DNA from: Acidimicrobiia bacterium
Lineage (GTDB): Bacteria; Acidobacteriota; Vicinamibacteria; Vicinamibacterales; CAVVIG01
Direction: 5' to 3'
Assembly: GCA_016871175.1 (NCBI GenBank)
Contig: VFZL01000009.1
Span: forward strand, 62,001-126,000
DNA: 64,000 bases
Shown: piece by piece, positions 1-64,000 of the stretch
How the letters are laid out: every line of letters begins with the position of its first letter
How positions within the stretch are numbered: position 1 is the first letter of the stretch
Position numbers and translations under genes: made by a program
The notes under the pieces: model-generated
What the model was told of the DNA's origin: nothing
What the model saw: only the letters and a program-made list of their open reading frames with translations
The model's database searches: none

Positions 1-42
1 GTGCGCGTCTAGGGACGCGCGAGAAAATCAGTGATATACGAC

Positions 43-1320
43 ATGGCAACCGAAACGCCCACGAACGCACGCTGGCGCACCCTGGCAGAGAGCGACCCGA
101 TTATTGCCGAGGCCATCGCTCACGAGCAGCGCCGGCAGAACCGCGGGCTCGAGCTCATTGCCTCTGAGAACTTCGTCAGCCGCGCCGTGCTCGAGGCGGC
201 CGGCTCGGTGATGACGAACAAGTACGCGGAGGGCTATCCGGGGCGGCGGTACTACGGTGGTTGCGAATTCGTCGACGTCGCCGAGCGCACCGCCATCGAT
301 CGAGCCAAGACGCTCTTCCGAGCCGAGCACGCCAACGTACAGCCGCATTCTGGCGCCTCGGCCAACATGGCGGTCTACATGACGCTGCTCAAGCCGGGCG
401 ACAAAGTGCTCGGCATGAACCTGGCGCACGGCGGTCACCTGACGCACGGCCACCCGCTGAACTTCTCCGGGCAGCTCTACACGATTGTGCCGTACGGCGT
501 TCGCAGGGAAGATGAGCGCATCGACTACGACGAGGTCGATCGACTCGTCGATGCCGAGCGGCCCAAGATGGTCCTCATCGGCGCGAGCGCCTACTCGCGT
601 GTCATTGATTTCGCGCGAGTCCGCGCGGCAGCCGATCGCGTTGGCGCCAAGGTTTTCACCGACATGGCGCACATCGCGGGGCTCGTGGCCGCCGCCGTGC
701 ATCCCAGCCCCATCCCCCACTCCGACATCGTCTCCACCACGACCCACAAGACGCTGCGCGGTCCCCGGGGCGGCCTGCTCCTGTCTCGCGCGCAGTACCA
801 GAAGGATCTGGATCGGAGCGTGTTCCCCGGCGTCCAGGGTGGTCCGCTCATGCACATCATCGCCGCGAAAGCCGTGTGCTTCAAAGAGGCGGGCGAGCCA
901 GCGTTTGCCGAGTATCAATGGCAGATCGTCAACAACGCCGCGCGTCTCGCCAGCGTGCTGTCGGCATCCGGCTATCGGCTGGTCAGCGGCGGCACGGACA
1001 ACCATCTGATGCTCGTGGACGTCTTTTCGAAGGGCCTCACCGGCAAAGTGGCTGAAGCGGCACTCGGGAAGGCCGGCATCACGGTGAACAAGAACGCGAT
1101 CCCCTTCGACCAGAATCCGCCGATGGTCGCGAGTGGCATCCGCATCGGCACGCCCGCCGTCACGACGCGGGGCATGCGCGAAGCAGACATGGATCTCGTC
1201 GGCGAGCTCATCGCGCGCGCGTTGCGCACGCCAGACGACGAGACGGCGCTTGGAATGGTGCGTGCCGAGGTCGAGCGGCTGTGTCGGAAGTTCCCGCTGT
1301 ACCCGGACGTCGAGAGCTGA
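43..1320 (+). CDS. glyA: Serine hydroxymethyltransferase
   Basis: Translation has SHMT hallmarks ([42 protein letters not shown]); alternative GTG start at 31. Confidence 0.97.
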
Positions 1321-3512
1321 GCGACACCACCTCGCTGCGCGAGCGAGTTGCGGCGGTCTTCGAGCCCGACGGACCGTTGGCGCGGGCGCTGCCTGGCTTC
1401 GAAGCGCGTGCCGGCCAAGTCGACATGGCGGACGCGGTCGCGACAACGTTGGACGCCGGCGGCGTGCTCCTCGCCGAAGCGGGCACGGGCACGGGGAAAA
1501 CTCTCGCGTATCTCATTCCAGCCATTCTGAGTCGCCAGCGCGTGCTCGTGTCCACCGGAACGAAGACCCTGCAGGAGCAGATCTTCTTCAAAGACGTCCC
1601 CCTGCTGCGCGAAGCCCTGGACGTGCCCTTCACCGCCGCGTACATGAAGGGTCGAGGGAACTACCTTTGTCTGCATCGGCTCGATGTGCTGACCGGGGAG
1701 GCGCAGACGATTCCCGCCGGAAACAAGCAGACACGGCCGCGAGGTGGATCGCGCAGCTCGGCGATACGAGGGGCAGCGCCTCTCATGGCTGAGGGCGTGT
1801 TCCTGCCGATCATCCGCGAATGGGCGAAGCGGACCGAGACCGGCGATCGCGCCGAGCTCGAGGATCTGCCGGAGGATCTGCCGTTCTGGAGCGACGTCTC
1901 GGCCAGCATTGAGACGTGCCTCGGCACGGACTGCCCCCGCTACAACGACTGCTTCGTCACCCGGATGCGTCAGCGCGCGGCCGAATCGGACCTTGTCATC
2001 GTCAACCACCACCTGTTGTGCGCAGACGTCGCGGTCCGACAGAACGCGTTCGGCGAAGTGATTCCGGCATGCGCCACCGCGGTCCTCGACGAAGCCCATC
2101 AGCTCGAGGACGTTGTGACGCAGTACTTCGGGGTGGCGGTGAGCACGTATCGGATCGAGAACTTCGCCCACGATGTCGAGCGGTCAGCCGGGCGACACGG
2201 GCTCGACGCCGTGGAGCAAGAGTCCCTTGGCAAGGCGGTTGGGCGGCTGCGCGACCATGGCCGCCGGTGCTTCGACGAGATCGGGTTCGCGCACCGCGCA
2301 CGGGGTCCCTCGGCGAATCGAACGGAGGAGCGCGTCCGCGTCACCGCCGACACGCTCGCGGCGGCACGCGAGCCCACCGCCTACCTGGCGGGCACTCTCG
2401 ACGTTCTCGAGTCGACGTTGAGCGTGCTCGCGATCAAGTCGTCGGGCGCGGCCGATGAGGACGCGTCGGATCGGGAGACCGACTCCCCTGCGGACCACGG
2501 TTTGGAGACAGAAGCGCTCCGATCACTCGCGCGTCGTGCCGGACAGCTCAGAGACGACCTTCGCTTCCTGATGCGAGCGAACGACCCGCGGTTCGTGTAT
2601 TTCGCGGAGTTCCGCGGAAACGGTGTCTTCCTGCGAGCCTCACCAATCGACGTCTCGAAGATCATCCGTGAGCTCCTCGTCGAGCGGATGCGTACGACCG
2701 TGCTGACGTCAGCCACGCTCGCTGTCGACGATTCGTTCGACTACCTTCGCACACGGCTGGGGATTCGAGACGCCAACGAGCTGCGGCTCCCGTCCGAATT
2801 CGATTACAGTCGGCAGGCCCTCTTGTACCTGCCCCGGCGGATGCCCGACCCGAGATCGCCCGAGTTCGCGACCGCCGCCGGGCGCGAGGTCATCGAGATT
2901 CTGAAGCGGACGCAAGGCCGGGCGTTCGTGCTGTTCACGAGTTACGCGGGCCTGCGTGCGTTGCAAGCCGTAGCAGAGATGGCGCTGCCGTACCCGATCC
3001 TCGTGCAGGGTTCGGCCCCGCGGTCGCAGCTCCTGAAGCAGTTTCGGGAAACGCCCCACGCCGTGCTCTTTGCGACCTCGAGTTTCTGGCAAGGCGTAGA
3101 TGTTGTCGGCGAAGCACTGAGCTGCGTCATCGTGGACAAGCTCCCGTTTGCATCGCCGGGCGATCCCATCACCAGCGCACGAATTGACGCCATTCGCGCA
3201 CGTGGCGGAGAACCGTTCGACGAGTACCAGGTGCCGCTCGCGGTGCTCACGCTGCAGCAGGGGTTGGGTCGCCTCATTCGCCATCGGGCGGACCGCGGGG
3301 TGTTGGTCATCCTTGACCCCCGTCTCCGGACGAAAGTGTACGGCCGTCGGTTCATCAGCGCTCTGCCGCCGGCACCAGTTGTGCACGAGCTCGATGCCGT
3401 CGAGGCATTCTTTTCAGCCGACCAAACGGCGGAGCGGGCCCCCGTCGACCACGACGCCAGAGAACGGGCGCGACGGTGCGACGGCGAGGTGCGGGGGCCC
3501 TCGAGCGACTGA
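1281..3512 (+). CDS. DinG/Rad3 (XPD)-family ATP-dependent DNA helicase
   Basis: Walker [15 protein letters not shown] box (LDEAHQLED), Cys cluster ([12 protein letters not shown]) and C-terminal helicase motif [16 protein letters not shown] start overlaps the glyA end. Confidence 0.9.
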
Positions 3513-3604
3513 GCCGATTCGCCGCGGAGCCGCGATGAGAAACAGACCCGGTTTCCGATCTAAAATGTTGTAAAGCGTATTTTAACGTTTTTGCAGGAGG
3601 ATGT

Positions 3605-4558
3605 ATGGTCCGCCGATTGAACCGTCGGCCCGCGTGGCTGGTGGCGTTCTCGATGCTCGTGGCGATCGCCGTGGCCGCACCGGCCTTCGCTCAGAACGGC
3701 ATGGTCAAGGGCACGGTCCGCGACGAGAAAGGCGCAACGGTTGAGGGCGCCAAAGTCAGCATCAACCAAGTCGGCGGCACCGGCCGGAAGTTCGAAACCA
3801 GGACCGACAAACGGGGTGAGTTCATCCAGATCGGTCTGCCCTCCGGTGCTTATGCCGTCGCGGCTGAGAAGGAGAAGCTGGCCTCGATGCCTGCCAACGT
3901 GAACGTCAGTGCTGGCAAGCCCGCCGAAGTGGCACTGGTCGTCTCGGCGGCGGCGGGGACCAACACGAAGGCGTCGCAGGAAGCTGCCGCCGCGCTCAAG
4001 AAGATCTTCGAGGACGGCGTGGCTGCCAGCAACGCCGGCAATCATCAGACCGCCATAGAGAAATTCCAGCAGGGCATCCAAACCAATAGCGCCTGTGCTG
4101 ATTGCTACAACAACATCGGCTACAGCTACATGCAGCTGAAGGACTACCCGAAGGCCGAGGAGGCCTATAAGAAGGCCACGGAGATCCGTCCGAACGACGC
4201 GGCCGCCTACAACGGTCTCGCCAACGTCTACAACGCGCAGAAGAAGTTCACGGAGGCTCAGGAGGCCAGCGCGAAGGCGACCCAACTGTCGGGTTCGACC
4301 GGCGGTGGGGGCGCTGATGCTCTGTACAACCAGGGCGTCATCCTGTTCAACGGCGGAAAGTCCGCGGAGGCCAAGCTGCTCTTCGAGCAGGCGATCGCGG
4401 CCAACCCGAATCACGCCGAGGCGCACTACATGCTGGGCATGTCGTTGGCGGGAAGCGACCTCAAGGCTGCGCGAGCGGCGATGGAGAAGTATCTCCAGCT
4501 GGCGCCCACCGGCCCGAACGCCTCGACGGCTAAGCAGCTGATCGACGCCGTGAAGTAG
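3605..4558 (+). CDS. Secreted carboxypeptidase-regulatory-like / TPR repeat protein
   Basis: Signal peptide, GxVxDxxGATVEGAKV fold segment, several TPR units (ADCYNNIGYSYMQLKDYPKAEEAYKKATEIRPN); AGGAGG ribosome-binding site. Confidence 0.85.
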   Translation: MVRRLNRRPAWLVAFSMLVAIAVAAPAFAQNGMVKGTVRDEKGATVEGAKVSINQVGGTGRKFETRTDKRGEFIQIGLPSGAYAVAAEKEKLASMPANVNVSAGKPAEVALVVSAAAGTNTKASQEAAAALKKIFEDGVAASNAGNHQTAIEKFQQGIQTNSACADCYNNIGYSYMQLKDYPKAEEAYKKATEIRPNDAAAYNGLANVYNAQKKFTEAQEASAKATQLSGSTGGGGADALYNQGVILFNGGKSAEAKLLFEQAIAANPNHAEAHYMLGMSLAGSDLKAARAAMEKYLQLAPTGPNASTAKQLIDAVK

Positions 4559-4565
4559 TTCCTTC

Positions 4566-5267
<702 letters not shown>

Positions 5268-5481
5268 GTTCGAAGGGTTCGGAGTTCGCGGGTTCCTGGG
5301 TTTCGGCTCCGTCGGCGCGTTGGCGGCGAGGAGCACGCGGGCGGCGGAACGGCGACCCAGACACGCCCCGGAGAATGAGACCCTAAGAGCCCTGAGCCTT
5401 CGTATTTCTGCACCGTGTGCAGTCCTCACACTGGCGAGCCGATACCTGTACGCGGAAGAGCACGCTCATCAGGACACTCCC

Positions 5482-6090
5482 ATGAACGTCAGTCCCCTCG
5501 ATTTGCGGCAGGCGAAATTCAACACCTCATCCAGAGGCTTCGACAAGATCGAGGTCACGTCTTTCCTGATGGCCGCGGCCGACGACTACGAGCAGGCGCT
5601 GCGGGACACCGACCGCTTGCGTCAAGACGTCAGTCGACTCGAGGCGGTCTTGACCGAGTACCGCGAGCACGAGAAGAGCCTCAAGTCGACACTCATGGCA
5701 GCGCAGAAGCTGGCCGACGACATCACGAACAATGCCGAGAGCGAGGCCCAGCGCGTGCTGCGCGAGGCGCAGAGTCGATCCGACCTGTTGCTCGAGAGGA
5801 CGCAGGCGCGACTCGAGGACATCCAACGGGAGATCGACGGTCTGACACTGAAGCGCCGGGACGTCGAGACCTCGCTCGAGTCAACCATCCAGACGCTTCG
5901 CAACACGCTCGACTACGTGCGCGAGCAGGACGCCCGCGACCGCGACGAGCGACAAGTCCTCCTCCATCGCCCGAGGCTAGAGTCGGAGGCCGCGAAGAAG
6001 GCAGAGCCTCCGAAGACGGACAAGGCCACGAGCGGGCCCAGCGCGCTGGTGGCGAATCTCGAACAGCTCCGCCGCGCCGTCCAGGGCTGA
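5482..6090 (+). CDS. DivIVA-domain protein
   Basis: NVSPLDLRQAKFNTSSRGFDKIEVTSFLMAAADDYE plus coiled coil; start placed at the ATG that begins the homology. Confidence 0.85.
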   Translation: MNVSPLDLRQAKFNTSSRGFDKIEVTSFLMAAADDYEQALRDTDRLRQDVSRLEAVLTEYREHEKSLKSTLMAAQKLADDITNNAESEAQRVLREAQSRSDLLLERTQARLEDIQREIDGLTLKRRDVETSLESTIQTLRNTLDYVREQDARDRDERQVLLHRPRLESEAAKKAEPPKTDKATSGPSALVANLEQLRRAVQG

Positions 6091-6099
6091 ACAGGGCCG

Positions 6100-6123
6100 C
6101 GAGACAGGCCAGCGGGCCTCTCG
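6100..6123. terminator. Candidate bidirectional hairpin between convergent divIVA-like and lepB genes
   Basis: CGAGA(CA)GGCC-AGCG-GGCCTCTCG hairpin with a 2-nt bulge between convergent stops; no clear U-tract. Confidence 0.4.
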
Positions 6124-6134
6124 ACCAGCCTCGT

Positions 6135-6894
6135 CTAGTGAATCGGCTGGAACATCCGCTCCCAGCGCGTGCGGCTGAAGAAATGCGTGAAGACCGTGAA
6201 CAGATTACGGATCGTCGTCGTCGTGTCGGGCTCGATGTAGTCCTGCGCGTCAGACTCGTACGACCAGTAGATGACAAGCGCCTTGCCTCTGATGTAGTCG
6301 CGCGTCAAGAATCCCCAGTAGCGACTGTCTTGTGAGTTGTCGCGGTTGTCGCCCATCACGAAGTATTGATCCGCCGGCACAGTGACCGGACCAAACCGGT
6401 CTCGCACATCCGATGTCGTCAGCTCGCTCAGCTCGGACGGTCCAGATGGCGGGCTCAGGAAGTGCACGTACGGCTCGTCCAACGGCTGACCGTTGATGTA
6501 GACCTTCTTGTCCCTGAGCTCCAGCGTCTCGCCCGCCAGACCGATCACGCGCTTGATGAAGTCGCGCTCCGGAGCCTCGGGGTACTTGAACACGACGATG
6601 TCGCCGCGCTTGATGGTGGCGATCGGGAGCAGCGCCTTCTCGATCGAGGTCGCCGTGGGCGCAAAGATGAACTTGTTCACCAGCAGGTGATCGCCGATCA
6701 GGAGGTTGTTCTCCATCGAGCCTGTCGGGATCTTGAAGGCTTGCACGACGAACGTCCGGATGAAGAGGGCGAGAATCACCGCGATGACGATGGACTCGAA
6801 GTACTCACGGGCGGTGCTCTTTCGAAACGGCACGGACTCGCTCTTTTCCGGCTTCACCGACTGGACCTCCCGCGAAGGTCTCACGCGCGCACGT

Positions 6895-6905
<11 letters not shown>
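6135..6905 (-). CDS. lepB: Signal peptidase I
   Basis: [58 protein letters not shown]. Confidence 0.97.
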
Positions 6906-8706
<1,801 letters not shown>

Positions 8707-8739
8707 TGTGAGGTGGACACATCCGATTATAGCTGGCGG

Positions 8740-10452
8740 TCAGCCGCGGACGGGTTCAGGCGTGATATCGCGCAGGTATCGCCGTGCGGCGGACAGGCCT
8801 TCAACGGCGAAGATGAACGGATAGAGGTCTTCGAAGTACCAGAGGCGAGCGAAGTACAACCCGATTGGCGCTGGTCGTGGCTCATCGTCGCGGCAGGCAT
8901 CAGCGAGCCAGCGCACGGCGGCTCGCAGCGCCCGAGACAGCTCGTCGCGCGACTCGCGGCTGTTCGTCTCCGTCGTCTGCGCCATCGCCGCCAGAGCCGA
9001 GAGCGCGACGCCGGTCTCCTCGACCGACGAGGCGACCCCACGCGCGCCGCCGAATCCCCCATCGATGTTCTGAGAGGCGAGCAGCCAGCGGACGCCGCGT
9101 TCCGCGCATCGACCCGCGCGTTCATCGGCCGCCGAGAGGCTTGCGCGAAGGCCAAGCAGCACGCGGGCTGTCCCATACAGCGGATTGTCCTCCTCGGGCG
9201 CAGCCTCGTTTCCAAACCACAACGGCACCCAGCTCCCGTCCGGCTGCTGCGAGCGATCGAGGTAGTCGATGGCGCGGCGGGTCGCGCGCCGCAACTCGTT
9301 CTGCGTGGCCCGCCTCAGGAGCGGATACCACGTGCTCCACGCGCGAAGGGTATGGGCGGTGAGCTCGGGCGTGCTTCGATCGAACGGCAGCGCGCCACAT
9401 CCGCGGCAGAAGGTTGGGATGCCGCCGTCGCGGTTCTGCACGCCCAGCAACCAGCGTACACCAGCCTCGCCGATCGCGACATCTGCTCCACCAAGCTCGG
9501 AGAGCGCGACGAGTGCCCCAGCCGTGTCGTCGGCGTCGGGAACGCCTCCGCTCAAAGGCGTCCAGGCCCAGGCCCCCGGCGCCGCATGTGTGAACGGATG
9601 CTCGACGCGGCTCTGCTGTGCGCCGACCCAGCGGCCGATGGCCGTCCTCTCACCATGCGTCAGCACGCCGCTCGACGAGAGCGCGATAGCCGACAACGTC
9701 GTGACCCACGTCGAGAGATCGCTGTCAATCGGCCGGCTTCCGTCCTGACGCGCCGTGTCGACGAGAAACTGCACGCCCGCCTCGGCCACCGCGTGATCGG
9801 CGTGATCGGCCGCAGCCAGACTCATGACGACGAAGCTCGTGAGCGGACTGGCTTCGAGGTAGCCGCCGCTCGCCGGCTGTATCGCGCGCAGGATCGTGCG
9901 TGTCCGTTCGCCGGTGGCGTTGCGCACGATTCGCGCCAGCGGATTCCGTGTCGGCGCGAACCGATGCCTCGCCTGACCGATCGCGATGAGCGCGGGCAGC
10001 GCGTAGCTGACCACCGGCAGTCGGAGTCGATGAAACCAGGTGTGTGGAAGCGCGGAAAGCTCGAACGGCAGTTGCGGCACGTGCCTCCAGGCGCGGATCG
10101 GATCCGACCCGAGCTTGCCACACAGCGCCAGCACCGTGAGGATGGGCACCGAGAACGTCCGGTCCTTGCCGTAACGTTTGAGGATGGCCTCGCGCAGGGC
10201 ATTCGGCGTCGTCTCCCCTGCGGCCCCGCGCAGCCAGGTGGCCGACTTCTCCACCGCGATGGCGCACGACTCGCTCGTGCCAGCAACGGCTGAGAGTGTG
10301 GCCCACACGATCGCGGTGGTGCTGATATTGCTCCGACTGCGCACCGTATCGCCCCAGCCGCCATCGATGTTCTGGTGCTCGGTCAGCCACCGTACACCTC
10401 GCTCGACGTGTGGCCGCAGCCTGGCGCTCGAGTTCGGCCGATGAAGGTCCAC
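8740..10452 (-). CDS. Squalene-hopene-cyclase-like / prenyltransferase-squalene oxidase repeat protein
   Basis: Repeated QW-type motifs (QNIDGGWGD, QNRDGG, QQPDGSWVPLW, QNIDGGFGG), class-II cyclase motif DADDTA and C-terminal LYFARLWYFEDLYPFIFA; GTG start. Confidence 0.85.
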   Translation of the reverse strand: MDLHRPNSSARLRPHVERGVRWLTEHQNIDGGWGDTVRSRSNISTTAIVWATLSAVAGTSESCAIAVEKSATWLRGAAGETTPNALREAILKRYGKDRTFSVPILTVLALCGKLGSDPIRAWRHVPQLPFELSALPHTWFHRLRLPVVSYALPALIAIGQARHRFAPTRNPLARIVRNATGERTRTILRAIQPASGGYLEASPLTSFVVMSLAAADHADHAVAEAGVQFLVDTARQDGSRPIDSDLSTWVTTLSAIALSSSGVLTHGERTAIGRWVGAQQSRVEHPFTHAAPGAWAWTPLSGGVPDADDTAGALVALSELGGADVAIGEAGVRWLLGVQNRDGGIPTFCRGCGALPFDRSTPELTAHTLRAWSTWYPLLRRATQNELRRATRRAIDYLDRSQQPDGSWVPLWFGNEAAPEEDNPLYGTARVLLGLRASLSAADERAGRCAERGVRWLLASQNIDGGFGGARGVASSVEETGVALSALAAMAQTTETNSRESRDELSRALRAAVRWLADACRDDEPRPAPIGLYFARLWYFEDLYPFIFAVEGLSAARRYLRDITPEPVRG

Positions 10453-11065
10453 CCTGCTTCAGCGCGATCAGACAGCTCTGCCGTTCCTTCAGCGCGCGCT
10501 CGTCGTCGCGCTCCTTCGAGAAACGAGACTTGGCCTTGGCGCTGCGGTCGCGCAGCATGGAGTAGATATCGCCGCCGAGCAGCGCCGAGATGTCGACCTT
10601 CATCGCCTCTCGACGAACGTCGTCGGCTTTCACGTCCTCGCCGTTGAGCGGCCCGTGCCGATACTTCGGGAACATGATCGCCACCTCAGGGCACACACGT
10701 GAGCACGCCGGACAATCCGTCTTGCAGTTCGATTGATTCTGGACCTGGATCTTCCGGTCGGGCGAGACGCCGTACACGTCGAACAAGCAGAAGCTCAGGC
10801 ACTGCATGCAGTTCGTGCAGCGCGAGTAATCGATCACCGGGAACCACGGCTTCCACCTTGGGGCCGGACTCTCGGACGGCGGCTTGATCTCGGCCTCCAG
10901 CTTCGCAGCGGCTACCGTGAGATCCACGGCGCTGGCCAGGTCGGCACCGTGCTCGTGACGGCACACGACTTCGAGCCCCTTGTCCAACAATAGACTTGCG
11001 AGCGTCGCTCGATCGGCCGGGTTCAGCTGACCGTCGAGACGCAACGTCACTTGCGACGCGGACAT
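10449..11065 (-). CDS. Two-cluster 4Fe-4S ferredoxin-like protein
   Basis: CTNCMQCLSFC and CKTDCPACSRVCPEVA cysteine motifs. The reading frame stays open to 9725; the C-terminal boundary given here is arbitrary, set where the cyclase begins. Confidence 0.75.
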
Positions 11066-11076
11066 CGGGACTATGT

Positions 11077-11445
11077 TCACACCGTCGTCGTCTCCGCCGA
11101 AGGCCCTGGTTCCGATGCGTCGGAGCCGAGCATGCCGCTGACGACCTCCTGCGCCGGTTCGAGGCGCATGTTCCACACCCGGGCGCTCTGCGGCAGGTCA
11201 CCGCCCGCAGCGGCGAACAACCAGCGAACGGCTCGCGAATAACAGGCCGCCACGCGCAGCGGCTCGCCTTTCGCCAGCTCCTGCAGGCGCGGGTCTCGGC
11301 GCGCGGCCATGGCACACAGGTCCGGGCCGGCGTCGAACTCGACGCCGGCTTCGGACAAACCGCGCAACACGGCGGACTTAACCTCGTTCGGGATCACTTT
11401 TGCGTATGCGCAGTGACAGTACAGCAGCGCGGGACGACCGCTCAT
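11077..11445 (-). CDS. Small Cys-containing protein of unknown function
   Basis: ORF with LLYCHCAYAKVIP, DLCAMAARRD, ACYSRAVRWLF; 4-nt overlap with the upstream CobW-like gene. Confidence 0.75.
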   Translation of the reverse strand: MSGRPALLYCHCAYAKVIPNEVKSAVLRGLSEAGVEFDAGPDLCAMAARRDPRLQELAKGEPLRVAACYSRAVRWLFAAAGGDLPQSARVWNMRLEPAQEVVSGMLGSDASEPGPSAETTTV

Positions 11446-12560
11446 GCCACCACCATCCGATGCGTGGTCTGCGGACGACCGGGCCGGAAGTGCTCGCGGT
11501 GCTGCACCTCGACGGTGACACCTGTCTCACGGGCGATCTCGTCGAGGCTCTGGGCCACCAGGCTGTGCAGCGGCTCAGGATCGGCCTCGGCGCGAAGGTT
11601 GACGATCGCCTCGCCTTCCGCCAGCGGCTCCTCGAGGCGATGCACCGACTCGCGCCGGCCATCGGATCTGACGATGTTGAGGACGGCAAGGTCCCTGCCG
11701 GAATCCGGGGACAGCGTCATCTTGAAGTGAGCGATCTCGATGTCCTCCCGGTGCAGTCGCCCATGAATCGCCGCGCCCAGTCGTGCCAACCACTCGTTGC
11801 CGTGTGACGGCGTCACCGCCGTCACACGGCACGTAAGGTTCAACCAGCCGAGCAACGCTTCGCCCTCCGCGTAGAGGTCGTAGTCCAGGTCCATCGTCGG
11901 GGCAAACGTGGTCGCGGAACCCTCGGCCCCGGCACCCGCGACACGTGAGCACCACGCATCGACGCCATCACCGGTCCGAGCGCTCATGAAGTGCAGATCA
12001 GCCTTGGGGAAACGCGACCGGAGTGCGTCGCCCAGCGCGTCTCGCCGCGCGTCGTCGAGCACATCCAACTTGTTGACAACGATGATCTCCGCTTCTTCGA
12101 GTTGCTTCTCGTAGACGTATTGAACCTTCGGCGAGAACGTTCGACCGACCTCCAGGCCGAGGACACGCGCGGCACGGACTGGATCGACCAGAACGCTGAG
12201 CGGCGCGACGCGATAGTTCTCGCCGTACATCCGACGAAGCGGATACTGAACCGTGGCGTGCAGGTCGGTGCAGCTCCCTACCGGTTCGGCCAGGAACACG
12301 TCGGGGCGAGCGTCACGCATGAGGCGATCGGCCGCTTCCGTCAATGAGTGGAATCGGCAACAGACACATCCACCGGTGATCTCGGCAGACGCGTACCCAT
12401 GAGCCGACACAAGCGTGGTGTCGACCAATCCTTCACTCTGATCGTTGGTGATTACGCCAACGCGACGGCCTTGCTCGGTCAGACGTCTTGCGAGGCGCAG
12501 AATCGCGTTCGTCTTTCCGGCGCCCAGAAATCCGCCGACCATGATGTAGTCAGGAGTCAT
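11442..12560 (-). CDS. COG0523/CobW-HypB-UreG family GTPase
   Basis: GGFLGAGKTNAI Walker A, GGCVCC (CxCC) metal motif, VNKLD. Confidence 0.9.
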   Translation of the reverse strand: MTPDYIMVGGFLGAGKTNAILRLARRLTEQGRRVGVITNDQSEGLVDTTLVSAHGYASAEITGGCVCCRFHSLTEAADRLMRDARPDVFLAEPVGSCTDLHATVQYPLRRMYGENYRVAPLSVLVDPVRAARVLGLEVGRTFSPKVQYVYEKQLEEAEIIVVNKLDVLDDARRDALGDALRSRFPKADLHFMSARTGDGVDAWCSRVAGAGAEGSATTFAPTMDLDYDLYAEGEALLGWLNLTCRVTAVTPSHGNEWLARLGAAIHGRLHREDIEIAHFKMTLSPDSGRDLAVLNIVRSDGRRESVHRLEEPLAEGEAIVNLRAEADPEPLHSLVAQSLDEIARETGVTVEVQHREHFRPGRPQTTHRMVVA

Positions 12561-13048
12561 CGTCCGTCTTCTTCAGCGTCTTTTCCGGTGTACCTGCTCG
12601 CGAGCATCTTGTCCACGGTGGCGTCGAGAATCGCGACGTATCCATGAACGTCGACCACATCTGGCGCCGGCTGGCCGGAAAGCTTAGACAGCCATCCCTC
12701 GCCGTAGCAATCGGATTCGACCAGCGTCACGTCTTGGCGCAGAGCTGGGCTGTCGCCCAGGAACTGACCCGTTCCGACGGCGAAGACGCTCGAGATGGCC
12801 TTCATCCCCTCGACAGTACCCACTTCGTCCCCAATTTCAACTCGAGAACCCGACGCGACCGTGAAGTGGAACTCGACGATATCGCCGAGCATTCGCGTGG
12901 CGAACCTCGTCAGTCCGACACGCCAGATGCCAGGCGCCTCCTCCAGGATCCAGTAGTGCGCGGGCGAGTACAGACGATCCACGGGCAAATGTGTCGTAAA
13001 TCGCGAGCGGCGGTAGTACACCGTGCGTTCTGGTGGTACTGCAGTCAT
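12557..13048 (-). CDS. Glycine cleavage H-like lipoyl-carrier protein
   Basis: Lipoyl site region VGTVEGMKAISSV and C-terminal LVESDCYGEGWLSKL match GcvH architecture; ATGA overlap with upstream and downstream genes. Confidence 0.85.
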   Translation of the reverse strand: MTAVPPERTVYYRRSRFTTHLPVDRLYSPAHYWILEEAPGIWRVGLTRFATRMLGDIVEFHFTVASGSRVEIGDEVGTVEGMKAISSVFAVGTGQFLGDSPALRQDVTLVESDCYGEGWLSKLSGQPAPDVVDVHGYVAILDATVDKMLASRYTGKDAEEDGR

Positions 13049-14214
13049 CGCGCGGCGTTGGAGCGATGGCGAAACGGCTCGAGCGCCCGCACCATCGCGG
13101 ACCCATCCGGCTGTGGTGTGTCGGCGAACCACGAGAAGCGAATGGCGCCATCCGCTCGCCACCCGTCCAGCCGCATCGCTTCGAGCACGTGGCTGCAGGT
13201 CTGCGTCAGTGTGGTGCACGCCGCGCCGTGCGACACCCCGACGAGATCGTGCCACGCGTCCATCGCGACTTCGGCCTCAACGCCCGTGATGGAAAGGTTG
13301 ACGATGTAGGGCACCAGCTGCTGCGGATCTCCGTTGACGACCGGATCGAGCGGCGCCAGACCGCACATGAGCGCGTCGCGGAACGCCGCACAGCGGCGCG
13401 CGCGATCGCCGGCCTCCGACGTCGCAAGCGCACAGGCCAGGCCGAAGCCGACGATCAGCGGGACCGGCAGCGTGCCTGGTCGCAGACCGCGTTCCTATCC
13501 GCCGCCGAACATCAAAGGGTGCAGCGGCGGTCCCTCCTGCCCTCGACGCCGGACGATGAGCACGCCGATGCCCTTGGGACCCATAATCTTGTGTGCGCTG
13601 GCGCTGATCAAATTGATCCGCGGATGCCGGAGCCCCGGCTCGTCGCGCGCGAAACTCTGGGCCGCGTCTACGTGAAAGTACGCCTTCGAATTCACAAGGC
13701 CGTCTGCGATCGCTTCGATCGGTTGGATCGCGCCGGTCTCGTCGTTGACGTGCATCACCGAGACGAGTCGCGTGTCGTCGGTCACTGCCTCGAGCACGCG
13801 AACGGGGTCGACCACGCCGCTGCGTCCCGGCCGTACGAGCGTGAGCGTGAGCCTGCCGTCGCGACGCTCGAGCGCCTGCAGCGGCTCCAGCACGGCGCGG
13901 TGCTCGATCGCGGAAGCCACGACTGAACCGCGTTCGCCAGCGGCGTTCATCAGTCCGAGGATCGCGAGATTATTGCTCTCGGTGGCGCCGCTCGTGAACA
14001 CCACGTCGCCTCGGCTGGCGCCGATGGCGGCTGCCACTTGATCGCGCGCCCGTTCCACGGCCGCCCGAGCTCGCGTCCCCCACTCGTGCGTGCGACTGCC
14101 CGCGTTGCCGAACTCCTCCTCGAAGAAACGTCGCATCTCGGCGCCGACGCGAGGGTCGAGCGGTGTTGTCGCCGCACAGTCGAGATAGACCGTGGTGGCT
14201 GCCACGAGGCTCAT
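13045..14214 (-). pseudogene. Cysteine desulfurase (NifS/IscS-like) interrupted by one in-frame TAG
   Basis: N-terminal part MSLVAATTVYLDCAATTPLDPRV...SAHKIMGPKGIGV...MFGGG, then TAG (13497-13495), then ERGLRPGT...SHGAACTTLTQTCSHVL in the same frame. Confidence 0.85.
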
Positions 14215-14242
14215 TATGACGCGACGCGCCGAGCATCGCGAC

Positions 14243-14395
14243 TCATTCCTGATTCGGCGCGACCTTGTCAATCGGCAACGCGACGAGGAGCACTGCCTTT
14301 CCGCCGAACGGATCTCGAGAGGATCCCAGCACGGAGCCTTCGTCGCGCTCGACCGCCGCGACCAGATCACGGAGCGCGGCCGCATCGACGCCGCG
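14243..14395 (-). pseudogene. Orphan coding-like fragment
   Basis: Manual translation GVDAAALRDLVAAVERDEGSVLGSSRDPFGGKAVLLVALPIDKVAPNQE* with a GC-rich third-position pattern but no in-frame start seen upstream. Confidence 0.35.
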
Positions 14396-14419
14396 GGGCG
14401 AGGGGCACGGGGCGAGGGG
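14395..14419 (+). other. Canonical G-quadruplex motif (G4-N3)x3-G4
   Basis: Literal sequence GGGGCGAGGGGCACGGGGCGAGGGG. Confidence 0.85.
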
Positions 14420-14447
14420 CTGGCGCTACCGCCCGGCGAGAGTTAGG

Positions 14448-16136
14448 ATGCGCACTATGGCCCGAATCCTTCTGTCCCTCGCGATCGGGGTCATGGCGGG
14501 CGGCTGGTGTGAGCTCGGCATGGCGCAGACCATGGACGAGCTCATCAACGACGGCAAGGATCCAGCAAACGTCGTCACGCAAAGCCTGGGCTTCGACCGT
14601 CGGAACTACAGCCCGCTCACGGAGATCAATCCGTCGAACATCAAGCGGCTGGTCCCGATCTGGAGCACCAGCCTGATGAACGAGATCGGCGAGCTCGGCG
14701 CGCCCACCGTCCACAACGGCGTCATGTACATCGTGAACGGCAAATGGACGTTCGCCATCGACGTGGCCACCGGTCGGCAGGTGTGGCGCTCGCCGATCTC
14801 ATTCGATGAGGGCGTGTACAAGGTGGCGCCGTTCGGCGCCATCAACCGAGGAGCCGCGACGCTCTACAACGGGAAGGTCTACCGGGTGACCATCGACAAC
14901 CATCTGCTCGCCATCGACCAGAAGACGGGCAAGGTGGTGTGGGATCAGGTGTTCGCCGACTTCCGGGAGGGCTACACGGCGACGGGCGCGCCGATCGTCG
15001 CGGGCGGCGTCGTGATCTCGGGGGTGGCAGGCGGAGAGTTCACGACACGAGGTTTTCTCGACGGCTGGGACCCGGAGACCGGACAGAAACTGTGGCGTCG
15101 CTACACCGTGCCGGCGCCAGGCGAACCGGGCTCCGAGACCTGGCCGAAGAACTCGGACGCATGGAAGTGGGGTGGTGGCGCCACGTGGCGCTCGGGTTCG
15201 TACGACCCCGAGCTGGACCTCGTGTACTGGGGCACTGGCAATGCGGAGCCGTACGATCCGCGACCGCGCGGCCATCTGGATAGCCTGTACACGTCCAGCG
15301 TGATCGCGATTCGACCGAAGACTGGCGAAACCGTGTGTCACTACCAGTACACACCCAACGATGTGTACGACGTGGACGGCACCGACGAGCTCGTGCTCGC
15401 CGATCTCACCATCGGCGGCAAACCGCGCAAGACGATGATTCAGGCCAACAAGAATGGATTCGTGTACGTCCTCGACCGAACGAACTGTTCGCTCATTGCC
15501 GCGCACCCGTTCACGAGGGTGAATTGGGCGTCTCGCATCGATCTCGAGTCCGGGAGACCGGTGTTGACCGAGCTATACGAGAAGTTCCTGTCCGGCCAAG
15601 AGGTGGAGATTTACCCACAGCGGGGCACCAACGCGGTGCCGATCGCCTTCAATCCCAGCACGGGTCTCGTCTATGCGACCACGTGGAACGTGCCGCGCAT
15701 CCAGAAGTTGGCGCCCCCGAAGCCACAGGTCATCGGTACCAATTCCACCGGCGTTGTCGGACGCCAGCCGGTGCTGAAGCCGGGCGAGATCGCCGGACAC
15801 TTCCTGGCCATCAATCCGCTCACGGGTCAGAAGAAGTGGGAGATTCCGCTGCCTGACATGCCGAGCTCTGCGGGCATGCTGGTGACGGGAGGCGGCCTCG
15901 TCTTTACCGGCAAGCTCACCGGGGAGTTCGTCGCGCTCGATGAGGCCACCGGTCAGACCCTGTGGCAGTTCAAGACCGGGTCGAGCGTGAACTCGACGGC
16001 AATTACCTACACGCACAACGGTCGCCAGTATGTCACCATCGTCTCGGGGCTCGGCGGCAGCCTCGCGAGGCGCTACGCGGCCCGAGACGTCCCCGCGGGC
16101 GGTTCAGTGTGGACGTTCGCGCTGATGGCGAACTGA
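14448..16136 (+). CDS. PQQ-dependent (quinoprotein) dehydrogenase, methanol/ethanol family
   Basis: Signal peptide, beta-propeller repeats (LLAIDQKTGKVVWDQ, FVALDEATGQTLWQFKTGSSVNS). Confidence 0.93.
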   Translation: MRTMARILLSLAIGVMAGGWCELGMAQTMDELINDGKDPANVVTQSLGFDRRNYSPLTEINPSNIKRLVPIWSTSLMNEIGELGAPTVHNGVMYIVNGKWTFAIDVATGRQVWRSPISFDEGVYKVAPFGAINRGAATLYNGKVYRVTIDNHLLAIDQKTGKVVWDQVFADFREGYTATGAPIVAGGVVISGVAGGEFTTRGFLDGWDPETGQKLWRRYTVPAPGEPGSETWPKNSDAWKWGGGATWRSGSYDPELDLVYWGTGNAEPYDPRPRGHLDSLYTSSVIAIRPKTGETVCHYQYTPNDVYDVDGTDELVLADLTIGGKPRKTMIQANKNGFVYVLDRTNCSLIAAHPFTRVNWASRIDLESGRPVLTELYEKFLSGQEVEIYPQRGTNAVPIAFNPSTGLVYATTWNVPRIQKLAPPKPQVIGTNSTGVVGRQPVLKPGEIAGHFLAINPLTGQKKWEIPLPDMPSSAGMLVTGGGLVFTGKLTGEFVALDEATGQTLWQFKTGSSVNSTAITYTHNGRQYVTIVSGLGGSLARRYAARDVPAGGSVWTFALMAN

Positions 16137-16164
16137 AGACCGGGACGCAGCCCCACGCGCGCCG

Positions 16165-16183
16165 GCGCGGGCTCGAGCCGCGC
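16165..16183. terminator. Candidate hairpin between convergent genes
   Basis: GCGCGG(G)CTC-GAGCCGCGC palindrome at the junction of convergent ORFs. Confidence 0.35.
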
Positions 16184-17145
16184 TACTTCACATTGACGCG
16201 AACGAGGATGTTGGTCCAGCAGCACTGATCGCCACCGCCGTCCTCTCCGGAATCGTCGTTCACCTGTGCGCGGAGCACGTACTCGCCTGGTTTGGCGAAC
16301 GTGGCGGTTGTCGACGCTTCGACGACCTTACCAGGGTCGCCGCCGGTGGTGAGCGGGATGCGCGCCGGGGCGAACGTCACCTCTCCTGGGGCGCGATGGA
16401 GTTTCCACGTAACCGTAATGTCTGGGCGCGGTCCGCGGGGACGTCCGCCAGTCCGTCCACCGAAGGTCTGATCCCCGATGATCGCCACCGGATCGACAAC
16501 GCTCGTGCGGGAGCGGATGTCCGCCAATTCCTCCTCGGCACCTCGCTGCGTCGACGGCGCGTCGGAAACCCAGAGCCGCAGCGGCAGGGGCAGGCCAACG
16601 GTCGCAGAGAGCGTCTGCGACACGTCGTACGGGGGGCCCGAGTGTGTCGAGCCCTTCTCCGCGAACCGGACGACCGGCGGGGTGTTCCCGCTCGCGGCGT
16701 GCTTGAAGAAGTCGACGAAGTAAGGAGGGTTCATCCAGAAGCTCACCGTCGACGTCTGACCGTTCACCGTCAGCGTCCACGTGAGCTTGTTGTTGCCGAA
16801 GTCCTTCGGTACTCTGATCGCGAACACTCCGTGACTCTGGCGCGGATCGAAGTGCGTGGGCTGCCCGAGATCCGGTCCGCCCGGCTCGATCTTATTGTCC
16901 GGTCCGATCGGAATGTCGTAGGCCTGGCTGCTGTTGCGGTTGTAGTACCCGAGGAGCAGCACCATTGAGCCGTCGGTGTGCCGCCCCCAGCCTTCGAATG
17001 CTGGAAAGATGGCCTCGCCGGTGCGTCCGAGCGGCTCCGCCGGAAGCGGTGTCCGCCGCTGCTGCGCGACACCGGTGGCCGTCAACGCGGCGGCTGCGAG
17101 CACGAGCGAAATCGCGACGCGAAGCCGACCAGCACGCGTCATCAT
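16183..17145 (-). CDS. Secreted protein of unknown function
   Basis: Signal peptide MTRAGRLRVAISLVLAAAALTATGVAQ; long ORF with coding composition. Confidence 0.75.
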   Translation of the reverse strand: MMTRAGRLRVAISLVLAAAALTATGVAQQRRTPLPAEPLGRTGEAIFPAFEGWGRHTDGSMVLLLGYYNRNSSQAYDIPIGPDNKIEPGGPDLGQPTHFDPRQSHGVFAIRVPKDFGNNKLTWTLTVNGQTSTVSFWMNPPYFVDFFKHAASGNTPPVVRFAEKGSTHSGPPYDVSQTLSATVGLPLPLRLWVSDAPSTQRGAEEELADIRSRTSVVDPVAIIGDQTFGGRTGGRPRGPRPDITVTWKLHRAPGEVTFAPARIPLTTGGDPGKVVEASTTATFAKPGEYVLRAQVNDDSGEDGGGDQCCWTNILVRVNVK

Positions 17146-17191
17146 CGCATCAGCCCCACGAGCACCATGCGCCACGCGCCCGCCCGCAGGT

Positions 17192-18544
17192 CTACTGCTG
17201 TTGCTGCTGCGTCGACCGCGTCAAGCGATCCTGTCGCGCGCGCACTTCCGCGTCGTAATCCTGATCGGACAGGTACGTTACGTTGACCCACGCATGCGCC
17301 ATCTCGTCGACGGTGCGGCCGCCGTAGCCGACCCACACGTTGGGGTCGGGATTCCCACGCTTGGCGGCGGTGTTGTCGTGCCACGTCTTCACCTTGATGA
17401 TCGTGCCCTTGGGAAGGAGCGGCGCCGCGTCATCGGCGTAGACGTATGCGCTGTGCCACATGAAGTCGAACTCCGCTACGTGGCTGAGGACGACCGTCTG
17501 CCCTGTGGGCAGCACCGCCTCGAGCGATTGCGCCTTCCCCCGCAGATGCATGTGCGGCTGGAAGCTCTCGATCCGCGCGGCCTGCCGCAGCGGGAAGTAG
17601 AACTCGGTCAACTGGAGGCTGTTCGGCGCGATGTCGATCGCCCCCGGACCCGTTTTGCCCATCCGGACCAGGTGCTGGCGGTGCTTCGGCTCCTGACCCT
17701 TCGGATAGAAGTAGATGCCGAGCTCGACGACATCGGTGATGTCCTCGCCGCCGTTCGAGTAATGGATGTCCCACCCGATGCGGGAGCCCGGGAGCATCAG
17801 CATCCCGCTATCCGGGCGCATGAGCTCCACGCCCTTGCCTACCGCCCACTCGGTGAACCGACCCGGTGTCATCGCGGCTGCCGGCGCGTCAGGGTCGATT
17901 TGAAGAATGTCGGCGTTGGCGTGGTGCGTGATCTTGCGACCCTTGATCGTGCCTGGCCGCGTCTCAACCGCGCGCACCCATCGCGGTTCGGTTAGACCCG
18001 TCGCGACGATTGGCGTGTGCCACGTATCGTTGGCGCCGGCCTTCTGCGTCCACGGGGTCGAGCGGATGATGAGGTCCGGTTCCTTCTGACCGAGGACCTT
18101 TGCGTACTCCCACTCCTGAGTCGTCGGCCAGACCCTCGCGGCGGGCATGTCCTTTGGATCGCCCTGCGGCGCGCCCTGGTCGACCCACTTCACGATGGTC
18201 TCGATCTGGTCGTCGTTGAGCGATCGGTCATTCTTGAACTTCTGGATGCCGAGCGCCTTGTCGATGTGCCACGGCGGCATCTGGCGCGCGTCGACTCTCG
18301 CGCGAATCGACCGGGCCCAGGGCCGTGCCTCGGCGTACGTGCGCAGCGACATCGGCGCGATCGAGTCCGGGCGATGACAGGCCTCGCACTTCTCCTGGAA
18401 GATCGGCGCGACGTCGCGCGTGTAGGTCGGGGACGCCGGTACTTCGGCCGCAACCGCCGATGCCGAGAACACCCCGAACGCAATCCCAAGCGCGGACAAA
18501 CCGAAGCGCACGTCCCTACTCATCGGAAGGCTCCCTCTCGCCAT
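17192..18544 (-). CDS. Secreted c-type heme protein with copper type II monooxygenase (PHM)-like C-terminal region
   Basis: Signal peptide, CEACH heme motif near the N-terminus, FQPHMHLRGKAQ and downstream WHDNTAAKRGNP / DEMAHAWVNVTYL. Confidence 0.75.
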   Translation of the reverse strand: MARGSLPMSRDVRFGLSALGIAFGVFSASAVAAEVPASPTYTRDVAPIFQEKCEACHRPDSIAPMSLRTYAEARPWARSIRARVDARQMPPWHIDKALGIQKFKNDRSLNDDQIETIVKWVDQGAPQGDPKDMPAARVWPTTQEWEYAKVLGQKEPDLIIRSTPWTQKAGANDTWHTPIVATGLTEPRWVRAVETRPGTIKGRKITHHANADILQIDPDAPAAAMTPGRFTEWAVGKGVELMRPDSGMLMLPGSRIGWDIHYSNGGEDITDVVELGIYFYPKGQEPKHRQHLVRMGKTGPGAIDIAPNSLQLTEFYFPLRQAARIESFQPHMHLRGKAQSLEAVLPTGQTVVLSHVAEFDFMWHSAYVYADDAAPLLPKGTIIKVKTWHDNTAAKRGNPDPNVWVGYGGRTVDEMAHAWVNVTYLSDQDYDAEVRARQDRLTRSTQQQQQ

Positions 18545-18717
18545 GGACCGGATCCACCGCCAGACCCTCGGAACCCGAAGGCTCGAACGAGGATCGACAA
18601 ATGCTACGCCCGCCAGGGGAAAGCGTCAAACGCGTGGAGCGGTTCGGTTTCACAGCGTTGACCAACTTGACCGGATCTCGTGGGCCCCGTAAGCTCCGCC
18701 CACACGGGGGGAAAGGC

Positions 18718-19605
18718 ATGAACAGGAGGTTCTTCGAAGGGGTGCGGGGCCGCGCTTGGCGGCTGGTCCAGGGGACTACCGGATTCGTGGGTCTCCTGGT
18801 GCTGCTAGCTCCACACCTGGTCGCGCAGCAGCCGCAGCGGCGCGCGAATCGGCTCGTCGAAATCCTCGCCCAGGACAAGTCGGCCATCTCAGGCGAAACC
18901 TGGACGTTTGTGGACCGGGAGCATCGTCCCTACGACATCACGGAGCTTCGCGCGACGCTGAACAAGCTGCTGGCGAACAAGAATGCACAAGGCCAGCCGA
19001 CTCTCGCACCCATCGTCCGGATCCCGGCAGAGGGCGACCAGGACGTGCGCTGGATCATCAAACAGGTGCTCGAGAGCGGTGCAATGGGCATCATCGTGCC
19101 GCAGGTAGAAGAACGGGAGCAGGCCTTGAAGGTCGTGCAGTCGATGCGCTATCCGCAGCTCAAAGGATCGAAGTATCCGAACCCGCCGGGGCGCCGTGGG
19201 TGCGGCTGCTCCGGCGGCGCCGGCTGGGGGCTGCAGAATCCGGCGGATTACGTTTCGCTCGCAGATGTCTGGCCGCTCAATCCGCAAGGCGAGCTCATCG
19301 CGTTCCCGATGATCGAGACGCCGCTCGGCGTGAAGAACGTCAACGCGATCCTCGACGTCCCGGGCGTCGGCGGTGTGCTCATTGGACCGTCAGATCTGAC
19401 GATGAACCACGGCGAAGGGCGGTGGAACAGCCCGGAAGACAAGAAGCCGGACACCGAGGCCGCGATTCAAACGGTCGCCAAGGCGTGCGTCGCCAGGAAG
19501 AAGACGTGTGCGATGGTGACTGCCAACGACAAGGAGACCCAGCAGTACCTGTCGATGGGCTTCAAGGCGATCTACGCCACGTATCGGCCGGGATCGTCGT
19601 CTTGA
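18718..19605 (+). CDS. HpcH/HpaI-type aldolase/citrate lyase family protein with an N-terminal signal/TM segment
   Basis: PIVRIPAEGDQDVRWIIKQVLESGAMGIIVPQVE, PMIETPLGVKNVNAILDVPGVGGVLIGPSDL; hydrophobic N-terminus GFVGLLVLLAPHLVAQQ. Confidence 0.85.
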   Translation: MNRRFFEGVRGRAWRLVQGTTGFVGLLVLLAPHLVAQQPQRRANRLVEILAQDKSAISGETWTFVDREHRPYDITELRATLNKLLANKNAQGQPTLAPIVRIPAEGDQDVRWIIKQVLESGAMGIIVPQVEEREQALKVVQSMRYPQLKGSKYPNPPGRRGCGCSGGAGWGLQNPADYVSLADVWPLNPQGELIAFPMIETPLGVKNVNAILDVPGVGGVLIGPSDLTMNHGEGRWNSPEDKKPDTEAAIQTVAKACVARKKTCAMVTANDKETQQYLSMGFKAIYATYRPGSSS

Positions 19606-19641
19606 GTCGGGGCTGCGCCCGAACCCCGGCGCGGTCTCGAG

Positions 19642-20781
19642 CTACCGAGCCTCGACCGGTACGTAGCGCTGCGGATAGGCGGGGCCCGTGTACTCGGCGC
19701 GCGGGCGGATCAAGCGGTTGTTCGCGTACTGCTCGAGGACGTGCGCCGTCCACCCTGAGATCCGGCTCACAGCGAAGATGGGAGTGAAGAGGTCGATCGG
19801 AATGCCAAGCACGTGGTAGGTGGACGCCGAGTAGAAGTCTACGTTCGGATTCAACTTCTTCTCGGCTTTCACCAGCGCTTCGATCCGCTGCGACATGTCG
19901 AACCACATGCTCTGCCCGGCACGCTTCCCGAGGTCGCGCGACATCTGCCGCAGGTGCGTGGCGCGCGGATCCTCGGTGTGATACACGCGGTGGCCAAAGC
20001 CTGGAACCTTCTCCTTGCGAGCCAGCTTCGCGCGAACGACCTCCTCAGCCTTGTCGGGTCCGGCCGACGGACCGATGTCGAGCAGCATCTTCATCACTTC
20101 GGCGTTCGCACCGCCGTGAAGCGGTCCCTTGAGCGTCCCAATTGCCGCCACGATCGCTGAGTGGATATCGGTAAGCGTGGCAGCGGCGACCCGTGCGGCG
20201 AACGTGGACGCGTTCAGTTCGTGATCGGCGTGCAGGATCAGCGCGATGTCGAACGCGCGAGTGGCGAGCGCGCTTGGACGCTCACCGGTCAACATGTAGA
20301 GAAAGTTCGCCGCGTGTCCCAGCACCGGGTCGGGCCCGATCGGCCCGCCACCGGCATTCACCCGGCCCATTGTGGCGACGAGCGTGCCGAGCTGCGCGGT
20401 CAACCGCACCGCTTTGCGTTCGTTGGCCTGCGGGCTGTTGTCGCGCGCATCGGGGTCGTAGTGCGCCAGTACGGAGGTGAGCGTGCGCAAGGCATCCATC
20501 CCATCGCCCTGCGGCAGCGACCGCATGATCCGGATCAGTGGCTCGGGCAGCGGACGAGACGAAGCCAGCCGTGATCGGAGATCGCCGAGCTCGGCGCGCG
20601 TCGGCAGGCGCCGGTGCCACAGCAGATAGCACACCTCCTCGAAGGTCGCGTGCCGCGCGAGCTCGTGAATGTCGTGACCGCAGTAGGCCAGCACGCCGCG
20701 TTCGCCATCCAGGTAACAGATCGCAGACGAAGTGGCGACGGTGTCTTCGAGGCCGGCCTTGGGCTTGTCCGCGGTGGCCAT
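19642..20781 (-). CDS. Citrate synthase family protein
   Basis: HADHELNASTFAAR, GPLHGGANAEVMKML, KVPGFGHRVYHTEDPRA, NVDFYSASTYHVLGIP. Confidence 0.95.
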   Translation of the reverse strand: MATADKPKAGLEDTVATSSAICYLDGERGVLAYCGHDIHELARHATFEEVCYLLWHRRLPTRAELGDLRSRLASSRPLPEPLIRIMRSLPQGDGMDALRTLTSVLAHYDPDARDNSPQANERKAVRLTAQLGTLVATMGRVNAGGGPIGPDPVLGHAANFLYMLTGERPSALATRAFDIALILHADHELNASTFAARVAAATLTDIHSAIVAAIGTLKGPLHGGANAEVMKMLLDIGPSAGPDKAEEVVRAKLARKEKVPGFGHRVYHTEDPRATHLRQMSRDLGKRAGQSMWFDMSQRIEALVKAEKKLNPNVDFYSASTYHVLGIPIDLFTPIFAVSRISGWTAHVLEQYANNRLIRPRAEYTGPAYPQRYVPVEAR

Positions 20782-20813
20782 GCGGGCGCCTGGATCTCGC
20801 TAGCCGCGGCGTG

Positions 20814-22313
20814 TCATTTGCCGGACGCGACCTGCGTCTCGAGCACGACCTGATCGTCGCCGGCGTATTGCTGCACGATCGAGACCAGACCGGTGTAGAG
20901 GAAGCCGATCTGGAACAGCACCAGGAACGGGACCGTGCCATAGATCCCGTTCGCGATAGCGTAGAAGACGGTCGCGGTGAAATACAGACCGAGGGCCAGC
21001 TCGACGATCGGTTGCACCGCCACCGACTGACGATATTTCTTGTCGACCCACTCGTCCGCGCCACCTTCGATGCGGTACTTCGGCGTCCGCGCGAACTCGC
21101 TCTGCTTGTTCAACAGTGCCTCGAACACAGCCCGCGTGTTGTTGATGCACAGCCCGATCCCGATCGACATCAGGAACGGCAGATACTTCAACCGCGCCTT
21201 CCAGTCTCTGTGAATCTCGCGCTGAGACACCATGTAGAAGTTGCAGACCGAGAAGGTCGCCGCCATGAAGAGCGGCACGTCGATGAGCAGCATCTCGTAC
21301 CAGCCCATGTTATAGCGGATGACCATCGACGGGAACATCAGCACCGACAGCACGCACATCAACGGGTAGTTGAAGTTCGCCGTGAGATGGAAGAACGCCT
21401 CCGCCTTCACTCCCACCGGCTGGTCGGATGCCAGAATGGCGGGAAGGACCTTCCGGCAGGTCTGAATCGAGCCCTTGGCCCATCGGTGCTGCTGCGACTT
21501 GAAGGCGTTCATCTCGACCGGCACCTCGGCCGGCGCGACCACATCCGGCACGAAGACGAAGCGCCAGCCGCGGAGCTGTGCGCGGTAGCTCAGGTCGAGA
21601 TCCTCGGTCAGAGTGTCATGCTGCCAACCGCCCGCGTCGCCGATGACGGGGCGCCGCCAGATGCCGGCCGTTCCGTTGAAATTGAAGAAGCACCCCGCGC
21701 GGTTGCGCCCACCATGCTCGAGCACGAAGTGGCCGTCGAGCAGAATCGACTGAATCTTGGTGAGAAGCGAGTAGTCCTGATTGATGTGTCCCCACCGGGC
21801 CTGGACCATGCCGACCTTCGGGTCGGCGAAGTGCGGCAGCAAACGCATCAGGAAATCCGGCATCGGCAGGAAATCTGCGTCGAAAATCGCGACGAACTCA
21901 CCCTTGGCCAGTTTCAGACCGGCATCCAGCGCGCCGGCCTTGAATCCGGTGCGGTCGGTGCGGTGCAGGTACTTGATGTCCAACCCTTCCGCCGCCAGCC
22001 GTTGCACGGCCTGCTCCGCGATTTTCCGCGTTTCGTCGGTCGAGTCATCGAGTACCTGGATTTCGAGCAGGTGCCGCGGATAATCGAGGCGCGCCACGGC
22101 GTCGATCAATCGATCCGCGACGTACATCTCGTTGAACAGCGGCAGCTGCACCGTGACGGATGGCAGCGGCGAGAGCGGAGCGCCCTGTTTCGGCTGCCGG
22201 TCACGGTGGCGCATGTACAGGTACACCAGGTAGTACCGGTGCCAACCGTAGACTGCAAGGATAATGAGCACGAAGAAGTAGGAGGCGAGGATGAGCGTTT
22301 CGGAGAGCGTCAT
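20814..22313 (-). CDS. Membrane family-2 glycosyltransferase (cellulose synthase-like)
   Basis: QVLDDSTDET, DADFLP, FNGTAGIWRRP, TEDLDLSYRAQLRGW, QQHRWAKGSIQ with terminal TM segments. Confidence 0.92.
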   Translation of the reverse strand: MTLSETLILASYFFVLIILAVYGWHRYYLVYLYMRHRDRQPKQGAPLSPLPSVTVQLPLFNEMYVADRLIDAVARLDYPRHLLEIQVLDDSTDETRKIAEQAVQRLAAEGLDIKYLHRTDRTGFKAGALDAGLKLAKGEFVAIFDADFLPMPDFLMRLLPHFADPKVGMVQARWGHINQDYSLLTKIQSILLDGHFVLEHGGRNRAGCFFNFNGTAGIWRRPVIGDAGGWQHDTLTEDLDLSYRAQLRGWRFVFVPDVVAPAEVPVEMNAFKSQQHRWAKGSIQTCRKVLPAILASDQPVGVKAEAFFHLTANFNYPLMCVLSVLMFPSMVIRYNMGWYEMLLIDVPLFMAATFSVCNFYMVSQREIHRDWKARLKYLPFLMSIGIGLCINNTRAVFEALLNKQSEFARTPKYRIEGGADEWVDKKYRQSVAVQPIVELALGLYFTATVFYAIANGIYGTVPFLVLFQIGFLYTGLVSIVQQYAGDDQVVLETQVASGK

Positions 22314-22463
22314 GAAAATGATTGGATGCAGCTCAGTCCCACAGCGGACTGGCGAACTCTAACTATATCAAAGGTTTATGTTACTGTCCCGATCCACAGC
22401 AGGTCAACAATTCCGAGCGCGCCGAGCCAGCGATCTCAGAAAGCTCACGTCGAGGCACGTTCC

Positions 22464-23231
22464 ATGACGCTGTCTACGTTCGAACTTCGTACGCTGCTGG
22501 ACGGCGTCGCGTCCGGTCGAGTTGATCCGGCACACGCCGAACGTCGCGTGCTCGACGCGCTCAGCACGCCGCCCTTTCATGACTTGGGCTTCGCCCGCGT
22601 CGACCACCATCGCGCGGTCCGCCAGGGCTTCCCCGAGGTCGTCTTCGGTCTGGGCAAGACTCCTGCCCAGATCGCCGCGATCGCGGCCGAGATCGCCAGC
22701 CGCGGATCCACGCTGTTGGTCACGCGGGCGACGCTCGAGGCGTCTGACGCGGTGCGAGCCGTTGTGCCACAAGCGGTGTACCAGGCGGATGCCGGTGTCA
22801 TCTCGCTCCGTCAGACAGACGTCGCCGCCGGGCACGGCACCGTCCTGGTCGTGGCGGCGGGCACGTCGGATCTTCCCGTCGCCGAGGAGGCGGCTTGCAC
22901 AGCCGACCTCATGGGGAACCGCGTCGAGCGGCTCTACGACGTCGGTGTCGCCGGACTCCATCGGCTCCTCGCCGACCTCCCTCGCCTCGAAGCCGCACGA
23001 GTCATCATCGTTGTCGCCGGCATGGAAGGCGCCCTGCCGAGCGTCGTGGCCGGGTTTGTCAGCGTGCCCGTGATCGCGGTGCCCACGTCTGTGGGGTATG
23101 GCGCCAGCTTCGGTGGCATTGCGGCGCTGCTCGGCATGCTCAACAGTTGCGCGTCCGGGGTCTCGGTCGTCAACATCGACAATGGTTTCGGCGCGGCGGC
23201 CGTGGCAAGCGCCATCAATCACCTCGAATAG
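22464..23231 (+). CDS. larB: LarB-type nickel pincer cofactor biosynthesis protein
   Basis: VVFGLGKTPAQI, VVAAGTSDLPVAEEAACTADLMG, VVAGMEGALPSVVAGFV, VGYGASFGGIAALLGMLNSCASGVSVVNIDNGFGAA. Confidence 0.9.
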   Translation: MTLSTFELRTLLDGVASGRVDPAHAERRVLDALSTPPFHDLGFARVDHHRAVRQGFPEVVFGLGKTPAQIAAIAAEIASRGSTLLVTRATLEASDAVRAVVPQAVYQADAGVISLRQTDVAAGHGTVLVVAAGTSDLPVAEEAACTADLMGNRVERLYDVGVAGLHRLLADLPRLEAARVIIVVAGMEGALPSVVAGFVSVPVIAVPTSVGYGASFGGIAALLGMLNSCASGVSVVNIDNGFGAAAVASAINHLE

Positions 23232-23276
23232 GCTTCAGGGGTTCGCGTGTAGTACCATCCCGCCCCCCTTCCTCCT

Positions 23277-25718
23277 ATGCAATCTGGGGTCTTGCGCGCC
23301 CTCGAGTTCGATCGCATCATCGATGCGGTCCGAAGCTTCGCGCTCACACCGATGGGCGATGCGCGGCTTGCAGCGCTGACGCCGATCACGGACGCGCGAG
23401 CGGTGGCACGCCTGCTCGCGACGACGACCGAGGCGACCCTGTTCATGGCGAAGCTCGGACTGTTCGGGATTCGGGCGGCCGATGATCTCCCCGACACACT
23501 GGACGCGTTGAAGGTCGAGCAACGCGCCATCGAGCCGACCCGCCTCCTGGCGTTCGCGTCGTTCATCGAGTCTGTTTCGCAGACACGCCTGTCGATCGCG
23601 CGATCGGCGATAACCTACCCGCTGCTGGACGCCACGAGCGCACTGGTTGTGTCATTTCAGCGAGAGACGTCGGACGTACGTCGGGCCATCGACCCGAGCG
23701 GCGAGGTCGTCGACGCCGCGAGCCCGGCTCTGCGAGGGATTCGGGATCGCCTGCGGAAGCAACGTACGCGGTTGCGCGGCGAGCTGGAATCGTACCTGCG
23801 GGGACGCGACACCGCGAAGTATCTGCAGGACCAGGTCATCACCGAGCGCAATGGACGCTACGTGATCGTGATGAAAGCCGAGCATCGCGGCAACATCCCG
23901 GGCATCGTCCACGGGGCCTCGACCAGTGGGGCGAGCCTCTTCCTCGAACCGCTCAGCACGGTCGAGATCAACAACGACATCGTCGCGCTGCACGAGCAAG
24001 AGGCGGAAGAGGTCCATCGCATCCTGCTCGCGCTGACCGATGCATTTCGATCGCGGCCGGACGAGGTCCAGGCGACGGTCGAGGCGGCGACGCGACTGGA
24101 CGTGATCCAGGCACGAGCGCGGTTTTCTGAGCTCGTCGACGGAGTCGAACCCACCTTCACACAGGACGGGACATTCGAGCTTCTCGCCGCTCGACATCCG
24201 CTGCTCCTGCCGCAGGTGCTCGATCGGCTCCCGCCGGACGCCGACGTGGATGAGGGGACGCGGCAATCGCGAAAGCGCGACCCCGTGCCGGTCACCATCC
24301 GGCTGCTGCCGCCGTCGACGGTTCTGCTCATCACGGGGCCAAATACCGGCGGCAAGACGGTTGCGCTCAAGAACGCCGGACTGTTGGCGCTGATGGCGCA
24401 AGCGGGTCTGCGCATCCCGGTGGCCCAAGGCTCGCGGTTGCCTGTCTTCCAGTCGGTGTTCGCGGACATCGGCGACGAGCAATCCATCGAAGCGAGCCTG
24501 AGCACGTTCTCCGCACACATCACGAACATCGCGTCGATGGATCGCGAACTGCAAACGCCGGCCCTCGTCCTTCTGGATGAAGTCGGATCGGGCACCGATC
24601 CGATCGAAGGCGGCGCGCTGGGTGTTGCGATCATCGATCATCTCCGAACCCGGGGAGCCACCGTCGTCGCCACCAGTCACTACGACGCGCTCAAGACGTA
24701 TGCCTCCACGACGCCCGGGGTCGCGTGCGCGGCGTTCGGCTTCGACGCGACCAGCTTTGCGCCCACCTATCAGCTCGTCTACGGCACGCCCGGACGAAGC
24801 TTGGCGCTGGAGGTCGCCGCGCGGCTCGGGCTGGACCCTTCGATCGTCGCGAACGCGCGGCGAAACATCAGCACGCGAGACGCGCAGCTCGCCGAACACC
24901 TGGCGAAGATCGACCGCGACGTTCGTGCACTCGAGCACGACACTCGCGCCCTCGCGCGCGAGCGGGAGGAGTTGACGGCGCTCGACTCGAGGCTCCGCCA
25001 GCGAGAGGACGCGCTGCGCCAACGCGAGGAGAGTTCGCGCAAGCGCCTGAGCGATGCGGTCGAGGCCGAAGTGCGACAGGCCCGGCGTGAGATCGACGAG
25101 ATCATCGACGGTCTGAAGCAACGGACCGAGCGGATCGCGCAGGGCGCCGGTAGACTCGTGACCACTGGTGACACCGGCCACGCGCGGCGAGACGCGCGCG
25201 CGGCCGTCGATCTGATCATGAGGCGACACGGCGAGCCCTCGGGCCCATCGCCGAGCGAAGCGGAACCGAAACGGCCACCAGCCGTCGGCGATCGGGTCAG
25301 CGTGGGCGCACTCGGGATCGAGGGGACTGTCACAGAGGTCAAGGGCGAGAACCTCGTCGTTGACGTGAAAGGCAAGCGCATGCGGGCCGACGCCCGAGAG
25401 GTGCGCGTCCTCGGTGGTGCGCCCGCACCACCTCGCGTCAACGTCCACGTCGATCTGCAACCGCGCACCGGGTCCGTGCTGGACCTGAACGTGATCGGCT
25501 GCACGGTGGACGAAGCGATCACGCGGACGGAGCGGTTCCTCGACGAGTCCCTGCTGACCGATCAACGTTCGTTCCGCCTGATCCACGGCCACGGGACCGG
25601 CCAGCTTCGGCGAGGGCTCACCGCGTACCTGAGGCAGCATCCCCTGGTCGCCAGCGTCCAGGCGGCGCCGCCCGAGCATGGTGGCGGCGGTGTCACGCTC
25701 GTGGAGTTGAAGGACTGA
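23277..25718 (+). CDS. mutS2: Endonuclease MutS2
   Basis: GPNTGGKTVALKNAGLLALMAQAG, FADIGDEQSIEASLSTFSAH, DEVGSGTDPIEGGALG and C-terminal Smr domain (LIHGHGTGQLRRGLTAYLR). Confidence 0.96.
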   Translation: MQSGVLRALEFDRIIDAVRSFALTPMGDARLAALTPITDARAVARLLATTTEATLFMAKLGLFGIRAADDLPDTLDALKVEQRAIEPTRLLAFASFIESVSQTRLSIARSAITYPLLDATSALVVSFQRETSDVRRAIDPSGEVVDAASPALRGIRDRLRKQRTRLRGELESYLRGRDTAKYLQDQVITERNGRYVIVMKAEHRGNIPGIVHGASTSGASLFLEPLSTVEINNDIVALHEQEAEEVHRILLALTDAFRSRPDEVQATVEAATRLDVIQARARFSELVDGVEPTFTQDGTFELLAARHPLLLPQVLDRLPPDADVDEGTRQSRKRDPVPVTIRLLPPSTVLLITGPNTGGKTVALKNAGLLALMAQAGLRIPVAQGSRLPVFQSVFADIGDEQSIEASLSTFSAHITNIASMDRELQTPALVLLDEVGSGTDPIEGGALGVAIIDHLRTRGATVVATSHYDALKTYASTTPGVACAAFGFDATSFAPTYQLVYGTPGRSLALEVAARLGLDPSIVANARRNISTRDAQLAEHLAKIDRDVRALEHDTRALAREREELTALDSRLRQREDALRQREESSRKRLSDAVEAEVRQARREIDEIIDGLKQRTERIAQGAGRLVTTGDTGHARRDARAAVDLIMRRHGEPSGPSPSEAEPKRPPAVGDRVSVGALGIEGTVTEVKGENLVVDVKGKRMRADAREVRVLGGAPAPPRVNVHVDLQPRTGSVLDLNVIGCTVDEAITRTERFLDESLLTDQRSFRLIHGHGTGQLRRGLTAYLRQHPLVASVQAAPPEHGGGGVTLVELKD

Positions 25719-25719
25719 C

Positions 25720-27561
25720 GTGGGCCTCTATCCGCAGTCGTTCATCGACGAGCTCCGGCTGCAGGCCAACATCCTGCAGGTCGTGCAGGAGTACGTGCCG
25801 CTGCGGAAGGCGGGCACAAACAGTTGGAAGGGCCTCTGTCCCTTTCATTCCGAGAAGACCCCCTCGTTCCATGTCGTTCCCGACCGCCAGTTCTTCAAAT
25901 GCCACGGCTGCGGCAAGGGCGGGGACGTGTTCAAGTTTCTCGAGCTCCACGAGCGGTTGACGTTCACGGAAGCCGTCAGATTCCTGGCGCAGAAATTCGG
26001 CGTCGCGTTACCCGAGACGACCAATGAGGACGACTCGCGCCGCGATGCCGGTGCGCGTGAGTCGCTGCTCAAGATGCACGAGGTCGCGAGCGCGTACTTT
26101 CGCGAGCAGCTTGAAGGTCCCGCGGGTGCACGCGCGCGTCAGCTCATCGCCGACCGCGGCATCAACCCCAGCACCGCCCAGCAGCTGGGGCTCGGGTTCG
26201 CGCCGCCGTCGCGCGAGGGGCTGAAGGCGCGCCTGCTCAAGCAAGGATTCGCGCTCCCAGCCGTGCTCCAGAGCGGTCTGGTGGTGCAGCGCGAGGCTCA
26301 GGCGCCTGCTTCGGGCTCGTCCCATGGGACCGGCTCCGCGCACGGGGAGGGTGTCGATCGGTTCCGCAATCGCCTGATGATTCCGATCTGCCGCGATACC
26401 GGCTCGATCATCGCGTTCGGCGGTCGCGCGATGGAATCCGATCAGGTGCCAAAGTATCTGAACTCGCCTGAGACCCCGATCTACTCGAAGGGCCGGATAC
26501 TGTACGGGCTGCATCTCACCAAGCAGGCGATCCGCAAGTTGGGCTACGTCGTGCTCGTGGAGGGATACTTCGACTTCGCGCAAGTGTTCCAAAGCCAGGC
26601 GGCGCCTGTGGTGGCCAGTTGTGGCACCGCGCTGACGCCGTATCAGGCAGAGCTGCTTCGTCGGTTCACCACGAAGGTCGTCCTCAGCTACGACCCGGAC
26701 GCCGCCGGCGAGGGGGCCGCGGCGAAGTCGTCGGAGCTCCTCGTCAAGGAGGGGTTCGACGTGAACGTCCTCGTTCTGGACCGCGGGCAGGATCCCGATA
26801 CGTTCATCCAGCGGAACGGCGGAGCGGCCTACCAGGCCCGACTCAAGGCATCGCGGCCGTATCTGGACTACTTGATGGATGCCGCCACGCGAGGCGTCAA
26901 GATGCAGGACGCCAACGCCCAGCGTGCGTTTCTGGGCAAAATGCTGGCCATCGCGGCCTGGTTACCCGAGGCCACGGCTCGGGACCAATTCGCGGACAAA
27001 GTCGCGCATCGAGCGAGCATCACAGCCGAGGTCGTCCAGAGCGAATTCCGTAAGCTGGCCGCGAAGCGGCAGACCAGTCTGACCCGGGCGGAGCTACCGG
27101 GCCTCGGGGAGATAAAGCCGGCCGAAAGAGCCCTGATTTGGTGGCTGATTCAGCGTCCAATCGAGGCTTTGCCGGCCGTCGTCGCGCTGGAGGAGGACGA
27201 CCTGCGCCTGCTCGTGACGCGACCGGTACTACAACTGGCCCAGTCCCTGCAGAATCTTCCGCCCGAGGGGGTTCCGTCCGCCCTTATTCAGCGTCTAAAC
27301 GAGCAGGACGCTGAACTGGTCACCGGAATTGCGTCCGAAGAGGTGGCTCCCGCTAAGTCGTTGGAGGAATGTGTGTCCGCGGTTCGTCGGCTTCGTATCG
27401 ACCACGAGCTGGCCGGCGTCCAACGCGCGATCCAACAGTTGCTGCAAGGCGCCTACTGGAACGACGACGACCTCAACGCGTTGCTCAGAAAGAAGGAAGA
27501 ACTCTCCCGTCAGAAGCGATCGCTGAACGACGATCTGTGGCAAGATGTCGGACTGCGCTGA
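25720..27561 (+). CDS. dnaG: DNA primase
   Basis: CHC2 zinc finger, YLNSPETPIYSKGRILYGLHLTKQAIRK, VEGYFDFAQVFQ, GTALTPYQAELLRRFTTKVVLSYDPDAAG. Confidence 0.97.
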   Translation: MGLYPQSFIDELRLQANILQVVQEYVPLRKAGTNSWKGLCPFHSEKTPSFHVVPDRQFFKCHGCGKGGDVFKFLELHERLTFTEAVRFLAQKFGVALPETTNEDDSRRDAGARESLLKMHEVASAYFREQLEGPAGARARQLIADRGINPSTAQQLGLGFAPPSREGLKARLLKQGFALPAVLQSGLVVQREAQAPASGSSHGTGSAHGEGVDRFRNRLMIPICRDTGSIIAFGGRAMESDQVPKYLNSPETPIYSKGRILYGLHLTKQAIRKLGYVVLVEGYFDFAQVFQSQAAPVVASCGTALTPYQAELLRRFTTKVVLSYDPDAAGEGAAAKSSELLVKEGFDVNVLVLDRGQDPDTFIQRNGGAAYQARLKASRPYLDYLMDAATRGVKMQDANAQRAFLGKMLAIAAWLPEATARDQFADKVAHRASITAEVVQSEFRKLAAKRQTSLTRAELPGLGEIKPAERALIWWLIQRPIEALPAVVALEEDDLRLLVTRPVLQLAQSLQNLPPEGVPSALIQRLNEQDAELVTGIASEEVAPAKSLEECVSAVRRLRIDHELAGVQRAIQQLLQGAYWNDDDLNALLRKKEELSRQKRSLNDDLWQDVGLR

Positions 27562-27609
27562 AGGTGAGATGAGGCGCGACTCGGCAAGCCCTCCGAAGGA
27601 TCTTTTTGC

Positions 27610-29325
27610 ATGTCGATCGAAGAAAAATACGACGAAGTACGGCAGCTCATTAATATCGGCAAGGAAAGGGGTTACCTGCTGTACGACGAGGTCAACGAGA
27701 TGCTGCCGTCGGAGATTACCTCGTCCGACGAACTCGACGACCTGTTCAACACGTTCGGGAGTGCCGGAATCGAGGTCATCGATTCCGACCAAAAGTACCT
27801 CCGGGACGACAAGCCGATCGACCGCACGGCCGAGGGTTCCGAAGAGCTCGAGCTGGACCTGACTCCGGGGACGCTGGACAAGACGAACGATCCGGTACGC
27901 CTGTACCTGCGGGAGATGGGCACGGTCCCGTTGCTCACCCGCGAGGGCGAGGTGGAGATTGCGCGCCGGATTGAACGCGGCAAGCTGGCGGTCATCAAGT
28001 CCATTTCGCGCACGCCGCTGGTCGCCAAGAAGGTGATCGAGCTCGGCGACCAGCTCCACAGCGGCGACCGCACCATTCGCGAGCTCGTGATCTTCAACGA
28101 CGAGGAGATTACGGACGAGCGGATCCTGGAGCGGTCGAAGCAAGTCCAGAAGCAGATTGAAGCCGTCCGCAAGTCGCGGGGGGCGTCCGAGAAGCTGTTC
28201 GAGAAGCTGAAGGAAACGCCGCGAGGCACGACGACCCGCGACAAGCGCAAATATCGGCGCGCAAGGTGGGCCGCCATGCGCGCCCAGATCGAGTTGTCGC
28301 AGAAGATCCGAGAGATCGAATTCACCGAATCGGTCAAGCGGCGCCTCATCGACGAGATGAAGGACGCCGTCGAGTCCGTCAAGGGCGTGCAGCGCGAGAT
28401 CGAAGCGCTGGATCGGTTGCTCAACCCGAAGAACAAGAAGCACAAGCTCAAGGAAGAGGATCGCAAGGACGTCCAGCGCCAAATCAAGGACTACAAGCTC
28501 AAGCTCAAGGCGATGACCGATACGCTCGAGCAGGAGCCCGCCGAGCTCAAGAAGACGCTGAACACGATCGTGCGCGGCGAGTATCAAGCCGAGCAGGCCA
28601 AGAAGGAGCTGGTCGAGGCCAACCTTCGTCTCGTGGTGTCGATTGCCAAGAAGTACACGAACCGTGGATTGCAGTTCCTCGATTTGATTCAGGAAGGCAA
28701 CATCGGCCTGATGAAGGCGGTCGACAAGTTCGAGTACCGCCGCGGCTACAAGTTCTCGACCTACGCCACGTGGTGGATCCGTCAGGCCATCACACGTGCG
28801 ATTGCCGACCAGGCGCGGACCATCCGCATCCCGGTCCACATGATCGAGACCATCAACAAGCTCATTCGCACCTCCCGAGCACTCGTCCAGGAGCTGGGAC
28901 GCGAGCCGACCTCCGAAGAGATCGCCAAGCGGATGGACATCCCGGTGTCGAAGGTCCGCAAGGTGCTGAAGATCGCCCAGGAGCCGATCTCACTCGAGAC
29001 GCCAATCGGGGAAGAGGAAGACTCGCATCTTGGCGACTTCATCGAGGATCGCCAAGTGATATCGCCGGCCGAAGCGGTGATCAACCTGAACCTGAAGGAA
29101 GAGACCGAGTCGGTGCTGAAGACGCTCACGCCACGCGAGGAAAAGGTGATCAAGATGCGGTTCGGCGTCGGCGACGGCAGTGAGCACACCCTGGAGGAGG
29201 TCGGCCAGAGCTTCGCCGTCACTCGCGAGCGCATCCGCCAGATCGAGGCCAAAGCGCTCCGCAAGCTGCGGCACCCCTCTCGGAGCCGCAAGCTGCGCGC
29301 GTTCTTGGAGGGAAGAACCTCGTAG
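27610..29325 (+). CDS. rpoD: RNA polymerase primary sigma factor
   Basis: [74 protein letters not shown] and [31 protein letters not shown]. Confidence 0.98.
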
Positions 29326-29464
29326 TCGTTGGTCGTTCGTCATTGGTCTGCAGTCGATGGTCAATGGTCGCGTGAAGTCATCGATGGTCACTGGACCTGA
29401 GCCCGCGGTCGGCGCGCAGGAAAACGCGACCTGGGACCTGCGACTTGGGGCTTGCGACAAAGTG

Positions 29465-29540
29465 GGGCCCATAGCTCAACGGTGAGAGCCGCCGGCTCAT
29501 AACCGGCCCGTTCCAGGTTCGAATCCTGGTGGGCCCACCA
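29465..29540 (+). tRNA. tRNA with anticodon CAU (elongator Met or lysidine-type Ile2)
   Basis: Manual cloverleaf: acceptor GGGCCCA/TGGGCCC, D stem GCTC/GAGC, anticodon stem GCCGG/CCGGC with CTCATAA loop, T arm CCAGG-TTCGAAT-CCTGG, encoded CCA. Confidence 0.95.
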
Positions 29541-29597
29541 CCTTCCGCTCGCGCCTGACATGTGTGGCGCGAGCTTCGGGTGACGGGCCACGAGGAC

Positions 29598-29626
29598 GCT
29601 CACACTTGGGACATCGAATGTGAGCT
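29598..29626. terminator. Candidate hairpin downstream of the tRNA
   Basis: GCTCACA(C)TT ... AATGTGAGC inverted repeat. Confidence 0.35.
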
Positions 29627-29710
29627 TCGGGTGGCGTGCAAGTCGACGTGAGAGGGACGGTAGGCTGCTCTCGGGAATCGGTTCCACACGGTGGAGGCAC
29701 AATCCTGGCG

Positions 29711-30448
29711 ATGAATGCGGATCTCCAGCGCGTGATCGAACTGCAACGCTTCGACTCCCTCGTTCACGACGCGCAGCGTCGTCTCGCCGACGAACCCGAT
29801 CGCCTCCGGGCGCTCGACGCGCGGCTGGAGACCGCCAGGCAACACCTGGCTTCCGTCAAGGAAGGCCTGGCTCAAAGCCAGACCGCTCGCCGTGAGGTCG
29901 AGAAAGAAGTCGCGGTCCACCAGGGCCGTCTCTCCAAGTATCGCGACCAACTGATGGCCGTGAAGACCAACATCGAGTACCAGGCGATGCAGAAGGAGAT
30001 CGCCTTCGCTCAAACGGAGGTCAAGACGCTCGAAGACAAGATCCTCGAGCGGATGCTGGAGGGCGATGAGCTGATGGCAGCGGTCAAGCTCGCGGAGGAA
30101 AATCTCGCGGGCGCTCAGAAGGCCTTCGAGGCCGACAAGCGCGCGCTCACCGCCGAGGTCAGCGAGCTGAAGAAGGTCATCGAGAGTCTGACCGCGCAGC
30201 GAGCGGCGGTCGTGGCGCAGCTCGATCCCACGGTCCTCGCGACGTTTCAGCTCGTGTCCGGGCGCCGCAACGGCGTCGCGGTCGCCGAGGCGCGCGACGG
30301 CATCTGCACGATCTGTCACGTGCGATTGCGCCCACAGGTGTTCAACACGGTGCGCCGGAACGAAGAAATCCTGCAGTGCGACAGTTGTCAGCGCATCCTC
30401 TACTTCGTCCCGGCCGCCACCGCCGGCGCTGCTCAAACGGCGACGTGA
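29711..30448 (+). CDS. Coiled-coil C4-type zinc ribbon protein
   Basis: Long coiled coil, then CTICHVRLRPQVFNTVRRNEEILQCDSCQRILYF. Confidence 0.9.
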   Translation: MNADLQRVIELQRFDSLVHDAQRRLADEPDRLRALDARLETARQHLASVKEGLAQSQTARREVEKEVAVHQGRLSKYRDQLMAVKTNIEYQAMQKEIAFAQTEVKTLEDKILERMLEGDELMAAVKLAEENLAGAQKAFEADKRALTAEVSELKKVIESLTAQRAAVVAQLDPTVLATFQLVSGRRNGVAVAEARDGICTICHVRLRPQVFNTVRRNEEILQCDSCQRILYFVPAATAGAAQTAT

Positions 30449-30909
30449 GCCAGCTTCCCCTGTTCGACGCCAACCCGTCACCCCCCGCCGGCAGGGCCCG
30501 GCTGCGGGAGATCGTCGCCTACACGGACGGTGGCGCGCGCGGCAACCCAGGACCTGCGGGCTACGGCGTGCGGATCGAGCGCCCCGACGGCACGCTCGTT
30601 GCGGAGTTCGGAGACTCGATTGGCGTCGCCACCAACAACGTGGCGGAGTACCGGGGCCTCATCGCGGCGCTCCAGTACGCGCACGACCGGGGCATCCCCC
30701 GCGTGCACGTTCGGTCCGATTCGCTCCTGCTGGTGCAGCAGATACTGGGCCGGTACAAAGTGAAGAACGCTGGCTTGCAGGCACTGCACGCTCGAGCGAC
30801 GCTCCTGGCGCGAGAGGTCGGTCGCGTCACCTACGAGCACGTCGGACGATCATCGAATGCGCACGCCGATCGCTTGGCCAACGCCGCTATGGACGCGGCT
30901 GGCACCTGA
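30445..30909 (+). CDS. Ribonuclease HI family protein
   Basis: AYTDGGARGNPGPAGYG, NNVAEYRGLIAAL, VRSDSLLLVQQI, HVGRSSNAHADRLAN; GTG start overlaps the upstream stop. Confidence 0.93.
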   Translation: MSQLPLFDANPSPPAGRARLREIVAYTDGGARGNPGPAGYGVRIERPDGTLVAEFGDSIGVATNNVAEYRGLIAALQYAHDRGIPRVHVRSDSLLLVQQILGRYKVKNAGLQALHARATLLAREVGRVTYEHVGRSSNAHADRLANAAMDAAGT

Positions 30910-31753
30910 TCGCGCCGACGACCCGGCCGGCCGGAACCCCATCGCGGCGGTACGAGCACAACACCCGGGGATGGCTCGCGGTGCACAGCCCCGCCCCATA
31001 GATCTGGGCCTTCGGAACTCCAGCCTCCACGAGCTGGTCCGACGCCATCAGCCAGCCGTCGAAGAACCAGCGATCGGGACGCCGGGCGGCGGTGGCAAGC
31101 GGCGGCATCGGCTTGTTCAGGTTGCTCGCGTGGGGCTGTTCGAGAAACACGCGATCGAGGAGCGTGTTCGAGAAGTGGGTGCTCGCGAACGCATCCCGCA
31201 CGTCGGGGCCCACCTCGTAGCAGCACGCGCCTATGCTTGGCCCGAGCGCCACGATCACGTTGGCTGGCCGCGAGCCGAACGTCGTCTCCAAGGCCCGAAG
31301 CGCAACTTGTGGCACACGCGCCGCCATGCCTCGCCAGCCGGCGTGCGCAGCCGCGACCACGCCTGTCGCGCGGTCCACCATCAGCATCGGCACGCAGTCG
31401 GCTGCCTGCACGGCCGCAGCCGCGTCCGGCTCACCCAAGAGGATGATATCCGCCTCTGGACGAACACGATCAACCGCCGCGCGCGTCCCGACGATGACGG
31501 CGGCACCGTGCACCTGCGTGGCCCGCACAAGGCGATGCTGATCGATGGACAGCGCGTCAGTGACTTGGCGCCACGCCTCCTCGAGAGACGATTCGCCGGT
31601 CTCGGCCGTCGCGTCCCGTGCGCGGGCGCCAAGGGCCCACAGGGCCGTCGTGAACAGGTGAGGCGCGAACGGTTCGAGCGGCCGGCACACGAGGAACGGT
31701 CTTCGCTGCTGGTCTCGCCACTCGAACGAATCGCCGGGCAGAGGCAGGCTCAT
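30887..31753 (-). CDS. pgeF: Polyphenol oxidase/laccase-domain (YfiH/PgeF) protein
   Basis: VHGAAVIV, AVQAADCVPMLMVDRATGVVAAAHAGWRGMAA, ALGPSIGACCYEVG. Confidence 0.92.
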   Translation of the reverse strand: MSLPLPGDSFEWRDQQRRPFLVCRPLEPFAPHLFTTALWALGARARDATAETGESSLEEAWRQVTDALSIDQHRLVRATQVHGAAVIVGTRAAVDRVRPEADIILLGEPDAAAAVQAADCVPMLMVDRATGVVAAAHAGWRGMAARVPQVALRALETTFGSRPANVIVALGPSIGACCYEVGPDVRDAFASTHFSNTLLDRVFLEQPHASNLNKPMPPLATAARRPDRWFFDGWLMASDQLVEAGVPKAQIYGAGLCTASHPRVLCSYRRDGVPAGRVVGAIRCQPRP

Positions 31754-31771
31754 CCCACTATCATCACATCT

Positions 31772-32155
31772 ATGCCCGACATCATCGGCCTCGGCCTGGA
31801 TTCCACGGACATCCCACGCATAGAGGACGTGATCGGGCGCTGGGGAGAGCGCTTCGTGCAACGGATCTTCACCGAGGGGGAGATCACGTACTGCCGGCGG
31901 CGCCATCGCCCAGGGATTCATTTCGCGGGGCGATTCGCGGCGAAAGAAGCCACCATGAAAGCGCTCGGCACGGGTTTCTCGCACGACGTCTTCTGGCGAG
32001 ACATCGAGGTCGTGCGCCCTGGCGGCCCTCCGCGGCTCATCCTCCGCGGGGGGGCCCTTCGGCGATTCGAGATGATGGGTGGTGGATCCTCCCTCCTCAC
32101 CATCACGCATTCGGAGACCGTCGCGTTGGCGCAGGTCATCTTGCTCGGCCGGTGA
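31772..32155 (+). CDS. acpS: Holo-ACP synthase
   Basis: IGLGLDSTDIPRIE, FTEGEITYCRRR, FAGRFAAKEATMKALGTG. Confidence 0.94.
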   Translation: MPDIIGLGLDSTDIPRIEDVIGRWGERFVQRIFTEGEITYCRRRHRPGIHFAGRFAAKEATMKALGTGFSHDVFWRDIEVVRPGGPPRLILRGGALRRFEMMGGGSSLLTITHSETVALAQVILLGR

Positions 32156-32344
32156 CCGCCGCGAGCAACCCCGGTTGTCGATTTCGACGCGCGCGAGGCA
32201 ACGATCGCGTCACCTGATCGTCTGCGGGTCGGCCAAACGACGGTCCATGTGTGACTTCCAGCCTCACCGCGGACGGCCAGCCTCGGGCATCCATCCTGCT
32301 CTCTCGAGCGATGGACCATACGGTCGGAACGGAGCGGATGAGAG

Positions 32345-32650
32345 ATGACGGTCAAGATCACACCGAACGACAAGGGAAACCCCGCGGGCAAGCTGGCTGA
32401 CGCAGAACTCCACTTCGTCGAGGGTCCCCTCGACGGACTCAAGCTGATTGGCTTTTCCGTGTGGGAACGGCGTGGCAGCTCAGGCAGCCGAAACGTCACC
32501 TTTCCTGCGCGACAGTACACGGTCAATGGCGAGCGCCGGAGCTACGCGCTGCTCCGTCCGGTCGTGGATACTACGGCTCAGAACAAGATTCGCGATCTCA
32601 TCCTCGAGGCGTTTCATGACTTTGAGGAGCGTGCGGCTCTGACACGCTAG
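32345..32650 (+). CDS. Small conserved-looking hypothetical protein
   Basis: ORF MTVKITPNDKGNPAGKLADAELHFVEGPLDGLKLIGFSVWERRG...; coding composition. Confidence 0.75.
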   Translation: MTVKITPNDKGNPAGKLADAELHFVEGPLDGLKLIGFSVWERRGSSGSRNVTFPARQYTVNGERRSYALLRPVVDTTAQNKIRDLILEAFHDFEERAALTR

Positions 32651-34409
32651 GGGCCTCGTTCTGCCCGGCGATGGGCAGCAGCAGGTGCGCGTTCTCGTGT
32701 GCGCGCTTCGGCGGCAGCGTCCACTCGGCTCGGAGCGCCTTGTCGAACTCGGAGCGGTAGAACGCTGACTTCAAGCCACCGTCGATGATGTCCCACGGAA
32801 GGCAGGTGTCCGCGCTTCGGTCGCGGAAGATGAAGGCGTCTGTGTCGAGGTCGGCGTCCGCGACCGCCGCTCGCCAGTTCTGACCGTTGCGCTCAACGAC
32901 TTCAATGACGCGAGCGACGCGTCGGTCGCCAAGTGAAAGGAGAGCCTGATAGTACGAGTGTCGCTCCGACTTGATGTTGAAGTACACGTTGTCAAGATCC
33001 GCCATGAGACTGCGCAGACGCTTGATCTTGCGTTCGGTCGACGACGGGTCTTCCATCGGCATCCACTGGTACGCGGTGCCCGGCTTCGGCACCAGCGGGT
33101 TCACGCTCCCGACGATTCGGCCGAGGTGTCCGCGCCGCTTGGCGTGCTTCACCATACGGTCGCGCAGCGCGACGGTCAAGTCTCGCATGGCGACCAGGTC
33201 GTCGTCTGTTTCAGTGGGGAGGCCGATCATGAAGTAGAGTTTCAGGTTCTCGAATCCGGAGGCGAAGATGAGCTCGGCGCGATCGAGTATCTCCTCGTTC
33301 GTCACCGTCTTGTTGATGACGCGCCGCAACCGGTCCGATCCGGTCTCGGGCGCGATGGTGACGCTCCGCTCACCGCTGGCTTGCAGCACGGAGAGGATCG
33401 TCTCGGTGAGGTCGTCGAGACGAAGAGAAGCCGGGCTGATTGAATAGCCCATCTCGTAAAGGCGTCGCAAGATGCGCTCGATGTCCGGGTGGTCGCAGAG
33501 CGCGATCGACACCAGGCCGACACGACTGGCGTGCGATCGCGCGGCCTGTGCGAGCGCGAGAATGCGCTCGGTCGGAAACGCGCGGACCGGGAGGTAGTTG
33601 TAGCCGGCCCAGCAGAAGCGACACAGGTTCGCACAGCCGCGGACGACCTCCACGAGAAGCCGCGATCCAAACTCGGTTTCGGGCGTGAAGATTGTCGTCG
33701 CGGGCGGATCGAGCGCGTCGGTGACTTTGACCGCCGCCTTTCGGACCGGCACAGGAGCGCCGCGTCCGCCGACCGGGGTCCAGCCGATCAGCCGACCGTG
33801 CTCGTCGGAGCTGGGCTCGTAGAACGACGGGACGTAGAATCCGCGCTCCGACGAAAGCCGTTCGAGCAAGCTCTGGCGGTCTGGGGCTTCGCGAAGGGCG
33901 CGGACGAGAGCCGGGATCAGCGCTTCGCCCTCGCCTGCCGCGACGACGTCCGCGAAGGGGGCGAGCGGCTCGGGGTTGACGAACGTGACGGCACCGCCGA
34001 TGACGACGAGCGGGTCACGCGGGGATCGCTCCGCGGCCCTCGCCTGCAGGCCCGCCATGCGGAGCAGGGTGAGCACGTTGACGTAGTCCCACTCGAACGA
34101 GACGGAGAAGGCGACGACGTCGAAGTCCCCGACCGGCGTTCCTGACTCGACGGTCACAATCGGTGTGCGCGAGGCTCGCAGCTGCGCGAGTTCCTGCTTG
34201 GGCGGCAGGAAGAATCGTTCGCACACCAGGTCCGCCTCGGCGTTGAGAAGTCGGTAAATGGTCTGGAAACCGAGGTTGGACATGCCAACCCAGTAGGTGT
34301 TGGGAAACGCCAGGGCCACACGCACACAGTCCGCGTGTGGCTTCAGGGTGTAGCCGACTTCTTTGGCGAGGATGGACCGTGCGCGTTCGCGCTGTTGCCA
34401 AATGCTCAC
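32598..34409 (-). CDS. B12-binding-type radical SAM protein (TIGR03960-like)
   Basis: CANLCRFCWAGYNY radical SAM motif, SPASLRLDDLTETILSVLQASGERSVTIAPETGSDRLRRVINK; GTG start proposed. Confidence 0.88.
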   Translation of the reverse strand: MSIWQQRERARSILAKEVGYTLKPHADCVRVALAFPNTYWVGMSNLGFQTIYRLLNAEADLVCERFFLPPKQELAQLRASRTPIVTVESGTPVGDFDVVAFSVSFEWDYVNVLTLLRMAGLQARAAERSPRDPLVVIGGAVTFVNPEPLAPFADVVAAGEGEALIPALVRALREAPDRQSLLERLSSERGFYVPSFYEPSSDEHGRLIGWTPVGGRGAPVPVRKAAVKVTDALDPPATTIFTPETEFGSRLLVEVVRGCANLCRFCWAGYNYLPVRAFPTERILALAQAARSHASRVGLVSIALCDHPDIERILRRLYEMGYSISPASLRLDDLTETILSVLQASGERSVTIAPETGSDRLRRVINKTVTNEEILDRAELIFASGFENLKLYFMIGLPTETDDDLVAMRDLTVALRDRMVKHAKRRGHLGRIVGSVNPLVPKPGTAYQWMPMEDPSSTERKIKRLRSLMADLDNVYFNIKSERHSYYQALLSLGDRRVARVIEVVERNGQNWRAAVADADLDTDAFIFRDRSADTCLPWDIIDGGLKSAFYRSEFDKALRAEWTLPPKRAHENAHLLLPIAGQNEAPSVSEPHAPQSHETPRG

Positions 34410-34620
34410 AAATACTCGAACGGCAGGCGGCCGTGACCGGCCCACAGTCGCAGGCCTTACCGCGACCCGAGCGCGACGAAATTGGCACGAAGACGCTGAC
34501 GCTCTGGCGACGGCGCTCGGGAATTCCGTGGGTGTATCTAGTGTATCACCGGCGACCCCCGGCGACGGGCGCAGCTGAGCCGCCCGCGGTCGAGGGACAC
34601 CTCCGTGCCGCCACCCGCGA

Positions 34621-35931
34621 TCAGCTCTCCTGGCGCCGCAGAAACGCTGGAACGTCGAAGTTCGAGGGCGGGTCGCCGGCGTCACCCAGGTCGCCGGGGC
34701 CGCTCGAAAGGGACGACAGGCCAGCGCCCACGGCCGTCGGCAGCTCGAACAAGGGCTTCCGCGCGCCCGGCATTCGGAAGGCGGCAGATGATCGGTCGAC
34801 GGTGAGGGAGGGCGGGCCAGGCAGCGGCGCGGGCTCCGCGCGCAGACGCGCCACGTCAGCGTAATGGCTCATGTCCACCGGGGTCTCCGCGTTGGCGTTG
34901 GGTCGAATCCCGTCCGAGTTGACCGCACCGAACCCTGTCGCGATCACCGTGATCTTCACCTTGCCCTTGAGCGCCGGGTCCACGACCGCGCCAAAGATGA
35001 TGTTGGCGTCTTCGTCGGCGGCCTCCTGGACGATCGTGGAGGCGGAGCTCACCTCGATGAGCGAGAGGTCCGGACCACCCGTGATATTGATGATCACGCC
35101 TCGTGCCCCGTTGACGTTGGCGCCTTCCAAGAGCGGACTGGAGATCGCCCGGCGGGCGGCTTCGATCGCGCGATCGCCCCCCTCCGACACACCGGTGCCC
35201 ATCATGGCGAAGCCCATGCCGGACATGATGGTTTTGACGTCGGCAAAGTCGAGGTTGATGAGGCCCGGCACCAGGATCAGATCCGAGATCCCCTGAATGG
35301 CCTGCCGCAGCACATCGTCGGCCGTGCTGAACGCATCGGTCAGCGAGGTGGTCTGGTCGATGATCGAGAGCAGCCGTTCGTTCGGAATCGTGATGATGGT
35401 GTCGACACAGTCACGCAGCGCATCCAGGCCGCGCTCGGCCTGCAGCATGCGCTTCCGGCCTTCGAACTTGAACGGCTTGGTCACCACGGCCACGGTCAAG
35501 GCGCCGAGCTCGCTGGCCAGGCTCGCGATGACGGGAGCGGCACCGGTCCCGGTCCCGCCGCCAAGCCCGGTGGTGACGAAGATCATGTCGGCTCCATCAA
35601 GCGCCTGGATGATCTTGTCGGTGTCTTCGAGGGCAGCCGAGCGGCCGACGTTCGGGTCGGCACCAGCGCCCAACCCTTTCGTCAGCTTCGATCCGATCTG
35701 AAGTCTCACCGACGCAGCGTTGTTGCGCAACGCCTGCACGTCCGTGTTGGCGACGATGAACTCGACGCCGTCGAGGCCTTGTCGCGCCATCCGATTCACG
35801 GCGTTGCCGCCGCCGCCTCCCACCCCAATCACCTTGATGCGGGCGCCCACGTTGATTTCTTCTTCGAGTCGCAACCGGAATTGCGAATCCTGAAGCGTGT
35901 TGGAGTCAACTGGGCGATCAACGTCGGACAT
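34621..35931 (-). CDS. ftsZ: Cell division protein FtsZ
   Basis: [39 protein letters not shown]. Confidence 0.98.
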
Positions 35932-35943
35932 CGTCTCTCCCCT

Positions 35944-35967
35944 GTGCGCGGGCCTTCGATCCCGCAC
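35944..35967. repeat. Inverted repeat/hairpin in the ftsA-ftsZ gap
   Basis: GTGCG(C)GGG-ccttcgat-CCCGCAC. Confidence 0.6.
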
Positions 35968-35972
35968 GTCAA

Positions 35973-35989
35973 GCAGGCTCACCGCCTGC
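35973..35989. repeat. Perfect 6-bp hairpin in the ftsA-ftsZ gap
   Basis: GCAGGC-TCACC-GCCTGC. Confidence 0.6.
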
Positions 35990-35996
35990 GGGTAGC

Positions 35997-37235
35997 TCAG
36001 AAGAACTCTTTGAAGAACGAGCGCAGCGCCACGGCCGCGCGCGCCAATGCTCCTTGTCCGATGGGCGCTCGGCCGAAGTCGCCCACCACGTTGCGATACG
36101 CGTACTGCACCAGACCCACGCCCGTCGCGAACGTCGGGCTGTTCACGTGATCGGCCAGTCCGCCGACGTCGCCGGGGCAGCCGCGTCGAATCGGTAGATC
36201 GAAGATTTGCTCGGCGATTTCCGGCATCCCATCCAGGATCGCACCGCCTCCGGTCAGCACGATGCCCGAGTTCAGGCTCTTCTCGTACCCCGCTCGCCGG
36301 ATCTCGTCCCACACCATGTGGAAGATCTCCTCCGCGCGGGGCTGCAGAATCTCCGACAAGATCCTTCGCGCCATCACGCGCGGCTTGCGGCCGCCAACGC
36401 TCGCCACCTCCATCGTCTCGTCTTCGTCGACGAGTGACGTCAGCACACAGCCGCACTTGCGCTTGACCTTCTCCGCGTCCGGTACGGGGGTTCGCAGCCC
36501 GACGGCGATGTCGTTCGTGAAGTGGTCGCCTCCGAGTTCCACCACCGCCGTGTGCCACAGACTCCCTCTTTCGTAGATCGCGATGTCCGTAGTCCCGCCG
36601 CCGATATCGACCAGCGCGACGCCTAGGTCCTTCTCGTCCTGCGTCAGCACCGCCTCGGAGGCCGCGAGCTGCTCGACCACCGTTTCCGCAACCTGCGCGC
36701 CAGCGCGATTGACGCAGGCCACGATGTTCTGCGTGGAGCTCTGGCTGCCGGTGACGATGTGTACGTTGACCTCCAGCCGCGTCCCCGTCATCCCGACCGG
36801 CGACGCAATACCATCCTGTTCATCGACCACGAAGTCCTGCGGCAGCACGTGGAGGATCTCCCGTCCGGTGGGGAGCGACACCGCCTTGGCCGCGTCGATC
36901 GCCCGCCGCACGTCCTCGCGCGTGATCTCCCTGTTCTTGCCTGCGACCGCAATCACGCCCCGACTGTTGAACCCTTTGATGTGCGGCCCGGACAACCCGA
37001 GGTGCACCGTATCGATCTCGACGCCGGCCATCAGCTCGGCTTCTTCGATCGCCTTCTTGATCGATTCGACGGCAGCCTCCAGGTTCACGACGACGCCGCG
37101 GCGAATGCCACGCGACTCGGCCACGCCCAAGCCCACGATGTCGAGCCCCTCGTGGTCCATGGTTTCGCCGACCACCGCCGCGACCTTGGAGGTGCCGACA
37201 TCGAGCCCGACCAGGTAGCGCTCCCTACGCCCCAA
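35997..37235 (-). CDS. ftsA: Cell division protein FtsA
   Basis: [65 protein letters not shown] start proposed. Confidence 0.95.
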
Positions 37236-37257
37236 CGTGCCTCCGTGCCCGCATTCC

Positions 37258-38307
37258 CTAACGCCTCGGCGCGTGCGGACGCTTGGCGCCTGCCCGCGTG
37301 CTCGCGATCGCAGCCCGCCGCCCGTGGGACAATTCCGTGGAATCGGACACTGTCTCCTGCTCCATACCCGGCGCGACCGCCAACGGGGCCCTGGAGACAA
37401 CGTTCGCTCGCGTCGGAAGGGGAGCCTCGGTCGTGGCGCTCGAGTGGCGCGCCCGTCCTGCGGCTCCCTGCGGCCGACTCACCCCCCCGCGTGCGGAGCG
37501 CACGGGTCCGACGAACACCCGGCTGCCGAACCGTAAGTCGACGTACTCGATATCCGGAACCGTCTCCCGCAGCCGATCGGCGAGCTGAAGATACGACTCC
37601 ACGCGCTGCTGGAACGACTCGTCGCCGAGATACAGCACGGCTGGGTCGCCCGTCAGGGTGACATGGGCGTTGTACGGGTCGGCGACGTCGATCTGCGACA
37701 CCCGCTTCGCGACGTCGGGATTGCTCCGCAGAGACGTCACCACGCGCGCCGCCAGCGCCGCACGCGGCTGGTCGGCCTGCACGCCCGGGCCGGGCTGCGA
37801 AACGGCGATGCCATCGACGAGCGGCAAATCGAAGCTCGCATACCTCGGTCCGAAGTGATCGATGATGATGCCCTGGTCATCCACGAGGAACAGCCGACCG
37901 TCGACGCGCGCGATGATGGCCGGCAGGCGTTCCGACACGACAATCTCCACCGTCGACGGTAGCGATCGACGCAACGCGGCGTCGCGGACCCACGGAGACT
38001 TGAGCAATCGCCCTCGCCACGCCTCGAGGTTGGTCCAGACCAGGTTCTGACCTTTGAGTCCCTCCACGGCTTCGAGCACCTTGGCACTTGGCACTCGCTC
38101 GTTGCCGGTGACTACGAGGCGATCGATCTGGAGCATTCGCGCGTGCATCACCACTTCGCTTCCTCGATAGGCCGCGAACGCGACGATCAGCAGCAGGAGG
38201 CCCGTGATGCCCGCGTACCGCAGCAGGACACGCCAGCGACGCCTGCGCCCGGGCTTGACGTGCGCGCGACGAAAGCGCCGATCGGCGGGAGCGGCGACCT
38301 GGCTCAT
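37258..38307 (-). CDS. ftsQ: Cell division protein FtsQ/DivIB (POTRA)
   Basis: TM segment, then IDRLVVTGNERVPSAKVLEAVEGLKGQNLVWTNLEAWRGRLLKSPWVRDAALRRSLPSTVEIVVSERLP; position in the dcw cluster. Confidence 0.92.
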   Translation of the reverse strand: MSQVAAPADRRFRRAHVKPGRRRRWRVLLRYAGITGLLLLIVAFAAYRGSEVVMHARMLQIDRLVVTGNERVPSAKVLEAVEGLKGQNLVWTNLEAWRGRLLKSPWVRDAALRRSLPSTVEIVVSERLPAIIARVDGRLFLVDDQGIIIDHFGPRYASFDLPLVDGIAVSQPGPGVQADQPRAALAARVVTSLRSNPDVAKRVSQIDVADPYNAHVTLTGDPAVLYLGDESFQQRVESYLQLADRLRETVPDIEYVDLRFGSRVFVGPVRSARGGVSRPQGAAGRARHSSATTEAPLPTRANVVSRAPLAVAPGMEQETVSDSTELSHGRRAAIASTRAGAKRPHAPRR

Positions 38308-39713
38308 GACGTTCCACCCAATGCGCGCATCAGTCGATCCGGGAGCGTGCCTATCGATCCGGCGCCCAGCGTGATCACCACGTCACCCTTGGTGGCGACT
38401 CTCGCCACCGCGTCTGGTACGTCGTCCAGGCGCGGCACGAAGTCCACGGGCACACCGATCGCCGAGCGAATCGTCGTCGCCAGCGTTTCGGCGCTGATCC
38501 CCGCGATCGGCTCCTCGCCGGCGGAATAGATGTCGGTGAGGATCACGCGGTCCGCGCCCCCAAACGCGAGGCCGAACTCACGAAGCAGCGCCTTCGTGCG
38601 ACTGTACCGGTGCGGTTGAAACACCACGAGGATCCGGCGTCGGAGATCCTGCGCCGCCGCTAGGACCGCGGCAATCTCCGTGGGGTGGTGGCCGTAATCG
38701 TCCACGACCAGGATGCCGTTTGGTTCACCTCGAACCTCGAAACGCCGTTCCGCGCCCTTGAACTCGTGCAGGCCAGAGGCGATCCGCTCGAACGGCACAT
38801 CGAGCTCCAGCCCAACCGCCACGGTCGCCAATGCGTTGAGCAGATTGTGCCGACCTGGTACCTGAAGCGCGATCTCGCCCAGCATCACCCCTGGCGCCGG
38901 CCGCCGTGCGCAGGCACGGCGATGCACACGCGCCGACACGGTCATCGGTCCGTGCGCACCCACGCTCACGTTGTCGGCGGTAATCTCGGCGTCCGGAGAC
39001 GACAGGCCGTAGGTAATGACACGCCGCGTCATTCGCGGAAGCGCCTCGGCCAGATGCGGATCGTCCGCGCAAGCGACCACCGCACCGTAGAAGGGCACTC
39101 TGTTCGCGAAATCCACGAAGGCCTGCTGCAACTCGGCGAAGCCGCCGTAGCTCTCGAGGTGCTCGTAGTCGATGTTGGTGATCACAGCCATCGTCGGCAA
39201 CAAGTGGAGAAACGACCGATCGCTTTCGTCCGCTTCAGCCACCATGACCTCACCCCGTCCGATCCGCGCGTTGCTGCCGAACGCACTCAATCGGCCGCCG
39301 ATGACCGCGGTTGGGTCGAGCCCTGCCCGTTCGAGCACGAACGCGATCATGGACGTCGTCGTCGTCTTGCCATGCGCCCCCGCCACCGCGACCGCATAGC
39401 GGAGGCGCATCAGCTCCGCAAGCATCTCGGCTCGCGGGATCACCGGCACACCGCGGCGCCGCGCTTCCACGACCTCGGCGTTCGACGGCTTCACTGCGGA
39501 AGACATCACCACCACGTCCGCCTCGCCAACGTGAGCCCCGTCATGTCCGACTCGGACCTTGATGCCCAGCATCTCGAGGCGGTCGGTCACCGCCGAGCGC
39601 CTCGCATCCGATCCGCTCACCATGTACCCGAGGTTGGCCAGCAGCTCGGCGATACCGCTCATGCCGATCCCGCCCACCCCGATGAAGTGCACGCGTCGAG
39701 TCTTGCCCAGCAC
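38304..39713 (-). CDS. murC: UDP-N-acetylmuramate--L-alanine ligase
   Basis: VHFIGVGGIGMSGIAELL, AGAHGKTTTTSM, VVDDYGHHPTEIAAVL; GTG start. Confidence 0.97.
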   Translation of the reverse strand: MLGKTRRVHFIGVGGIGMSGIAELLANLGYMVSGSDARRSAVTDRLEMLGIKVRVGHDGAHVGEADVVVMSSAVKPSNAEVVEARRRGVPVIPRAEMLAELMRLRYAVAVAGAHGKTTTTSMIAFVLERAGLDPTAVIGGRLSAFGSNARIGRGEVMVAEADESDRSFLHLLPTMAVITNIDYEHLESYGGFAELQQAFVDFANRVPFYGAVVACADDPHLAEALPRMTRRVITYGLSSPDAEITADNVSVGAHGPMTVSARVHRRACARRPAPGVMLGEIALQVPGRHNLLNALATVAVGLELDVPFERIASGLHEFKGAERRFEVRGEPNGILVVDDYGHHPTEIAAVLAAAQDLRRRILVVFQPHRYSRTKALLREFGLAFGGADRVILTDIYSAGEEPIAGISAETLATTIRSAIGVPVDFVPRLDDVPDAVARVATKGDVVITLGAGSIGTLPDRLMRALGGTS

Positions 39714-39724
39714 GGCCGTGTCCG

Positions 39725-40843
39725 TCAGCCAGCCAGCGCCAGGGCTCGATCGACGATGACGCGCGCCGCGTCCGGTTTCGCGAGCGACCGTGCCTCCCGC
39801 GACATCCGGTCTCGGCGAAGCACGTCCGCCGCCAGTGCCAGGATTCGAGCGGCCAGGTGCTCTCCCGTGGCCTCGTTTTGCAGCAACACGTCCGCCGCCC
39901 CTTCCGCGGCCAACGCTTCCGCGTTCTTCCGCTGGTGGTCGTCGGTGGCTGTCGGTAGCGGAATCAGAATCGACGGTTTGCCCGCGGCCGTCAGTTCCGC
40001 CAGCGTCGTCGCTCCGGCGCGACAGACGACCAGGTCCGCCGCATGCAGCCGCCGCCCCATGTCGAACAAGAACGGCTCGACCTCGGCCTGCAGGCCCGCC
40101 TGTTGATACGCCGTTCGGACCGATTCGAGGTCGCGCTCGCCAGTCTGATGTACGACGTGCGGGGCCGGTCGGGCCGCGGCCAGAGTCGGTGCGGCCTCGC
40201 TCATCGCGACGTTGATGGCGTGGGCACCTTGTGAACCGCCGAAGACCAGCACATGGAGACCGGCGCCTGCCGTCGCGACCGGCCTGACCTCCCCGCTCGA
40301 GTACAAGAACTCGGGTCTGACGGGATTGCCGCTGACGAACGCCCTGTCGCCAAAGAACGGTCGGCTGGCCTCGTACGTGACGGCCGCCGCTCGCACCACC
40401 GACGCCAGCAACCGGTTGGTCAGTCCGGGAACCGCGTTCTGTTCCAGCAGCATGGTTGGAATCCTGCGAAGCGCGGCCGCCATCACGACTGGCCCGGAGC
40501 TGTACCCACCGACACCGATGACCAGGTTCGGGCGACGGGCCGACAGCAGGCGCCACGCGTCGGCCAAGCCCAAGGGAATCAGCCACGCGCCACGCACCCG
40601 ATCCGCGAGCGACTTCCCCTTCAGGCCCCCGCTGCGAATGACGTCGAGCTCGAATCCTTCGCGCGGGAGCACGCGGGCCTCGATGCCGCGAGCCGTCCCC
40701 GCGAACGACACCAGCGCATCCGGCCGCCGACGCAGGAGCTCCCGCGCGACGGCGATGCCGGGATAGAGATGTCCCCCGGTGCCGCCGCCGGCAATCACAA
40801 GACGCAGTTGGTCGTTGGGCGTTGGGTGTGAGACGTTGGTCAC
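39725..40843 (-). CDS. murG: UDP-GlcNAc:lipid I N-acetylglucosaminyltransferase
   Basis: IAGGGTGGHLYPGIAVA, GVGGYSSGPVVMAA, GGSQGAHAIN, CRAGATTLAEL; GTG start proposed. Confidence 0.96.
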   Translation of the reverse strand: MTNVSHPTPNDQLRLVIAGGGTGGHLYPGIAVARELLRRRPDALVSFAGTARGIEARVLPREGFELDVIRSGGLKGKSLADRVRGAWLIPLGLADAWRLLSARRPNLVIGVGGYSSGPVVMAAALRRIPTMLLEQNAVPGLTNRLLASVVRAAAVTYEASRPFFGDRAFVSGNPVRPEFLYSSGEVRPVATAGAGLHVLVFGGSQGAHAINVAMSEAAPTLAAARPAPHVVHQTGERDLESVRTAYQQAGLQAEVEPFLFDMGRRLHAADLVVCRAGATTLAELTAAGKPSILIPLPTATDDHQRKNAEALAAEGAADVLLQNEATGEHLAARILALAADVLRRDRMSREARSLAKPDAARVIVDRALALAG

Positions 40844-40859
40844 GGTCGTGGGTCGTTTG

Positions 40860-41960
40860 TCACTCCTCCGTTGAGGCGTGTTGCGAGACATTGAGCAACA
40901 CGCCGATCGCCACCAGATTGATGAGCAATGAGGATCCACCCGAGCTGACGAGCGGCAAGGGAATGCCTTTGGTCGGCATCATGCTCAGCACGACGCTGAT
41001 ATTCACGAGCGCCTGGAGCGACACCATTGTCGTGATACCAAGGGCCACCAGCGAGCCAAACGCATCCGGCGCCTGTGCGGCGATCGTGAAGCCACGCCAC
41101 GCGACGACGCAGAAGCACACGAGCGTCAGGACGGTGCCGATCAGCCCGAGTTCCTCGCCAATCACGGCGTAGATGAAGTCCGTGTGGGGATAGGGCAGGT
41201 AGAAAAGTTTCTGCACCCCATGGGTCAGGCCCTTGCCAAACCGCCCGCCCGTGCCGACAGCCACCAGCGACTGGATGATCTGGAAGCCATCGCCCCGCGG
41301 ATCCGCCCACGGATCCCAAAAAGACATGAGGCGCCGGAAGCGGTACGGGGTCGACACGACGAGGAAGACGACCGCAGGGAGCGCGAGCGTCAACGTGCCA
41401 ATGAAGTAGGCGTAGTCCAGGCCGGCCGCGAACAGCATGACCGCGGCGATCAACGCGATCGTGAGCGCGGTGCCGAAATCCGGCTCGAGCAACACGAGGC
41501 CCACGATGGGCAGCAGGATCACGACGATCGGGAGGATTGCGTCGTTCACGTCATTGACCCGGTGCATCCGGCGCTCCAGGAACGAGGCCGCGAAGAACAC
41601 CACGCTCAGTTTCGCGAGCTCGGACGGCTGAATGCCGAGCCCTCCGACGGAGAACCACCGACGCGCGCTGTTGATCGGCGCGCTGAAGAGCACCGCGATC
41701 AAGGCGACGAAGACGATCGCCAGCGAGGACCAGACGAAGAGTGGTTGTCGGTACGTGCGATAGTCGACACGCATCACCAGCGCCAGGCTCCCCAGTCCGA
41801 GCGCTGCCAAGAGCACCTGCTTGCGCAGAAAGAGGTAGCTGTCGCCATACCGCATCCGGGCGAGCACCTCGGAGGCGCTGTAGACCATCAGCACACCGAG
41901 GAACAGGAGGATCACGGTGGTGATGAACAGCACCCAATCCGATTTCAGCTTGCGGGCCAC
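40860..41960 (-). CDS. ftsW: FtsW (SEDS) peptidoglycan polymerase
   Basis: RRWFSVGGLGIQPSELAKL, LLEPDFGTALTI, PLPLVSSGGSSLL. Confidence 0.95.
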   Translation of the reverse strand: MARKLKSDWVLFITTVILLFLGVLMVYSASEVLARMRYGDSYLFLRKQVLLAALGLGSLALVMRVDYRTYRQPLFVWSSLAIVFVALIAVLFSAPINSARRWFSVGGLGIQPSELAKLSVVFFAASFLERRMHRVNDVNDAILPIVVILLPIVGLVLLEPDFGTALTIALIAAVMLFAAGLDYAYFIGTLTLALPAVVFLVVSTPYRFRRLMSFWDPWADPRGDGFQIIQSLVAVGTGGRFGKGLTHGVQKLFYLPYPHTDFIYAVIGEELGLIGTVLTLVCFCVVAWRGFTIAAQAPDAFGSLVALGITTMVSLQALVNISVVLSMMPTKGIPLPLVSSGGSSLLINLVAIGVLLNVSQHASTEE

Positions 41961-42017
41961 GTCGCGTCCCTCTTCGCCCTTTCCTCTACCATTGGCGACT
42001 GTCGCCGATGGTCTCAG

Positions 42018-42144
42018 GCTGAGCGGTCAACAGTCGCCAGCCGGTCCCGGATGGAGGCACCGGCTTCACAGGCCGGGGCAGCCTGCGTTCCCAGCAGCCA
42101 GTCCCGCATCGCGTGGACCTGCTGGCGACTGTTCACCGCTCAGC
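42018..42144. repeat. Imperfect 30-bp inverted repeat with nested hairpin between murD and ftsW
   Basis: Left GCTGAGCGGTCAACAGTCGCCAGCCGGTCC (42018-42047); reverse complement of the right arm (42115-42144) GCTGAGCGGTGAACAGTCGCCAGCAGGTCC; 28/30 match; inner CCGGC-N7-GCCGG. Confidence 0.9.
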
Positions 42145-42164
42145 ACTCGCCTTCTCTACCCCCT

Positions 42165-43583
42165 CTACTCCTGCCGTCGTCCGTGACGTTCCTCGTCGTT
42201 CGTGCGACCGACGACCCGCGCGACCTCGGCCTTGAACTGCTGGCCGCGCTCTGCGTAGTCGCGAAACATGTCGAAGCTGGCGCACGCGGGCGCCAACAAC
42301 ACCACACCCTTCGGCCGCGCCAAGGCGAACGCAGCGTCGACGGCCGCACCGAGCGTCGACGCCCGATGCACGGGCACCACACCGCTCAGGGCGTCGGCCA
42401 CGAGATCGGCGGCTTCGCCGATGGTCACCACGGCTCTCGCCCGCTCCGCGAGCGGACCGCGCAACAGCCTGAGATCGCCGCCCTTGAATCGTCCCCCGAT
42501 GATCGGAATCAGATCGCGGTCGAAGCTCTCGATGGCGTGCAGCGCCGCATCGACATTCGTCGCCTTCGAATCATTGACGAAGCGGACGCCTTCGGCCTCG
42601 GCGACGAGCTCCATGGCGTGCTCGAGCCCACGAAACTCGTCGACGGCTGCCGTCATGGCGGCTGGCGACGCCCCGGCCAATCGACCCACGGTGGCCGCCG
42701 CCAGCACGTCGTCCACGAGATGAGACCCGAGGAGGTGCACAGCCGAGAGCGGCACGAGCGGTTCGGTACCACGTTCAGTGCGATAAACGACCCAGCCGCC
42801 CTCCACCGCGGTACCGGGACCGACGAGCTCGTGACGGCTGAAGCACCTGATGGCCGCGCGCCCAGTCCGTGCGAGCCTCAGGACCGTCGGGTCGTCCACG
42901 TTGATCACCGCCCAGTCGTCCCCGTTCTGGTTCTCGAAGATGCGACCCTTCGCGGCCGCGTACGCGTCGACACTCGGGTGTCGATCCAAGTGATCCGGCG
43001 AGAAGTTCAGCATCACAGCGATCCACGGGTGAAACGTCTGGATCTGCTCCAATTGGAAGCTGCTCGTCTCGACCACGTGAAGCGTGGCTGGTGTGGACCG
43101 TTCGATCTGTCCGCTGAGCGGTGCGCCAATGTTGCCGCCAACCGTGACGTCGAATCCGGCCGCATCCAGCATGCGTCCGGTGAGCGCGGTCGTCGTGGAC
43201 TTCCCTTTCGTGCCCGTGATCGCGATCACGCGACCCCGCAAGAAACGGAATGCGAACTCGATTTCGCCGAGCACCGGCACGCCCGCCGTGCGAGCAGCCT
43301 CGATCACCGGCAACGCAGGTGGGACGCCCGGACTGAGGACCACAAGATCCGCGTTGGCGAAGGTCTCCGGTCGATGGCCGCCGAGCTCGAGCTCGACACC
43401 CAACGACCGCAAGCGCTCGCTCGCCGCTTCGTCCGCCAGGTCTGCGCGCAGGTCGGACACGGTCACGCGAGCGCCACGACGCACCAGGAACTCCGCCGCC
43501 GCGATGCCACTGCGGGCCGCGCCGGCCACCGTCACGCGGCGGCCCTCCACGTCGAGTACGTGCGGATTCGAGCGTCCCATCAC
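42165..43583 (-). CDS. murD: UDP-N-acetylmuramoylalanine--D-glutamate ligase
   Basis: AITGTKGKSTTTALTGRML, NFSPDHLDRHPSVDAYAAAKGRIF, FVNDSKATN. Confidence 0.96.
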   Translation of the reverse strand: MMGRSNPHVLDVEGRRVTVAGAARSGIAAAEFLVRRGARVTVSDLRADLADEAASERLRSLGVELELGGHRPETFANADLVVLSPGVPPALPVIEAARTAGVPVLGEIEFAFRFLRGRVIAITGTKGKSTTTALTGRMLDAAGFDVTVGGNIGAPLSGQIERSTPATLHVVETSSFQLEQIQTFHPWIAVMLNFSPDHLDRHPSVDAYAAAKGRIFENQNGDDWAVINVDDPTVLRLARTGRAAIRCFSRHELVGPGTAVEGGWVVYRTERGTEPLVPLSAVHLLGSHLVDDVLAAATVGRLAGASPAAMTAAVDEFRGLEHAMELVAEAEGVRFVNDSKATNVDAALHAIESFDRDLIPIIGGRFKGGDLRLLRGPLAERARAVVTIGEAADLVADALSGVVPVHRASTLGAAVDAAFALARPKGVVLLAPACASFDMFRDYAERGQQFKAEVARVVGRTNDEERHGRRQE

Positions 43584-44665
43584 CGTAGCTTCAACGTCGT
43601 GAGGCTGAGCAGCGCAAACAGGATGCCGACGATCACGAACCGCGTGATCACCTTCGGCTCACTCCAGCCGATCAGCTCGAAATGGTGGTGCAGCGGCGCC
43701 ATGCGAAACACGCGTTGACCGGTCAACTTGAACGAGGCCACCTGAATGATGACGGACAGCCCTTCGATGACGAACACTCCGCCGACGATGCCGAGCAACA
43801 GCTCCTGCTTGATGAGGATCGCGACGGTTCCCAGCGCGCCGCCCAAGGCGAGAGAGCCGACATCACCCATGAAGATCTCTGCCGGATAGGAGTTGAACCA
43901 GAGGAAGCCGAGCGATGCGCCGACCAGCGCGCCGCAGAACACCGTCAGCTCTGCCGACTGCGGAAAGCGCACCAGCAGCAGGTACTCGGCGAACTCGCGG
44001 TGCCCGGTGACATAGGCAAGTGCGGTAAACGCGGCCGCCGAGATGGCGAATGTGCTGATCGCCAGACCATCGAGGCCGTCGGTGAGGTTCACGGTGTTTG
44101 ACGCTGCGACCAGCACGAAGATCGTGAACGGCACGTACATCACGCCTAGGTCAGGAATCAGCCGCTTTAAGAACGGAAAGATCAGGCGAGTGTTGTAGTC
44201 GCCGCTCTGCGCCAGCACCAGCAGCACGACGCCGACGGCGAGCCCGATCGCAACCTGCCAGCCCATCTTGTAGCGCGGCAACAGGCCGTGGTGGGAGCGA
44301 CGGACGATCTTCAGGTAGTCGTCGGCAAAGCCCACGGCCCCGAACGCCGCTGTCGTGAGGACCGCAATCCACACGTACGCGTTCGTCAGGTCCGCCCAGA
44401 GCAAGGTGGGTCCAAGTGACGCCGCCAGAATGAGCAATCCGCCCATCGTCGGCGTTCCGGCCTTGGCCTTGTGGGAGGTCGGCCCTTCCTGGCGGATGAC
44501 CTGGCCGATCTGAAACTCACGGACCTTGCGAATCATGTAGGGACCCAGCAGCAGACTAATCGCCAGCGCAGACATGCTGGCCGCGGCCGTGCGAAATGTG
44601 ATGTAGCGCGTCACGTTCAACACGCTGATCTCGGTGTGGAAGGGGTAGAGGAGGTGATACAACAT
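43580..44665 (-). CDS. mraY: Phospho-N-acetylmuramoyl-pentapeptide transferase
   Basis: GTPTMGGLLI, FADDYLK, NLTDGLDGLA, FMGDVGSLALGG, PLHHHFE. Confidence 0.97.
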   Translation of the reverse strand: MLYHLLYPFHTEISVLNVTRYITFRTAAASMSALAISLLLGPYMIRKVREFQIGQVIRQEGPTSHKAKAGTPTMGGLLILAASLGPTLLWADLTNAYVWIAVLTTAAFGAVGFADDYLKIVRRSHHGLLPRYKMGWQVAIGLAVGVVLLVLAQSGDYNTRLIFPFLKRLIPDLGVMYVPFTIFVLVAASNTVNLTDGLDGLAISTFAISAAAFTALAYVTGHREFAEYLLLVRFPQSAELTVFCGALVGASLGFLWFNSYPAEIFMGDVGSLALGGALGTVAILIKQELLLGIVGGVFVIEGLSVIIQVASFKLTGQRVFRMAPLHHHFELIGWSEPKVITRFVIVGILFALLSLTTLKLR

Positions 44666-44676
44666 CGCGTCTCCTC

Positions 44677-46191
44677 CTACGCGACGCTCGAGTTGCTGCG
44701 CCGACACGCAAGCGCTTCTCGAGCGACCGCCACGTCGTCGAATGGCAGCACACGATCCCCAATGACTTGATACTTCTCGTGTCCCTTCCCCGCGATGAGG
44801 ACCACATCGCCTGGTCGAGCCAGCTCGATCGCCCGTGCGATGGCGGCGCGCCGATCCAGGATCGCCAGGAACCGCTGGCTCGCGTCGCGACGCGTATCCG
44901 GCGTAATCCCCCGCTGAATCTCCTCGATGATCCGAGCCGGGTCCTCGCTTCGCGGATTGTCCGACGTGATGAGGATGAGATCGCTGAGTCGCCCGGCGAC
45001 GGCGCCCATGAGCGGCCGCTTCGTCCTGTCGCGGTCGCCGCCACAGCCGAACACGGTGATCAGCCGGCCCTTGGTCAGCGGCCGAGCCGTCTCCAACACG
45101 TTGCGCAACGCATCGTCGGTGTGCGCGTAGTCGACGACCACCGTGACGCCGTCGGTCGGCGCGGATACCACCTCGAAGCGGCCGGGTACGCCCTCGAGCG
45201 ACGTGATGCCGCGTTCGATGGCCTCACCGGGGAACTCGAGGGCAGTGCCGGTCGCGGCCGCGGCCAGGATATTCGACACGTTCGGCCGCCCGACGAGAGA
45301 CGACCGGGCGCGCAGTGTGCCGCGAGGCGTGCGGATGTCGAATGTCAACCCGTCGAGAGAGAACGTCACGGGCCCAGCCGTCACGTCGGCGGGCCGATGC
45401 ATCCCGTACGTGACCGGTCGCGCGCACATGGCGACGAGCGCGGCGGCCCGTGGATCGTCCGCATTGATGAGGCCAGGCGCACCTGGCGGCAGCATCTCGA
45501 AGAGCCGCTGCTTCGCCTCGAAATAGGACTCCATGTCGCCGTGGAAGTCCAAGTGATCGCGGGTGAGGTTGGTGAACACACCCGCCGATAAGTGAATCCC
45601 GTCCACGCGACGAAGTGCCAGCGCGTGTGACGACACTTCCATGACACAGGCACGACATCCACGATCGACCATGTCGCGGAGGAGCGCCTGGACGTCCGGG
45701 GCCTCTGGCGTGGTGTGGGTCGCTTCGCGGACCTCGGTGCCAATCCTGTAGCCCACCGTGCCCAGGAGTCCGCACGGCAAACCGGCCGCGTCCAGGATCG
45801 ACGCCACCAAGTGAGCCGTCGTCGTCTTGCCGTTGGTGCCCGTGATCCCGACGACCATCATGTCGCCACTGGGATGACGGGCGAAGGCATCGGCCAAGAG
45901 CGCAAGCGCCAGACGACCGTCGCTGACCTGCACCCAGCGCGCGCCGAGATCGGCTGGCGCCGCTTGTTCAGACACGACACACAGCGCGCCACGTTCGAGC
46001 GCCTGCCGCGCGAAATCGGAGCCGTCGGTGCGTTGACCGCGGAGCGCAACGAACACGTGCCCACGCTCGACTCGACGGGAGTCGTGCGTGACCCCCGTCA
46101 TGTTCTCGCCGGCCGAACCGGTCGCGGGTGCCGAAGTGGCCACGACCAGGCGCCGTGCGACGAGCCGCTCGTGCAAGACGGACCACGTCAT
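44677..46191 (-). CDS. murE: UDP-MurNAc-L-Ala-D-Glu--meso-DAP ligase
   Basis: GITGTNGKTTTAHLV, TNLTRDHLDFHGDMESY, VDYAHTDDALRNVL, SDNPRSEDP. Confidence 0.96.
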   Translation of the reverse strand: MTWSVLHERLVARRLVVATSAPATGSAGENMTGVTHDSRRVERGHVFVALRGQRTDGSDFARQALERGALCVVSEQAAPADLGARWVQVSDGRLALALLADAFARHPSGDMMVVGITGTNGKTTTAHLVASILDAAGLPCGLLGTVGYRIGTEVREATHTTPEAPDVQALLRDMVDRGCRACVMEVSSHALALRRVDGIHLSAGVFTNLTRDHLDFHGDMESYFEAKQRLFEMLPPGAPGLINADDPRAAALVAMCARPVTYGMHRPADVTAGPVTFSLDGLTFDIRTPRGTLRARSSLVGRPNVSNILAAAATGTALEFPGEAIERGITSLEGVPGRFEVVSAPTDGVTVVVDYAHTDDALRNVLETARPLTKGRLITVFGCGGDRDRTKRPLMGAVAGRLSDLILITSDNPRSEDPARIIEEIQRGITPDTRRDASQRFLAILDRRAAIARAIELARPGDVVLIAGKGHEKYQVIGDRVLPFDDVAVAREALACRRSNSSVA

Positions 46192-48257
46192 GGTCTGGCC
46201 GTGGACTCCGGTTCGCGCCGGGCGTGCAGCCGGCCCAGCACCAGGCGACAGTCCGCCCCAGCGTGCAAGGCCGTTCCGGCTTGGGGCGTCTGTCCGATGA
46301 CGAAGCCATCGCCGATGAGCCGTGGCGTCAACCCGTGCTGTACCAGCGTCCGAACCGCGTCGCGCGCGCTCAGGCCGGCCACATCCGGCATCACATCCGC
46401 TGTCGGCGCCGGGCCGGTCGCCACTGTTGGCTGGACCTCGACTTTCGGGGGGGCGGGCGTCTCACGCGCCACGAGCACGGCTGGCGCAGGGTTCAGTGTC
46501 GGTGGCACACCGAGATGTCGCAAGGCAGCCTCGGCGATACGTCTGAAGATGGGCGCCGACACGGTGCCGCCGTAGTACGTGCCAGCGCGGGGCGAGTCGA
46601 CCACGACGATGATCGCGAGGGCCGGATTGCGCGACGGCACGAAGCCGACGAATGAGGCGTTGTAGTCCTGCTTCGAGTAGCGCCCGTCGACCAGTTTGGC
46701 TGCCGTACCGGTCTTACCCGCGACGACGTAGCCGGGAATCTGCGCGGACTTGGCGGTGCCGCGCTCGACCACCCCTTCCATGATGCCGGTCAAGGTCGCG
46801 GCCGTATCGACGTCGATGACCCGACGCGCGACCTTCGGTGGGACCGGGTAGCGCAGCTGATCGCGGTAGACGGCGCCGATGACCCGCGGCTCCATCAGCT
46901 CGCCGCCGGTGGCGACGGCGCTCGCGGCGGTCACCATCTGGAGCGGCGTCACGCCGACCTGATACCCCATCGACACCGACGCAAGCGCGCTCTCGGTCCA
47001 CTTCGCCGAGTCCCAGACGATCCCGGGTGACTCGCTGGGAAAATCGGGAGAGGTCGGTCTGCCGAATCCGTAACGCTGCACGTATTCGCTCAAGCGCTCG
47101 GTGCCCAGCCTGAAACCGATCTTGATGGCGCCGACGTTGCTCGAGTTCACGATGACATCAGCAAACGACAACACGTTGTAGCGGTGGTCGTCGTGCACCA
47201 CACGATTGCCAATCTTGATCCGGCCGCCGCTCACGTCGATCGCTTCGTCGATCGGCACGACCTTCTCCTGCAGGGCGGCCGACGCCGTGACGATCTTGAA
47301 TGTCGAACCCGGTTCGAAGAGGTCTTGGACCGCTCGATTCCGGCGCTCGATCTCCGAGGCCTGCCGATACCCGTTGGGGTCGAAGGTCGGCTCGTTCGCC
47401 ATCGCCAGGATTTCGCCCGTTCGCGGATTCATGACGATGGCGGAACCGCCGGCGGCACGACTTGCGAGCACGCCGGCCCGCAGCTCGCGCTCGGCCAAGT
47501 GCTGCAGGTACGTGTCGATCGTCAACTCGAGCGATGCGCCGGTGGTCGGCGGTTGCTCCTCGCGGCTGAACACCATGCCCTTGGCGTCAGACTGCACGAG
47601 CGTGATCCCGCTCTGTCCCTCGATCAGCCTGTTGTAGGTGTGCTCGATGCCACCGAGTCCATGGTGTTCCGTGCCGACGTAGCCCAGCACGTGCGCCGCC
47701 AGCGTACCGTTCGGATAGAAGCGTCGGCTCTCCGGCATGAACCCGATGCCCTTGAGGTTGAGCGCGCGGACGCGGGCGGCCTGCGCACGATCGGCAAGTC
47801 GCCGCACGAACGCAAATGCCGGCAGGCGGCCCATGCGCTCAACGAGCGTCCTGCGCTCCTCGGCCGTGCAGTCGCGCAGCGCGGCGCACACTTTGGTCAC
47901 CGTGGCCACGATCCAGGCCTCCCGATCCGCCTTGGCGATCTCGCCGGACACAGCGTAGATCGTGTCTGCCTCGGCGCTCATGGCGAGGACGCGGCCGTGA
48001 CGGTCGACGATGTCTCCGCGCTTGGCGGCGGACTTGACCGTGCGGTTGTGCTGCCGTTCGGCGATGGCCTGGAGATCGTCGTATTGGCCCACTTGAAGCT
48101 GCACGAGTCGACCGACGATGGCGAGGGCCCAGAACACGCCACCGAAGCTGGCCATGCGCACACGGCGCCTCATCACGCCGCGCCAATCGACGGCGTCCCG
48201 AGCCGTCGTCGACTCGCGAGTCGGCCGGCGCCGCCATCGGTCGAGGAGTCTCCTCAC
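46188..48257 (-). CDS. ftsI: Division-specific penicillin-binding protein 3 with C-terminal PASTA domain
   Basis: EPGSTFKIVTASAAL (SxxK), SSN, GKTGTA motif; PDVAGLSARDAVRTLVQHGLTPRLIGDGFVIGQTPQAG PASTA. Confidence 0.95.
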   Translation of the reverse strand: MRRLLDRWRRRPTRESTTARDAVDWRGVMRRRVRMASFGGVFWALAIVGRLVQLQVGQYDDLQAIAERQHNRTVKSAAKRGDIVDRHGRVLAMSAEADTIYAVSGEIAKADREAWIVATVTKVCAALRDCTAEERRTLVERMGRLPAFAFVRRLADRAQAARVRALNLKGIGFMPESRRFYPNGTLAAHVLGYVGTEHHGLGGIEHTYNRLIEGQSGITLVQSDAKGMVFSREEQPPTTGASLELTIDTYLQHLAERELRAGVLASRAAGGSAIVMNPRTGEILAMANEPTFDPNGYRQASEIERRNRAVQDLFEPGSTFKIVTASAALQEKVVPIDEAIDVSGGRIKIGNRVVHDDHRYNVLSFADVIVNSSNVGAIKIGFRLGTERLSEYVQRYGFGRPTSPDFPSESPGIVWDSAKWTESALASVSMGYQVGVTPLQMVTAASAVATGGELMEPRVIGAVYRDQLRYPVPPKVARRVIDVDTAATLTGIMEGVVERGTAKSAQIPGYVVAGKTGTAAKLVDGRYSKQDYNASFVGFVPSRNPALAIIVVVDSPRAGTYYGGTVSAPIFRRIAEAALRHLGVPPTLNPAPAVLVARETPAPPKVEVQPTVATGPAPTADVMPDVAGLSARDAVRTLVQHGLTPRLIGDGFVIGQTPQAGTALHAGADCRLVLGRLHARREPESTARP

Positions 48258-48640
48258 CGCCGTGCCACCACAGAGGCCGGCGGCGGGTCCGAGGGCTGGA
48301 CACGCTCGAGGATCACGGTGTTCTCGCGGGATGGCGGCACGAGGCGCAACGTGCCGAGGGCCAGCGCTTCGATGCGCTGTGGCGCGCGCAACGTCTCGTA
48401 ATCCAGGCGCAATTGCCGGCGCGCCTCTTCAGCGATCGCGCGCTCCTGTTCAACCTTGCCGAGCTCGTATCCATGTTCCAGGTGGGCGAACCGTTGCCAG
48501 GTCCAGAACAGCAGAGCGATGGCAGCCAGACCAATGACACCGACCAACCCCCACAGCTCGCGATGGCGGTGATGATCCAGCTCGCGCATGATCGTGTTGT
48601 TCCGGACGTCCTTCTTGATGGCGTACGCGAAAGGCTCCAT
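48254..48640 (-). CDS. ftsL: FtsL-like septum protein
   Basis: Small single-TM protein with coiled coil between rsmH and ftsI; ATGA overlap with ftsI. Confidence 0.75.
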   Translation of the reverse strand: MEPFAYAIKKDVRNNTIMRELDHHRHRELWGLVGVIGLAAIALLFWTWQRFAHLEHGYELGKVEQERAIAEEARRQLRLDYETLRAPQRIEALALGTLRLVPPSRENTVILERVQPSDPPPASVVARR

Positions 48641-48648
48641 ACCTCCAC

Positions 48649-49539
48649 CTAGCTGGATAGACGTTCCGCCACGCGCAGCTTGGCGCTGCGTGCTCGCGGG
48701 TTGCGCGCGATCTCGTCGGGCCCGGCCACAATTGGTTTCTTCGTGAGCACCGTGACAAGTCGCGTGTCGCCATGAGCGAGCGCGCGAAACGTGTGTTTCA
48801 CGATTCGATCCTCGAGCGAGTGAAACGTGATGACCGCGAAGCGCGCGCCCGCGCGCAACCGGCGGGCGACCGTGGCCAGAAACGCGTCCAGTCCCTCGAG
48901 CTCGCGATTCACCCAGATGCGCAGCGCTTGAAAGGTCCGGGTCGCCGCGTCGATGCGCGACCGCCCCTGCCTGGGGATCGCACGACGCACGATGGCCGCG
49001 AGTCGGCCGGTCGTGTCGATCGGTTGTTCGGCACGCGCCTCGACGATACGCCTGGCGATGCGACGCGAGAACCGCTCTTCGCCGAACCGGAAGATGACGT
49101 CTGCGAGCTCGTCCTCGGGCACGGTCGCCAGACGCTGGGCTGCCGTGTTCCCCGTCTTGGTGTCCATGCGCATGTCGAGCGGTTCATCCCGCTGAAAGCT
49201 GAAGCCGCGATCGTTCGCGTCGAGCTGTAGCGACGACACACCGAGATCGGCCAGGGCGCCGTCCAAGGCGTCGATGCCCTGCGCACGCAGCACCCCGTCC
49301 AGGTCACGGTAGTCCGCATGCACGAGCGTCACACGGTCCCGGCAGGGCTCGAGCGTGATCCGCGCGCGGGCGAGCGCCGTGTGATCACGATCGAGACCGA
49401 GCACGCGCGTGGCACCGGCCTCGAGCAGCGCGCGGGCATGTCCGCCCAGACCGACCGTGCAGTCGACGAAGAGTCCGCCGCGATCCGGACGCAGCAGAGC
49501 GACGGTTTCGGCGCACAGCACGGGAACGTGCGCGATCAA
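48649..49539 (-). CDS. rsmH: 16S rRNA m4C1402 methyltransferase
   Basis: HVPVLCAETVALL, DCTVGLGGHARALL, GLDRDHTAL, LGVSSLQLD, FHSLEDRIVKHTF. Confidence 0.97.
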   Translation of the reverse strand: MIAHVPVLCAETVALLRPDRGGLFVDCTVGLGGHARALLEAGATRVLGLDRDHTALARARITLEPCRDRVTLVHADYRDLDGVLRAQGIDALDGALADLGVSSLQLDANDRGFSFQRDEPLDMRMDTKTGNTAAQRLATVPEDELADVIFRFGEERFSRRIARRIVEARAEQPIDTTGRLAAIVRRAIPRQGRSRIDAATRTFQALRIWVNRELEGLDAFLATVARRLRAGARFAVITFHSLEDRIVKHTFRALAHGDTRLVTVLTKKPIVAGPDEIARNPRARSAKLRVAERLSS

Positions 49540-49976
49540 ATGCCGAACTCCGCGAGCGAGCGCCCGTCCTCGTCGGTGAACGGCTCGCGCTGCAGCTTGC
49601 TCAAGAAACGATCGTGATTCCAGACATCGAGGTAGTGGACTTGGCCCAACACGTCGACGTCGCCAACCATGCCGGCGGAATCGCGCAGTCGGTACGGCAC
49701 GAGGACGCGTCCTTGGGCGTCCAGCTCGCCCAGATCGCCGAAATAGTTCACGCGGTCGAGGAATCGCAATCGCGAAGGATGCGTGGACGGCATGGCGGCG
49801 AGCTTCTGCTCGATCTCGAGCCAGACCGGCATGGGGTAGACACGCACGTACTCGCCCGTTAGGCTGGTGAGGAACAACTCACGGCCGTACTTATCCTCCA
49901 AGGCCGCGCGAAAACCCTGGGGCAACTTGAGGCGGCCTTTGTCGTCAATGCGAGCCGGCGAGTTGCCCCTAAACAA
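49536..49976 (-). CDS. mraZ: Transcriptional regulator MraZ
   Basis: LFRGNSPARIDDKGRLKLPQGFR, ELDAQGRVLVPYRLRDSAGM; TTG start proposed. Confidence 0.93.
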   Translation of the reverse strand: MFRGNSPARIDDKGRLKLPQGFRAALEDKYGRELFLTSLTGEYVRVYPMPVWLEIEQKLAAMPSTHPSRLRFLDRVNYFGDLGELDAQGRVLVPYRLRDSAGMVGDVDVLGQVHYLDVWNHDRFLSKLQREPFTDEDGRSLAEFGI

Positions 49977-49987
49977 GGCGGATGTCT

Positions 49988-50012
49988 CCCACTTCTGACC
50001 AAAAAAATCCAC
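49988..50012 (-). promoter_or_regulatory. MraZ-box-like triple repeat
   Basis: Minus strand GTGGA-TTTTT-TTGGT-CAGAA-GTGGG, three 5-mers at exact 10-nt period just upstream of mraZ. Confidence 0.6.
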
Positions 50013-50016
50013 CGAA

Positions 50017-50045
50017 ATAGTAGGGGACGAGCCGGCTCCTGTCAA
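50017..50045 (-). promoter_or_regulatory. Sigma70-type promoter of the dcw cluster
   Basis: Minus strand TTGACA-N17-TACTAT. Confidence 0.75.
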
Positions 50046-50122
50046 CGCAGAACCATACTGCTTCAGTGAGTTACGTCTTATTTTCGCTTTTATCTGGCCT
50101 ATTCTGTCTTTCGACCTAGCTT

Positions 50123-50995
50123 ATGGCTCGTGAGTCTCTCACGTCAGACACGTCGGTCATCCTGCCGGCCTTCAACGAGCAGACAACCATCGCTCGAGTC
50201 GTCGAAGCACTGAGGGCGGTCGCCACCTGGCGGGAGGTGTTAGTGGTCGACGATGGGTCCGAGGATGAAACAGCTAACGTGGCCGAGAGGGCGGGGGCAC
50301 GCGTCCTGCGACACCCCTACCGCAAGGGCAACGGCGCGGCCATCAAGACCGGGCTTCGACGGGCGACGGGCGATTTCATTCTGATTCTGGACGCCGACGG
50401 CCAGCACCGCCCTGCCGACGCCATTCGTCTCGTCAGCGGACTCGTCACCTACGACCTGGTCGTCGGGGCGCGCTCGGCTCGGAGCCAGGCGACTCGCGCA
50501 CGCCAGGCGGGCAATGCGATACTGAACTGGCTCGCAAGCTACCTTACAGGCATGCCCATTCCGGACCTGACCTCCGGGTTCCGCGCCGCGCGACGAGCGC
50601 CCTTGCTGGAATTCATTCACCTGTTGCCCAACGGGTTCTCGACTCCGACGACCACGACGTTGGCGTTTCTCCGAGCCGGCTATAGCGTGCGCTTCGAGTC
50701 GATCGACGCCGAACGCCGCGAGGGTCATTCCAAGATCCGTTTGGGACGCGACGGCCTTCGATTCTTCCTAATCCTCCTCAAGGTGATTACCATATTCAGT
50801 CCGCTGCGGGTGTTCCTGCCGGTGAGCGTGACCGCGTTCGCGGTCGGTGCGGCGTATGCCGCGTGGACGATCGTGACGCAGTCTCATGTCACCAACTCCT
50901 CGGTGCTGTTGATTGTCGTGAGCGTGTTGATCCTTCTCATTGGCCTCGTGTCGGAGCAAATCGCCACCCTTCGCTTCGAAGGGCCGCGGTCGTGA
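50123..50995 (+). CDS. Family-2 glycosyltransferase (dolichol-phosphate mannose synthase-like)
   Basis: VILPAFNEQTTIARVVEAL, VVDDGSEDET, LDADGQHRP, PDLTSGFRAARR, C-terminal TM segments. Confidence 0.92.
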   Translation: MARESLTSDTSVILPAFNEQTTIARVVEALRAVATWREVLVVDDGSEDETANVAERAGARVLRHPYRKGNGAAIKTGLRRATGDFILILDADGQHRPADAIRLVSGLVTYDLVVGARSARSQATRARQAGNAILNWLASYLTGMPIPDLTSGFRAARRAPLLEFIHLLPNGFSTPTTTTLAFLRAGYSVRFESIDAERREGHSKIRLGRDGLRFFLILLKVITIFSPLRVFLPVSVTAFAVGAAYAAWTIVTQSHVTNSSVLLIVVSVLILLIGLVSEQIATLRFEGPRS

Positions 50996-51729
50996 GCGCG
51001 CAGGCGCTCGTTGTCGTGCCGACCCACAACGAGCGCGGCAACCTGCCGGCCCTCGTGACCGGATTGATGAAGCACGACGGCGTGCGGCTCATGGTCGTGG
51101 ACGATCAGTCTCCCGACGGCACGGGCGCACTGGCCGATGCTTTGGCGGTCGAGCATCCGGGGCGCATCCAAGTGATGCACCGGACGGGTCCTCGCGGCCT
51201 GGGACGGTCGTACATCGAGGGCATGACGTGGGCGATCAGAGAACCGGTGGACCTCATCTGCCAGATGGACGCCGACCTCTCACACGATCCGGAACAGCTA
51301 CCGCGGCTCATCGCGGCGAGCGCGCAGGCCGACGTCGTGATCGGCTCGAGGTACATCCCAGGCGGCGCCATCGTGAACTGGCCCAAACGCCGGCAGCTCC
51401 TCAGTCGATTCGCGAACATCTACATCAGGGGCGTGACACGCCTTGACGCGCGCGACTGCACGAGCGGCTTTCGATGCTGGCGCCGGGAAGCCATCGCGGG
51501 TCTGCCGTTCGAGCGATTCACCTCGGATGGCTACTGCTTTCTCGTCGAGATGCTGTTTGTCGCCAGCCGGCGTGGCTGTCGGATCGCGGAGGTACCCATC
51601 ACGTTTGTCGAGCGCCGTGTCGGGGAGTCGAAGATCTCGAAGAGCGTCCTGTTCGAGTCAGCGATCATCCCGTGGCGGCTCATCGCCAACCCCGAAACCG
51701 CGCGAAAGGCGCCACCGAGGGCTCAATGA
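50992..51729 (+). CDS. Family-2 glycosyltransferase (polyprenol monophosphomannose synthase-like)
   Basis: VVVPTHNERGNLPALV, VVDDQSPDGTG, QMDADLSHDPEQLP, DCTSGFRCWRREA; GTG start overlaps the previous stop. Confidence 0.93.
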   Translation: MSAQALVVVPTHNERGNLPALVTGLMKHDGVRLMVVDDQSPDGTGALADALAVEHPGRIQVMHRTGPRGLGRSYIEGMTWAIREPVDLICQMDADLSHDPEQLPRLIAASAQADVVIGSRYIPGGAIVNWPKRRQLLSRFANIYIRGVTRLDARDCTSGFRCWRREAIAGLPFERFTSDGYCFLVEMLFVASRRGCRIAEVPITFVERRVGESKISKSVLFESAIIPWRLIANPETARKAPPRAQ

Positions 51730-52760
51730 CGAACGCATCCTCGCCGAACCGGTTCTACGCGGGCCGTCGCGTCCTCGTGACAGGCGGACTGGGGTTCATC
51801 GGCAGCACCGTGGCGCGGCGCCTCGTCGACCTGGGCGCCGGGGTTACGATCGTCGATTCGCTCCTCCGGGACGCTGGCGGCAATCGGTACAACGTCGCGG
51901 ACGTGGCGGACCGGATCACCATCCACATCGGCGACGTCTGCGATGCATCGCTGATGAACGACCTGGTGCGGGATCGCGAAGTGATCTTCAACCTCGCCGG
52001 TCAAGTGAGCCACATCGACAGCATGCAGGATCCCTACCTGGACCTCGAGGCCAACTGCCGCAGCCCCCTCACGCTCCTGGAGGCCTGTCGCCACCACAAT
52101 CCGGGCGCCAAGGTGGTGTTCGCGGGCACGCGGCAGGTGTACGGGCGGCCGGACTCGCTGCCGGTCGACGAAACGCACCCGGTGCGCCCCACGGACATCA
52201 ACGGTGTGAACAAGGTCGCGGGCGAGTACTATCACCTAGTCTACAATAATGTGTTTGGCGTCCGCGCATGCTCGCTGCGGCTCACCAACGTCTACGGCCC
52301 CCGCCAGTTGATCCGGCACAACCGACAGGGCTTTATCGGCTGGTTCATTCGCCTCGCCGTGGAGGACCGCCCTATTCAGGTGTATGGCGACGGCTCGCAG
52401 ATTCGCGACTTCGTCTTCGTGGACGATGTAGCGGATGCCTTCTTGCGCGCGGGCGCCACGAACGCGTGCAACGGGAACGTCTTCAACGTCGGGGGACTCG
52501 AGCACATCGGCCATCGTGACCTGACGACGCTCCTCATCGAGGTCGCCGGGTCCGGACGCGCCGAGTTCGTGCCGTGGCCGGCCCAGAAGAAGGCGATTGA
52601 CATCGGCAGCTTCTACACCAACTCCGACAAGTTCACGCGCGCCACCGGCTGGCGGCCGACCATCACGCTTCGGGAGGGACTGCGACGCACGGTCGCGTTC
52701 TACCGCCAGCACATGGCGCAGTATCTGGCTGAACCGGAGGCGGCGGGGCCACCGTCATGA
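51726..52760 (+). CDS. NAD-dependent epimerase/dehydratase (SDR)
   Basis: VLVTGGLGFIGSTVARRLV, YxxxK-type active-site region (NKVAGEYYH), RLTNVYGPRQ. Confidence 0.92.
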   Translation: MTNASSPNRFYAGRRVLVTGGLGFIGSTVARRLVDLGAGVTIVDSLLRDAGGNRYNVADVADRITIHIGDVCDASLMNDLVRDREVIFNLAGQVSHIDSMQDPYLDLEANCRSPLTLLEACRHHNPGAKVVFAGTRQVYGRPDSLPVDETHPVRPTDINGVNKVAGEYYHLVYNNVFGVRACSLRLTNVYGPRQLIRHNRQGFIGWFIRLAVEDRPIQVYGDGSQIRDFVFVDDVADAFLRAGATNACNGNVFNVGGLEHIGHRDLTTLLIEVAGSGRAEFVPWPAQKKAIDIGSFYTNSDKFTRATGWRPTITLREGLRRTVAFYRQHMAQYLAEPEAAGPPS

Positions 52761-53884
52761 CCGCGCGGATTCCGTTTGTGACGCTGCGACCGCGCGAAGA
52801 CGAGGCCGACGTCCGAGCGGCGATCGAGCGAGTGCTCGCCAGTGGATGGTTCGTGCTCGGGCCCGAGGTCGAGCGCTTCGAGGAGGAGTTCGCCGCCGCC
52901 AGCGGGGCGAGCCACGCCATTGGCGTAGGGACCGGCACGGACGCGATCGCGCTCATTCTGCGTGCGCTCGACGTCGGGCCGGGCGACGAGGTCATCACAA
53001 CGCCGTTGTCCGCCGCCTACTCCGCATTGGCCATCCAGATGGCTGGCGCCACACCTGTCTTTGCGGACATCGATCCGAGGCGCTTGACGGTCGACCCCGC
53101 ACAGGTCGAGCGCATGGTGACGCCACGAACACGCGCCATTCTGCCCGTACACCTGTACGGTCAGGCCGCGGACATGGTCACGCTGACGGCCATCGCCACT
53201 CGTCATCACCTGGCCATCGTCGAAGATTGCTGCCAGGCACACCTGGGGCACGCAGCGGGGCGACCGGTCGGCACGATGGGTGTCGCGGGCGCGTTCAGCT
53301 TCTACCCGACCAAGAACCTCGGCGCGCTCGGGGACGGGGGCGCGATCATCACCAACGATGCGAGCCTCGCCACTCGCGCGCGCCGACTCCGCAACGGCGG
53401 CCAGACCACCACGTATCATCACGTGGAGTTCGGTGTGAACACGCGACTGGACGAACTGCAAGCCGCGATTCTCCGCGCCCGACTCCCACGCCTGCGGGCA
53501 TGGACCGAGGTCCGACGACACCTGGCCCGCCTCTACCGCGCGGCGCTGGCGGACGCGCCGATCCGCGTACTGCCGGAACTCGACGCCGGGCACGTCTATC
53601 ACCTGTTCGTGGTACTCGCCGGCGACGAGCCGGCCGCGCGCGACCGTCTCCGCCAGTTCCTGGATCAGTGCGGCGTTCAGACACTGGTGCACTATCCCAC
53701 CACCATTTCGTCGCAACCGGCGTTCGCCCGCTTCGCCTCCACCGAGTACCCGTGCGCCGAGTCCGCGTGCCGGCAGGTCGTCTCACTGCCCCTGCACCCC
53801 GGCCTGGAGGAGACGGCGGTTCACGAGATTGCCAGCGCGATTGGTCGGTTTCAGGCGGCACTCCATCGTCAGCCGTCGGCCTGA
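52757..53884 (+). CDS. DegT/DnrJ/EryC1/StrS-family sugar aminotransferase
   Basis: GTGTDAIALILRAL, VEDCCQAHLGHAAGRPVGTMGVAGAFSFYPTKNLGALGDGGAI. Confidence 0.94.
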   Translation: MTARIPFVTLRPREDEADVRAAIERVLASGWFVLGPEVERFEEEFAAASGASHAIGVGTGTDAIALILRALDVGPGDEVITTPLSAAYSALAIQMAGATPVFADIDPRRLTVDPAQVERMVTPRTRAILPVHLYGQAADMVTLTAIATRHHLAIVEDCCQAHLGHAAGRPVGTMGVAGAFSFYPTKNLGALGDGGAIITNDASLATRARRLRNGGQTTTYHHVEFGVNTRLDELQAAILRARLPRLRAWTEVRRHLARLYRAALADAPIRVLPELDAGHVYHLFVVLAGDEPAARDRLRQFLDQCGVQTLVHYPTTISSQPAFARFASTEYPCAESACRQVVSLPLHPGLEETAVHEIASAIGRFQAALHRQPSA

Positions 53885-53907
53885 GCGGCGTTCGAAAGGA
53901 TCACATC

Positions 53908-54870
53908 GTGAGAGCGTTAATTACTGGTGGCGCGGGCTTCATCGGATCACACCTGGCCGAGACACTGCTCGAACGCGGGCACGATGTGCTCATCCTCGAC
54001 AACCTGTCGACCGGATCGATCGACAACATCGCCCACATCAAGGGAAGGCCCGGGTTCGAGTACTTCATCGACACGGTCGAGAACGAGCCGCTGCTGGCCG
54101 AGCTCATCGATCGGAGCGACGTCGTGTTCCACTTCGCCGCGGCGGTCGGCGTCAAGCTGATTGTCGAGCATCCGGTTTACACCATCGAGACCAATGTGCA
54201 CGGCACCGAGGTCGTGCTCAAACACGCGAACAAGAAGAAGAAATTGGTCGTCGTCGCCTCCACATCGGAGGTGTACGGCAAGAGCAACGACGTGCCCTTT
54301 CGCGAGGATTCAGACCTCGTGATGGGACCCACGCCGAAGCACCGATGGGCGTACGCGTGCAGCAAGGCGATTGACGAGTTTCTCGCGCTGGCGTACTGGA
54401 AAGAACGCAAGCTGCCGGTCATCATCGTCCGGTTCTTCAACACCGTCGGACCTCGGCAAACCGGCCAGCACGGCATGGTCATCCCGAACTTCGTGAGACA
54501 GGCGCTGGCAGGCGAGCCGATCACCGTGTTCGGTGACGGCACGCAATCGCGCGCCTTCACTCACGTCGCTGACGTCGTGGGCGCGCTCGTCACGCTCATG
54601 CAGTCGCCGGAGGCCATTGGGCAGGTCATCAATATCGGGAATACCCAAGAGGTGACGATCACCGACCTGGCCACACGGATTCGAGAGCTCGCGGACTCCC
54701 GATCGACAATCAAGTACGTCCCCTACGACGAGGCCTACGAGTCGGGGTTCGAGGACATGCCGCGTCGAGTGCCGGATCTCACCAAAATCCGCAAGATGAT
54801 CGGGTACGAGCCCAAGCATTCACTGGACGACATCCTCCTGCAGGTCCTTGACTACTTCCGGGCGAAATAG
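53908..54870 (+). CDS. NAD-dependent epimerase/dehydratase (UDP-glucose 4-epimerase-like)
   Basis: ALITGGAGFIGSHLAETLLERGHDV, STSEVYGKSNDVPF, WAYACSKAIDE. Confidence 0.93.
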   Translation: MRALITGGAGFIGSHLAETLLERGHDVLILDNLSTGSIDNIAHIKGRPGFEYFIDTVENEPLLAELIDRSDVVFHFAAAVGVKLIVEHPVYTIETNVHGTEVVLKHANKKKKLVVVASTSEVYGKSNDVPFREDSDLVMGPTPKHRWAYACSKAIDEFLALAYWKERKLPVIIVRFFNTVGPRQTGQHGMVIPNFVRQALAGEPITVFGDGTQSRAFTHVADVVGALVTLMQSPEAIGQVINIGNTQEVTITDLATRIRELADSRSTIKYVPYDEAYESGFEDMPRRVPDLTKIRKMIGYEPKHSLDDILLQVLDYFRAK

Positions 54871-54919
54871 TCGGACCGTCGGGCTTGGTACGACGCCGAG
54901 CGGCGCGTCTACTCGGACC

Positions 54920-55693
54920 ATGCAGGGCTGTCTTCGATACGGACTCGTTGCGGCAACGTGCCTCGCGATCCTCGGGTCTGCAGCCGCGGTGCGGGCCGAG
55001 GTCAAGATCACCATTAGCGACGGGAAGGTGTCTGTCGACGCGAAGGACGCGACCGTTCGTCAGATCTTGACCGAGTGGGCGAGAGTGGGCCAAACGCGAA
55101 TCGTCAACGCGGAGCGCGTGACGGGTGCCCCGTTGACGTTGTACCTCGTGCAAGTCCCTGAAGCCGAGGCCTTGGACGTCGTACTGCGCTCGGTGAGTGG
55201 CTATCTCGCGGCGCCGCGGGCGGTCGCCATCCCGAACGCGTCGCGCTTCGATCGCATACTCGTGATGCCGACGAGCACGCCACCGCGCACAACCGCGCCG
55301 CCGCAGCAGGCTCAGGCGTTTCCGCAGCCGGTCTCACTGCCGGCCGACGACGTCGACATCGATGACTTTGGCCCCGGTCCCCCCGATGGAGGGCAGCGCG
55401 CCCCGGTCTTTCCGCAGTTTCCGGTTGGCGGACCGGGTGCGAACCCGAATCTGCCACAGCGAGGGCCGGTGTTCCCGCAGGCGGGTAGCCCCTCCCCCCC
55501 CAACGCGCCGGTGCCGGGCCAGGCGATGCCACCGGTCGGCCAGGTTCCGCCAGGCCAGTTCCCGCGCGCGCAATTCCCACCGGTTCAGCAGTTCCCTGGT
55601 GGATCGACTGGCGGGGCGATGCCAAGCGGTGTGTCGACGCCGGGTATGATGATTCAGCCGCCGCCCGCGACGGGCGTGCCAGACCCACAGTAG
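54920..55693 (+). CDS. Secreted protein with STN/secretin-N-like domain and Pro/Gln-rich tail
   Basis: Signal peptide; VSVDAKDATVRQILTEWARVGQTRIVNAERVTGAPLTLYLVQVPEAEALDVVLRSVSGY; repeated FPQ/PVFPQ low-complexity C-terminus. Confidence 0.7.
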   Translation: MQGCLRYGLVAATCLAILGSAAAVRAEVKITISDGKVSVDAKDATVRQILTEWARVGQTRIVNAERVTGAPLTLYLVQVPEAEALDVVLRSVSGYLAAPRAVAIPNASRFDRILVMPTSTPPRTTAPPQQAQAFPQPVSLPADDVDIDDFGPGPPDGGQRAPVFPQFPVGGPGANPNLPQRGPVFPQAGSPSPPNAPVPGQAMPPVGQVPPGQFPRAQFPPVQQFPGGSTGGAMPSGVSTPGMMIQPPPATGVPDPQ

Positions 55694-55728
55694 ACCTGCG
55701 AGTCTCGGGGTTCTCATTCTTCGTCCCG

Positions 55729-56181
55729 ATGCCACTCATCGACACCGTCACCTCTGCGATGGCCGACGCCATGCGAAGCCATGACGCTCCACGTCTGAGT
55801 GCGTTGCGCATGCTCAAGGCGGCCCTGATGAATCGCGCCGTGGAGAAGAAGCGCGATCTCGACGAGGCCGAATCAATCCAAGTCGTCACCTCGCTCGTGA
55901 AACAGCGAAAGGACGCCATCGAACAGTTTCTCGCAGGGGGACGCCAGGACCTCGCCGACAAGGAGCGTGCCGAGATCGCGATCTTGGAGATCTACCTGCC
56001 GCCCGCCGTCGACCCGGCTGTCCTCGAGGCTGCCGTCCAAGGGGCGATTGCGGAGACCGGGGCGACCTCACCCAAGGACATGGGGAAAGTCATGAAGGCT
56101 GTGATGCCGCGGCTGGCCGGGCAGGCAGTCGACGGCAAGATCGTCAGCGATCTCGTGCGAGCCAGGCTGGCAGCCGGCTGA
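55729..56181 (+). CDS. GatB/YqeY domain protein
   Basis: DAMRSHDAPRLSALRMLKAALMN, KQRKDAIEQFLAGGRQDLADKERAEIAILEIYLP, KDMGKVMKAVMPRLAGQADGK-like end. Confidence 0.94.
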   Translation: MPLIDTVTSAMADAMRSHDAPRLSALRMLKAALMNRAVEKKRDLDEAESIQVVTSLVKQRKDAIEQFLAGGRQDLADKERAEIAILEIYLPPAVDPAVLEAAVQGAIAETGATSPKDMGKVMKAVMPRLAGQAVDGKIVSDLVRARLAAG

Positions 56182-56213
56182 TGCGGACAGCGTGATACGA
56201 TCCAGCGGCTTCC

Positions 56214-56990
56214 ATGCGACGGGCTTCATCGCCGTACGCGTCTTCGTTCTCCTTCGGCCCGGGCCCGCTCACGCCGGCCCTGAAGTTGCTCATCTTCGGC
56301 AACGTCGCAGTCTTCCTGCTGGAGAAGCTCGTCTTCAATCAGTTCGCCATCGGCGATCTGCCGACGCCTTGGTTTTCGACGTTCCTGGGACTCAATCCGT
56401 CGAGCGTCGTCAGGCGTGGGTACGTCTGGCAGCTTGCGACGTACATGTTCCTCCACGCCGGTGTCGCGCATCTGTTGTTCAACTTGCTCGCGATCTGGAT
56501 GTTCGGCGGCGAGCTCGAGCGCAGGTGGGGTACGCGGTACTTCCTGAAGTTCTACTTCGTCACCGGCATCGGCGCGGCGGCGCTCACGGTCGTCGCGGCG
56601 TATACGCTGCTTCCCTCGCTGAGACACCCGTCCGTCGTGGTCGTGGGCGCGTCAGGCGCGATCTATGGCCTCCTGCTCGCGTACGGGCTGTACTTCCCGG
56701 ACCGGCACATCTACATGTACTTCGTCTTTCCGATTCCGGCGAAGTACTTCGTGATGATCATGGGCGCGCTGGCCTTCTACTCCTCGATGGCTGAGTCGGG
56801 TGGTGGTGTGGCACACGCGGCGCATCTCGGCGGGCTGGTTGTCGGTTACCTTTACCTCAAGAGCGGACGGATTTACCCCTGGGCCGAGGTGAAGTACCGT
56901 TATGCGAAGTGGAGGATCAATAAGGTGCGAAAGAAGTTCGACGTCTATCAAGGCGGCCGCGCGAACGATTGGGATCGTAAAGTCCATTGA
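56214..56990 (+). CDS. Rhomboid-family intramembrane serine protease
   Basis: YMFLHAGVAHLLFNLLAIWMFGGELERRWG, VVGASGAIYGLLLAYG, AHAAHLGGLVVGYLY. Confidence 0.95.
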   Translation: MRRASSPYASSFSFGPGPLTPALKLLIFGNVAVFLLEKLVFNQFAIGDLPTPWFSTFLGLNPSSVVRRGYVWQLATYMFLHAGVAHLLFNLLAIWMFGGELERRWGTRYFLKFYFVTGIGAAALTVVAAYTLLPSLRHPSVVVVGASGAIYGLLLAYGLYFPDRHIYMYFVFPIPAKYFVMIMGALAFYSSMAESGGGVAHAAHLGGLVVGYLYLKSGRIYPWAEVKYRYAKWRINKVRKKFDVYQGGRANDWDRKVH

Positions 56991-57068
56991 TGCTCAGACT
57001 GGTGCCCGGCCCGAAGGCAACAGGGCCCAGCGCACCGGCGGCGGGTACTCGCGTGGCCGGCATCCACC

Positions 57069-57434
57069 CTACGCGAGCGGATCGCCGGCATCCTTGTAGG
57101 CCGCCCACTCCGCTCGAATCGGACTGAAGACGTCGAGCTCGAACGTGTCTTCGAGCGCCTCGGCTTGGTGGGCGACGCCAGATGGAATCAGCAGCACTTC
57201 CCCCTCACGAACCGTAACTTCTTCGCCGGCCACGAGGAACTTCAAGGCGCCTTGTAGGACGTAGGTCATCTGTTCGCTCTCGTGGGCGTGGAGCGGCACC
57301 AAACATCCCCGTTTGATGTAGACCTGTACCAGCATCTCCCGCTCCCCGCTGACGACCTTCCGCGAGAGCATCTCGGTGACCTTTTCGAGCGCGATCTCGT
57401 CCCAACGGTGCAATACGGCGCCCTTTTCCGTCAT
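57069..57434 (-). CDS. Cupin-domain protein
   Basis: GCLVPLHAHESEQMTYVLQGALKFLVAGEEVTVREGEVLLIPSGVAHQAEAL; start within the 57506 ORF is uncertain. Confidence 0.85.
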   Translation of the reverse strand: MTEKGAVLHRWDEIALEKVTEMLSRKVVSGEREMLVQVYIKRGCLVPLHAHESEQMTYVLQGALKFLVAGEEVTVREGEVLLIPSGVAHQAEALEDTFELDVFSPIRAEWAAYKDAGDPLA

Positions 57435-57486
57435 GGGGTCAGGAGCATATCTCATCAGGACCGGATGATATACTTTGTCGCTTCGT

Positions 57487-59661
<2,175 letters not shown>

Positions 59662-59723
59662 CCGCTACGCGTCCCAGTGACGGCGTCCGACGGCAGTGGC
59701 TTGTCCCCGGTTAACATGAGTCG

Positions 59724-60596
59724 GTGATTGCGGCTCGGAACCTGACGCGCCGGTTCGGTTCGCGCACCGTGGTCGACGGTGTCTCGTTCGACGTGGCAGC
59801 GGGCGAGGTAGTGGTCCTGCTCGGCCCCAACGGTGCCGGCAAGACGACGACGCTGCGAATGCTGGCCAGACTGATCGCGCCGACGGCCGGCGCGATCAGT
59901 CTGGCCGGACTCCCGCTCACAGCGAAAACTGTCACCGGCCTGCGTGGGCGGATCGGATTCCTGACCGAATCGCCTGGACTCTGGGATCGCCTGACGGTCC
60001 GCGAGAACCTCACCGTGTACGCGGGAGTGTACGACATCGAGCACGCCGGGGACGTGGTCGATCGCCTGCTCGACACGTTCGGTCTGCTTTCGCACGGGTG
60101 TGCACGGGCCGCGGAGCTGTCGAAAGGCATGCGGTAGAAGGTGGCGATCTGTCGGGCGCTCCTCCACAAACCCGACATCCTGCTCCTCGACGAGCCGACG
60201 TCCGGGCTGGATCCGGAGGTTTCGAAGCTGGTTCGCGACCTGCTGCGCGACTGCCGTTCTCGATGCTGCGCGATCCTGCTGTCGACACACAATCTCGACG
60301 AGGCGGAGCGGCAGGCCGATCGGATCGCCGTCCTGCAGCAGCAGCTCGTGGCGCTGGACACGCCGGCGGCGCTCCGCCGTCGGCTCGGCACCGGGCGGTT
60401 GATCGTGCGCGTCGAGGGCGAAGCGGCCGCGTGGACGACGTGGGTGCGCGCCATCGACCCGTCGGTCCAAGTGGACGGCCCATTCCTCACGTTCACGCTT
60501 GGCGATGTCGAGGCACGCACGCCGCAGGTGGTGGCGGCGCTCGCGACGGCGGGCGCGCCCATCCTCGAGGTGCGGCCCGAACTGCCGGCGCTCTAA
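59724..60596 (+). pseudogene. ABC transporter ATP-binding subunit (NatA-like) with in-frame TAG and early TAA
   Basis: Walker A GPNGAGKTTTLRML, LSKGMR[TAG]KVAICRALLHKPDILLLDEPTSGLDPEV, ending PAL[TAA]DVYLHLM; all in one frame. Confidence 0.85.
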
Positions 60597-60627
60597 GACG
60601 TCTACCTTCATCTGATGCAGGGCGTCG

Positions 60628-61428
60628 ATGAGCCACCGACGCGTGCTGTCGATAGTGCGGAAGGAGTGGCTGGATCTCATCAGGAATCCTGGCGCCCTGG
60701 CCCCCGTCGTGTTGGTCGCGGTCATCGCGCTGATCCTGCCGTTCGCCGTCGCGATCGCCATTCCGGCGTTGACCGGAGAAGGTTTGGGCGACGACCGTGA
60801 TTTGATGCGCGTCAGCGCATTGTCAGGAGCCCCATCACATCTCTCAGCCGATGCCAAAGTACAGTTCTTTCTGCTGCAGCAGTTCCTGCTGCTCTTCCTG
60901 CTGACCCCAATCACCGGATCCATGGCGCTCGCGTCTCATTCGATCGTCGGCGAAAAACAGGCCCGCACGCTGGAGCCGCTGCTCGCGACCCCGTTGACCA
61001 CCGGAGAGTTACTCTTGGCGAAGGTGATTGGTGCGCTCTGGCCGAGCCTCGCCATCGCGATCGTCTGTGTGGGCGTCTACTTCGCCGGCATGTTCTGGCT
61101 GGCGCTCCCGGGCGTGGCGGGGGCGATGGCCAATCCCTCCACGGCCGCGTTGGTGCTGCTGGTCGCACCCGGCGCGTCGCTCGTGGGCCTTCAGGCCGCG
61201 CTCATCGTCTCGTCGCGCGTGAACGACGCGCGGACGGCTCAGCAAGCAGGTGTCCTGCTGATCGTGCCGATCACGGCGGCGCTCGTCGCGCAGTTCCTCG
61301 GGACGTTCTGGATGTCGGCTCGTCTGCTGGTGCTGGTCGGCCTGGGCCTCTTGGTTCTGTGGCTGTTGCTCCTCGCGATCAGCGTGCGGCTTTTCCGCCG
61401 TGAGACCATCCTGACGTGCTGGCGGTAA
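60628..61428 (+). CDS. ABC-2 type transporter permease (NatB-like)
   Basis: RKEWLDLIRNPGALAPVV, SIVGEKQARTLEPLLATPLTTGELLLAKV, multiple TM segments, LFRRETILTCWR. Confidence 0.9.
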   Translation: MSHRRVLSIVRKEWLDLIRNPGALAPVVLVAVIALILPFAVAIAIPALTGEGLGDDRDLMRVSALSGAPSHLSADAKVQFFLLQQFLLLFLLTPITGSMALASHSIVGEKQARTLEPLLATPLTTGELLLAKVIGALWPSLAIAIVCVGVYFAGMFWLALPGVAGAMANPSTAALVLLVAPGASLVGLQAALIVSSRVNDARTAQQAGVLLIVPITAALVAQFLGTFWMSARLLVLVGLGLLVLWLLLLAISVRLFRRETILTCWR

Positions 61429-61462
61429 GAGCCACGCTCTCGAAGAGGGTCGGAGGGCGCGA

Positions 61463-62062
61463 TCAGAAGCGGACCCCGAGGCCGAGGGCGACACGCGCGT
61501 CGTGCGTCCAGAACCCGCCGTCGCGACGTCGCCCTCGAGAGAACGCGGGACCTGAATAGCGCACGATGCGGTCACCCAGGTCGACTCGAGCAAACGCGCC
61601 TCGGCGCGCCCCGAGCTCGATGCCGCCTCCGACGTCGACCGCCGGCAACGTGCGCCCAGCCGCGAGCAGACAGTCCAGCGGCGGAGGGAAGATCGCGATG
61701 CACGCGATTGGCCCCGGCGCCTCCGCGACGTGCATCACGCCAGACCGCACTCGGGCGAACGGTCGGACCAGACCGATGACCGGTCCCACCGTCACACCGA
61801 AGAGCGCTTCGACCCGTCGGCGACTCACGGGGGAGCGATCCGGCAGGTCCGACAGGTAGAACGTTGCCTCAGCTTCGATCCCGAGGATCTTGCCCGGACG
61901 CCACGCGAAGCGCCCGCCGACGCCCACATCGTCCGCATCGAGCTCGCCGAGGCGGGCCGCCGCAACATGCGCGGCCAATTCGATCGACCCACGCGCCTGA
62001 GCCGATGCGTGACACGTCCAAAACGGCGCCATGATCAGCGTCCACACCGCGATCTGCCGCAT
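61463..62062 (-). CDS. Putative secreted/outer-membrane beta-barrel-like protein
   Basis: Signal-peptide-like N-terminus; aromatic-ended strands (VGGRFAWRPGKILGIEAEATFYLSD ... ARVALGLGVRF). Confidence 0.6.
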   Translation of the reverse strand: MRQIAVWTLIMAPFWTCHASAQARGSIELAAHVAAARLGELDADDVGVGGRFAWRPGKILGIEAEATFYLSDLPDRSPVSRRRVEALFGVTVGPVIGLVRPFARVRSGVMHVAEAPGPIACIAIFPPPLDCLLAAGRTLPAVDVGGGIELGARRGAFARVDLGDRIVRYSGPAFSRGRRRDGGFWTHDARVALGLGVRF

Positions 62063-62269
62063 CGACCCCAGTCTACCAAATCACCTGGGCTTTCCGCCCT
62101 CCAAACGCGTGCAAAGGGATCGACGGGCACGGTACTCGCCGTCCGGGATCCGGGCCACCTCGGCCTCCCTGACCGGGATCAGAGGGCGGTGACCTCGAGG
62201 CCAATGACAGCACGCCTGCGCAGAAGTGGGCATACCCAGGGGACGGTTCGGCTTGACGCCGGAGGGTGC

Positions 62270-62291
62270 ACTGAATGAACATTCATTCAGT
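62270..62291. promoter_or_regulatory. FadR-type palindromic operator
   Basis: ACTGAATGAA-CA-TTCATTCAGT; core TGAATGAACATTCATTCA. Confidence 0.75.
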
Positions 62292-62292
62292 C

Positions 62293-62910
62293 ATGCCTTC
62301 CGTCGCAACCGCCCGTCGCCGCGCCGGCCCGTCCCCGATGCCCAAGCGCGACGCGATCCTGCGCGCCGCCATCGACGTCTTCGCCAACCGTGGGTTCTTC
62401 AACGCACAAGTCGCCGACGTCGCGCGCGCGGCTGGCGTCGCGGCCGGTACGGTCTATTTGTACTTCCGCAGCAAAGACGACATCTTGATGTCCGTCTTCG
62501 AGCGCACGATGAAAGACGCGCTCGAGGAAGGTCGTGGTGCCACCACCGGAGTGCACGATCCCGCTGAGCGGTTGCGCCGGTTCGCACGCGTGCACCTGGG
62601 CCGTCTCGGACGAGATCGGAACCTGGCGATTGTCTTTCAGGTGGAGCTGCGACAGTCAGTCAAGTTCATGGAACGCTTCTCCTCGTCGCTCTTTCGCGAG
62701 TACCTCGGCCAGATCCGAGCGTCGATTGTGGATGGACAACAGACTGGCCTGTTTCGCCGCGAACTCAACGCCACGACCGCCGCCAAGGTGTTCTTCGGGG
62801 CGCTCGACGAGATGGCCACCAACTGGATTCTGAGCCGCCACCGCTACTCGCTGGAAAGCAACGTCGAGCCGGTGCTCGATCTCTTCCTGAGGGGAGTCAC
62901 GACGCGATGA
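62293..62910 (+). CDS. TetR-family (FadR-like) transcriptional regulator
   Basis: AILRAAIDVFANRGFFNAQVADVARAAGVAAGTVYLYFRSKDDIL HTH; second ATG preferred because the first (62275) lies inside the palindrome. Confidence 0.9.
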   Translation: MPSVATARRRAGPSPMPKRDAILRAAIDVFANRGFFNAQVADVARAAGVAAGTVYLYFRSKDDILMSVFERTMKDALEEGRGATTGVHDPAERLRRFARVHLGRLGRDRNLAIVFQVELRQSVKFMERFSSSLFREYLGQIRASIVDGQQTGLFRRELNATTAAKVFFGALDEMATNWILSRHRYSLESNVEPVLDLFLRGVTTR

Positions 62911-64000
62911 CCGCCAGAACCCCTATCCGTTCCGCTGCGGTGCTCGGCGCCGGCACGATGGGCGCTCAGATCGCCGCACACTTTGCCAACATCGGCGTGC
63001 CGACGCTCCTGCTCGACCTGACCGAGCAGACGGCCCGCGATGGCCTGAAGCGCGCGATGGCCCTCAAACCGGATCCGCTCTTTACGAGAGGAGCGGCACA
63101 ACTGATCCGCACGGGCGGGTTCGACGATCTCTCCGGTCTGGCGAAGGTCGACTGGATCATGGAAGCTGTCGTCGAGCGACTCGACGTCAAACGCGAGCTG
63201 CTCGCACGCGTCGACGCGGCGCGCACACCCGGCACCATCATGTCCTCGAACACCTCGGGGATATCGATTGCCGCCATCGGCGAGGGACGAAGCGAGGATT
63301 TCCGGCGTCACTGGCTCGGCACCCACTTCTTCAACCCTCCGCGCTATCTCCACCTGCTCGAGCTCATTCCCACGGCCGACACCGACCAGGCTGTTCTAGA
63401 GCGCATCGCGTGGTTCGCGGATCATCGCCTGGGCAAGGGCGTGGTCGTGGCGAAGGACACCCCGAACTTCATCGCGAACCACATCGGGGTCTACGGGCTG
63501 ATGCAGGTGCTGCGGGCGCTCACGTCCGGGGCCTACACCATTGAGGAGATTGACGCGATGACCGGCCCGGCCATCGGCCGGCCCAAGAGCGCCACGTTCC
63601 GCACCATGGACGTCGTGGGCGTGGACGTGCTCGGCCACGTCGCACGCAACATGACGGAACGGATGACGGACCCTGCGGTCCGTGAGATGTTCGTCGTGCC
63701 GACGCTCATCGAGCAGATGATTGAGCGGGGAGCCACGGGCGAGAAGGCCGGCCAGGGCTTCTACAAACGTGAGAAGGGCGCGAGTGGCGAATCGGAGATC
63801 CTCACGCTCGATACCGCGACCCTGACCTACCGCGCACGACAGTCGCCGACGCTGGCGTCGCTGGAGGCGGCGAAGGCGATCGAGCCCGTGGCCGAACGGC
63901 TCAAGACGCTGTACCTCGGCAAGGACCGCGTCGGGGAGTTCCTCCGGTCCACGCTCGGCCCGACGCTCCTCTACGCAGCGCGCGTAGCGCCCGAGATTGC
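62907..64000 (+). CDS. 3-hydroxyacyl-CoA dehydrogenase (FadB/FadJ-like), truncated by the window end
   Basis: AVLGAGTMGAQIAAHFANIGVPTLLLD, WIMEAVVERLDVKRELLARVDA, SNTSGISIAAIGEG, GTHFFNPPRYLHLLELIP. Confidence 0.94.
   Translation, partial: MTARTPIRSAAVLGAGTMGAQIAAHFANIGVPTLLLDLTEQTARDGLKRAMALKPDPLFTRGAAQLIRTGGFDDLSGLAKVDWIMEAVVERLDVKRELLARVDAARTPGTIMSSNTSGISIAAIGEGRSEDFRRHWLGTHFFNPPRYLHLLELIPTADTDQAVLERIAWFADHRLGKGVVVAKDTPNFIANHIGVYGLMQVLRALTSGAYTIEEIDAMTGPAIGRPKSATFRTMDVVGVDVLGHVARNMTERMTDPAVREMFVVPTLIEQMIERGATGEKAGQGFYKREKGASGESEILTLDTATLTYRARQSPTLASLEAAKAIEPVAERLKTLYLGKDRVGEFLRSTLGPTLLYAARVAPEI

Follow-up and report, generated by a model that had tools for sequence, protein, structure and literature searches.

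What the minus-strand genes at positions 8740-14214 encode, and whether they make up a complete, working operon, is the question raised by this locus. "The window" is the whole 64,000-nt stretch of DNA that was analysed. The preliminary description listed six gene families in one tightly packed unit, and all six were present on the minus strand. Pfam matches above the cut-off were obtained for the desulfurase (aminotransferase V, 209 bits), the H-like protein (GCV_H, 67.5 bits), the CobW protein (cobW, 90 bits), the ferredoxin (Fer4_10, 27.6 bits), and the cyclase (SQHop_cyclase_C, 106 bits). The Cys protein of the window had no match in Pfam or NCBIfam. The 4-nt ATGA overlaps at 13045-13048, 12557-12560, and 11442-11445 were verified, as was the spacing of 11 nt from the Cys protein to the ferredoxin ATG at 11065. 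The features are as follows.

13045..14214, minus strand: cysteine desulfurase of the DndA-like subfamily (TIGR03235), interrupted by TAG at codon 240
12557..13048, minus strand: GcvH-like lipoyl-carrier protein (H-like), intact, with the lipoyl-type Lys in EGMKA
11442..12560, minus strand: CobW-family GTPase/metallochaperone (cobW in Pfam), open frame, with GGCVCC
11077..11445, minus strand: Cys protein with motifs YCHC, DLC, AACY, and NMR, not assigned to any family in Pfam or NCBIfam, with a predicted alpha/beta fold
10431..11065, minus strand: two-cluster 4Fe-4S ferredoxin, C-terminus lost; homology ends at the deletion junction
10413..10455, minus strand: deletion junction, about 4.04 kb missing by comparison with the loci of relatives
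8740..10430, minus strand: SHC-like class II cyclase that lacks its N-terminal ~57 residues and retains the DXDD motif VPDADDT
8707..19641, no strand: 10.9-kb segment between lepA and a citrate synthase gene, lacking at the corresponding site of four relatives

Lesions and probable insertion site of the window copy

Two of the six gene models in the preliminary description, those of the desulfurase and the ferredoxin, were wrong, and comparison with relatives explained both. The desulfurase had been taken as intact. It carries an in-frame TAG at codon 240 (about 13495-13497), within the conserved FGGG-Q-ERG stretch. Programmed read-through of this stop was not favoured, since the relatives whose sequence was read have Q or H at the position. 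The ferredoxin had been described as abutting the cyclase; its frame has no stop of its own and continues to 9725, about 700 nt within the cyclase and in another frame. At 10430/10431, residue 230 of the ferredoxin (264 residues in relatives) is joined to cyclase residue 58, both as numbered in the relatives' proteins, and relatives carry about 4.04 kb with three more genes at this point. The window copy has lost the ferredoxin C-terminus, the radical SAM gene, the DUF116-polyprenyl synthase gene, the small toroid protein gene, and the cyclase N-terminus. These lesions were observed directly, both in one metagenome assembly. Otherwise-invariant residues were also altered in the desulfurase, CobW protein, and cyclase. 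Two Trp residues of the cyclase were lost (W240R and W352C, numbered on the 570-aa ORF from 10452), and the CobW motif was GGCVCC versus GGCFCC in 67 of 70 orthologues.

The six genes could still be a functional reduced operon that does without the radical SAM enzyme and prenyl synthase and acts on host polyprenyl diphosphates, with the TAG read through or a sequencing error. The frames of the H-like, CobW, and Cys genes are uninterrupted, the cyclase retains its catalytic DXDD, the codon-position pattern is no worse than that of intact relatives, and the genome holds two ordinary polyprenyl synthases. However, the ferredoxin without stop and C-terminus is joined out of frame to a cyclase without its N-terminal region, the desulfurase has a nonsense codon, and the cyclase has lost the two Trp residues. 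A working six-gene operon in this genome, as first described, is therefore very improbable and was rejected on the deletion junction and the TAG.

The deletion and nonsense codon may instead be metagenome assembly artefacts, the organism having the full nine-gene cluster found in relatives. The lesions were read from a draft assembly of 85 contigs. This explanation is quite unlikely, however, because the junction is internal to a single contig, and neither a radical SAM orthologue, nor a DUF116 domain, nor the fusion was found elsewhere in the 96.8%-complete genome. The second, independent lesion (TAG) and the changed invariant residues also point to decay. In the codon-position test, the window copy showed no excess non-synonymous change beyond saturation; the decay, if real, would thus be recent. 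Relaxed selection by codon position looked positive against two close relatives; once ten intact clusters served as controls the signal disappeared, and it was not counted as evidence.

The decayed copy was probably acquired laterally. The 10.9-kb segment that holds it, which also includes a PQQ-type dehydrogenase and two more ORFs, is missing from the site in four relatives; one of these belongs to the same genus. Repeats at the segment edges were limited to one 78% inverted pair, which was not interpretable.

The intact nine-gene cluster in relatives

The six genes are not the whole unit. The intact locus in relatives consists of nine genes: desulfurase, lipoyl H-like protein, CobW protein, Cys protein, ferredoxin, radical SAM protein, DUF116-polyprenyl synthase fusion, small toroid protein, and SHC-like cyclase. 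A divergent lipoate ligase often accompanies this unit, and a single-domain LplA-like ligase adjoins the lipoyl carrier in 18 of 85 loci. The genes for the fusion and the small toroid protein overlap by exactly 59 nt at four loci whose proteins are 61-63% identical. The intact-cluster gene order is shared by loci of Acidobacteriota, Planctomycetota, and Verrucomicrobiota and by one KSB1 genome.

The genome collection contained 429 ferredoxin relatives, and 85 neighbourhoods were read: six came from relatives and 79 from the 80 that were retained. The Cys gene was present in 80/85, CobW in 70/85, radical SAM in 65/85, and DUF116-prenyl synthase in 55/85, with many loci ending at contig ends. 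Co-localisation far beyond chance was thus observed directly, and the preliminary description, which had proposed this check, withstood it. Partial co-occurrence was also observed where the genes are scattered: ten genomes, most of them having a truncated or rearranged ferredoxin locus, were tested for the fusion, and nine encode it. No other gene family was widely recurrent beside the cluster in the 85 loci. Among "phage" records with radical SAM relatives, the two that were read had no cluster genes adjoining. Literature searches found no description of the cluster, and the operon can still be called undescribed.

Enzyme families and comparison with known systems

Family assignments and catalytic motifs of the isoprenoid enzymes were read directly. 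The synthase of one intact locus (L016) matched polyprenyl synthetase PF00348 with 136 bits, above the cut-off. Both Asp-rich motifs of trans-polyprenyl diphosphate synthases were present in the orthologues listed, and the profile found GGPP synthase among solved structures at 7e-38. In the structure model of the fusion, the DUF116 portion was of poor quality, several blocks having a pLDDT of less than 60, and a fold search with the model gave only prenyl synthases among the matches listed. The DUF116 domain is Cys-rich. The radical SAM proteins of the cluster showed PF04055 and CxxxCxxC.

VPDxDDT was found in 41/41 cyclases, and their profile matched solved squalene-hopene cyclase structures at E=5e-38. 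The fold family and the DXDD acid motif, both shared with squalene-hopene cyclase, fit the class II terpene cyclase superfamily. However, the cluster cyclase scored 82.6 of 431.1 bits for the hopene-cyclase model TIGR01507 and 115.6 of 322.7 for the squalene-cyclase model TIGR01787, far below the cut-offs. The cluster also differs from the hopanoid pathway: no squalene-forming gene recurs in it, and it adds DUF116, desulfurase, lipoyl carrier, CobW, and Cys proteins. Thioplatensimycin-type diterpenoids are a bacterial precedent for class II prenyl diphosphate cyclisation with sulfur addition. Their route, which is likened by description only, uses a thioacid cassette and not radical SAM, lipoyl, and DUF116 proteins.

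The desulfurase orthologues had the catalytic-Cys loop and PLP motifs. Three distinct subfamilies fill the desulfurase slot across clusters, suggesting that the activity itself is needed. The DndA/SspA desulfurase of DNA phosphorothioation was the best family match for three desulfurases (window, L016, and one from a planctomycete), but TIGR03235 gave 429 bits for the window and 459 for L016, below the cut-off of 480, and IscS-like and other desulfurases fill the slot in other lineages. No other Dnd/Ssp match was found among the window proteins scanned, and none recurs beside the cluster. The lipoyl-type Lys in EGxKA was present in 57 of 61 H-like orthologues (by pattern). Despite this Lys, the window H-like protein scored 60.8 of 115.85 bits for the gcvH equivalog of glycine cleavage. 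NF045810 (GcvH_rel_desulf) also describes a GcvH-like protein, and its short name refers to desulfurase, but its cut-off is 150 bits, and the window protein scored 27.9 and that of a relative 45.8.

The Cys protein matched only designed repeat proteins and other spurious entries in a PDB sequence search. Its resemblance to the HdrA N-terminal domain is suggestive: hhalign gave a weak match (P=0.059) with collinear CxC/C/ACxP/NxR motifs, 0/200 shuffles reached the observed score (z 4.2), and Foldseek gave a weak structural match (E 0.16-0.21). The earlier statement that Hdr subunits are absent holds for HdrB/HdrC and full HdrA and is possibly wrong for this protein.

The cluster could be read as mainly a redox/sulfur module, with Hdr-like sulfur transfer through the lipoyl carrier; the toroid and prenyl-synthase proteins would have some other substrate or serve as structural partners, and no cyclised terpenoid would be made. 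The desulfurase, the GcvH-like carrier with conserved Lys and nearby single-domain lipoate ligase, the HdrA-N-like Cys protein, and the two-cluster ferredoxin recall the Fe-S partners and LbpA of sulfur-oxidising sHdr systems. This reading is nevertheless unlikely. None of the families recurring across the 85 loci is of the HdrB/HdrC type, full HdrA, DsrE, or TusA, and conservation of the two Asp-rich synthase motifs and the cyclase DXDD argues for active isoprenoid chemistry. LbpA is marked by two strictly conserved Cys (eLife 2018, PMC6067878), whereas the H-like alignment of the cluster has no invariant Cys. Glycine cleavage, DNA phosphorothioation, and sHdr sulfur oxidation were each rejected after their defining features were tested and found lacking.

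Proposed pathway and its significance

With moderate confidence, we conclude that the window contains a decayed copy, probably of lateral origin, of a conserved nine-gene cluster for an undescribed isoprenoid, with a radical SAM step fed by an Fe-S/lipoyl/desulfurase module. An isoprenoid is the likely product of the intact cluster. The Fe-S/lipoyl-dependent reaction linked to an isoprenoid, proposed in the preliminary description, was supported, and the prenyl synthase and radical SAM genes of intact clusters strengthened it.

We infer the order of steps and the relay to the radical SAM step as follows. The DUF116-fused synthase would supply a prenyl diphosphate for protonation-driven cyclisation by the SHC-like DXDD protein, in which the small toroid protein would probably take part. 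The radical SAM enzyme would modify the prenyl chain or the cyclised product. Electrons and/or sulfur for this step may come from the desulfurase, lipoylated H-like carrier, ferredoxin, HdrA-N-like Cys protein, and Cys-rich DUF116 domain. The divergent lipoate ligase, where present, would charge the carrier, and the CobW GTPase would load metal. Sulfur or lipoyl chemistry may touch the isoprenoid, or the desulfurase could simply serve Fe-S assembly.

More tentatively, a desulfurase-fed relay of lipoyl carrier and HdrA-like/ferredoxin proteins may bring sulfur or low-potential electrons to the radical SAM step on a prenyl chain cyclised by the DXDD protein. The product could then be a sulfur-containing or radically remodelled polycyclic lipid common to Acidobacteriota, Planctomycetota, and Verrucomicrobiota, and the route a previously unknown class of isoprenoid pathway.

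A gene set kept together across at least three phyla implies a product worth keeping. To our knowledge, the Cys protein, the DUF116 domain, the two-cluster ferredoxin, and the H-like carrier have no known role. Lipoyl/HdrA-like transfer and terpenoid synthesis are not known to us to meet; if such sulfur or electron transfer feeds terpenoid synthesis, two chemistries would be linked and DUF116 would gain a testable function. The carriers include isolate or finished genomes, namely Chthoniobacter flavus Ellin428 and Planctomycetales bacterium ZRK34, which places the product within reach of lipidomics.

Genes and lesions of the window copy

The six gene families of the preliminary description were seen again on the minus strand at 8740-14214, with their 4-nt overlaps. 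Pfam and NCBIfam gave the assignments below, and the Cys protein, encoded between the CobW and ferredoxin genes, matched no family in either.

Genes of the window copy assigned by Pfam/NCBIfam
minus strand, desulfurase, aminotransferase-V; closest to DndA, with 429 bits against 480 required
minus strand, GcvH-like (H-like) protein
minus strand, CobW GTPase
minus strand, 4Fe-4S protein (ferredoxin)
minus strand, SHC-like cyclase

The preliminary description overlooked a stop in the desulfurase gene and the open frame of the ferredoxin. Codon 240 of the window desulfurase is TAG (FGGG-TAG-ERG). The ferredoxin frame has its first stop only at 9725, and thus runs into the cyclase gene in a different reading frame. 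The lead was real, but the copy carrying it is broken.

Regions of 14-20 kb were read around six H-like orthologues, and the ferredoxin and cyclase genes were normally about 4 kb apart. In L016, a locus from the same family as the window genome (record identical with Luteitalea sp. Dino_bin7, L026), this interval encodes three proteins: a 396-aa radical SAM protein, a fusion of DUF116 with a polyprenyl synthetase (576 aa), and a toroid protein (296 aa); a lipoate ligase gene lies upstream in divergent orientation. When the L016 proteins were compared with the window by tblastn, residue 230 of the ferredoxin fell at 10430 and residue 58 of the cyclase at 10431. Measured in L016 coordinates, the window copy has thus lost about 4,040 bp: three whole genes, together with the C-terminus of the ferredoxin before them and the N-terminus of the cyclase after them. 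Nowhere else in the window genome was a radical SAM orthologue, a DUF116 domain, or a DUF116 fusion found.

Otherwise-invariant residues were changed in three proteins of the window copy. Ranked by such changes, its desulfurase stands at 2 of 28, its CobW at 1 of 71, and its cyclase at 2 of 42; two tryptophans are among the altered positions of the cyclase. A first codon-position test pointed to relaxed selection in the window copy. With intact clusters as controls, the ratios of the controls were mostly equal or higher; the lesions were therefore concluded to be recent, and long decay is not claimed.

Genomic position

The lepA gene adjoins the citrate synthase gene in four relatives, one of the same genus. 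In the window, the two are separated by 10.9 kb (8707-19641), a segment absent there in the four relatives.

Contents of the 10.9-kb segment
within 8707-19641, minus strand, decayed cluster
14265-16136, plus strand, PQQ-type dehydrogenase
16183-17175, minus strand, ORF without Pfam match
17192-18544, minus strand, ORF without Pfam match

The simplest account would be lateral gain at the lepA/citrate synthase site, followed by loss of the core enzymes. A minus-strand open frame at about 14217-14400, ending in VDAAALRDLVAAVERDEGSVLGSSRDPFGGKAVLLVALPIDKVAPNQE and a stop, lies directly upstream of the desulfurase and overlaps the start of the dehydrogenase ORF; it looks like the cut-off tail of another gene.

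The intact cluster across phyla

The notable finding is an intact cluster spanning several phyla. A scan with the ferredoxin alignment, one genome per species, gave 429 loci with relatives, of which the best 80 were kept. The order H-CobW-Cys-Fdx-rSAM-DUF116/PPS-toroid-SHC was seen repeatedly in Acidobacteriota, Planctomycetota, and one KSB1 genome; it also recurs, often rearranged, in Verrucomicrobiota. The desulfurase, where found, was usually the first or last gene, and three subfamilies hold its slot. Clustering of all other ORFs around the loci revealed no additional widely conserved neighbour. The DUF116 fusion and toroid genes overlap by 59 nt in four loci (L016, L018, L019, and L020).

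Among the relatives, only 8 of 60 genomes, the window's own included, had a clear H-like orthologue. A radical SAM orthologue was present in 21 of 152 genomes of the class, each at 570 bits or more; the remainder had no match at E ≤ 1e-70. The DUF116-prenyl synthase was sought in ten genomes, the majority of which have a ferredoxin locus that is shortened, rearranged, or divergent; nine encoded the synthase, two of them within the ferredoxin locus itself. In another carrier, L021, the prenyl-synthase match is split in two and the extended H-like frame has an in-frame stop. Other carriers may be decaying too, or contain assembly errors.

Motifs, proposed pathway and related records

The prenyl synthase keeps its two Asp-rich motifs and the radical SAM protein its CxxxCxxC; also conserved were VPDxDDT of the cyclase (41/41 proteins), GGCFCC of CobW (67/70), and EGxKA of the H-like protein (57/61). 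Eight cysteines are invariant in the ferredoxin, arranged as CxxCxxCxxxC and CxxxCxxCxxxC. The DUF116 fusion also has eight (alignment of 26): C108, C115, C126, C129, C132, C174, and C202 in the DUF116 domain, and C304 in the synthase part.

These motifs support well an isoprenoid product. The pathway most likely combines prenyl diphosphate synthesis with a modification by the radical SAM enzyme and a cyclisation of the DXDD type. Four of the other proteins (desulfurase, lipoyl carrier, ferredoxin, and Cys protein) would most likely serve the radical SAM step, and CobW would handle a metal; we infer the relay to this step and the fate of the sulfur.

The hopanoid cluster, glycine cleavage, Dnd, and sHdr systems were set aside on the basis of their defining features; the LbpA features for the sHdr comparison were from PMC6067878. 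No description of the cluster was found in the subscription-free literature searched.

The Cys protein was predicted to have an alpha/beta fold with high confidence (pLDDT 93.8). Its CxC, C, ACxP, and NxR motifs align collinearly with HdrA N-terminal domains of the same phylum (hhalign P 0.059; mean pairwise score matched by 0 of 200 shuffles, z 4.2). In a Foldseek search, HdrA from the Elp-Hdr complex was listed at E 0.16-0.21 alongside numerous other proteins with Rossmann-like folds. The resemblance to the HdrA N-terminal domain is suggestive, not proof.

Three UNVERIFIED gut 'phage' entries in GenBank, 'Bacteriophage sp.' L138, L139, and L140 (MT836374, MT835501, and MT836688), encode a radical SAM relative, with 25-28% identity extending across most of the protein. 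In L139 and L140, the two that were read, its neighbours are ordinary genes of bacterial chromosomes such as argininosuccinate synthase, so these are probably bacterial contigs. The names of two further records look wrong: L099, titled Acidimicrobiia, has a cluster CobW protein identical to that of G059, a genome from the window's own order, and L102, titled Klebsiella pneumoniae, has cluster genes not expected in that species.
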